From Methanothrix harundinacea (GTDB taxonomy: Archaea; Halobacteriota; Methanosarcinia; Methanotrichales; Methanotrichaceae): a DNA stretch of 33,908 nt. Below are positions 1 through 33,908 of the stretch, one piece after another. Where the stretch lies: assembly GCA_001509375.1 (NCBI GenBank), contig LGFT01000027.1, forward strand, positions 1-33,908. Direction: 5' to 3'. Position numbers and translations under genes: made by a program. Within the stretch, counting starts at the first letter, position 1, and the number at the start of each line of letters is the position of its first letter. The notes beneath the pieces were generated by a model that searched no databases, had not been told where the DNA came from, and saw only the letters and a program-made list of their open reading frames with translations.

Positions 1-891
1 GACCGCAACGTCACTCTTATCGCCGTCCGTGTGACAGGCAGTGTGAAGTTGAAACCTGCAAGCTACTATACGATCAAGGGGACGTTCCAAATCTCGGATG
101 ATCTTCTCAGAGTCGAACCAGGCTTGAGGTACGGCATGATGGAGGTTTCGTCGATCAGTGGAGACAGGATTTCCATGACCAACATCCGTGAGATCGATCT
201 ATCTCCAAATATCAACGTCGATCTAATGGACGGGATCAGGTTAAGGACTGCAGATCAACCCAATCGCCTGTATATTTACAGGAACATCACCGAGCCTGGA
301 ACCTACGAACTTAGGGGCAGTGTAGCTGAAGTTGTTGATGGTGCGATGTTCGAATGGAATCCCTCCAACTTCGCTGGGTTCTACTATGACGTAGACGAGA
401 ACCTCGGTACAGAGGCGATCATCATGACCACCTACGGCAACACACTCGACGAGCCGAACGGCGTCATCTACGAGACGGTAGCCCAGCAGAAAGACTTCAA
501 CTTCGCGGAATGGGGCGAGTACTGGACCATGGGATTCCTCGGTGAAAATTACTTTGCTGGATATGTCCCAGATGAGACTGGTTCTTTGCGTTCGCGTCTA
601 TCAGACTGCACTGGAGGCCGAACTTGCGTCATCGACGGCATATGGCAGATCTCGACTCATCCCATCCCAGTGGAGGAGGACACCGAGTACGATAAGATGA
701 CCGTTCAGGTCGTGGATGCCGATTCTATGGTGATCATGATGAACAACGAGGACAACAAAATCATCCTCAGCGAAAACAAGGACCAGCCCCTTATGGGCGA
801 CATCAGAATAAAGACCGCCGACCAAGACGCGATCTCCGTTGAGGAACCACTCAGGTTCTACATCTACACGAAAGAGACCATCGAATCCTGA
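1..891 (+). CDS. S-layer-type surface protein, 3' part (5' end outside window)
   Basis: The reading frame is open from base 1, so the GTG at 31 is probably internal and the gene begins before the window. The 296 visible residues contain the pattern of the Methanosarcinales S-layer duplication domain (PF07752 type). A W-x-P-x-N-F-A-G-F-Y-Y-D-V-D block is followed by E-A-I-I-M, a YGNTLDEPNG-V-IYET segment, and a W-G-x-Y-W-x-M-G-F-L-G-E-N-Y-F-A-G-Y block. Two parts of the protein resemble each other (RIRTADQ...RLYIY near the front and RIKTADQ...RFYIY at the end), which suggests internal duplication. It would be an exported cell-envelope protein. No C-terminal membrane anchor is seen, unlike full S-layer proteins, so it may be a minor envelope component. 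The family call comes from motif resemblance only. Confidence 0.6.
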   Translation, partial: DRNVTLIAVRVTGSVKLKPASYYTIKGTFQISDDLLRVEPGLRYGMMEVSSISGDRISMTNIREIDLSPNINVDLMDGIRLRTADQPNRLYIYRNITEPGTYELRGSVAEVVDGAMFEWNPSNFAGFYYDVDENLGTEAIIMTTYGNTLDEPNGVIYETVAQQKDFNFAEWGEYWTMGFLGENYFAGYVPDETGSLRSRLSDCTGGRTCVIDGIWQISTHPIPVEEDTEYDKMTVQVVDADSMVIMMNNEDNKIILSENKDQPLMGDIRIKTADQDAISVEEPLRFYIYTKETIES

Positions 892-907
892 GTCAGTTCG
901 GTGGTCT

Positions 908-922
908 AACCTTTAATTTTTT
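908..922 (+). terminator. T-rich terminator after the surface protein gene
   Basis: A run reading CTTTAATTTTTTG lies 20-30 nt after the stop codon of the upstream gene. Archaeal transcription commonly ends at such oligo-T tracts without needing a hairpin. Confidence 0.4.
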
Positions 923-975
923 GTCACAGGAAGAAGATCATTTCCTTCCAGGAAGGGACAGAAGAGGTGATTAAG

Positions 976-1149
976 TTGAAGATTCTAGCGATAAATGCCA
1001 GTCCGAGAGGCTCCAAGAGCCAGACTCTCAGATTGGTCAAGGCGGTATTTGACGGTGCAAAAGAATCTGGAGCGGAGATGGAACTGGTTGTCAACGCCGG
1101 TCTAAAATTGTCCAATTATGGCGGAATAAAACTGTCCATCTACAGATAA
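976..1149 (+). pseudogene. NADPH-dependent FMN reductase/flavodoxin-like gene, truncated after about 38 codons
   Basis: The first 37 or so codons encode the typical N-terminus of the flavodoxin-like FMN reductase family: a beta strand KILAINASPRG (the flavin phosphate-binding loop), then a helix with SQTLRLVKAVFDGAKESGAE and a second strand MELV. A TTG at 976 is the best start: AGAGGTGAT, an almost perfect archaeal ribosome-binding site, lies just upstream, and the homology begins exactly there. After about 1089 the similarity stops and the frame runs through what looks like insertion-sequence end DNA to a stop at 1147. The remaining 100-200 residues of a normal family member are not found further on, so the gene is broken rather than interrupted. 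Confidence 0.6.
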
Positions 1150-1340
1150 GGCTTCTGCTCGAACCAATCACCTCTCACACTTATCTAGAAAAGTTCTTGG
1201 GAATCAATCCCTGTAGTTTTCGCTCCTTAAGCCTGTAGCTATCCCCCTTGATGTTGACTGTAGTACAATGGTGAAGGATCCTATCGAGGATAGCCGCCGC
1301 GATCACATGATCCCTGAATATGTCACCCTTCCTAATTGGC
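1095..1340. mobile_element. Remnant of an IS21-family insertion sequence (one end plus istB tail)
   Basis: Two near-identical 14-mers, TAAAATTGTCCAAT (1103-1116) and TAAAACTGTCCATC (1127-1140), sit 24 nt apart. IS21 elements carry such short multiple terminal repeats. Directly inward, on the minus strand, is the C-terminal piece of an IstB-type ATPase. The rest of istB, all of istA and the other end are missing. The element apparently inserted into the flavodoxin-like gene and then decayed by a large deletion. The exact limits are estimates. Confidence 0.55.
1181..1336 (-). pseudogene. istB: istB (IS21 helper ATPase), C-terminal fragment
   Basis: Reading right to left from about 1336 to the stop codon at 1183-1181, the minus strand encodes RKGDIF-RDHVIAAAILDRILHHCTTVNIKGDSYRLKERK and a short tail. 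The segment VIAAAILDR-LLHH followed by N-I-x-G-x-SYRLKE is the hallmark C-terminus of IS21-family IstB/ICP4 ATPases. Only about 50 of the usual 240-260 residues remain. Walker A and B motifs are absent because the upstream part is gone, and there is no start codon. It is therefore a dead fragment belonging to the flanking IS21 remnant. Confidence 0.75.
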
Positions 1341-1345
1341 TTTAT

Positions 1346-1556
1346 CGATAGCTATAGACTTGAAATTAGGAAATTAGGAAAATTAGTATTAAATTTCAAT
1401 CCAATAGAACAGGGTTTGTGTCTCCTTGCTGGACAGAGCACATAAAAGCTAATATTGAGATGTTGAAATTACGTCTAATTTCTCTAGTTTCCTAATTTGG
1501 GGCTGTAGCTATCGGTATTGAAATTAGAACCAAATTAGGAAATTAGAATTTAGAGT
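1346..1556. repeat. AT-rich imperfect direct repeats built on AAATTAGG
   Basis: A block beginning TAGCTATAGACTTGAAATTAGG (about 1349-1395) recurs in diverged form as TAGCTATCGGTATTGAAATTAG (about 1505-1552). Both copies contain several AAATTAGG/AAATTAG units. Between them, around 1480-1498, the unit is present in inverted orientation (TTTCCTAATTT). No frame is open through the block. It could be a small non-autonomous element or the scar of the neighbouring IS; the sequence alone does not decide. Confidence 0.45.
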
Positions 1557-1903
1557 GGGAAAGCAGATCCTAGCTCTACACTCAACGTTTTACATGTAGC
1601 GCAGTGTGAGAAGCCAAGTTGCTGTAGGTGTGAACCTGAACTTTTAAGGCGACTCTCATTTGATCAAAGTTCATGGGGGAAATTTGGTATGATTCGAATA
1701 TTGTATATAATACTAGCGATTTATATGACGATCGGAGTGTGCTGATATTAAGAGTCATGTTGGAAAGTGACTTCAATTGCCGTTGATTAGGAGAACGAGC
1801 ATTCGAACTGAACTGATATGGGTTGTATGGGCTGTTTTCTCCTTCCCTCTATTCTTTTAACATCTCTCTATGGCTGCGTCCCTCTGAAGTGCTTGAAGGA
1901 TAT
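1557..1903. other. Intergenic stretch, no gene recognised
   Basis: About 350 bases between the AT-rich repeats and the promoter of the next gene. A 64-codon frame on the minus strand (1582-1776) and the upstream extension of the plus-strand frame from 1818 have no family resemblance, no ribosome-binding site and no signal sequence, so I read this as non-coding debris. Confidence 0.4.
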
Positions 1904-1915
1904 ACTTATATTATT
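1904..1915 (+). promoter_or_regulatory. TATA box of the small exported protein gene
   Basis: ACTTATATTATT is centred about 26 nt before a likely transcription start near 1936. That leaves a short leader containing the ribosome-binding site AAAAGGGGAG before the ATG at 1953. Confidence 0.45.
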
Positions 1916-1952
1916 GGGGATCACAATTCCCAAAAAGGGGAGTTTACAAGAC

Positions 1953-2372
1953 ATGACCGGCATAAAAATTCTGATAGCTACTATTCTATGCTTATCGATA
2001 GGAGCCACGTGTGATGAGCTTGGGGAAGCAACAGATATCGAGAACTTTCCCACAACTGCGGATATAGAGAGCCGACCAGGCGAGGAATCAGCCGAGGCCC
2101 GTTTTGAGGCTGGGATGGGATCTGCATGGACAGGGGGACTTTCATGGATAGAGCGACGACAGTCCGATGAGTTGGCCTCATTCCTTAGTGATGAGGGCAC
2201 AGTTGGAGAAGAGACCATTCCAAACCAGATCTGCTTTACAATCATAAATGACACAGCTATCTATTCGATTTTGATGGGACATAACCTAACTCTAGCGCTG
2301 AACGCTACTGGTCAGGCGGTTGTACTAGCAGATGGATCTCCCATTGGATACCTACAGCCAATAGAGGGATAA
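1953..2372 (+). CDS. Small exported protein of unknown function
   Basis: The 139-residue product begins with a signal peptide: MTGIKILIATILCLSIGATC, a short basic front, a hydrophobic core and a possible cleavage site. It continues as an acidic, Ser/Glu-rich segment and ends with a compact domain (PNQICFTIINDTAIYSILMGHNLTLALNATGQAVVLADGSPIGYLQPIEG). The ATG at 1953 is preferred over the longer frame from 1818 because AGGGGAG lies ten bases upstream and the signal peptide starts there. N-x-T/S sites (NDT, NLT, NAT) would suit a glycosylated surface protein. I do not recognise the family. It stands alone, with its own TATA box, between IS debris and the convergent HEAT gene. Confidence 0.6.
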   Translation: MTGIKILIATILCLSIGATCDELGEATDIENFPTTADIESRPGEESAEARFEAGMGSAWTGGLSWIERRQSDELASFLSDEGTVGEETIPNQICFTIINDTAIYSILMGHNLTLALNATGQAVVLADGSPIGYLQPIEG

Positions 2373-2507
2373 AGAAATCCACGATATACCTGGCGGGGTT
2401 TGGGCTATCTGCGGAAATCCTACGAGGGGTTCGACATTTGAATTCTCCTTTAAAACTCTGTGGAGGAGTGCAGGTGCTTGGAGAAGCAATACGGGAAAAG
2501 AAAGGGG

Positions 2508-3167
2508 CTAACTGGCCCCCAGTTTCTCCAATGCTTTGGCTGCAGCCTCTCGAACAATCGACTCCTTGTCACTCGTTCCTATACGAGTCAGTGCATCGAC
2601 AGCCCGTGAATCACCAATCCGACAGAGGGCTAGAACAGCATTACGGCGAACGTACTTGTGATCGTCTTTCAGAGCTTCGATAAGTGGCTCTACCGCTCTT
2701 GTATCGCCAATCCTGCCTAGCGACCAGGCAGCTCTTGATCGAACACTCCAGACCTCATCTTTCAGAGCTTCGACGAGAGAGTCGACCGCCTTCGGCTCAC
2801 CGATCCTGCCAAGGGCTTCGACAGTCCTCCATCGGACTCCTCTGTTCTCATCCTTGAGTACCACGATTAGAGGATCGACAGCCTTGGCATCGCCTATTCG
2901 ACCGAGAGCACAGGCAGCCCTCGATCGTACCAACCATTCGTCATCGTTCAGAGCATTGATGAGAGGATCAACCGCTCTTGCATCTCCGATACTGCCTAGA
3001 GACCAGGCAGCACGCTCCCTGACTCTCCAGTCGTCGTCTTTCAGAGCATTTATGAGATGCTCGACTGCCTTGGGATCGCCTATCCTACCGAGCGTATAAG
3101 CAGCATCCTGGCGATCCTGCACGACATCGCTCTTCAAAGCTCGTATGAGATCATAGATCGTTGGCAT
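2508..3167 (-). CDS. HEAT-repeat (PBS-lyase-like) protein
   Basis: The 219 residues consist almost entirely of about seven tandem 31-residue HEAT-like units of the form D-x-x-W-x-V-R-x-R-A-A-W-x-L-G-R-I-G-D-x-R-A-V-x-P-L-I-x-A-L-K-D. Such units stack into a curved alpha-solenoid that binds other proteins. They are named after phycobilin lyases but are abundant in Methanosarcinales without any link to pigments. There is no signal peptide or membrane segment, so it should be cytoplasmic. The start ATG at 3167 follows a purine-rich AAGGGGGGAT stretch. Partners cannot be deduced, because the neighbours are unrelated and the gene seems monocistronic. The regularity of the repeats indicates a functional, recently amplified gene. 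Confidence 0.85.
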   Translation of the reverse strand: MPTIYDLIRALKSDVVQDRQDAAYTLGRIGDPKAVEHLINALKDDDWRVRERAAWSLGSIGDARAVDPLINALNDDEWLVRSRAACALGRIGDAKAVDPLIVVLKDENRGVRWRTVEALGRIGEPKAVDSLVEALKDEVWSVRSRAAWSLGRIGDTRAVEPLIEALKDDHKYVRRNAVLALCRIGDSRAVDALTRIGTSDKESIVREAAAKALEKLGAS

Positions 3168-3308
3168 ACCATCCCCCCTTTGGATTCAGCCCGGTTATCT
3201 CTTCCTTGGAGCTGATGACCGGATCTTCGTGGTGGGCGTCATACCCCACAATGAACATATCCCGCAGCTCTGGCTTATCTTAGATGGATTATTTGAAGGG
3301 GTTGGCTC

Positions 3309-3689
3309 CTAGTTATTGGTCACCATGTGAACTAGGCCGAGAGTAGCCATCTTTCCGGTGGGGTAGGTTGCAGTCTCATTGCCGGCGAGGAAAGTGTTCA
3401 TACTTGCAGTATAGGCCGGGTTTGAGACAAAGCCAGCGGCACTCTTGGTGAATAGGCCACTATCGAAGATGCTGGAGTCTGTTCCAGATAGTGCAAGAAC
3501 CTGCCTGGTGTTGGTGAGTGGTACAACCTCAATGGTCACATTCTCAGTGCGGTTCTCTACTGTGACATTCACGTCGACAGGAGGAAGAATCGTTGCGTTT
3601 TCCTGTGCCAGACCAACTGTAACAAGGAGCAGGCCTAATACTGCGATTCTTGCAATCCAACTTACCATGTTGTTATTCATCATGTTCAT
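3309..3689 (-). CDS. Small exported protein, hypothetical
   Basis: The 126-residue product has an N-terminal signal peptide: hydrophobic residues about 9-27 (VSWIARIAVLGLLLVTVGLA) followed by QEN. The mature part is rich in N-x-T/S sites (NAT, NVT, NRT, NVT, NET), typical of glycosylated archaeal surface proteins, and lacks cysteines. The start could be the Met at residue 1 or one of Met 3, 4 or 8, since no clear ribosome-binding site exists. An AAAAACTTTTTAG stretch about 26 nt upstream would allow a leaderless transcript. I recognise no family. It sits alone between the HEAT-repeat gene and the structured RNA region. Confidence 0.55.
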   Translation of the reverse strand: MNMMNNNMVSWIARIAVLGLLLVTVGLAQENATILPPVDVNVTVENRTENVTIEVVPLTNTRQVLALSGTDSSIFDSGLFTKSAAGFVSNPAYTASMNTFLAGNETATYPTGKMATLGLVHMVTNN

Positions 3690-3815
3690 AAGTAAATACA
3701 GTTGCTATTCACTAAAAAGTTTTTGTGGTCGAGGTTCGTCCACTTCTTGAGACTCCAGACTTGACAAGGAGATATCGACCGCAAACTATTAGTATCTATA
3801 ATGAGTAATTTTAAG

Positions 3816-4235
3816 TTTGCCGCGTTTCGTACCGTGAGAACGAGGACAAGCATACCGGCAAAGCTCTTCAGGCTAGACCTGAGAGGTGCTGTCTATTGAG
3901 GCAGCATCCGGAAAGCATTGGGAAGCTGAGAACCGATAAGGTCGGATATATGCACGCCGTAACGGGCGTAGTATATGCCCAAAACTCAGCTAAACCCGAA
4001 AGCCCTCGTCAAGTGTGAGATGCGGCACAAAGCTGAGGACAGAGTAAGCAACAGGCCCGCCAACTGGAGGTGGCTTCTCGGGTTCTCGCGAATGGGACGC
4101 TGTGAAAAAGGACAGTGCTGTGCTTGTCGTCTGAACTGGCTTTGAGTCGGGCTCGGAGCGGACATCACAAATGTGATCGGTCCCTATGAATGTGAAAGGC
4201 CATCGTAATCGGTGCTTGTCCGCTTGCGACTCGAT
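3816..4235 (+). ncRNA. Candidate large structured RNA, about 420 nt, family not recognised
   Basis: No convincing protein is encoded here, but the sequence folds into many consecutive helices. TTTGCCG (3816-3822) pairs with CGGCAAA (3856-3862). CTCTTCAGG (3864-3872) pairs with CCTGAGAG (3878-3885). GTGCTG (3886-3891) pairs with CAGCAT (3902-3907). AGCTGAG (3924-3930) pairs with CTCAGCT (3985-3991), enclosing CCGA/TCGG (3933-3945) and ATATA..ACGCC/GGCGT..TATAT (3946-3976). AACCCGA (3993-3999) pairs with TCGGGTT (4078-4084), enclosing CCGCC/GGTGG. CGCTGT (4098-4103) pairs with ACAGTG (4112-4117). GAGTCG plus AGCGGAC (4144-4163) pair with GTCCGCT plus CGACTC (4218-4232), with ATCACA/TGTGAT in between. 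A TATAAT-like box near 3796 and TATTTT at 4241 favour the plus strand. It lacks the conserved cores I know for RNase P, SRP RNA or group II introns. Confidence 0.55.
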
Positions 4236-4239
4236 TCCG

Positions 4240-4954
4240 CTATTTTCCGAATTCCCCAAGAGTAAACTGATCCAGGAGATGGATCTCCTTTGACTTGTGC
4301 TCGATCAGGAGCATGTCCATCATTTGAAATGCGTTCCTTACCGCCTTGGCTCTGGCGTGGTTGTTGAAGAACATTACCGGGATAATGTCCCGGACCGTCG
4401 ATCAAGACGTTGGCTATGTTACCCTCTTTCAGGACGTCTAAAGTTGCAGGATCTAAGTCATCGCTGCTTTCATCCAGCCAACTTCGATGCCTGAACTCCA
4501 CCACAAGGTCGTACTCCTTTTGAGCCAAAGAGTCCAGAACATTGGAAAGACGGTCCAGAGCTTGTCCTTCGTGTTTGAAATGAGGTGATAGTTGGAACAG
4601 AACGGCACCCAAAAGATTTGCATCGGCAAGAGGAGTTAGACATGTCTTCTCAAAGGTGCCCGTCCTGAAGAGAGCCTTCTCCTCATCGCCTTCTACAAGT
4701 GCCTGGTGGGTTACAAGACCTGGCATCTTCACAGAGTACTTGAATCCGCCCTCCCTGTCCTTGACCTTTTTAATCCAGGACTGGACCTGCCGCTCTCCTG
4801 GTGGGTGGTAATATGTGCTGTTGATCTCTACTGTGTTGAAAAACTGGGCGTAATAAGAGAGCCACTCTCCCTTCTTCTTCGCCAATCCCATGGGATCGAA
4901 CCGACCCACCCAGTCATCATAGGACCAGCCGCTACAGCCCACCAGAATGGTCAT
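4240..4954 (-). pseudogene. DUF72 family protein, broken by internal deletion and frameshift
   Basis: From ATG 4954 the frame encodes a good DUF72 (TIM-barrel, UPF0759/YecE-like) N-terminus: VGCSGWSYDDWVGRF, FFNTVEINSTYYHPP, FKYSVKMPG, LGAVLFQLSPHFKH and EFRHRSW. After VLIDGPG it loses similarity and reads on to a stop at 4184. The true C-terminus is in another frame: VMFFNNHARAKAVRNAFQMMDMLL, ending at the TAG at 4242-4240. Between the two parts roughly 35-45 family residues (the Y-x-R-x-H-G-R region) are missing. The junction lies in the inverted repeat ACATTA-ccggga-TAATGT (4371-4388). The biochemical role of DUF72 is not established. Here the gene is most likely inactive unless the junction is a sequencing or assembly error. 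Confidence 0.75.
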
Positions 4955-4973
4955 TGGATATAGATTATTGATT

Positions 4974-4989
4974 TCATATTAATATAATC
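4974..4989 (-). promoter_or_regulatory. TATA box of the DUF72 gene
   Basis: Read on the minus strand, AAGATTATATTAATATGA is centred about 26 nt before the ATG at 4954. Transcription would start at or next to the start codon (leaderless mRNA). Confidence 0.45.
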
Positions 4990-5185
4990 TTGGTACGGCA
5001 GATAATGAAGGGAGGGTCAGGAGAGAGCAATGAAGGGGGTTCTTGGTGCAATCTCTCCCAACCATAGTGCAGATCATAGGTAAGGGGCTGGATTCAACGA
5101 TATGATCCAAGCCTTACAGAATAAGCATTGCACGACATCATAGAAAAGCCGGAACCTTGTGGTGCGAAAGTATTCGTGTTGTCAT

Positions 5186-7153
5186 CTAGCTGCATCTTCC
5201 CTCAATGAACTTGAAGGCGAATGACGCCTCATCCCAAGCTTTGCCGATCAACTTTGCGTAATAGTCAAGATCGAACTTGGAGGCGTCCCACTCCGTATCG
5301 ACCTCCCACTTGCTCGCATCGCGAATAACGTATCCCACAGTCATACCAGGGGAGACCTTCACCCCTCTCCTCTTATGGGCTTGGATCGCTGATGCCTGAA
5401 CGCATCTTTTCTCATAGTTCAGCTTGCTTATCCTTCGATGGATGACCATCTCTGAGGGATCTGCACTAGGCAGTTCTCGATGATACCTCTTCACGATCTC
5501 CACCGCCTGTGGTTTGATTCGGAGAAGTTCTTCGATGCTCCGAGCCTCGCCCATCTTCGCGAAGACATCCATCTGCATACGCCTTACGTACTCGGGCGTG
5601 TCCCTCTTTCGCAACGCTACACCCCGCATCTTCATCTTGCCACTCGATAACCTGCCAAAATAACGGTTGTAAGCTCCGAATCCGTCAGCCAGGGGTAAGA
5701 AGACGATCCAGTCATAAGGGTCAAGCTCTGTCCCTATCCCGATCGCAGCTTCCACCTTCTCCTTGAATTGTGATGCATCGCCGCCTTTGACCCATAGGCA
5801 GTCTACAATACCGTGGAGTACCTCTAGTTCCATGCTTTCTGCGATCTGCTTGGTCTTGATCAGCAACTCTCTTGAAATGGAAGTTATGGACTCATGGACC
5901 TCGATCCGCCCAAACTTGGCGTTCTTGTATCCAGTATAACCAAAACAGGTAACCAGCATCCACTTGAGGATTGAATCAAGACCCTTGTATTTGGGATCGA
6001 TCTTTTTCAGCCTCTTGGTCTCAAGTCGCAGATCCAGCAGCGGCTCGATGACGGCACTGAGAAAACCTCTCCTATTGGCACCATCCAGAGTCTCGGGGGA
6101 GAGGTTGTAGTTCACTATGATGGAAGGGTAAAAGGAGGTGAAGTCGAGCTCATAGGGGTTCTCGTGAACTCCTGGCTGCGGCTGGAATATCATGCCACCC
6201 TTGTCCGCCGCCTTCAGGTCTATGATCTTTCTCTGCCGCTCTGCATCCCACTTCCTGAAGGGTACGGCGATACCTCTCTGTAATGCTTCATAAACCTCGT
6301 AGTTGGAGATCAAAGTGCCTGGTGTGTAGCGAGACGTTAGGTTCGGCGATAGACCAGTCAGTCTCGACGCCAAGATTATGCCTGCAATTCCACTTTCTCT
6401 ATATGTGAAGCTGTTCTCGGTATCGATCAGTATCCGACCTTCAGGGATCACGGCACCGTGCTTGTGTTCCATCTTCCCATAGCTCCAGTAGGATTTGGAT
6501 GCCATGTTCCTAAACCAGCCCGTCCTGCTCAGGCATGGGTCGAGTCCGTACTTCTCTGCCTTTGCGACCATCCTCGGAACCCAGAGATCAGCGTCGGGGA
6601 AGAGAATCATGTCTGGATCGATAACCGTCACGAGATCGAATAGATCGGCCAGAACTTGCCGTTCGGGTCCATTCAGCCTTGTATCCCGACTGCAATTCCT
6701 GACAGTTATCCCTGTAATCATCCTTGTGAGTTGAGGGTTGGCGTCCACCTCGATCTCCAAAGATGTCAGAGGCAGGTCGAAATCCACATCGAAGCGTGAC
6801 TCCCCCTCGTCGCCACATGGGAATAGACCCTTATCGGCGAGGTATCTCTGATCGATCCGCAGATCGACGTTGTAAAGCTGTGCCTGGAGACGTGTCTGCT
6901 TCTCGATCTTCAGGGCAACGTCCCTGGGTGCCCAGATCTCGTATCCATCGAGGGGTCCGTAAACGGTATCGAAGCTGCACTCTTTGACCTTGAACCGACT
7001 TTCCAACCCCTCGGTCATCTCCCAGTGAGCGTGGGGATCTTCGAGATGGAGGTAGAAAGAAGGCTGATACCTGAAGGTGAGCGGTTTGGGTGATCCTCTC
7101 GATCGATCCCAAAGCTCTACAGATCCTCGATGATACGAATCAAAGATCCACAT
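5186..7153 (-). CDS. Divergent family B DNA polymerase (rPolB-like), exonuclease probably inactive
   Basis: The 655-residue protein keeps the architecture of family B polymerases. Motif A is intact ([10 protein letters not shown], Asp337). The motif B region reads [10 protein letters not shown]-x-G (397-409) instead of K-x-x-x-N-S-x-Y-G. Motif C is HGIVDCLWV (447-455) in place of YGDTDSxxV, so the first Asp of DTD is Ile and only Asp451 remains. In the proofreading domain the DxE of Exo I is LEIE (132-135), and the N and F-D of Exo II (region 178-191, [14 protein letters not shown]) are lost, so proofreading should be absent. It is shorter than replicative PolB (about 780). It is the last gene of a three-gene operon, overlapping its upstream neighbour by 14 nt. 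Loss of proofreading and the RecA-like partner point to repair or lesion bypass rather than replication. I recall a similar archaeal PolB group described with RecA-fold partners; that assignment is unchecked. Confidence 0.85.
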
Positions 7154-7394
7154 CGTCTCTCTTCTCGACTGCTTTCCGATCGGTATCCTTCAGAAGTTCT
7201 ATCAGGACGGAGAAAATTGCGGCCTCCAGGGGGTCGTCGAGGGCGTAGAAAGCTTCGCTGGAATGCTTCTTGACCATCTCAGCCAGCCTTTTACCGTATA
7301 TTTGGTCTTCTTTGCTCAGTGCTCGGGAGGCTTTCAGCCACCGTTGAGCCACCTCCTGAGACCCCATCCGGACGCTCTTGAAGGTTCTACCCAT
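7140..7394 (-). CDS. Small helical protein of the PolB operon, unknown function
   Basis: The 84-residue, charged, probably all-alpha protein has no signal peptide, membrane segment or cysteines. Its ATG (7394-7392) shares one base with the stop codon of the upstream RecA-like gene (TGATG). Its own end overlaps the start of the polymerase gene by 14 nt. Such tight translational coupling implies that the three products are made together and probably act together, perhaps as a polymerase accessory subunit. No recognised domain is visible. The C-terminal part, from Ser-Ser-Glu-Ala to the Asp-rich end, contains an amphipathic helix around PLEAAIFSVLIELLKD that could mediate contacts. Confidence 0.7.
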   Translation of the reverse strand: MGRTFKSVRMGSQEVAQRWLKASRALSKEDQIYGKRLAEMVKKHSSEAFYALDDPLEAAIFSVLIELLKDTDRKAVEKRDDVDL

Positions 7395-7906
7395 CAGAAC
7401 GCCTCCAGAGTTCTCTGCACTCTCGGACCTGGCTTGGCTTTCTTCGAAGCTCGCTTGTAGACGTACTTGTGAACCTCGTTGAAGACGAAGACCCGGTCAG
7501 CGAACTTGGATACCACCTCAAGGTGTCGATCGGTCCAAGGAGAGTACAAGAGCACAGATGAGCCGTTCGAAGCTTCCTTCAAGGCCTGACCGACGTACTC
7601 AGCCATCTCTGATGCATCTTCGAAGAGGCTGGGATCGTGTTCCAGTATGGTCAGGGTCTGATATGCCTCCTTGAGGATGGTCAGGAGCTGGTAGGCGGTG
7701 AAAGCTCTGCGGACATCCAGCTCGGTGAAACGGCGATCGAGCTTGTCGAGAATGCGCGAATAGTTCCCGGAGACGTAGAGTACTTGAAGGCGTTGAAGCT
7801 CCTTAAGGTTGTAGTTGAGCGAGTCGATCAGCATCTCCTCTGGTCCTATGAGGACGTTGAAGGTGTTGGGGGCGAGAGTGAGAGGGGATTGTAGTTCGAG
7901 TTCCAT
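7394..7906 (-). CDS. RecA-fold-like protein without Walker A, first gene of the PolB operon
   Basis: The 170-residue protein opens with a strand NVLIGPEEMLIDSLNYNL. A KaiC/RadA ATPase would have a P-loop (GxxxxGKT) here, but none is present. A second strand (LQVLYVSGN) follows, then helices, a Walker-B-like strand SSVLLYSPW, and a final strand-helix (RVFVFNEVHKYVYKRASKK) with a basic tail. The pattern looks like an inactivated RecA/KaiC-type domain, possibly a DNA- or polymerase-binding scaffold. ATG 7906 is the first start of the operon, and the gene is coupled to the next one through TGATG. The fold assignment is inference from strand order and from the association with a divergent PolB. 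A structure prediction should show a central parallel sheet if it is right. Confidence 0.65.
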   Translation of the reverse strand: MELELQSPLTLAPNTFNVLIGPEEMLIDSLNYNLKELQRLQVLYVSGNYSRILDKLDRRFTELDVRRAFTAYQLLTILKEAYQTLTILEHDPSLFEDASEMAEYVGQALKEASNGSSVLLYSPWTDRHLEVVSKFADRVFVFNEVHKYVYKRASKKAKPGPRVQRTLEAF

Positions 7907-8091
7907 GACCAGTTATTATCGCTCCAATGGAGGTAAGGCTAAAGGATGGGCGGAGCGAAAGTAATTAACCGGCCTTCGCCAAAAATTACCAGTAAATACG
8001 TGCTGAATTCCCATCCCCCGCACCAATTTGCCTTTCCGAGGTCGGTTTTATGAAGAGGTAGCGCCGCTTTAGTCTCACTTAGTTTAGATGA

Positions 8092-8291
8092 GATGGACTA
8101 ATAAATGCCCACCTCAAAAACGAGCTGGAGGACGCCACGAACAGGCGGGTGGACGTTCTCACCTACAAGTCGCTTCATCCTCGGCTGAAAGATCGAATCC
8201 TGGCCGAGCAGGTCCCGATATTATAGGGCTAATCGAGGACCATTCTGAGGGGATCGAGGCCGTTCTGGAAGACTTGCCTTTCATCGCATGA
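8092..8291 (+). pseudogene. Relic of an MNT/HEPN (MntA-HepT) toxin-antitoxin pair
   Basis: Frame 8092-8226 has no start codon but encodes AHLKNELEDATNRRVDVLTYKSLHPRLKDRILAEQVPIL and a stop. This is the C-terminus of minimal nucleotidyltransferases of the MntA type (L-x-x-E-L-E-x-x-x-x-R-x-V-D-V-x-T, then LHP-x-L-x-x-RIL-x-E). The catalytic GSxARG...DxD part upstream is unrecognisable and interrupted by stops. Continuing to 8291, another short segment, LIEDHSEGIEAVLEDLPF, resembles the first helix of the HEPN partner (DUF86). The pair has been largely deleted; what follows is the HicBA module. The MNT part is fairly clear, the HEPN part is only suggestive. Confidence 0.6.
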
Positions 8292-8329
8292 CCAAGGTAT
8301 TTAAGATCTCAACGCAAAATAGTCGAGAG

Positions 8330-8545
8330 ATGAAGACCAAGTTCAACGTCCTCGTCGAACGGGACGAGGACGGATACTACGTCGCCACTGTCCCCTCCCT
8401 CCCCGGATGCCATACCCAGGCAAAGAGCCTGGATGACCTCATCGAGCGGGCGAAAGAGGCGATAGAGCTGTACCTCGAAGTGGAGAAAGACATCGCGCCT
8501 GGGGAATTTGTGGGGGTACAGGTTGTCGAAGCTGAGACCGGTTGA
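8330..8545 (+). CDS. hicB: HicB-type antitoxin
   Basis: The 71-residue protein is a standard HicB partial-RNase-H-fold antitoxin: KFNVLVERDEDGYYVATVPSLPGCHTQAKSLDDLIERAKEAIELYLE, the UPF0150 signature. The ATG at 8330 is chosen because family members start just there. An earlier ATG at 8288 would add 14 residues without similarity. It lacks the C-terminal DNA-binding extension (HTH or RHH) present in longer HicB proteins, so it may not repress its own promoter alone. It overlaps the toxin gene hicA by 23 nt, giving the antitoxin-first order. HicB blocks the HicA mRNA interferase by binding it directly. Confidence 0.9.
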   Translation: MKTKFNVLVERDEDGYYVATVPSLPGCHTQAKSLDDLIERAKEAIELYLEVEKDIAPGEFVGVQVVEAETG

Positions 8546-8756
8546 GGCGGATAAGGTCGTCAAGGCCCTGAGCAAACTGGGCTTTGAAATCGCAAGACAA
8601 AAGGGCAGCCATCTGGTGATGAAGCACCCAGACGGCAGGGTCACCGTGGTACCTATCCACGGGGGAGAAGAGCTGGGCAGAGGCATACTTAGGCAGATTG
8701 CCCACGATATCAAGATCGGAAAGGACGAGTTTGTAAAGATTTTAGATGAAATTTAA
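8523..8756 (+). CDS. hicA: HicA-type mRNA interferase toxin
   Basis: The 77-residue protein with a double-stranded-RNA-binding-like fold cleaves mRNA during translation in this family. It shows the family pattern SKLRPVEADKVVKALSKLGFE, the QKGSHLVMKHPDGR segment with the catalytic His (residue 30), and VVPIHGGEELGRGILRQIAHD-I. The TTG at 8523 is preferred to the TTG at 8508: GGGGG at 8511-8515 is well placed, and canonical HicA begins with (M)SKLRP. The start lies inside hicB, so toxin translation is coupled to antitoxin translation. The catalytic His is retained and the gene is full length, so the module should be functional. Confidence 0.9.
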   Translation: MSKLRPVEADKVVKALSKLGFEIARQKGSHLVMKHPDGRVTVVPIHGGEELGRGILRQIAHDIKIGKDEFVKILDEI

Positions 8757-8758
8757 AA

Positions 8759-8812
8759 TCGAACTCCTATGGTTCGAGTTCTTCACCTTAAGCTTAAGGT
8801 CCCGCTTTTATT
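8759..8812 (+). terminator. Inverted repeats and T-rich tract after hicA
   Basis: Immediately after the hicA stop, GAACTC (8761-8766) pairs with GAGTTC (8776-8781). This is followed by a perfect 16-bp palindrome ACCTTAAGCTTAAGGT (8785-8800) and CTTTTATT. Termination is the simplest reading, although a perfect palindrome could also be a protein-binding site. Confidence 0.4.
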
Positions 8813-9003
8813 CCTCAGACTTGTTCTTCGTGATTAATTAAGATGTTTTTATACCAACATCAATAAATATAACCTTCGCCAGTAATATTATTTCGGGCAG
8901 AAAGCCTTGTGCATCCGATTTCGGCCGAGGCCTTCATTCAGATTACAGGAGGCCGCGGGCGTTGGCGCTCTATCCGGACGATAATTGCTCAGATTTGAAG
9001 GCG

Positions 9004-9330
9004 ATGAAGAAGAGGTGGAAGAAGAACTTCTGGCCGGAGAACGCCATCTTCGAGAAGATCCACCCCGGCGACCGGATCTTCGTGGGGACCGGACCGTCGA
9101 GCCCCAGTACCTGGAGGGAGCCCTGAAGCGCTGCGTCGAAAAGAGGCCCAACTCCCTTTTCGGCGCCGAGATGATCCACGTATGGACCCCGGGGATCGCG
9201 CCCTGCACCGAGGAGAAGTTTCAGGAGAACTTCAGGCTCAACTCCTGTTTCGTCGGGTCCCGGAGCAGAGGGGCCATCAACCGGGGGACGCCGACTACGC
9301 CCCGATCTTCTTATCGGGGGCCCTAGCCCT
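9004..9330 (+). pseudogene. Acetyl-CoA hydrolase/CoA-transferase family N-terminus with two frameshifts
   Basis: Starting at ATG 9004 the sequence encodes KKRWKKNFWPENAIFEKIHPGDRIFVGTGPSSP, the N-terminus of the acetyl-CoA hydrolase/transferase family (PF02550). At about 9103 the homology moves to another frame (PQYLEGALKRC...SLFGAEMIHVWTPGIAPC...FRLNSCFVGSRSRGAINRG). At about 9290 it moves again (DADYAPIFLS). Similarity ends near 9330, where a roughly 430-residue enzyme should continue with its catalytic Glu region; nothing further is found. Two shifts plus a truncation make this a decayed gene. When intact, such enzymes move CoA between acetyl-CoA and other acids. It points towards the convergent MMP12 gene. 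Confidence 0.75.
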
Positions 9331-9367
9331 CTGGCTTCCGTCAAAAAACAAATATCTAGAGCGCTAT

Positions 9368-10342
9368 TCATACTCTCCCATCCACCCTCAGCCCGAGCAC
9401 CTCCCGCGCTCCGTTGTACACGTCCTCCGCGATCAGGGCGCACCCGAGGGCCGCATCGCAGCTTTTCAGCGGTTGAACCTCTCGCCCCAAAAGCTCCGAG
9501 ACCCTGCCCGAGATCCGAGAGGCGGGGTCGCCCGCTAGATAAAGCGCTGGATGAGGGGAGCCTTTGTCCCGAAGGAGGACAGCCATGGCGGCGAGCTCCA
9601 TGGCGGCATAGAGGGCGAGGGCCTCGAAGGCCGCCTCCTTCTCACTATCGGTGCAGCTCTTGAGGGTGCGGCCGCGCTTTCGCAAGATTCCGCCCCTGGT
9701 GAATGCCTCGTTCGCGGTCATCATTCCGGCATCGACCTTTCGGATCGCGGCGACGTCGAGAGGGCCGTGGAGGAGGCCGGGGGCGAAGATGGGAGCGTCG
9801 ATGGCCCCAGCTATGCGCCCAGCGGCGACGCCGATGGTGACGACGTTGGAGCTGGCGTCCGAGATGATGAAGTCCCTTTTGCCGTCTTTTCTGACCTTGT
9901 AGGCGAGGCCCACCTTCTCAGGGCTTGCGCCATGGGAGAAGACCCGCATCCTCGGGTCGATGTCGGAGCGGTCGTGAATTCCGGGAAGGAGGATAGCGGG
10001 CCATCCCGATTCTCGGACGGCGTCGAAGACGTTGGTCCCGCCGCCGACGTGAAGCCCGGCGCCCTCCTGGCTTATGACCCCCCGGTTCTCGGCGTCCTCG
10101 ATTCTGATGATCTCGGTCAGGCCGTCGCCCATGGAGTAGCAGAGGGCGAGGAGATCGACCTTCTCGGCGCTGGAGGCGAGGGAGCGGTCGAGGTCTAGGT
10201 CGAGGTCGAAGGCCCGCCCGATCCGGCCGATGATCTCCGAGGGGGAGAGACGGCCCGCCTCCTCCCTTGGGATGACATAGCATCTGCCATCAGAGTCTGC
10301 AAACCTTATCGCCCTTGTTCCGTGATCCACGCCCAAGAACAC
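9368..10342 (-). CDS. Methanogenesis marker protein 12 (DUF1464, ASKHA-fold)
   Basis: The protein (324 residues from the start chosen here) belongs to the methanogenesis marker 12 family, found essentially only in methanogens and kin. Visible features are the ASKHA phosphate-1 motif at the very start (VFLGVDHGTRAIRF), a central GLHVGGGTNVFDAVRESGWPAILLPGIH segment, DFIISDASSNVVTIGV (phosphate-2-like) and YLAGDP-A (adenosine motif-like). The fold is that of butyrate/acetate-kinase-like phosphotransferases. The substrate is unknown to me. I choose GTG at 10342 because GGAGG sits nine bases upstream and family members begin with this motif. The longer frame from 10390 would add a basic run inside cofD. 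It follows cofD by 16 nt, suggesting co-transcription with F420 synthesis. Confidence 0.88.
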   Translation of the reverse strand: MFLGVDHGTRAIRFADSDGRCYVIPREEAGRLSPSEIIGRIGRAFDLDLDLDRSLASSAEKVDLLALCYSMGDGLTEIIRIEDAENRGVISQEGAGLHVGGGTNVFDAVRESGWPAILLPGIHDRSDIDPRMRVFSHGASPEKVGLAYKVRKDGKRDFIISDASSNVVTIGVAAGRIAGAIDAPIFAPGLLHGPLDVAAIRKVDAGMMTANEAFTRGGILRKRGRTLKSCTDSEKEAAFEALALYAAMELAAMAVLLRDKGSPHPALYLAGDPASRISGRVSELLGREVQPLKSCDAALGCALIAEDVYNGAREVLGLRVDGRV

Positions 10343-10358
10343 TTCAGACCGCCTCCGC

Positions 10359-11327
10359 CTATGCCTCCGCTTCTGTTTCCATCTTTCCATCCAAGATCTT
10401 CACGATCTTCCTCGCCAAACTCAGACTGTCCTCCTCGTCCTTCATGACGGTGTCGAGCCGGACCGAGGGCCCCCGGTAGTCGCTCTCGGGGCTCACCACC
10501 ATCAGGTCCACGCATCCCAAAAGGTCTGCGACCCCCTGATCTGTAACGGGATATCCCCAGGCCCGCATGAACTTGGCGGCGGGGCCGCTGAGGGGCCGTC
10601 CGCCGCCCACCAGGGGGCTTATGGCGACAACCCGGCATTTTTCCCCCTTTTCCCCCTTTTCTTCTCTCCTGTCCATATTCTTCAGCAGGTCCCGAACGCC
10701 CCTCAGCGCCAGGATCGGCCCGATGCTGGAGACGGGGTTGCTCGGCCCGATCAAGACCGGCTCGCCCACCACCTCCGCCCTCTCCAGGGCCGCGAGAAAC
10801 CCGAGGCTTGGGAGGGCGTCCTCGATCCCCCTAAATCGGATGCCGGTCACATCAAGGCGACCGCCTCTGGAGACCCAAAACTCCTGAAGGTTCATCTCCC
10901 CCTCGGGGGTCGATATCATGGTGGATACGGGATCGTCGGTCATCGGAAGGACTTTTTCCTCAATTTTGAGCGCACGACAGAGCCCTTCGGTAGCCTGGCT
11001 TAAAGTCCGTCCCTTTCTGAGGCGGTCGGACCGGAATATGTGGATGGCGCGGTCGAGGTCGCCCAGGGCGAGGAGTTCTCGATGGCCAATGCTTTTTAGA
11101 AAGTCGTGGGATTCAAAAGAGTCGTCCTCGATCCCCCACCACGTTCTCCGATCGATCATCCCCGCCAGGGTGTAGAGGACGGTGTCCAGGTCCGGGGATA
11201 CCAGGTTTCCCGAGATCCAGAGGTCGTCGGCGGTGTTGGCGACCACTGTAAGCTCTGAGGGGGGTAGGAGCTTCTTGAGCCCCAAGAGGAGCTTCGGCGT
11301 CCCGGTCCCGCCGCTGAGGACTATCAG
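10359..11327 (-). CDS. cofD: 2-phospho-L-lactate transferase CofD (coenzyme F420 biosynthesis), CTG start
   Basis: CofD joins the lactyl-phosphate moiety (from LPPG, or the related PEP-derived GDP-linked donor) to Fo, giving F420-0, the deazaflavin cofactor of methanogenesis. Family hallmarks are SGGTGTPKLL, VVANTADDLWISGNLVSPDLDTVLYTLAG, IDRRTWWGI, VLIGPSNPVSSIGPIL and VVAISPLVGG. The first ATG/GTG/TTG of the frame (TTG 11285) would delete the N-terminal SGGTGTPK phosphate-binding loop. That loop is encoded directly upstream, after an in-frame TAA, with CTG (11327-11325) as the only possible initiator. GGAGG is placed eight bases before it. From CTG the protein has 322 residues, the normal size. 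A low-complexity EEKGEKGEK loop (about residue 225) is an insertion. Confidence 0.93.
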   Translation of the reverse strand: MIVLSGGTGTPKLLLGLKKLLPPSELTVVANTADDLWISGNLVSPDLDTVLYTLAGMIDRRTWWGIEDDSFESHDFLKSIGHRELLALGDLDRAIHIFRSDRLRKGRTLSQATEGLCRALKIEEKVLPMTDDPVSTMISTPEGEMNLQEFWVSRGGRLDVTGIRFRGIEDALPSLGFLAALERAEVVGEPVLIGPSNPVSSIGPILALRGVRDLLKNMDRREEKGEKGEKCRVVAISPLVGGGRPLSGPAAKFMRAWGYPVTDQGVADLLGCVDLMVVSPESDYRGPSVRLDTVMKDEEDSLSLARKIVKILDGKMETEAEA

Positions 11328-11340
11328 TTATTCCGCCTCC
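11325..11340 (-). promoter_or_regulatory. Ribosome-binding site that decides the CTG start of cofD
   Basis: On the minus strand, GGAGG-CGGAATAA-CTG. The strong Shine-Dalgarno core is eight bases from the CTG, and TAA immediately precedes the CTG in frame, so initiation cannot lie further upstream. Confidence 0.7.
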
Positions 11341-11356
11341 GTGGATCGCTGCAGGG

Positions 11357-11935
11357 TCAGGCGGCGGAATCGAGGATGATCATCCCGGTCTTGAGGTCCT
11401 CGCACTCTTCGGGGGTGAGGGTGGTGGAGACCGCCTTCTCGGAGACTATGGCGCTGTTACCCAGGGGGTCTTCAAGGATGATGGTGAGGGGGCCGACGCC
11501 ATTCATGGCCTGCTCGATCCGCTCCAGGATGCACTCTCCCCGGCGGGCGTTCTCCTCGACCCCGGCGTCCCGCGCGGACTTTGTGGCAAAGGCGACGATC
11601 CCCTTCACCTTCTGAAGGACGCCCTCGACGTTGGATATGTAGGCCTCGGAGGCGGGGCCTGGCTCTACGCCAATTCCCAGCTCCGGGAGCCTGATCGTCC
11701 CGCTGGTGGACCTGATCACCCTCGCGTTGAGGTCCTCAAGCTCTTCGATGGTGATGGTGTACCTGACGGGCTCGCCCTGGTTGAGGAGGATTGTGTCCGA
11801 GAGCTTGAAACCGCAATTCTCGCAGACCCCGGCGATGATCAGAGCCTCGCCGAAGTGGGGAATATCCTTCGTCTCCCAGTCGAAGGTGATCTCAGCTTTG
11901 CAGATGGGGCAGCTGGAGGTAGTTTTTGCCTTCAA
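11357..11935 (-). CDS. ZPR1-related zinc finger protein
   Basis: The 192-residue archaeal ZPR1 homologue is a single-module version. A four-cysteine zinc ribbon (C9-P-I-C12 ... C38-E-N-C41-G) is followed by the ZPR1 beta-rich domain with R-x-x-x-S-x-S/T-G-x-I-x-x-P-E-L-G and a long helix with ECILERIEQAM. The last part is LTIILEDPLGNSAI, the characteristic D-P-x-G-N/S-x. Eukaryotic ZPR1 has two such modules and works as a chaperone for elongation factor eEF1A; whether the archaeal form does the same is unproven. The TTG start at 11935 overlaps the sepF stop codon by four bases (TTGA). cofD follows after 29 nt, so the genes probably share a transcript. Confidence 0.85.
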   Translation of the reverse strand: MKAKTTSSCPICKAEITFDWETKDIPHFGEALIIAGVCENCGFKLSDTILLNQGEPVRYTITIEELEDLNARVIRSTSGTIRLPELGIGVEPGPASEAYISNVEGVLQKVKGIVAFATKSARDAGVEENARRGECILERIEQAMNGVGPLTIILEDPLGNSAIVSEKAVSTTLTPEECEDLKTGMIILDSAA

Positions 11936-12294
11936 TCCTCGTCCCCCAAAATGTTCTCCCGATCTATCCTCATCTTCTTGGGAACCACTATCACCAGGTT
12001 ATCGCCGAGGCCAGCGATGTCGCCCCTCAGATCCTCTACGGCGGCCTTCAGCTCGCCGATCGCCTCGTCCAGAATGTCCTTCTCCCTTCTCAGGGGGGAG
12101 ATATCCACCAGGACCAGGTTTCCCCTCCCGATCTCCATCTTTATCTCGGAGATGACGTCGAGATCGTTCAGCTCCGCCATCCTCACCAGAATCTCCGAGG
12201 AACCCCCAGCTGAGACCTCCTCGAACTGCCCCAGGTCTATGTTCACGTAATCGTCTTCACCAGACCTGCCTATCAACTTGTCCAAGATGCCCAT
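11932..12294 (-). CDS. sepF: Archaeal cell division protein SepF
   Basis: The 120-residue protein has the archaeal SepF layout. A short N-terminal amphipathic, membrane-targeting helix (MGILDKLIGR) is followed by an acidic linker and the SepF core (EILVRMAELNDLDVISEIKMEIGRGNLVLVDISPLRRE...DILDEAIGELKAAVEDLRGDIAGLGDNLVIVVPKKMRI). SepF dimers tether FtsZ to the membrane, and archaea without FtsA depend on it for division. The ATG at 12294 is supported by GAGGGTGAGAT just upstream. It overlaps the ZPR1 gene by four bases. ftsZ is not in this window. Confidence 0.9.
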   Translation of the reverse strand: MGILDKLIGRSGEDDYVNIDLGQFEEVSAGGSSEILVRMAELNDLDVISEIKMEIGRGNLVLVDISPLRREKDILDEAIGELKAAVEDLRGDIAGLGDNLVIVVPKKMRIDRENILGDED

Positions 12295-12360
12295 ATCTCA
12301 CCCTCTGCAAAGAGGCATGTCACTTTCGATCTTGATATCTCTATCTGGTTTCATCCGACT

Positions 12361-12546
12361 TTACGATTCGACGTTCATAAGTCCAAACCCTGCACCGCCC
12401 ATCAGCAGCATGAAGGCCAGAACCGCCAGGACGAACCCCGCCGGACGGAGGGGCTCGGGTGCAGCCGTCTGAACCAGGATCATGAGCGCGATCATCAGGA
12501 AGACGAGTCCGCAGCTTATGCCGATCTCCAGAGACTTCTTGCTCAT
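12361..12546 (-). CDS. Small two-helix membrane protein
   Basis: This 61-residue protein has two predicted transmembrane helices: residues about 9-26 (ISCGLVFLMIALMILVQT) and 37-57 (FVLAVLAFMLLMGGAGFGLM). A short AAPEPLRPAG loop joins them, and a basic MSKK start favours a cytoplasmic N-terminus. No function is known to me. It is 66 nt upstream of sepF in the same direction and 62 nt downstream of cofG, so it probably belongs to the same transcription unit. A different frame over the same bases (12341-12553) is charged and patternless, so the hydrophobic frame is the credible one. Confidence 0.65.
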   Translation of the reverse strand: MSKKSLEIGISCGLVFLMIALMILVQTAAPEPLRPAGFVLAVLAFMLLMGGAGFGLMNVES

Positions 12547-12607
12547 ACCGCATCAGCTCTGCGCTGATCTGAGATATTATTTGCGATCCGCCACGGAGAT
12601 CTCAGCA

Positions 12608-13585
12608 TCAATCTCTTCTTCTTAAACCATCGGGTCCCGCCAGCCTTTTCACGAGCGTCTGGGTCATCTTCCCGCACCAGCCGAGGTCGATGTACCTGGG
12701 GTAGACAGCAAGCCTCTCCCTCAGCTCAAATCCCGAAAGCCGGGATTCGAGTTCCTCGGGGGTTGGCCAGAGCTTGTTGGGGTTGATCCAGTCGGGGGTC
12801 ACGGGGCTTATCCCTCCCAGATCCTCAGCTCCGGCCTCCACCAGGGGTAGGGGATCTGTCAGGTTTGGAGGAACCTGGACGGCGACCGTTGGCGGTAAGA
12901 TTGATCTCGCCATTCTCACAGTCTCAGCCAGGGTCTCCGAGTCGGGAGGGTCAAGATGGGACATGGCGGTTCCCTGCTTTGGATCGAAGGGTTGGACGAT
13001 CACCTCCTGGATGTGGCCGTAAATCTCATGGATTTTTTTTAACGCCTGGATCGATCGGACCCGGTCCTCTTCCGTCTCGCCTATTCCCACCAGAATGCCG
13101 GTGGTGAAGGGTATCTTCAGCTTTCCTGCGGCCTCGATGGCGGCCAGCCTCAATTCGGGCCTCTTTCCAGGGGAGGACCGGTGGGCCTCCACCTCGGCCG
13201 TAGTCTCGAGCATCAGGCCCATGCTGGCGTTGTAAGGCGCAAGCCTTCGCATATCTTCCTTTGAGATGAGGCCGGCGTTGGTGTGGGGGAGGAGATCCTT
13301 ATCCAGAGCCATCTCTGATAGCTCGATGATGTAGTCGATGAGGTCGTCACACCCGGTCTTTTTGAGAAGGGCGCCAAAACCGGAAACCTTATTGGGCGCC
13401 TCGCCGAGGGAGAAGAGGGCCTCAGTGCAGCCCGACGACGCCCCTCTTTCCAAGAGCTCTATCGCCTCTTTGCGATCGATGATCTTGCCCTCGTCCCGCC
13501 TATATCCGCAGTAGAGGCACCGGTTCCTGCAGACGTTGGTGACGGGGATGAAGACGTTCCGGGAGTAGGTCAAAAGCGGTCTCAT
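12608..13585 (-). CDS. cofG: FO synthase subunit CofG (radical SAM)
   Basis: CofG is the radical SAM subunit that, with CofH, builds the 7,8-didemethyl-8-hydroxy-5-deazariboflavin (Fo) chromophore of coenzyme F420. The 325 residues carry the cluster-binding motif C19-x3-C23-x2-C26 within VTNVCRNRCLYCGYRR. Further family segments are SLGEAPNKVSGF, HTNAGLISKEDMRRLAPYNASMGLMLE, FTTGILVGIGETEEDR, EVIVQPFDPKQGTAM and DWINPNKLWPTPEEL. The start ATG has no strong ribosome-binding site. An AATTATTTTC stretch about 28 nt upstream suggests a leaderless transcript. cofH is not adjacent and lies outside the window. cofD lies four genes away on the same strand, so two steps of one pathway are grouped here. 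Confidence 0.95.
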   Translation of the reverse strand: MRPLLTYSRNVFIPVTNVCRNRCLYCGYRRDEGKIIDRKEAIELLERGASSGCTEALFSLGEAPNKVSGFGALLKKTGCDDLIDYIIELSEMALDKDLLPHTNAGLISKEDMRRLAPYNASMGLMLETTAEVEAHRSSPGKRPELRLAAIEAAGKLKIPFTTGILVGIGETEEDRVRSIQALKKIHEIYGHIQEVIVQPFDPKQGTAMSHLDPPDSETLAETVRMARSILPPTVAVQVPPNLTDPLPLVEAGAEDLGGISPVTPDWINPNKLWPTPEELESRLSGFELRERLAVYPRYIDLGWCGKMTQTLVKRLAGPDGLRRRD

Positions 13586-13639
13586 AATCGAGATTCAACG
13601 CTCAGAAAATAATTCAAATGTTTGGGGGTGCGAGGCGCT

Positions 13640-14089
13640 TCAGCGCCTCAGCTCCACCAGCTTCAGCTTGTTTCCGAGCTCGCACTCCTCGGGGGCCTCG
13701 CCCACCACCTCAACGATGGTGCAACGGTCCCCCGACTTCAGGCCGACAGGGTGGCAGAGCTCGTACATGGTGCAGTCGTACTCGTCACATTTGGGCGGTT
13801 CCAGGACGGTCTTGGATCCGGCGAAGGCCTTCCTCGCGTCGATGGCTGCGATGATAGGGCTTTCGGTCACCTCCACCGCCCGGACCCCCGCCTCATGGAT
13901 GGGGCACTCGTGTACCAGCTCCCCACGAATCCCCAGAATCCTGTACCTCCTCCCCGACTCGAGGTTGGTGCAGGTGTTTCTGAGCTTGCAGGTCTCGCAT
14001 TCTGGCGATGGCGAGTTGAATATGAACTCCATCCCAATCGTCGCGAGCTTTGTTCCTATCAGGGTGATCTGTGTAGCTGCTTCGGACAT
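13640..14089 (-). CDS. UPF0179 family protein, cysteine-rich
   Basis: The 149-residue member of UPF0179 belongs to an uncharacterised, conserved euryarchaeal family. It starts [17 protein letters not shown] and contains many cysteines in metal-binding spacing: C31-x2-C34-x5-C40, C62, C101-x4-C106-x5-C112, C123 and C136. These could hold an iron-sulfur cluster or zinc ions. GAGGCGAA precedes the ATG at 14089, and a TATA-like AATAATATAATTATT (14103-14120) overlaps the end of egsA, so the gene can be transcribed on its own. No function is known. Its conservation in methanogens suggests a housekeeping role, which the sequence does not reveal further. Confidence 0.85.
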
Positions 14090-14110
14090 GGTATTCGCCT
14101 CAACAAATAA

Positions 14111-15160
14111 TTATATTATTTTTGTTTTTTTAGCGGCCTCGGTGGCCGCCTTTCTGGTGAGACCCGAGCCCAGGATGGTATAGCGCTCCGGGCGGATCGT
14201 GTGGGCGATGGTGAGGGCCTCGATCACCGTCTCTTCTTCGAGGCCGATCTCGTAGGCCGAGGTGGGCGCCCCCACCTCTTTCAGGGCGGTTCGGATCATC
14301 TTCCAGTCGCCGCCGTGAAGGTACATCATGACTACGGTGCCAAGGCCGCAGAGCTCGCCGTGGAGGGCTCTTCCCGGATCGATCTTGTTTATGGCGTGGG
14401 CGAACTTGTGCTCTGAGCCGCTGGCGGGGCGCGATGAGCCAGCGATGCTCATGGCGACGCCGCTGGATATGAGGGCCTTGACGACGACCCTTGCCGACTC
14501 TTCGAGGCCAGGCTTCAGATCAGGGGCGGTCTCGACGATCATCCTGGCCGTCATCTCCGAGAGGGCGGAGGCGTACTCGCTGTACTCCTCGCCCCGGAGC
14601 CTGTGGGCGAGCTTCCAGTCCCGTATGGCGGTGTAGTTGGAGATTATGTCGCCGCACCCGGCAGCTAGGAGCCTTTCGGGGGCCTTGGAGATGACGGCGG
14701 TGTCCGCTATGATCCCCAGGGGGGCCTGGGCCGAGACGGAGGTCGTTTCGCCGTCGATGGTGAGGGAGGCCTGGGCCGAGCATATCCCGTCGTGGGAGGC
14801 GGCGGTGGGGATGGAGACGAAGTGGAACCCCGCCCTGACAGAGGCGAGCTTGGCGACGTCTATCGACCTTCCGCCGCCGACGCCTATGAGAAAGCCCGCC
14901 TTCATCTCCCAAGCCAGCCGTTCTGCCCTCTCCACCTCTTCAAGTTTTGAAAATCTTGTGATCATGAGGCTCGTTTCAAAGCCGCGATCTTCCATCCACT
15001 GAGAGATCTCTCCCCCCACCAGCGCACCGGTGGTGGGGCCCGTCACGATGAGAGCTCCGCCCTTCAGTTTGAGGTCTTTGCAGACGTCGGCCACCTCTGA
15101 TGCCACGCCGCTGCCGACCACCACCAGCCTCGGAAGCTCCATCCATTTGGATCTGCTCAA
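14111..15160 (-). CDS. egsA: sn-Glycerol-1-phosphate dehydrogenase
   Basis: EgsA reduces dihydroxyacetone phosphate to sn-glycerol-1-phosphate with NAD(P)H, the step that gives archaeal membrane lipids their stereochemistry. The protein is about 349 residues with the expected blocks: SKWMELPRLVVVGSG at the start, a nucleotide-binding GVGGGRSIDVAK, SIPTAASHDGICSAQASL, AAGCGDIISNYTAIRDW (metal ligand Asp), GSEHKFAHAI and ALHGELCGLG (metal ligand His residues). I prefer TTG at 15160 over GTG at 15169: GGTGA lies a few bases before it, and family members start at this point. A TATA box at 15198-15207 supports independent transcription. Confidence 0.93.
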   Translation of the reverse strand: MSRSKWMELPRLVVVGSGVASEVADVCKDLKLKGGALIVTGPTTGALVGGEISQWMEDRGFETSLMITRFSKLEEVERAERLAWEMKAGFLIGVGGGRSIDVAKLASVRAGFHFVSIPTAASHDGICSAQASLTIDGETTSVSAQAPLGIIADTAVISKAPERLLAAGCGDIISNYTAIRDWKLAHRLRGEEYSEYASALSEMTARMIVETAPDLKPGLEESARVVVKALISSGVAMSIAGSSRPASGSEHKFAHAINKIDPGRALHGELCGLGTVVMMYLHGGDWKMIRTALKEVGAPTSAYEIGLEEETVIEALTIAHTIRPERYTILGSGLTRKAATEAAKKTKII

Positions 15161-15197
15161 TGGTCTCACCAGCTAGGACAAATTTCGTACCTCTACG

Positions 15198-15207
15198 AAT
15201 ATAAACG
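15198..15207 (-). promoter_or_regulatory. TATA box of egsA
   Basis: GTTTATATTC on the minus strand is centred about 43 nt before the TTG start. The inferred transcription start is near 15177, leaving a short leader with GGTGA. Confidence 0.5.
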
Positions 15208-15296
15208 CTCCCTACCCTCCCTCGGACGCCCCCACCATCGGAGCCGAGGAGAAGGTCCAAAACAAATAAAACAAACAAAATATACAAAAACTTAGA

Positions 15297-16055
15297 CTAA
15301 TCTTTTCGGAGGCTCTTCAAGACGGAGAGGACTCTCTCCCGGTACCGGTTAACCTCGGTGCTGGTCCTGACCCGGGGCCTTGGGATCTCGATCTCTATGA
15401 TCTCGTTGATCTGACCGGGGCGGGCGGACATGATCACCACCCGGTCGGCGAGGTAGATCGCCTCGTCGACGCTGTGGGTGACGAAGACGACGGTCTTCTG
15501 TTGCTCCTGCCAGATCCGAAGAAGCTCCGCCTGCATGACGTTTCGGGTCTGCGCGTCGAGAGCCCCGAAGGGCTCGTCCATGAAGAGGGCCCGGGGATTG
15601 TTCACCAGAGCCCGAACGATCGCGACCCTCTGCTTCATCCCCCCCGAGAGCTCGTGGGGGTAGCTGTTCTCAAACCCCTCCAGCCCCACAGCCTTCAGGT
15701 ACCTGCGGGCCTTCTCGTATCGCTCGTCCTTGGGGACTCCCTTAAGCTCCAGGCCGAAGGCGACGTTGTCGAGGATCGTCCTCCAGGGAAAGAGGGAATA
15801 CTCCTGAAATACCATCCCCCGCTGGGGTCCCGGCCCCTCGATGGGAACGCCGTCGAGGAGGACTGCACCGCTGGTGGGCCTCTCCAGCCCCGCCATGATC
15901 CGAAGGAGGGTCGTCTTACCGCAGCCCGAGGGGCCGAGGAGGCACATGAACTCCTTGTCCCCCACCGAGAGGTTGACGTCGTGGAGGGCCTCGAAGCTCT
16001 TCCCCTTCACCGAGAAGCTCTTCGAGAGGCCCTTTATCTCCAGCAGAGCGGTCAT
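15297..16055 (-). CDS. ABC transporter ATP-binding protein, SsuB/TauB/NrtD type
   Basis: The 252-residue ATPase subunit belongs to the nitrate/sulfonate/taurine/pyrimidine-precursor importer class. It has Walker A GPSGCGKT (41-48), a Q-loop with QEYSLFPWRTILDNV (the P-W-R/x-T variant typical of this class), signature LSGGMKQR (136-143), Walker B ALFMDEPF with catalytic Glu161, D-loop GALD and H-loop His194. No permease or binding protein is next to it on either side, so either partners are elsewhere or it is a stray subunit. The substrate cannot be deduced from the ATPase. Its start is about 27 nt from a GCCTATAACTCC stretch, consistent with a short leader, and the neighbouring DUF3795 gene diverges from it. 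Confidence 0.9.
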   Translation of the reverse strand: MTALLEIKGLSKSFSVKGKSFEALHDVNLSVGDKEFMCLLGPSGCGKTTLLRIMAGLERPTSGAVLLDGVPIEGPGPQRGMVFQEYSLFPWRTILDNVAFGLELKGVPKDERYEKARRYLKAVGLEGFENSYPHELSGGMKQRVAIVRALVNNPRALFMDEPFGALDAQTRNVMQAELLRIWQEQQKTVVFVTHSVDEAIYLADRVVIMSARPGQINEIIEIEIPRPRVRTSTEVNRYRERVLSVLKSLRKD

Positions 16056-16149
16056 AGGGTGAGAAAATTGGACGGCGGAGTTATAGGCTTTTCTGTTGGG
16101 GGACGGAGGGCCACCATCTGCCTACGTTCTGGATGGTGCAGGTCGTCTC

Positions 16150-16161
16150 TTTAAGTATTTT
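16150..16161 (+). promoter_or_regulatory. TATA box of the DUF3795 gene
   Basis: TTTAAGTATTTT is centred about 26 nt before the ATG at 16181, so transcription should begin at or next to the start codon (leaderless). This supports 16181 rather than the longer frame from 16133, whose extra residues would overlap the promoter. Confidence 0.5.
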
Positions 16162-16180
16162 GGGCAGCATCTTTCATGCG

Positions 16181-16633
16181 ATGAAGGAAGATATAGAGAA
16201 AAACCAGGTCGGACCCTGCGGGATCGTCTGCATATCGTGCCCCCTCGGCAGCGGCACTGTGGCCAAGACTGCAGGCCAGACGAGGGGATTCATCGAAGGC
16301 TACAAGATCTCAGAGTGGGCGCCGTACGTCTCTATGGATGGGGAGAGGATCGACTGGGATCAGGTGGTCAGGGGGATGGAGTGGATGATGAAGTACGCCG
16401 TCTGTGCTGGGTGCGAGAGCGGAGGAGGACCACCGGACTGCACCATCAGGATCTGCGCCAAGGAGAACGGCGTTGAGCTCTGCAGCTCCTGTGACGAGCT
16501 CAGTTCCTGCGACAAGTTTGATTGGCTGGGAGAACATGGTGAACAGCTCAGAGAGACCCTGAAGAATTGCAGAGGGGCCTCCAAGGAGGAGTACATAAAG
16601 TCCCTCGAGGGCTCGATGCCGTGGGAGGAATGA
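16181..16633 (+). CDS. DUF3795 cysteine-rich protein
   Basis: The 150-residue protein has the DUF3795 pattern, with G-x-C-G-x-x-C-x-x-C-P near the N-terminus (C13, C17, C20), then CAGCESGGGPPDCTIRICAKENGVELCSSCDELSSCDKF. The family is common in anaerobic archaea and bacteria, and its cysteines are thought to bind a metal or cluster. The function is not established. ATG 16181 is chosen because the family begins close to the first Cys motif and a TATA box lies 26 nt upstream. The product has no signal peptide. It is monocistronic, followed by the end of the TnpB element about 50 nt on. Confidence 0.8.
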   Translation: MKEDIEKNQVGPCGIVCISCPLGSGTVAKTAGQTRGFIEGYKISEWAPYVSMDGERIDWDQVVRGMEWMMKYAVCAGCESGGGPPDCTIRICAKENGVELCSSCDELSSCDKFDWLGEHGEQLRETLKNCRGASKEEYIKSLEGSMPWEE

Positions 16634-16680
16634 ACGGCGGACTCGTTGATGCGGACGGAAGTTCGGCACATATTCATTCG

Positions 16681-16830
16681 AGTCAACTACCACGGCCTGA
16701 AGGCCGTGGCTTGTGACTACGATGATATTGTGTCACTATTGGCTGGTTGACTGCAGCCTGCTACGATCAGATCTACTGAAGGTAGCGATGTTTCTGGATG
16801 CGTTCAAATCTGCATCGATCTGGAACCCGC
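16681..16830 (-). ncRNA. Predicted omega (reRNA-type) guide RNA at the 3' end of tnpB
   Basis: In TnpB elements the guide RNA overlaps the tnpB 3' end, runs through the element's right end and finishes with a guide copied from the flanking DNA. Here the right-end hairpin (16690-16709) and the following GTAGTTGAC are in the right place on the minus strand. The guide would start at about 16680 and run towards 16660. The 5' limit is a guess. Confidence 0.4.
16690..16709 (-). repeat. Right-end hairpin of the TnpB element
   Basis: A perfect 8-bp stem, CCACGGCC with GGCCGTGG, closed by a four-base loop, 27 nt beyond the tnpB stop codon. Confidence 0.75.
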
Positions 16831-17785
16831 AACTTTTGCATTTGAATATCCGCCCAATACGATTATTCTTATGCTGGTACCCACATCTGGAACATGTTTG
16901 TGATGTATATCTAGGATCGATAGTTATTACATTCTTCCCAATGGCCATAGCTTTGTACTCAACGAAACTTCTAAGTTCGGCGAAGCTCCATTTACCAAGC
17001 TTCTTATTCTTGTTACCGTTCCTGATGTTGGTCAAGTCTTCCAGTGCGATTATATCATATGGTTTTGAAACAATCCAGTTAGCAATTTGATGATTCACGT
17101 CCTTTTGAAACCGTCTCTCTCGACCCGAAAGTTTTTGGAGCTTCCGTTTTGCTGATCGAGTGCCTTTGGACTGAAGTTTTGATCTCAAATACTGGCATTT
17201 ACCTTTGACCGCTTTAACATGGCCAGATTCCCAAAATGTGTTATCGCTACATACCGCGATGTTATTGATACCAAGATCGACTCCGAGCCTTCTATCCCCG
17301 GTTATTGGTTCTGGGTCCGGTTGTTCTACTTGGACATTTAGGTAGCAAGCGTTTTTGGTTATTTTGAGCTGAGCGTTAGTTACCTTCCATCCTACGTATC
17401 TCTTATAGTATTCTGGTAACTGAAAGTCGTATCTCAACCTTCCGAAAGCGGTGGTCAGCTTGCAGTATCCAGATTCCAAGAACACCTTCATGGTGCGGAT
17501 ATCGAACCGAACCGCTCCGAGCGGTTTTTTAAATGGCTTCGTCTTGAATCTGAGTCTCTTTAGCATATCACTTGCTTGATCCCTTGCGGTTTGAAGAAGC
17601 GCAGATGGAAGCGTTGGATATTTCTCCCGGAGGTCTTTGTATGTAGCTCTATTGAGTCTGGTCTTGTTATAGTCATGCGCCGCGAAGCCGTAGTCTATGA
17701 CATCCTGACAGGCGGCATTCCAGATCCTCGCTGTCTGAATGAGTGCGTTAGACCTGTCCAGCTTTATTTGCAGAGTGCGGTACAT
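16736..17785 (-). CDS. tnpB: TnpB, RNA-guided nuclease of IS605/IS1341-type elements
   Basis: The 349-residue protein has all marks of an active TnpB (OrfB). It has an N-terminal helical/oligonucleotide-binding part starting MYRTLQIKLD, RuvC-I with Asp170 (LGVDLGINNIAV), RuvC-II with Glu249 (IIALEDLTNI), a zinc ribbon C298-x2-C301 ... C316-x2-C319 (TCSRCGYQHK, FKCKSCG) and RuvC-III with Asp326 (DADLNASRNIA). TnpB uses an RNA made from the element end to cut DNA next to a short motif, which helps retain the element. It lies downstream of the DUF3795 gene and tail-to-tail with it. Nothing is truncated, and the catalytic triad and zinc ligands are complete. Codon use is slightly less GC-rich than in its neighbours, as expected for an acquired element. 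Confidence 0.95.
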   Translation of the reverse strand: MYRTLQIKLDRSNALIQTARIWNAACQDVIDYGFAAHDYNKTRLNRATYKDLREKYPTLPSALLQTARDQASDMLKRLRFKTKPFKKPLGAVRFDIRTMKVFLESGYCKLTTAFGRLRYDFQLPEYYKRYVGWKVTNAQLKITKNACYLNVQVEQPDPEPITGDRRLGVDLGINNIAVCSDNTFWESGHVKAVKGKCQYLRSKLQSKGTRSAKRKLQKLSGRERRFQKDVNHQIANWIVSKPYDIIALEDLTNIRNGNKNKKLGKWSFAELRSFVEYKAMAIGKNVITIDPRYTSQTCSRCGYQHKNNRIGRIFKCKSCGFQIDADLNASRNIATFSRSDRSRLQSTSQ

Positions 17786-17836
17786 GTTATTAGATATGTG
17801 ATATCTTTATTAGAGATATAGGGTTTCGTCGCCAGG

Positions 17837-17889
17837 GGGGAGGGGCTCTACATCCCCGGCCTAAAGACCGGGGTCTTTCGCCCCTCTCC
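17837..17889 (-). repeat. Left-end nested hairpin of the TnpB element
   Basis: Outer stem GGGGAGGGGC (17837-17846) pairs with GCCCCTCTCC (17880-17889), with one G-U pair. Inside it, CCCCGG (17854-17859) pairs with CCGGGG (17868-17873). It lies 52-104 nt before the tnpB start and is the likely left end; it could double as a terminator for the GH15 side. Confidence 0.6.
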
Positions 17890-17937
17890 GCTCCCCGTCA
17901 AGATAAATGGACCAAAAAAGCGCCTAATCGATCTCCT

Positions 17938-19029
17938 TCACAGGTATCCCAAAAACCTTGATGCGATGACGAAGTTCGCGTGGGACCAGAGGAGGGGCGA
18001 GACCGATACCTGGAGGTCGTTATCGAAGATCTGCTCAGGGATGTACCTCACCGTCCTCTCCAGGACCCAGTCGTAGTATCCTCGTGCCCGCTCTACATCG
18101 CCCCCCACCGACCAATATATGGAGAGCCAGAAGTTGAGGAGCGGCCAGACTCCTGCGCCTTTCCTTCGGTGCATCCCCTCAAACATCCAGCCGTCATACT
18201 CGTCGTGCTCGTAGCGGCAGACCCCACCTTTTAGGGGGCCATCGGAGACCACGAGCCTTCTTTCGATCTCCTCGACCGTCGAGACGATCTGGGGGTCGTC
18301 GGCCTCGCGAATCGCGAAGGGATAGACGAGGCCCAGGACTGAGGCGTCGATCCGTCGGTCGATAATCTTTCCATAAGATCTGACGAAATGGCCGCCGACG
18401 AAGTGCTCATCGAGCCGCGACCTCATCTCTTCGGCAGCATCCTTCCAATTTTCGCACCCTTCCCCGTCCGGGATCATCTCGGAGGCGGCCTCGAGCCCTC
18501 GGATGCAGGCGGCAAGAGTGTAGGTGAAGTTCTCAGCGAGGTCGGGGAAGGCGAGCCTCTCCTCCCAGAGGTCGTTTGCCACGAGGCTGAAGCTTTTGCC
18601 GTTCCATGTACTGGCGAGGCCGTCGGCCGCCTTTTTGACCAGGTCCTCAAATTCCCGGGCGCCTTCGAGGTCGTCCCGGTAATGGTGCTCGATGGCGAAG
18701 AGGACCGACCCAGTCTGGTCGGGCTGGAGCCGGCCTGAGGCCTTGAGGCCGTTAACATAGTATTTCTCAAAGAAAAGGCCAGATTCACAAAACCCCTCCA
18801 CCCTCCGAAGGCACCAGCGGAAGAAGCCCTCCTGGACCCCCGCGAGGTCCAGGAGGTCCGCGGCGATGCAGGCGTATGAGGCGTCCCTCGGCCAGACATA
18901 GAAATAGTGCTTCGCCTCTTTCGGGTAATATTCCTTGGTGGGGTTTGCGGCGACGATCGCCCCGTTCTCGAGACAGCAGTCGGCCAGAACCTCCTTCGAT
19001 GCCTCTATCGTTCGTTCGATCCTGGACAC
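17938..19029 (-). CDS. Glycoside hydrolase family 15-like (glucoamylase-type) protein
   Basis: The 363-residue protein corresponds to the (alpha/alpha)6 barrel of GH15 glucoamylases, which release glucose from alpha-glucan ends. It lacks the N-terminal beta-sandwich of bacterial members. Recognisable segments are HYFYVWPRDASYACIAADLLD, GRLQPDQTGSVLFAIEHH, the general-acid motif NDLWEER (Glu156/157), FTYTLAACIRGLEAA, RRIDASVLGLVYPF, GVCRYEHDEYDG, WPLLNFWLSIYW and a C-terminal SPLLWSHANF. In active family members the last motif usually reads W-x-H-A-E, where Glu acts as catalytic base. Here it is Asn352, so activity is uncertain. GTG 19029 follows GAAGGAATA. There is no signal peptide. It belongs functionally with the debranching enzyme and GH57 genes nearby. 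Confidence 0.85.
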   Translation of the reverse strand: MSRIERTIEASKEVLADCCLENGAIVAANPTKEYYPKEAKHYFYVWPRDASYACIAADLLDLAGVQEGFFRWCLRRVEGFCESGLFFEKYYVNGLKASGRLQPDQTGSVLFAIEHHYRDDLEGAREFEDLVKKAADGLASTWNGKSFSLVANDLWEERLAFPDLAENFTYTLAACIRGLEAASEMIPDGEGCENWKDAAEEMRSRLDEHFVGGHFVRSYGKIIDRRIDASVLGLVYPFAIREADDPQIVSTVEEIERRLVVSDGPLKGGVCRYEHDEYDGWMFEGMHRRKGAGVWPLLNFWLSIYWSVGGDVERARGYYDWVLERTVRYIPEQIFDNDLQVSVSPLLWSHANFVIASRFLGYL

Positions 19030-19099
19030 TATTCCTTCGTCTCCGATCTTTTCAGACCGTTCCCCTTATGATCTTCAAGTGTAAAAGAATATCGCAAGT

Positions 19100-20287
19100 A
19101 TGATGGAGACGATCGTCTTGAAGTGCGCCATCTGCGGCCGGGGGGAGGCCGCAAAGATCCTGGGGGTCTGCCCGTCCTGCATCCGGAAGAGGCCCGAGGA
19201 GGCAGAGCCCTTGATCAGAGAGGCTCACATCCTCGCAAGAGAGCCCTATCCCCTACCGCCCGAGGTCCCACGGTCCACCGACCGCGGTGCCAGGCGATGC
19301 GACCTATGCTCAAACGAGTGCGTCATCGCCCCCGGGGATCTCGGCTACTGCGGTGTCCGAAAGAACTGGGGCGATCGGATAGTAGGCCTCTTTCCTGGCT
19401 ATGGCATCCTCACGACATATGAGGATTCCCTCCCGACGAACTGCTGCGCATCATGGTTCTGTCCCGGCACCCTCGCCCCGCCCGAAGACAGGAAGGTGAA
19501 CGTGGCGGTCTTCCTCTACGGCTGCAACTTCGACTGCCTCTTCTGCCAGAACGAGTCCCATCGCCGCCTGCATCTCCCGCCCCTGGTGAGCCTCGAAGCC
19601 TTAGTCTCCAGGATCGGTGCGAACCCCGGGGCAGAGTGCGTCTGCTACTTCGGAGGAAGCCCCGAGCCCCAGCTTCCCTTCGCCCTCAGGGCCTCAAAGA
19701 GGTTGCTGGATTTGGAAGAGCTGGTTGGGGAAAAGGATGGAGACGGCGATGATGACATTGCAGGATGTTGGAGTGGCGGTCTTGAAGACAAGGCGGAGTG
19801 GGGCGGAGACGGCGGCAGGCGACCCCGGATCTGCTGGGAGATGAACGGCTGCGGAAATCCCACCTTGGTGAAGAGGGCGGCGGAGCTATCTTTGCGGTCC
19901 GGCGGGATCGTCAAGTTCGACCTCAAGGCCTTCGACGAGAACCTGAGCCTCGCCCTCTCTGGCGTCTACAACTGGAGGGCTTATGAGAACTTCGAGATGA
20001 TCGCGAAATGCCTCTTCGAGGCGCGGGAAGCGCCGGTCCTCACAGCGACGACCCTTCTCGTCCCCGGCTACGTCGATGAGGTGGAGGTGGGGGCGATAGC
20101 AGAGTTCATTGCAGGTCTGAACCCGGATATCCCCTACACCCTCCTGGTATTCCACCCCGACTTCATGATGAGAGACCTTCCGATAACCCCTCGCTCTCAG
20201 GCGGTCCGATGTATCGAGGCGGCAAATAAGCATCTATCCCGGGTTTACCTGGGAAACAAGCATATGCTGGCGTTTGCCCCCCCGTGA
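19100..20287 (+). CDS. Radical SAM enzyme, PflA/AmmeMemoRadiSam-like (COG1180)
   Basis: The 395-residue protein has three parts. First is a small zinc-ribbon-like front (C9-x2-C12 ... C24-x2-C27). Second is a cysteine-rich segment (C67, C70, C74, C84, CDLCSNECVIAPGDLGYCG) typical of radical SAM proteins of the pyruvate-formate-lyase-activase-like COG1180 group. Third is the radical SAM barrel with C142-x3-C146-x2-C149 (GCNFDCLFCQN). Later blocks are CVCYFGGSPEPQ, WEMNGCGNP, KFDLKAFDENL and TTLLVPGYVD. A low-complexity Asp/Gly-rich insertion (about residues 213-247) splits the barrel. Its substrate is unknown. It is divergent from the GH15 gene, sharing a 70-nt promoter region, and stands alone. 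Confidence 0.85.
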   Translation: MMETIVLKCAICGRGEAAKILGVCPSCIRKRPEEAEPLIREAHILAREPYPLPPEVPRSTDRGARRCDLCSNECVIAPGDLGYCGVRKNWGDRIVGLFPGYGILTTYEDSLPTNCCASWFCPGTLAPPEDRKVNVAVFLYGCNFDCLFCQNESHRRLHLPPLVSLEALVSRIGANPGAECVCYFGGSPEPQLPFALRASKRLLDLEELVGEKDGDGDDDIAGCWSGGLEDKAEWGGDGGRRPRICWEMNGCGNPTLVKRAAELSLRSGGIVKFDLKAFDENLSLALSGVYNWRAYENFEMIAKCLFEAREAPVLTATTLLVPGYVDEVEVGAIAEFIAGLNPDIPYTLLVFHPDFMMRDLPITPRSQAVRCIEAANKHLSRVYLGNKHMLAFAPP

Positions 20288-20373
20288 TAGGTTTTGCGTC
20301 GTCGAGGAGGTGGGCCCGGAGGTCACTATCAAACGACAGTGTGAAATAGGGCGTCGTAGAGAGGACCCTTCCC

Positions 20374-21264
20374 ATGAAGAAACTGTTAATGTTATTGGCC
20401 TTGATGATCGTCGCCTTCTCAGGCTGTGTTGAGGAGAAGCCCGGCCCCGAGGAGCTGAAGGCGATGATGATCGAGTCGGTGGAGAAGGTGGAGACTGTCA
20501 CCTTCAACACTGATACGGATCAGACCATAAACGTGATCAATAACTCAGAGACGAACAGGACCCTCCGGACTATGACCTTTGAGACTAGGTCGGTGGGCGA
20601 TGGCGTCCTGAACGTCACGGACCGCGCCATGAGGATGACCATGACCACCACCGCCATCTCTGAAGACTCCGGAGAGATCGTCTCGGAGATGGAAGCGTAC
20701 ATGAAGGGAGACACCATGTACACCAAAGTCGACGGAAACTGGACGAAGATGCCCGGGATGCCCGAAGAGATGTGGGACCAGCAGAACCAAGTGAAATCCC
20801 AGGCAGAGCTTCTCAACGCTTCCGAGATCGAGCTGGTGGGATCTGAGAAGGTCAACGGCGAGGACGCCTACAAAGTGAACGTGGTCCCCGACATGGAGAC
20901 GTTCACTGCGATTCTCAACCAGCAGATCGGATCGATGCCCTTTTACATCATGAACATGACAGAGATCTTCGAAGAGACCGATATGGGGTGGACGACCTGG
21001 ATCTCCAAAGGGTCTCACCTCCCCCTGAAAACCCAGGTTGCCTTGGAGATGGCCATTACCGCAGATATGATGGGCCTTCCCGCCGGCGAGATGGGCGAGA
21101 TCGAGATGGAGATCGAGTCCGACTCGACGGTCGTATACTCCAACTATAACGAGCCTGTCGTGATAGAAGTGCCACAAGAGGCCTTGGCTGCCCCCTCCTG
21201 GCTTGACATGCTGATGGCTATGATGGCGCAGACGCAGCCGTCGAACGAGACCATCGTAGAGTAG
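20374..21264 (+). CDS. LolA-like/DUF6612-type lipoprotein
   Basis: The 296-residue lipoprotein has signal MKKLLMLLALMIVAFSGC, with a lipobox-like A-F-S-G-C at residue 18. The mature part resembles the LolA/LppX-like beta-sheet lipoproteins found in many Methanosarcinales: an early helix (ELKAMMIESVEKVETVTFNTD), then alternating strands with M-T-M-T-T-T-A, YMKGDTMYTKVDGNWTKMPG, a Val-rich SEKVNGEDAYKVNVVPD segment and MGWTTWISKGSHLPLKTQV near the end. It is remarkably rich in Met and in N-x-T/S sequons. It would sit on the outer face of the membrane and could bind a lipid or hydrophobic ligand, but this is only by analogy. GAGAGGACCC precedes the ATG, and it is convergent with the debranching gene. 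Confidence 0.75.
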   Translation: MKKLLMLLALMIVAFSGCVEEKPGPEELKAMMIESVEKVETVTFNTDTDQTINVINNSETNRTLRTMTFETRSVGDGVLNVTDRAMRMTMTTTAISEDSGEIVSEMEAYMKGDTMYTKVDGNWTKMPGMPEEMWDQQNQVKSQAELLNASEIELVGSEKVNGEDAYKVNVVPDMETFTAILNQQIGSMPFYIMNMTEIFEETDMGWTTWISKGSHLPLKTQVALEMAITADMMGLPAGEMGEIEMEIESDSTVVYSNYNEPVVIEVPQEALAAPSWLDMLMAMMAQTQPSNETIVE

Positions 21265-21352
21265 ACGAGAAAAATAGACCGTTGAAAGGCTCAATCGAGG
21301 TGAATTGAATCAGAGATGGAAGTCTGGGGAAGAGGGCCAGGACATCTCCCCT

Positions 21353-23281
21353 CTAAACCTCGTCCCTCTTCTGCCTCTTCGCCCCACCCATCACGTCCTC
21401 TGACCAGGCCCTCATCACCTCTCCGACGGACCAGGCCTGAGAGATGCAGCCTTCGGGTCGGTAGGGCTCGTCGCCGTCGAAGACCTCGCAGATCGTCCCC
21501 ACGCCGATCTGGCCTTCGAGGTCCATGAGAGGCCTCAAGAGCTCCCTGGCCTCATCCCTCTCTTTTTTCGAGCCGTGGCTCGACTTCATGCGGGCGGTCG
21601 TGTAGGGACCGATCAGCCAGGGCCAGATCGTCCCCTGGTGGTAGGCCCGGTCCCTCTCTGCGGGTCCTCCCTCGTACCGTCCTACGTAGGCAGGATCCTT
21701 CGGCGAGAGGGTTCTCAGGCCGTAGGGGGTGAGAAGCTCTTCGGTGGCCAGATCGACGATGCCTCGGATCTGGTCGCCGTCGAGGGGGGTGAAGGGGAGA
21801 GATGCCGCTATCACCTGGTTCGGCCTGACAGAGGCGTCCTTCTCGTCGATAAGATCGAAGAGGCATCCTGAATCGGGATTCCAGAATTTATGGTAGCTTT
21901 CTCCGACCTTCTCTGCGAGCTCGCCGTCCCAATCCTCGCCGAGATCCTGGGAGAAGACCTCCATGACCTTCAGAGCGTTGTACCATAGGGCGTTGATCTC
22001 GCAGGCTTTCCCGGCCCGAGGGGTAACGAACTCGCCACCCACCTTGGCGTCCATCCAGGTGAGGCCGGGCTTTGATGCGATCAGACCGTCCTCGTCTGAA
22101 AAAGAACCAGGCGTCTCCCGGGAGTATCGTTCGACGATCGCTCGCATGGCTGGATAGAGCTCCCTCACGAGCCCAGCGTCTCTGGAGTAAGAACAGTACT
22201 TGTGGACTGACCAGAAGAACCAGAGGGCAGCGTCGATGGTGTTGTACCCCTTGGCCCCGAAGTCGTTGGGGAGGAGGCCGTCTTTCATCGCCCCGGCGAA
22301 GGTGGCCAGGACGGCTCGAGCGTCGTCGAAACGGCGGGTGGTGAGGAGAAGGCCCGGAAGTGAGATCATGGCGTCCCTCCCCCAGTCGTTGAACCAGTGG
22401 TAGCCTGCGATGATGCTCTTTCCATCGCCCCTCCGCACCAGGAACTGGTCGGCTCTGGTCGCAAGTCTTCTGAACCTTGGGTCACGTTTCTTGTTTCCCT
22501 CAAGGCGTTTGATCCTCTCCTCCTCCCGGATAATGAGCTCCTCCGCGCCCTCTGGCGAGTCCCTCTCGATTGATGCGACTATGTTGAAGGAGAGGCGACC
22601 GTCTACCTGGACCTCGAACCGGCCGGGTGAAAAGGCGTCCTCCCTCCAAGCGAGGCCCCGCTGCCTTTCGGCCTCGTACTCCAGATTGTTGAACCAGAGC
22701 CCCTCTCTTACGTAGCGGGCCCTATCGGAGACGAGGACGAAGTCGCACCACGAACGGAGTCGAACGCCGCTTCCTCCCCCCTCCAAATCCATTCTCTCCT
22801 GGTCCATAGGAGGAGAGCGAGATGCTACATGAAAGCTCCTGCAGTTGACGAGGGGGACCACCTTGAAGAGGCATGACCCCTCGATATCGTATCTGACGAC
22901 CGTGGTGTTCTCGCCGTGGGCCATGAAGACCTTCTTCTCGACGGAGGTGCCGTCCTCGGTCCGATAGAGGAAGGTCGGAATTGGGTCCTGCCGGAACTCT
23001 TCAAGGTGGCGGAATCCCTGGGGATATAAGGTGCCTGGGTACTGATGGCAGGCCAGATTGTAGCGGCCCGATTCGGAGGTCAGCTCCTCGTCCAGGGACG
23101 AGAGGAGGAGCGTCCTCTCCGTGGGTGGGTCCAGAGCTGCCACCAAGAGGCCGTGATAGGACCTGATGTTAGTCCCCAGGATCGTCGATGAGGCGTAGCC
23201 TCCGATGCCATTAGTGATCAGCCATTCGCGCTCTGTCCCCTCTTGATAGCTCTTCGGGTGAAAACTCAGATCAGGGGTCAT
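21353..23281 (-). CDS. Amylo-alpha-1,6-glucosidase (glycogen debranching enzyme, GH133-type)
   Basis: The 642-residue enzyme matches archaeal/bacterial type glycogen debranching proteins. The N-terminal beta-rich domain contains EWLITNGIGGYASSTILGTNIRSYHGLLVAA, and the (alpha/alpha)6 domain contains YHWFNDWGRDAMISLPGLLLTTRRFDDARAVLATFAG, LPNDFG...YNTIDAALWFFWSV, SKPGLTWMDAK, PRAGKACEINALWYNALKVM and a final YHQGTIWPWLIGPY. It cleaves alpha-1,6 branch points in stored glycogen. The gene starts inside the GH57 stop codon (four-base overlap ATGA), so the two are translationally coupled. The C-terminus is slightly extended and basic. No signal peptide is present, indicating intracellular storage-glucan metabolism. 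Confidence 0.93.
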   Translation of the reverse strand: MTPDLSFHPKSYQEGTEREWLITNGIGGYASSTILGTNIRSYHGLLVAALDPPTERTLLLSSLDEELTSESGRYNLACHQYPGTLYPQGFRHLEEFRQDPIPTFLYRTEDGTSVEKKVFMAHGENTTVVRYDIEGSCLFKVVPLVNCRSFHVASRSPPMDQERMDLEGGGSGVRLRSWCDFVLVSDRARYVREGLWFNNLEYEAERQRGLAWREDAFSPGRFEVQVDGRLSFNIVASIERDSPEGAEELIIREEERIKRLEGNKKRDPRFRRLATRADQFLVRRGDGKSIIAGYHWFNDWGRDAMISLPGLLLTTRRFDDARAVLATFAGAMKDGLLPNDFGAKGYNTIDAALWFFWSVHKYCSYSRDAGLVRELYPAMRAIVERYSRETPGSFSDEDGLIASKPGLTWMDAKVGGEFVTPRAGKACEINALWYNALKVMEVFSQDLGEDWDGELAEKVGESYHKFWNPDSGCLFDLIDEKDASVRPNQVIAASLPFTPLDGDQIRGIVDLATEELLTPYGLRTLSPKDPAYVGRYEGGPAERDRAYHQGTIWPWLIGPYTTARMKSSHGSKKERDEARELLRPLMDLEGQIGVGTICEVFDGDEPYRPEGCISQAWSVGEVMRAWSEDVMGGAKRQKRDEV

Positions 23282-24822
23282 ATCTTCTTCCTCCCGCTTT
23301 TTGGTTCGATCTTCTTCTGGCCTCGACCCGTATCCGTCCCCGATTCGGCCGTGCTCGCAGCCATCCCCACCGCCTCCAGAAGGGCCGCTCTCAAGCCCTC
23401 TCCCCGGAGCCCTTTCACCCCTTCGAGCCTCTTGGCCAGGTCGACATCGCCGAGGCTCCCCCTCGCCCAGTCCGAGAGATCCCCCCTCCTCGCGTGGTAT
23501 TCGAGGGAGTCGATATTTGCCTTCTCTAGAGCCCCCATGAGGCTTCTCCGCCCCCAGGCGGCATCGCCCGTGAACTGGCCTATCCCGGTAGAGAATAGAA
23601 AGGGGTCGTCGGCGGCGTCGACCCAGGACTTCACCCGGAATTGGAGGTCGGAGAGGACGGAGAAGAGAGTTACGGCGGCGTCATATGGGCTGCCGTAAGG
23701 GCTGAAGTAGTTGTGAACCTCGCCGGGGGCACCGCCGTGGGTGAAGGCGTAGTAGAGGTGATCGGATAGTCCCAGGGTCCTCCAGATCTCCAGAAGCCGC
23801 CGGTCGACACCCTCCTTGATGGGGCCCTCAAGCCTCTTGTGGTAGGTGTAGCAGGCCCACTGGAGGGTGTTTCCCAGCCAGCAGCTGGTATCTCTTTCGA
23901 TGTCGGCCCAGGAGGTGGTGACCGGAACGTTTACGGTCCCTATGGGCGGGTTATTCTCCACCACCTCGCTGGGGGTGGCGAACCTCAGGTGCTCCCACTT
24001 CAAGATCTCGCTGGGGAGGAATTTCAGAAATTCGAAGATTCCAGTGTCGGTCCACTGGTGCTCGCCGAAGGTCTCGTAGTCGCAGAAGATGTTGACGCAA
24101 TCTCCGGGCTTTGCGGCGATCCATGAGGCGTACTTCTCGGCGGTGAGGGGATACTCGTTCCACCATCGAGCCGAGAACCGAAATCCCATGTCGTCGGTGA
24201 TCTGGTAGTCCCTGAGGAGAAGAGAAATCCTCTCGCACCCCTGGGGCCGATAGACGTGGTTTGGAGGGGCTACCACCCCCTCGGCGAAGATCCCATCGTA
24301 GCCCATCCCCTCGACGATCCTCGCGATCCTGTCGTCGTAGAGGAGCTCTGTATTCTCGAAGATCCGGGGCCTGACGCCGAAGCTGTCCCATATCCTCTCC
24401 CGGTGCATCTTAACCTGCTCGGAAAACTCCCTTCCGTCCTCGTAGAGGCTGGCGAGGGAATGGTGGTAGGTCTGCTCCAAAACCTCCACCATCCCGGTGT
24501 CCACGAGCCGGGCGAAGGATTCCAGGACCTCGGGGTTGTATCTCTCGCACTGGTCGAGAAAGACCCCCGAGAAGCTATAGGCCGTCTTGAAGGGCCGCTC
24601 GGAGTCCTGGTAACGGCTTATCTTCTCGAGGATGATCTGGTTTGCTGGAAGGTAGCACTTCTCGGATACCCGTTCGAATATTCTCCGGTTCTCCGGGTCG
24701 TCGAAGTAGAAGTCGAAGATTTGGTCGGGTTCGACCCTCCTCATCGGCGAGCCGTCCCAGAAGAAGTCCTTTCGGAGCCTCAGAGGCTGGTGGACCTCAA
24801 AACACAGGGAGACGTCGGTCAT
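23278..24822 (-). CDS. GH57 alpha-amylase-type glycoside hydrolase
   Basis: The 514-residue intracellular family-57 enzyme has H11-Q-P in VCFEVHQPLR-like context (motif 1), HHSLASLYED (motif 2 region), the nucleophile motif RIFENTELLYDD (Glu159, motif 3) and the acid/base motif FCDYETFGEHQW (Asp248, motif 4). The closest pattern I know is the methanogen alpha-amylase type (NTEL-x-Y instead of the common F-R-x-x-E). It would hydrolyse or rearrange alpha-1,4-glucan. Its C-terminal 20 residues are low complexity. The start ATG 24822 follows GGTGAGGCCTC. It is first in an operon with the debranching enzyme. Confidence 0.92.
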   Translation of the reverse strand: MTDVSLCFEVHQPLRLRKDFFWDGSPMRRVEPDQIFDFYFDDPENRRIFERVSEKCYLPANQIILEKISRYQDSERPFKTAYSFSGVFLDQCERYNPEVLESFARLVDTGMVEVLEQTYHHSLASLYEDGREFSEQVKMHRERIWDSFGVRPRIFENTELLYDDRIARIVEGMGYDGIFAEGVVAPPNHVYRPQGCERISLLLRDYQITDDMGFRFSARWWNEYPLTAEKYASWIAAKPGDCVNIFCDYETFGEHQWTDTGIFEFLKFLPSEILKWEHLRFATPSEVVENNPPIGTVNVPVTTSWADIERDTSCWLGNTLQWACYTYHKRLEGPIKEGVDRRLLEIWRTLGLSDHLYYAFTHGGAPGEVHNYFSPYGSPYDAAVTLFSVLSDLQFRVKSWVDAADDPFLFSTGIGQFTGDAAWGRRSLMGALEKANIDSLEYHARRGDLSDWARGSLGDVDLAKRLEGVKGLRGEGLRAALLEAVGMAASTAESGTDTGRGQKKIEPKSGRKKI

Positions 24823-24929
24823 GAGGCCTCACCGGGATCGATCGCATCTTCGGCGGCTTCGATGGAACCTCTGCCAGATCGGAGGGTGGGGGAGAATGGC
24901 ATAATGGTATATTCTCTATCAAGTCCAAT

Positions 24930-24941
24930 AAATATTTAATC
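24930..24941 (-). promoter_or_regulatory. TATA box of the GH57-debranching operon
   Basis: On the minus strand, ATTAAATATTTATT precedes the GH57 start by about 110 nt, implying a transcription start near 24910 and a leader of about 88 nt. I see no strong structure in that leader. Confidence 0.45.
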
Positions 24942-25008
24942 AACGCGGTGCAGACGCTTCTCGGCTCTCGAGTCACCCAGCGATCGCAAGGGTTTTCAAG
25001 AAGGATAG

Positions 25009-28000
25009 TTAGGGCGTATGACACCACCTATAATTCTCCCTGGGAACGTCGATCTCAAACCTCGCCCCCTTACCCTCCTCGCCAGTCTCGAAGATGGTCA
25101 TGCCGGTGATCCCCAAAATCTCCCGGCTGAGGAAGAGGCCGTAGCCGGTATGCCTCCCGAAGGCCTGGTCGAAGATCCGACCCTTCATCTCCGCCGCTAT
25201 TCCCAATCCATCGTCCTCGACAACTATAACGCCTCCACCTCCGTCTTTGCCCCGTCCCTCTTCTCCCACCACCCCTCTCTCAACGAAGGAAACCCGGATC
25301 TTGGTGACGCCCCCACCGTGCCTCGTGGCATTCTCCAGAAGGTTGCTGAAGACCTTCTCCAGCAACGGGTCGGCGAAGACCTCCACAGGTCCCGTGGATA
25401 TCTCGACCTCGATCCCAGCACCTTTTCCCCTCGCGACTCTGATCCCCTCGGCCCCATCCTCAACCGCGAACGCTACGCCGCCCGGGCCTTTGGCGACGAC
25501 CAGGGGGACGGCCTCCGCCGCCCGGCCGACCACCTCTTCGAGGGGCTGCCATTCGGGAGACTTCACCCCCATGTCCTGATAGTCCCGGGTGAATGCGACC
25601 TGTCTATTGATAGTCTCCGTCAGCTCCAGGACCCCATCGATGTACCTTCTCATGGGAGGGTCCTCAGGAAGGATCTCGCTCAAGAGGAGGGCGTACCCCG
25701 CAAGCCCCGTGATCTGGTTCTGGATGTCGTGCCTGGTGACGCTGCTGAGGAGGTTCAGCTTCCTGTTCGCCTCCTTCAGAGCCTCCTGGTACTGACGGAT
25801 CTCTGTGATGTCCTGGGTGATCCCCGCCATCCTGAGGGGGCGGCCCGCCTCGTCCCTCTCCATAACCTCGCCCCGGTCTTGGACCCATATCCACCGGCCA
25901 TCACTTTGCTTCAGCCGATATTCGGTCATGTAGTTTTTGGTCTTTCCATCGAAGTGATCCCGACGGGCCGCCATCACCTTCTCGAGGTCGTCGGGATGTA
26001 TTATCCTCACCTGATCCCAAACGTGGCCGGCGAGCGAAGCCTCCGGGCATCCGAGTATCTCGAGGAGCCGCCTATTTCGTACCACCCCTCCCGTCGCCAA
26101 GTTCCAGTCCCAGATCCCCAGGTTCGCCCCCTCGATGACGAGCTTCATCCTCTCCTCGTTCTCCTGGAGCGCCATCTCCGTCTCTTTGATCTCGGTGACG
26201 TCGCGGATCGACTCGATCGCCCCCACGGTCTCGCCATCTCCGTCGAAGAGGGGTGAGGCCGTCCCCCAGACGTAGAACCCCTTTCCGGTCCGGGGTGGGA
26301 TCACATAGGCCTCGGCGAAGAGGGTCTCCCCCTCCCTCTTGACGTGATGGTAGTGGGACTCCAGCTCCTCGTCCCGGGAGAAGATCATATCGATGAGGAT
26401 CGGCCTCTTCATCCCGTAGAAGACCTCGCCGTAGGCGTAATCCCCCTCGCCAACGATCTCCTCCTTGGAGACCCCCGTCATCTCCTCGATCGCCCGATTC
26501 CAGGCTATCACCTTCCTCTCCTGGTCTATGACAAAGGTCGGATCCGGGAGAAAATCGATGATGTCAAGAAGCTGCTTGGTGGCCTGGATCAGCTTTTCCT
26601 CCACCCGCTTTCTATCGGTGATGTCCTGGCCCTGAATTATGGTGGCCATCAGCGTTCTATCCTTCTCGCAATAGATGTTGGCCGAGTTCCAGAGGACGAT
26701 CCTCTCGCCCCCGTTTTTGCACCGGATGGGTATCTCCACCGAGTCCCAGCACTCGCCTCTCAGGGTATAAGCGATCTCGCTGATGGCTTCCTCCCGCCCT
26801 TCGTCCGGAAGGAGGACCGAAGCCTCCTGGCCGATCATCTCCTCGGCGGAATAGCCCGTAAGCCGCTCAAAGGCCCTGTTGAAGCGTATTATCTTCATAT
26901 TCGGTCCCCAGACGGTTATGGGAGCGTTGGCGTAGTGGAGGAGGTTGTCCATGTAGTCCCGGGTCTCCCGCAAAGCCATCTCGGCAATCTTCCTTTCGGT
27001 GACGTCTCTGATCGATTCTATGGCTCCGACGATCTGTCCCTGGTCGTCGAACAGCGGCGATGCTGTCGCCCAGACGTAGCCCCCCTTTCCCCCGTAGAGC
27101 GACGGCACATAGACCTCGGCGAAGATAGCATCCCCTTTCCTGCCGAGGCGGCTGTAACTCCCCTCCATCTCGCCATCAGCGGAGAAGATCGAGTCGATCA
27201 GAATGGGCCTGTTAAACCCGTAGAAGGCCTCTATATAGGATGAAACGCTCCTCCCCATGACTTCATCTTTTTGAACGCCCGTCATCTCCTCGATCGCCCG
27301 ATTCCAGGCGATGACCTTCCTCTCTTGGTCGATGACAAATGTGGCGTCGGGGAGAAAGTCGATTATCTCCTGAAGCTGCTTGTGAGCGCGGCGGAGGCCT
27401 TCATCCATCCTCTTCTGCTCTGTTATATCGGAGAATATCGTCGCAAACTCTCCCTTACCTATGGAGAAGGCGGATATGCTGAAATATCTGTCATTTGACG
27501 GGAAATATCCCTCAAACTTCGCGGGAGATCCCGTCTCGTCCACTTTCAAGTATATATCCAGAAAAGGGACAATTTTGGAGCGAAAAATTTCGCTTGCACT
27601 CTTTCCGATCGCTTCTTCTGGCTTCAGGTCCGCGATCAGCTTTATTTTGGGGTTTGCGTCTCTTATGATGTAATCATGGGGCTTCTCCTCCCCATCGCGG
27701 ACGAATTCGTAGAGTATGAACCCCTCATTCATGTTCTCAAAGAGGGCCTTGTACTTCTCCTCGCTTTCCAGAACGGCTCTCTTGGTCTTCTGCCGTTCGG
27801 CCGCCTGCCGGATCTGGTGGGTAAGTTCTGCGTAGAGGACTTGGGGGTTTGAGTCTTTTTGGAGGTAGTAGTCGGCTCCGTGGTTGAGGGCCTCGATCAC
27901 CACCTCCTCTCTCCCTTTTCCCGTGAAGAGGATGAAGGGGACGTCATGATCCTGGCGTCGGACCCATTTCAGAAAAGATATGCCGTCCATCTCGGGCATC

Positions 28001-28164
28001 ACATAATCGGAGACTATCACGTCATAATGCCCATCTTTCAGCTTCACCATAGCCTCTTTCGCCGACTCGATGGCATCTACCCTTATATCTTGGGACCTCT
28101 CGAGGAAGATCTTCGCGATCTCAAGCATCGCGGGGTCGTCATCTACCATCAAAACTCGAATCAT
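25009..28164 (-). CDS. Hybrid REC-PAS(x5)-histidine kinase, soluble
   Basis: The 1051-residue signalling protein has no membrane segment. Domains are: a receiver (1-120; acidic residues 8-10, phosphoacceptor Asp53 in VSDYVMPEMDG, Thr81, Lys103); PAS 1 (about 135-250); PAS 2 (265-395); PAS 3 (400-517); PAS 4 (530-660); PAS 5 (668-790); a HisKA-type dimerisation region with LNLLSSVTRHDIQNQ (His812); and a HATPase domain near 900-1045 (LLENATRHGGG N-box, VEDDGLGI G1, GRHTGYGLFLSREIL G2). PAS 2 and PAS 4 are near-duplicates. The N-box and G-boxes are intact. An N-terminal receiver on a soluble sensor kinase suggests a relay from another kinase; partners are not in this window. It is one of many such proteins in methanogens. 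Confidence 0.93.
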   Translation of the reverse strand: MIRVLMVDDDPAMLEIAKIFLERSQDIRVDAIESAKEAMVKLKDGHYDVIVSDYVMPEMDGISFLKWVRRQDHDVPFILFTGKGREEVVIEALNHGADYYLQKDSNPQVLYAELTHQIRQAAERQKTKRAVLESEEKYKALFENMNEGFILYEFVRDGEEKPHDYIIRDANPKIKLIADLKPEEAIGKSASEIFRSKIVPFLDIYLKVDETGSPAKFEGYFPSNDRYFSISAFSIGKGEFATIFSDITEQKRMDEGLRRAHKQLQEIIDFLPDATFVIDQERKVIAWNRAIEEMTGVQKDEVMGRSVSSYIEAFYGFNRPILIDSIFSADGEMEGSYSRLGRKGDAIFAEVYVPSLYGGKGGYVWATASPLFDDQGQIVGAIESIRDVTERKIAEMALRETRDYMDNLLHYANAPITVWGPNMKIIRFNRAFERLTGYSAEEMIGQEASVLLPDEGREEAISEIAYTLRGECWDSVEIPIRCKNGGERIVLWNSANIYCEKDRTLMATIIQGQDITDRKRVEEKLIQATKQLLDIIDFLPDPTFVIDQERKVIAWNRAIEEMTGVSKEEIVGEGDYAYGEVFYGMKRPILIDMIFSRDEELESHYHHVKREGETLFAEAYVIPPRTGKGFYVWGTASPLFDGDGETVGAIESIRDVTEIKETEMALQENEERMKLVIEGANLGIWDWNLATGGVVRNRRLLEILGCPEASLAGHVWDQVRIIHPDDLEKVMAARRDHFDGKTKNYMTEYRLKQSDGRWIWVQDRGEVMERDEAGRPLRMAGITQDITEIRQYQEALKEANRKLNLLSSVTRHDIQNQITGLAGYALLLSEILPEDPPMRRYIDGVLELTETINRQVAFTRDYQDMGVKSPEWQPLEEVVGRAAEAVPLVVAKGPGGVAFAVEDGAEGIRVARGKGAGIEVEISTGPVEVFADPLLEKVFSNLLENATRHGGGVTKIRVSFVERGVVGEEGRGKDGGGGVIVVEDDGLGIAAEMKGRIFDQAFGRHTGYGLFLSREILGITGMTIFETGEEGKGARFEIDVPRENYRWCHTP

Positions 28165-28468
28165 GGGTCATCTCCAGCCAGTCTCAATCGCTCCAAGAAC
28201 GACGGGTTTAGATTAGAAGAATAGACATCTATGACTATAATGCCTTTCGGGCGATGTGAACGAATCATCGATTACTTCGAATACGCGTCGCCAACAGCTG
28301 CTGAAATCGTGGCCTATTGGCCGATGCCATTTCGAATTGGACCAAAAATATGGAAGCCTCAATACCCTGCAAGCAGAGGAGAGAATGGCAGATATTTCTT
28401 CCGACTACGACAACATATATTATTAACAATAGAAGCTTATCTCGTTCTTGTCTTTCGAGGTGAGAATT
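28165..28468. other. Divergent intergenic region, about 300 bases
   Basis: This lies between the histidine kinase (minus) and the propeller-repeat gene (plus). A TATA box for the plus-strand gene is at 28414-28424. A 102-codon plus-strand frame (28231-28539) overlaps it without any coding signs. I see no further gene or strong structure. Confidence 0.45.
28414..28424 (+). promoter_or_regulatory. TATA box of the secreted propeller protein gene
   Basis: CATATATTATT is about 26 nt before a presumed transcription start near 28445. GAGGTGA (28458-28464) then lies just before the ATG at 28469. Confidence 0.5.
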
Positions 28469-29632
28469 ATGTGGATGAGGCTAATGCTGGTGCTACCGTT
28501 GTTTGTTCTGTCTGCATCTTCGATTTGGGCTCAGCCTGAGGAGGAGTGGAATCAGACCTTCGGCGGGCCGGGTCACGAGGTGGGCGGGCCGATCTTGGCG
28601 ACTCAAGACGGCGGCTATGTCCTGACGGGGATGACTGAATCTTACGGCGCCGGAAACGGCGATCTCTGGCTGCTCAAATTGGATCGCGACGGCGGTAAAG
28701 TCTGGGACCAGACCTTCGGCGGCAGGGGCGTTGACGTGGGGGAGTCGGTCTTGGAGACGGAGGACGGTGGCCTCGTCGTCGGCGGATACACCACCTCCTT
28801 CGGTGCCGGAGGCAAAGACGCCTGGCTTTTGAAGACGGGATCTGACGGGAACGAAGAATGGGATGAAACCTTTGGTGGGTCCGAAGACGACGCCGCCTGG
28901 TCTGTGGTGGAGGCGGAGGATGGAGGCTACATCCTCCTGGGATACACCGAGTCTTACGGTATAGGAAAATTCGACGTCTGGCTTTTGAAGACCGACGCCG
29001 AGGGCGTTGAGGAGTGGAATCGGACCTTCGGCGGGCCGAGCGATGACGAAGGTATGGCCGTCAGAGTGACAAACGATGGCGGTTTCATCATCGCAGGCAG
29101 GACCGACTCTTACGGCGTCGGGGGGTTTGACGCATGGCTGATAAAGGCCGATGCCGAGGGGAATGAAATTTGGACGAGGACCTTTGGAGGGGCGAAGCAG
29201 GACTGCATCTGCTCGATACAAGAAACGGATGACGGATACATAGCGGCAGGTTTTACGGACTCCTTTGGGTCCGGAAAGTACGATGTCTGGCTCTTGAGGA
29301 CCGACTCGGAAGGGGTTGAGCTCTGGAATCGGACCTTTGGGATATCAGCGGGGGATTTTGGAAGCTCGGTGGTGCCGACGGAAGATGGTGGCTTCATAGT
29401 CACGGGCTGGACCAGTCGGGACGGGACCAGGACCAGCCCCGAAGACGCGCTGCTGATAAATACCGATTCTGAGGGCTGCGTGGAGTGGATGACTCTCCTC
29501 GGAGGTGACGGGACCCAGAGCGGCGTTTCAGTCCTCCTGGCCGAAGATGGCGGCATCGTCGTATCGGGGTTTTCCAACCGGGGCGGTGCAGGCGGTTTCG
29601 ATCTCTGGATAACGAAATTGAGGAACGGCTGA
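28469..29632 (+). CDS. Secreted seven-repeat propeller-like surface protein
   Basis: The product has 387 residues. ATG 28469 is chosen because GAGGTGA lies five bases upstream and a signal peptide (MWMRLMLVLPLFVLSASSIWAQ) starts there; the longer TTG frame at 28448 has neither. The mature protein is seven tandem units of about 50 residues, each with the pattern T-F-G-G-x-x-x-D-x-x-x-x-V-x-x-x-x-D-G-G-Y-(I/V)-x-x-G-x-T-x-S-x-G-x-G-x-x-D-x-W-L-L-K-T-D-x-x-G-x-x-x-W. The seventh is degenerate. Seven such units suit a seven-bladed propeller, and similar proteins occur on Methanosarcinales cell surfaces. A closely related, membrane-anchored gene lies tail-to-tail immediately after it. Confidence 0.8.
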   Translation: MWMRLMLVLPLFVLSASSIWAQPEEEWNQTFGGPGHEVGGPILATQDGGYVLTGMTESYGAGNGDLWLLKLDRDGGKVWDQTFGGRGVDVGESVLETEDGGLVVGGYTTSFGAGGKDAWLLKTGSDGNEEWDETFGGSEDDAAWSVVEAEDGGYILLGYTESYGIGKFDVWLLKTDAEGVEEWNRTFGGPSDDEGMAVRVTNDGGFIIAGRTDSYGVGGFDAWLIKADAEGNEIWTRTFGGAKQDCICSIQETDDGYIAAGFTDSFGSGKYDVWLLRTDSEGVELWNRTFGISAGDFGSSVVPTEDGGFIVTGWTSRDGTRTSPEDALLINTDSEGCVEWMTLLGGDGTQSGVSVLLAEDGGIVVSGFSNRGGAGGFDLWITKLRNG

Positions 29633-29667
29633 TGGAACCCGATCTTAACGAAGATCTTCAAAATCTC

Positions 29668-30921
29668 CTATTTGTTGATCTTCACCACCAACAGGTCTGT
29701 GTTTTTGGAGGAGATCGTCCAGCCACAGGTGACGTAGCCGCCGTCTTCAGCCACCAGGACCGAGGACCCTTCCTCTCGGCCCGATCCGCCGAAGGTGATG
29801 TCCCACTCCTTCGTTCCCGACCCGTCGGTCTTCAAGAGCCATGAGTAGAGCCCCCCGGCCGAGCTCCAGCCCCCGATTATGTAGCCGCCGTCGGCCGTCG
29901 CCTGGACCGCTGTGGCGATGTCTTTTCCCAAATCTCCCACGCTGAAGATCTTGCCCCTGATCGCCTTTCCATCGGGATCAGTTATTATCAGCCAGGCATC
30001 TCCCGCCGAGGCCTTGCCGTCCAGGGGGGCGCTCGCCCCCCCCGCCACGACGTACCCGCCTCCCGGCGTCTGCCCGACCGCCTCGCCGACGTCGTCTCTC
30101 GACCCACCGTAGGTGACATTCCATACCTCCGCCCCTTCCGAGTCGGTCTTCAAGAGCCACAGGTCACTTCCGCCGGCGCCGAAAGACTCGGTGAAGCCTG
30201 CGATGATGAAACCGCCATCTTCCGTCCCTTTTGCGGATCGTCCGCCGTCGTCATTTGCGCCCCCATAGGTCCGATTCCACAGCTCATCCCCCTCCCCATC
30301 AGTCCTGATAAGCCAGGCGTCTTTGCCTCCGGAGCCGAAAGATTCTGTCTCGCCTAGGATGATGTAACCCCCATCTTTGGTCTTTTGGAGGGAGTATGCC
30401 CAGTCGTAGCCCGACCCGCCGAAGGTGCGGTTCCAGATCTCTTCACCCAACGAGTCCGTCTTCATCAGCCAGGCATCAAAATTCCCCATACCCTGAGAAT
30501 CGGTACCACCGGCGAAGATGAGTCCGCCGTCTGAAGTCTCCAGGACCGCCATGGCTTCATCGTTGCCGGGACCTCCGTAGGTTTGGTTCCAGCGTTCTCT
30601 TCCCTTAGAATCCATCGATATCAGCCAGCAGTCATATCCGCCAGCTCCCCAGGAGTTCGTCCTGCCAGCGACGACGAGGCCGCCGTTTTTCGTCTCGATG
30701 ATTGAGTTTCCCACGTCAAAGCCCGGGCCGCCAAAGGTCGACCTCCAGACCTCCCCTTCAGTCTTGAAAGTGCCAAAGGCGTATAAAATGAGCACCAGAG
30801 TTATCATCAGCGCCGCCCCTAGCACCAGGGGCTCCTCGCTGAACTTCGTCGAGGCGATCATCGCCTTTATTTTGCGGATTACCCGCTTATCTGAGGTTTC
30901 AGCGTCCCGACGTTTTGACAT
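29668..30921 (-). CDS. Membrane-anchored seven-repeat propeller-like protein
   Basis: The 417-residue protein has a basic cytoplasmic N-terminus (residues 1-30) and one transmembrane helix about 32-53 (LVLGAALMITLVLILYAFGTF). The rest is a large extracellular part of seven repeats of the same T-(F/Y)-G-G-x-x-x-D ... DGG(Y/F)-(I/V)-I-x-G-x-T-x-S-x-G-x-G-x-x-D-x-W-L-(I/L)-x-T-D kind. The sixth repeat is the most diverged. It is a type II-like membrane protein, unlike the neighbour, which is secreted. It probably presents the propeller on the outside of the membrane. The two genes converge with only 35 nt between them and are evidently paralogues. Confidence 0.8.
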   Translation of the reverse strand: MSKRRDAETSDKRVIRKIKAMIASTKFSEEPLVLGAALMITLVLILYAFGTFKTEGEVWRSTFGGPGFDVGNSIIETKNGGLVVAGRTNSWGAGGYDCWLISMDSKGRERWNQTYGGPGNDEAMAVLETSDGGLIFAGGTDSQGMGNFDAWLMKTDSLGEEIWNRTFGGSGYDWAYSLQKTKDGGYIILGETESFGSGGKDAWLIRTDGEGDELWNRTYGGANDDGGRSAKGTEDGGFIIAGFTESFGAGGSDLWLLKTDSEGAEVWNVTYGGSRDDVGEAVGQTPGGGYVVAGGASAPLDGKASAGDAWLIITDPDGKAIRGKIFSVGDLGKDIATAVQATADGGYIIGGWSSAGGLYSWLLKTDGSGTKEWDITFGGSGREEGSSVLVAEDGGYVTCGWTISSKNTDLLVVKINK

Positions 30922-31009
30922 TCTTCTCTCTCTCCTCCGCCCGAGATTGAATTTGATCAGGTTCGGTTCATTATCCCGTTAAACTTTTTGGTCAGTTCTT
31001 AATCCATTT

Positions 31010-31267
31010 TCACATTTCAGATGATTTCCATTCGATGGGGGGCTTCAGCGGTCTGATGGGGGGGTCTTCTGGCCGCTCTTCATAAACGAATATGTCCTCG
31101 ATTTTGACGCCGAAGATCCTCGCCATCTTGAAGGCCAGGTCTAGGGAGGGGTTGTACTTGTCCTTCTCTATCGCGATTATCGTCTGCCTCGTCACGCCCA
31201 GCTCTTTGGCGAGCTGCTCCTGGGTCAGATCGTGAACCGCCCTGTAGACTTTGACCTTATTCTTCAT
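31010..31267 (-). CDS. XRE-family (HTH_3, YozG-like) transcription regulator
   Basis: The 85-residue protein has a helix-turn-helix of the HTH_3/Cro-CI type: KVKVYRAVHDLTQEQLAKELGVTRQTIIAIEKDKYNPSLDLAFKMARIFGVKIEDIFVYEE. This sequence pattern is typical of small repressors paired with a membrane protein in archaea and Firmicutes. The C-terminal 20 residues are Pro-rich. Its start lies inside the end of the DUF2178 gene (11-nt overlap), so the two are co-translated and the regulator is probably linked to sensing or controlling that membrane protein. Confidence 0.9.
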   Translation of the reverse strand: MKNKVKVYRAVHDLTQEQLAKELGVTRQTIIAIEKDKYNPSLDLAFKMARIFGVKIEDIFVYEERPEDPPIRPLKPPIEWKSSEM

Positions 31268-31664
31268 TGTATGGCTCGTACCCGTATCTTCTGTTGTAGT
31301 ATCCGTAGAGGACAGAGTACAGGATCATCAAGGCGCAGGCCGAGAAGGCGAGCGCAAATCCGGCGTACATGTACTCGGGATGTTCGTTCCTCAGGGCGAT
31401 TAAGATGAGGCCAGAGATGGCGCTGGCTGAGGCGAATATCGCCACTGCGACCTTGGATGCTTGCTCGCGAACCCTCTCGTCCCTCTCGTCTTCTTCGACC
31501 TCTGTGACGCTTCTTTTACATATATAGAATAAAATCGCCCCCAGGAAGATGGAGGATACCACGAGCACAGCATCGGCAATCGCTGCAAACCAGCCCGCTA
31601 GAGCCACCGTCGCGACTATTATGACCATTCTGCAGATCTTGGAATTTCTCGCGTCCATCGGCAT
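31257..31664 (-). CDS. DUF2178 membrane protein
   Basis: The protein of about 135 residues has four hydrophobic helices in two pairs. Helices are near residues 12-28 and 32-50, a central charged loop contains TEVEEDERDERVREQASKVA, and two further helices lie near 70-90 and 98-118; the tail is basic/Tyr-rich. The central E-D-E-R-D-E-R-V-x-x-x-A-S-K motif is the mark of DUF2178, a family regularly encoded next to small XRE regulators, as here. GTG 31667, ATG 31664 and ATG 31658 are all possible starts. There is no ribosome-binding site but a TATA box at the correct distance for a leaderless mRNA. The function is unknown. Confidence 0.8.
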   Translation of the reverse strand: MPMDARNSKICRMVIIVATVALAGWFAAIADAVLVVSSIFLGAILFYICKRSVTEVEEDERDERVREQASKVAVAIFASASAISGLILIALRNEHPEYMYAGFALAFSACALMILYSVLYGYYNRRYGYEPYNEE

Positions 31665-31691
31665 CACGATGTAAATCTTGTATTACACTTG

Positions 31692-31701
31692 GTTATATAA
31701 G
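31692..31701 (-). promoter_or_regulatory. TATA box of the DUF2178-XRE operon
   Basis: On the minus strand, CTTATATAACC is centred about 30 nt before the starts at 31667/31664, placing transcription start next to the start codon. Confidence 0.5.
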
Positions 31702-31832
31702 CTTAACTATTCATGTCCGTATATCTTGATAAGAGGAGGTTCTCAGAGGTCGGATTTCCTCTTTGTCGTGAAATATTCTGCAGATGATGGCCAGCTGATC
31801 GCCGAAATCTGATGCCGTTCTCTGGAAACAAT

Positions 31833-31859
31833 CTTTACAGATCGTAAAGTTAATATAAC
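31833..31859 (+). promoter_or_regulatory. TATA box with adjoining inverted repeat, upstream of the structured leader
   Basis: CTTTAC-AGATC-GTAAAG (31833-31849), a 6-bp inverted repeat with a 5-nt spacer, abuts TTAATATAAC (31850-31859). The repeat covers the place where TFB binds, so it could be an operator. Transcription should start near 31880, just before a series of hairpins. Confidence 0.45.
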
Positions 31860-31879
31860 ATTATGTACCTGAGTGGTGA

Positions 31880-32000
31880 CATGGGGTGGGGGAGTTGGGG
31901 ATCTCGGCTTCGTGGACAATGGTCTTTGAAGCCGAGATAGAGGTGGCCTCTCTGAGGCCAGGAGCTGGGGCATGCCCACACTCCCCAGCTCAAATTTTCC
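31880..32000 (+). ncRNA. Structured leader or small RNA with three perfect hairpins
   Basis: ATCTCGGCTTC (31901-31911) pairs perfectly with GAAGCCGAGAT (31928-31938). TGGCCTC (31944-31950) pairs with GAGGCCA (31954-31960). GAGCTGGGG (31962-31970) pairs with CCCCAGCTC (31983-31991) and is followed by AAATTTTCC. A TATA box lies at 31850-31859. It is either the 5' leader of the TPR gene with a terminator-like last hairpin or a stand-alone RNA of about 120 nt. I know no family with this pattern. Confidence 0.5.
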
Positions 32001-32028
32001 CTCCGTCCCTTGAAAGGGTGTGATATCG

Positions 32029-32679
32029 TTGAGCGGATTGAATAATGTCCTACCGGATTTTGGCATCTGGGCCAGGTTCGCCATCGTGTTGGCGGCCATG
32101 GCATCGCTTTGCATATGTGCCTTGGCGGAGGATGGGATCGAAGAGGAAAACTCGGCAGAGAGCTGGCGAGAGAGGGGCCACGAGCTATTCTTGGAAGGCC
32201 GTATGGATGAAGCCCTCCAGGCCTACGAGGAGTCCCTCCGGATCGATCCGGGGAATTCAACCGCCTGGCTGGACAAGGCGATCATTCACGAGATCTTGGC
32301 CAGGCAGGCTCACTTGAGGGCGGTTGCCTTATTCGACGAGATTCTGGCGGGGAATCCGGAAGACGCCCGGGCATGGTGGGGGAGGGGAGTTGCCCAATAC
32401 GGCCTTGAACGGCCCGAAGAGGCGAGAGGGTCCTGGGAGAGGGCTCTGGAGATCTACAACGATACCCTGGAATCGGATCCCGAGGACGGCAAGGCCTGGT
32501 TTGAGAAAGCCGAGGTTCTGATCAGCCTGGGAAGGAACGAGGAGGCGATCGAGGCCTACGAGAGGGCCATCGAGAAAAACTCCACCAGCGCCGACGCGGC
32601 CGCAAGGACGGTAGCAAACCTGCTCATGGAGAATGGACTTCGTGATGAGTCCTGGGGAATAGGTGAACCGAATCCATGA
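32029..32679 (+). CDS. Exported TPR-repeat protein
   Basis: A TTG at 32029 is the preferred start, with AGGGTGTGAT directly upstream resembling the AGGAGGTGAT consensus. The GTG at 32020 overlaps that site. The product of about 216 residues has a hydrophobic signal segment (FGIWARFAIVLAAMASLCICALA) and then about four TPR units: SAESWRERGHELFLEGRMDEALQAYEESLRIDPGN, a unit with an insertion, ARAWWGRGVAQYG-LERPEEARGSWERALEIY and GKAWFEKAEVLISLGRNEEAIEAYERAIEKN. TPR solenoids bind other proteins. This one would work outside the membrane. It starts a plus-strand run of exported proteins whose last member is also a TPR protein. Confidence 0.8.
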   Translation: MSGLNNVLPDFGIWARFAIVLAAMASLCICALAEDGIEEENSAESWRERGHELFLEGRMDEALQAYEESLRIDPGNSTAWLDKAIIHEILARQAHLRAVALFDEILAGNPEDARAWWGRGVAQYGLERPEEARGSWERALEIYNDTLESDPEDGKAWFEKAEVLISLGRNEEAIEAYERAIEKNSTSADAAARTVANLLMENGLRDESWGIGEPNP

Positions 32680-32719
32680 GACCCGGACGGCCTTTGCTAA
32701 GGCCGGAGAGGGGTATGTG

Positions 32720-33349
32720 ATGAACGCAAGATTTGTCGCCTTATGCCTGATCCTTTCAGCGGTCTATTCGGCTCCTTCCGGTGCGGAGGATGCGAACGTT
32801 GCCCTCACTTCCGAGATCCCGAGCCTCGAGGGCGTCTGGGTTCTCGATATGGATGGTGAGAGGGCCTCCATGGTGGTTTACCAGACCGGCTCTGATCTTG
32901 CCGGAGCCTGTACTGGAGATAATCCAGAGCCGTGGAACGCTGTGATGGCGGGGTCCGTCTCGGGGGGCGGCGTCGACCTCTTCGCCCTCTCCATCCAAGA
33001 TGGAGTGGGCGTGATGATCGAGATCTTGGGTGAGGAGAATGGTGGCGCGATCCGAGGGAGCTTCGTCCAGGCCGACAGCCTTGGAGGCTGGAGGATGGGG
33101 AACCTGACCGGATTTAAGACGAGCCCCGACACCTCGGCCTACGTGCCCACACCTTCGACCGTCCAATCCATCCCTTCCGATCTGTTGATGGCGTCCACAA
33201 CGCCTGAAGGGAGCACAGAGGATAATGGGGGCAGGCCGGTCGACATGTCGGCTCAGAGGAGTCCGGGGCCAGGGGAGAGGCAGGTTATGGACGTGACATC
33301 CCAGGCCGAGAGGGTCTTTTACCTCGGTTGGGCCTGGAACCCCGACTGA
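32720..33349 (+). CDS. Exported protein of unknown function
   Basis: The 209-residue product from ATG 32720 is preceded by GGAGAGGGG. A longer frame from 32663 would overlap the TPR gene without a signal. Residues 1-22 (MNARFVALCLILSAVYSAPSGA) form a signal peptide. The middle looks like one small beta-rich domain (LEGVWVLDMDGERASMVVYQTGSDLAGACTGDNPEPWNAVMAGSVSGGGVDLFAL), a pattern of alternating strands with G-x-W and G-x-x-x-G-x-x-x-G, reminiscent of lipocalin-like ligand pockets, but I do not claim that fold. The C-terminal third is Pro/Ser/Thr-rich and disordered. It lies in the same operon as the two TPR genes. Confidence 0.6.
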   Translation: MNARFVALCLILSAVYSAPSGAEDANVALTSEIPSLEGVWVLDMDGERASMVVYQTGSDLAGACTGDNPEPWNAVMAGSVSGGGVDLFALSIQDGVGVMIEILGEENGGAIRGSFVQADSLGGWRMGNLTGFKTSPDTSAYVPTPSTVQSIPSDLLMASTTPEGSTEDNGGRPVDMSAQRSPGPGERQVMDVTSQAERVFYLGWAWNPD

Positions 33350-33402
33350 GACATGACCCAGACAAAATATGCCAACTGTTGTGGTGCCTTTGAGGTGAGG
33401 GA

Positions 33403-33908
33403 ATGATAACTAGATACGTTGATGACGTGATTCTCGCAAGGACAGGGCTCGGAAGAAGGGCGATGATGATCGCCGTCTTTTGCCTGCTGACATTGGGCTT
33501 TCAGGCGGTGGCAGAGGGAGATACAGCTGAAGACTTGATCGGGATGGGACTGGAGCTTTACCAGAACTGCTCCTACCAAGAGGCCCTGGAGGCCTACGAT
33601 CGGGCCCTCCTCCTCTCCCCCGACGATGCCCGGGCATGGATGGGCAAGGGCAAGGTTTTTGGCGCGCTGGGAGATTACAACCAGTCGCTTTTAGCCTACC
33701 AGAACGCCACCAGGATCTCTCCCGACGATCAGGAAGCCTGGCTCGGGGTGGGGCTGAACCGATTCCTCTTGCGGGACCTCAACGAATCCCTGAAGGCCTT
33801 GGATAGGGCCCTGGAGATGGACGGAAACTACACCAGGGCGTGGGAGCTGAAAAGCGCAGTCCTAGCCCAGATGGGCAAAAACGACGAAGCCCTAGAGGCC
33901 TCGAAACG
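33403..33908 (+). CDS. Exported TPR-repeat protein, 3' end outside the window
   Basis: ATG 33403 has TGAGGTGAGG a few bases upstream. The first 38 or so residues form a long signal segment (hydrophobic MMIAVFCLLTLGFQAVA). From residue about 45, TPR units follow one another every 34 residues: YQEALEAYDRALLLSPDDARAWMGKGKVFGALGDYNQSLLAYQNATRISPDDQEAWLGVGLNRFLLRDLNESLKALDRALEMDGNYTRAWELKSAVLAQMGKNDEALEA. The frame remains open to the last base, so the gene continues. It is a paralogue of the TPR protein two genes upstream, and the run of exported TPR proteins suggests a surface complex. Confidence 0.85.
   Translation, partial: MITRYVDDVILARTGLGRRAMMIAVFCLLTLGFQAVAEGDTAEDLIGMGLELYQNCSYQEALEAYDRALLLSPDDARAWMGKGKVFGALGDYNQSLLAYQNATRISPDDQEAWLGVGLNRFLLRDLNESLKALDRALEMDGNYTRAWELKSAVLAQMGKNDEALEASK

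Follow-up and report, generated by a model that had tools for sequence, protein, structure and literature searches.

The window analysed here is the whole 33,908-nt stretch of Methanothrix harundinacea DNA. Within it, about 420 bases between two unrelated genes hold no protein and carry a series of short complementary segments. The question raised by this locus is whether these bases specify a structured RNA, and what kind of RNA it could be. A sequence-only reading had proposed an undescribed large archaeal RNA. That proposal stands on three results, namely a folding excess, compensatory changes among homologues and no match in Rfam. Judged from sequence and predicted folding, positions 3816-4236 encode a previously uncatalogued folded RNA of about 420 bases; "undescribed" refers here to Rfam 15, which lacks it, and to the open-access literature searched, in which no account of it turned up.

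Folding, covariation and limits of the RNA

The minimum free energy of plus-strand positions 3790-4250 was -170.7 kcal/mol, compared with -149.0±6.1 kcal/mol for dinucleotide-shuffled sequences (z -3.54, 0/100 shuffles). The trimmed segment 3811-4240 (+) folded with a z of -4.15 against shuffled sequence, and the minus strand reached a z of only -0.96. The excess on the plus strand, together with no excess on the minus strand, is counted in favor of an RNA gene on the plus strand.

Twenty-four full-length copies were aligned by MAFFT without reference to structure, and the consensus structure was taken from that alignment. The consensus contains 133 pairs in three consecutive domains (Table 1). 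Standard pairs were formed in 85.9% of 3139 cells, versus 35.5-41.9% when the pairing partners were slid by 1-3 columns, a control over which a structure derived from the same alignment has some advantage. The counts of double changes are less biased: 64 of the 133 pairs were changed on both sides, versus 35.8±4.0 in shuffles (0/500), and double changes occurred in 154 cells, versus 63.7±7.8 (0/500). When domain III was compared among 54 copies, 91.9% of the cells were paired, versus 33-46% for slid partners, with 52 double-change cells versus 20.3±3.8. These compensatory changes indicate selection on the RNA. Chance structure in spacer DNA is refuted because the homologues covary, in the 24 full-length copies as well as in the 54 copies of domain III, and it also has the excess fold and the conserved promoter block against it; its probability is negligible. 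That the structured RNA gene family is real can be regarded as almost certain. The covarying helices and conserved promoter, without conservation of an open reading frame, are those of a free-standing structured noncoding RNA, and the indels in the alignment are not multiples of three.

Most of the helices proposed earlier were found in the minimum-energy and consensus structures. The helix of AGCTGAG (3924-3930) with CTCAGCT (3985-3991) is conserved and compensated (helix 9 of the 24-copy alignment). The proposed AACCCGA/TCGGGTT pairing is present and pairs in 87% of cells, but it loses to GGCCCG/CGGGTT, which uses the same 3' strand, pairs in 92% of cells and is the one taken by the consensus structure. 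Domain I in the consensus is closed by UUUGCCGC...GCGGCA; its long-range helix P1 (helix 1) has 12 pairs, of which 7 were changed on both sides, and is paired in 93.1% of cells. The closing helix of domain III reads GUCGRG...CUCGAU in the consensus.

Two types of the RNA were distinguished, and domain II is common to both. The window copy is of type A. Type B copies (L116, L122, L132, L141, L142 and L144) have another 5' domain with the same promoter and the same domains II-III. By sequence comparison, the family is thus one with a lineage-variable 5' domain and a conserved 3' part (domains II-III). In type B copies (for example G019:C22:74139-74340 and G026:C13:63823-64023), the domain III model also matched twice in adjacent positions, with a spacing of about 96 nt; the first match of each pair looks like domain II taken for domain III, or like a duplicated module.

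Table 1 Features of the RNA locus in the window, and sites of the small hairpin RNA in related genomes.
Feature	Position	Strand	Description
Window copy of the large structured noncoding RNA (type A)	3816-4236	+	z -4.15; 133-pair covarying consensus; R1 82.6 bits, R2 98.4 bits
Archaeal-type promoter block	3775-3815	+	42-nt block conserved in 35 copies, including the viral copy
BRE-like CCGCAAA	3779-3785	+	in promoter block
TATA-like ACTATTAGTAT	3785-3795	+	in promoter block
AT-rich -10 region	TATAAT-like at 3797-3802	+	within promoter block
Domain I	3816-4027	+	long-range helix P1, UUUGCCGCGUUUCG with ...GCGGCA, around branched hairpins
Domain I hairpin GGUGCUGUC...GGCAGCAUC	3881-3908	+	9 pairs, 7 changed on both sides (helix 7)
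AGCTGAG/CTCAGCT stem	3924-3991	+	encloses the most conserved hairpin together with a small one; helices 9-11
Most conserved hairpin AUGCACGCC-GUAAC-GGGCGUAGUAU	about 3946-3977	+	inside AGCTGAG/CTCAGCT stem
Domain II	4028-4144	+	closing helix CAAAGC/GCUUUG, stem GGCCCG/CGGGUU; helices 12-18
Domain II hairpin	GACGCUG (4096)...CAGUGC (4113)	+	
Domain III	4145-4236	+	3' domain, four-way-junction-like, closed by GUCGGG/CUCGAU(U)
T-rich stretch, possible terminator	4237-4250	+	TATTTT 4241-4246 after last helix
Small hairpin RNA sites	L125:4995-5093; L139; L115:5330-5400; L118/L119/L121; others		3' of large RNA

The 42 nt preceding TTTGCCGC are conserved among 35 copies, with the consensus TCAACCGCAAACTACAAATATCTATAACGATTATATAGATAG. 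The edge of this block is sharp, and the information drops from more than 1 bit to the background of about 0.2 bit exactly at -42. The BRE-like CCGCAAA, the TATA-like sequence and the AT-rich -10 region of the block occupy the positions usual in archaeal promoters. The TATAAT-like box noticed earlier is therefore present as a part of the archaeal BRE/TATA/-10 block and not as a bacterial -10 box, and the sigma-70 reading of it was dropped. We infer that the RNA has an archaeal BRE/TATA promoter of its own, which drives transcription on the plus strand; from the position of the conserved block, the transcript of the window copy would start at about 3811-3816. The limits of the RNA are best set at 3816-4236, with the promoter at about 3775-3815. 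At the other end, the TATTTT reported after the last helix was confirmed, and the 40 nt past the 3' end contain on average 42% T in 35 copies, which is consistent with a U-tract terminator but is not proof of one.

Copies of the RNA and their genomic surroundings

A DNA search located the RNA at five places in its own genome: full copies in the window and on contigs C39 (84%) and C71 (80%), a 3'-truncated copy on C112 and a fragment on C30. Copies in related genomes were also found. Covariance model R1 represents the 3' domain, and R2 represents domains II-III. R1 matched in 34 of 50 Methanotrichaceae genomes with up to 12 matches per genome, R2 gave about 140 matches spread over 35 of the 50 genomes (8 of 11 genera), and the union of both models covers 36 of the 50. 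The window copy scores 82.6 bits with R1, below the 103.3 bits of its best paralogue on C39, and is short of about 7 nt (ACAGGCC) in domain III with the overall structure kept.

R1 had no match in another 188 genomes of the class, a phylum-wide set of 394 genomes gave no match outside Methanotrichaceae, and plasmid and phage collections gave none either. A gapped-pattern scan of 84,980 species genomes gave convincing matches only in Methanothrix, Methanosaeta or Methanotrichaceae records; matches in Chloroflexi, Proteobacteria and others were about as many as the chance estimate of about 14 and were rejected. Inside the family, all eight genomes of genera g5 and g6 (93-99% complete) are without the RNA under both models, and it is missing also from some close relatives, which indicates that the RNA is not essential. 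As far as these searches reach, the RNA family is confined to Methanotrichaceae, where it is multicopy and patchy.

The neighborhoods of 61 copies were compared. The four combinations of neighboring gene orientations are about equally frequent (17/15/14/13), and about half of the copies share their strand with the downstream gene, as by chance. This random orientation indicates a gene of its own rather than a cis-regulatory leader. A leader or riboswitch, which would sit at a constant place ahead of a gene on its own strand, was rejected from these 61 copies. No protein family accompanies all of these copies. tRNAs lie near only some copies, sporadically, and tRNA attachment sites were rejected. 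An NT5C-RNA neighborhood is kept in three species (G003, G007 and G008), and the RNA tree contains orthologous and paralogous lineages common to several species. These conserved neighbors and orthologous lineages indicate that copies can be long resident and behave as resident genes. The RNA is also only a part of the repeated unit in segmental duplications, which extend past it. Neighbors encoding DUF72, DNA polymerase B and HEAT-repeat proteins were dropped as shared partners, as inside the genus they are explained by local synteny or by segmental duplication.

Several features of the window itself were recorded. A DUF72 gene at 4184-4954 and 4240-4374 (-) converges on the 3' end of the RNA; its C-terminal part seems to be continued in another frame (a 44-aa ORF), its reading frame enters the RNA antisense, and this copy looks frameshifted in comparison with L036:8487-9380. 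A family-B DNA polymerase-like gene with two small companions, at 5186-7906 (-), is duplicated on C39 and C30 (82-86% identity), where an RNA copy also lies within 10 kb. A pair of HicB-like antitoxin and HicA toxin genes, with the antitoxin gene first, occupies 8288-8756 (+). The right half contains diverged direct repeats (26192-26578/26996-27382, 73%) and diverged inverted repeats (28711-29329/30739-30118, 66-69%), and both pairs are probably paralogous genes.

A second element, conserved and also multicopy, consists of an archaeal promoter (GCGAAAGCCTTTTAT...) and a hairpin RNA of about 62 nt (GGCGAAAGUC...GACUUUUGCC) with two CCCUCCU motifs, which are anti-Shine-Dalgarno-like. It folds with a z of -2.7 to -5.5 and is present in 33 of the 50 family genomes. 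From its motifs, it could be a translation-repressing small RNA. No small hairpin RNA was found on the 3' side of the window copy.

Comparison with known large RNAs

No Rfam 15 family matched the window at gathering or permissive thresholds, and whatever was hit fell far short of the gathering scores and is put down to chance; 20 other copies likewise remained unmatched with permissive E-values included. Archaeal RNase P RNA and SRP RNA are likewise large structured archaeal RNAs. The Methanothrix RNA differs from them in giving no Rfam match and, unlike a housekeeping RNA, in being multicopy and missing from nearly complete family genomes.

Group II introns and the omegaRNAs of TnpB/IscB are likewise dispersed, multicopy structured RNAs in archaea, and the dispersed copies of the present RNA, up to 12 per genome, are what a self-moving mobile element would produce, be it a MITE-like repeat, a self-splicing intron relic or a relic of a transposon guide RNA. 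However, the window and the 20 other copies gave no match to the catalytic core of group I/II introns, no match to IS605-type RNAs was found in Rfam, and neither TnpB/IscB nor reverse transcriptase recurs among the neighbors. The end sequences have no apparent terminal inverted repeats, the duplications reach past the RNA, and the compensatory changes imply selection on the RNA. The mobile-element explanation is therefore judged very improbable.

To our knowledge, few large structured archaeal RNAs are known besides rRNA, RNase P RNA and SRP RNA, and phage-borne ornate RNAs are known from bacteria only. No case of an archaeal ornate RNA was found in the open-access literature searched. GOLLD is described as a virus-encoded RNA whose 3' region is conserved and whose 5' region varies (PMC12286853), and the Methanothrix RNA resembles it in being large, ornate and, through one tailed-virus copy and the integrase link, virus-associated, with the 3' region conserved and the 5' region less so. 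It differs in size (about 420-510 nt, whereas GOLLD often exceeds 800) and in being archaeal, mostly chromosomal and multicopy. GOLLD genes often lie close to tRNA arrays in phages and prophages; tRNAs are only sporadic near the present RNA, with no tRNA island. ROOL is encoded in phages and prophages without a known protein partner (PMC12286853); the likeness here is a large ornate RNA with a viral copy and no known protein partner, and the difference is an archaeal RNA of other architecture. Neither covariance model matched, in the case of GOLLD for the window and 20 other copies, so the resemblance is one of kind and not of membership. We read the family as a new class whose members are large archaeal RNAs, partly virus-borne and analogous to GOLLD/ROOL. 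A covariation-supported, multicopy RNA with a viral member in a major acetate-using methanogen group is a tractable archaeal case for what large ornate RNAs do; its structure has been modelled, covariance models exist and its hosts can be cultivated.

The viral copy and competing explanations

A full-length copy with the same promoter was found on the IMG/VR contig IMGVR_UViG_3300037043_000179 (30.6 kb). It sits between parA and a tyrosine integrase gene on a contig that also carries terminase, major head and minor head proteins, and it folds into the same three domains (z -5.55). Its place in the tree is weakly supported (88/74), and it is the one viral contig with an RNA copy out of 2.9 million. 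Two other sets of viral matches were rejected: the first pattern match, L082, looks like an RNA-phage replicase gene matched by chance, and the matches L148-L154 to the 5' motif are also chance, with no covariance-model match. Relatives of the viral integrase (65% identity to it or more) are rare in the family, and an RNA lies within 5 kb at 6 of their 13 loci, versus 0.34 expected (P about 1.5e-6, post hoc).

These data, with the fold excess, the covariation, the promoter, the patchy multicopy spread and the GOLLD-like 3'/5' conservation, are the basis for reading the RNA as borne at least in part by viruses or integrative elements and as acting in trans as a scaffold-type RNA, as GOLLD/ROOL are thought to do. 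We regard this combined reading as the likeliest one, though about evenly poised between right and wrong. The lone viral contig, the few viral neighbors, the syntenic orthologs and the mismatch of the integrase side were counted against its viral part. For the majority of the chromosomal copies, no viral gene lies in the neighborhood. The integrase is on the 5' side of the RNA in the virus and on the 3' side in the two intact chromosomal cases; with order and orientation differing between virus and chromosome, a simple provirus remnant is not supported. A viral origin of most copies is suggested by the viral copy and the integrase link, and the scaffold-type function is suggested by analogy. 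In the proposed course, the own BRE/TATA promoter would drive a plus-strand transcript of 3816-4236, which would fold into three domains and act as an RNA, not as a message. The RNA would be brought in by integrating viruses or elements, some chromosomal copies would persist under selection for structure, and the RNA would work in trans as an RNA-only or RNP scaffold. It may further be the first large ornate RNA of an archaeal tailed virus, multicopy in host chromosomes and partly in a two-RNA locus with the small anti-Shine-Dalgarno-like hairpin RNA at a fixed distance downstream, and the two together might work as an RNA system of viral descent that acts on translation or against competing viruses; we consider this extension speculative and rather unlikely.

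The main rival is a resident host regulatory RNA, for example of translation or transcription, that was segmentally duplicated and was captured once by a virus. The syntenic orthologs in several species, the paralogous lineages common to species and the duplications with the RNA as a part of the repeated unit all agree with it. So does the small CCCUCCU hairpin RNA gene in g2/g11: of its 45 sites in the seven genomes checked, 20 follow the 3' end of the large RNA on its strand, 19 of them with a spacing of 121-143 nt and one with a spacing of 31 nt. The absence from all eight g5/g6 genomes and some close relatives, and the strong link of viral-type integrases to RNA copies, speak against it. 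The resident regulator is a realistic possibility, though not the one we would expect.

A ribonucleoprotein with the DUF1699 (PF08004) protein was also considered. DUF1699 genes number 1-19 per Methanotrichaceae genome and are enriched directly upstream of RNA copies. Eight copies, from two genera and with the gene in two different orientations, have it no more than 250 nt upstream, and 11 of the 61 copies have it no more than 3.5 kb away, as such a partnership would suggest. But every one of the 50 family genomes encodes DUF1699, whether or not it carries the RNA, as does Methanosarcina acetivorans, and most RNA copies have no DUF1699 neighbor. The AF2 model of the protein (pLDDT 68) is too poor to judge the fold. 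This partnership is thus considered improbable. A search of the PDB with the DUF1699 profile gave only weak S6-like matches (E about 0.04). The loci with DUF1699 upstream are in genomes G018, G026 and G028 (L051, L112, L114, L115, L118, L119, L121 and L125).
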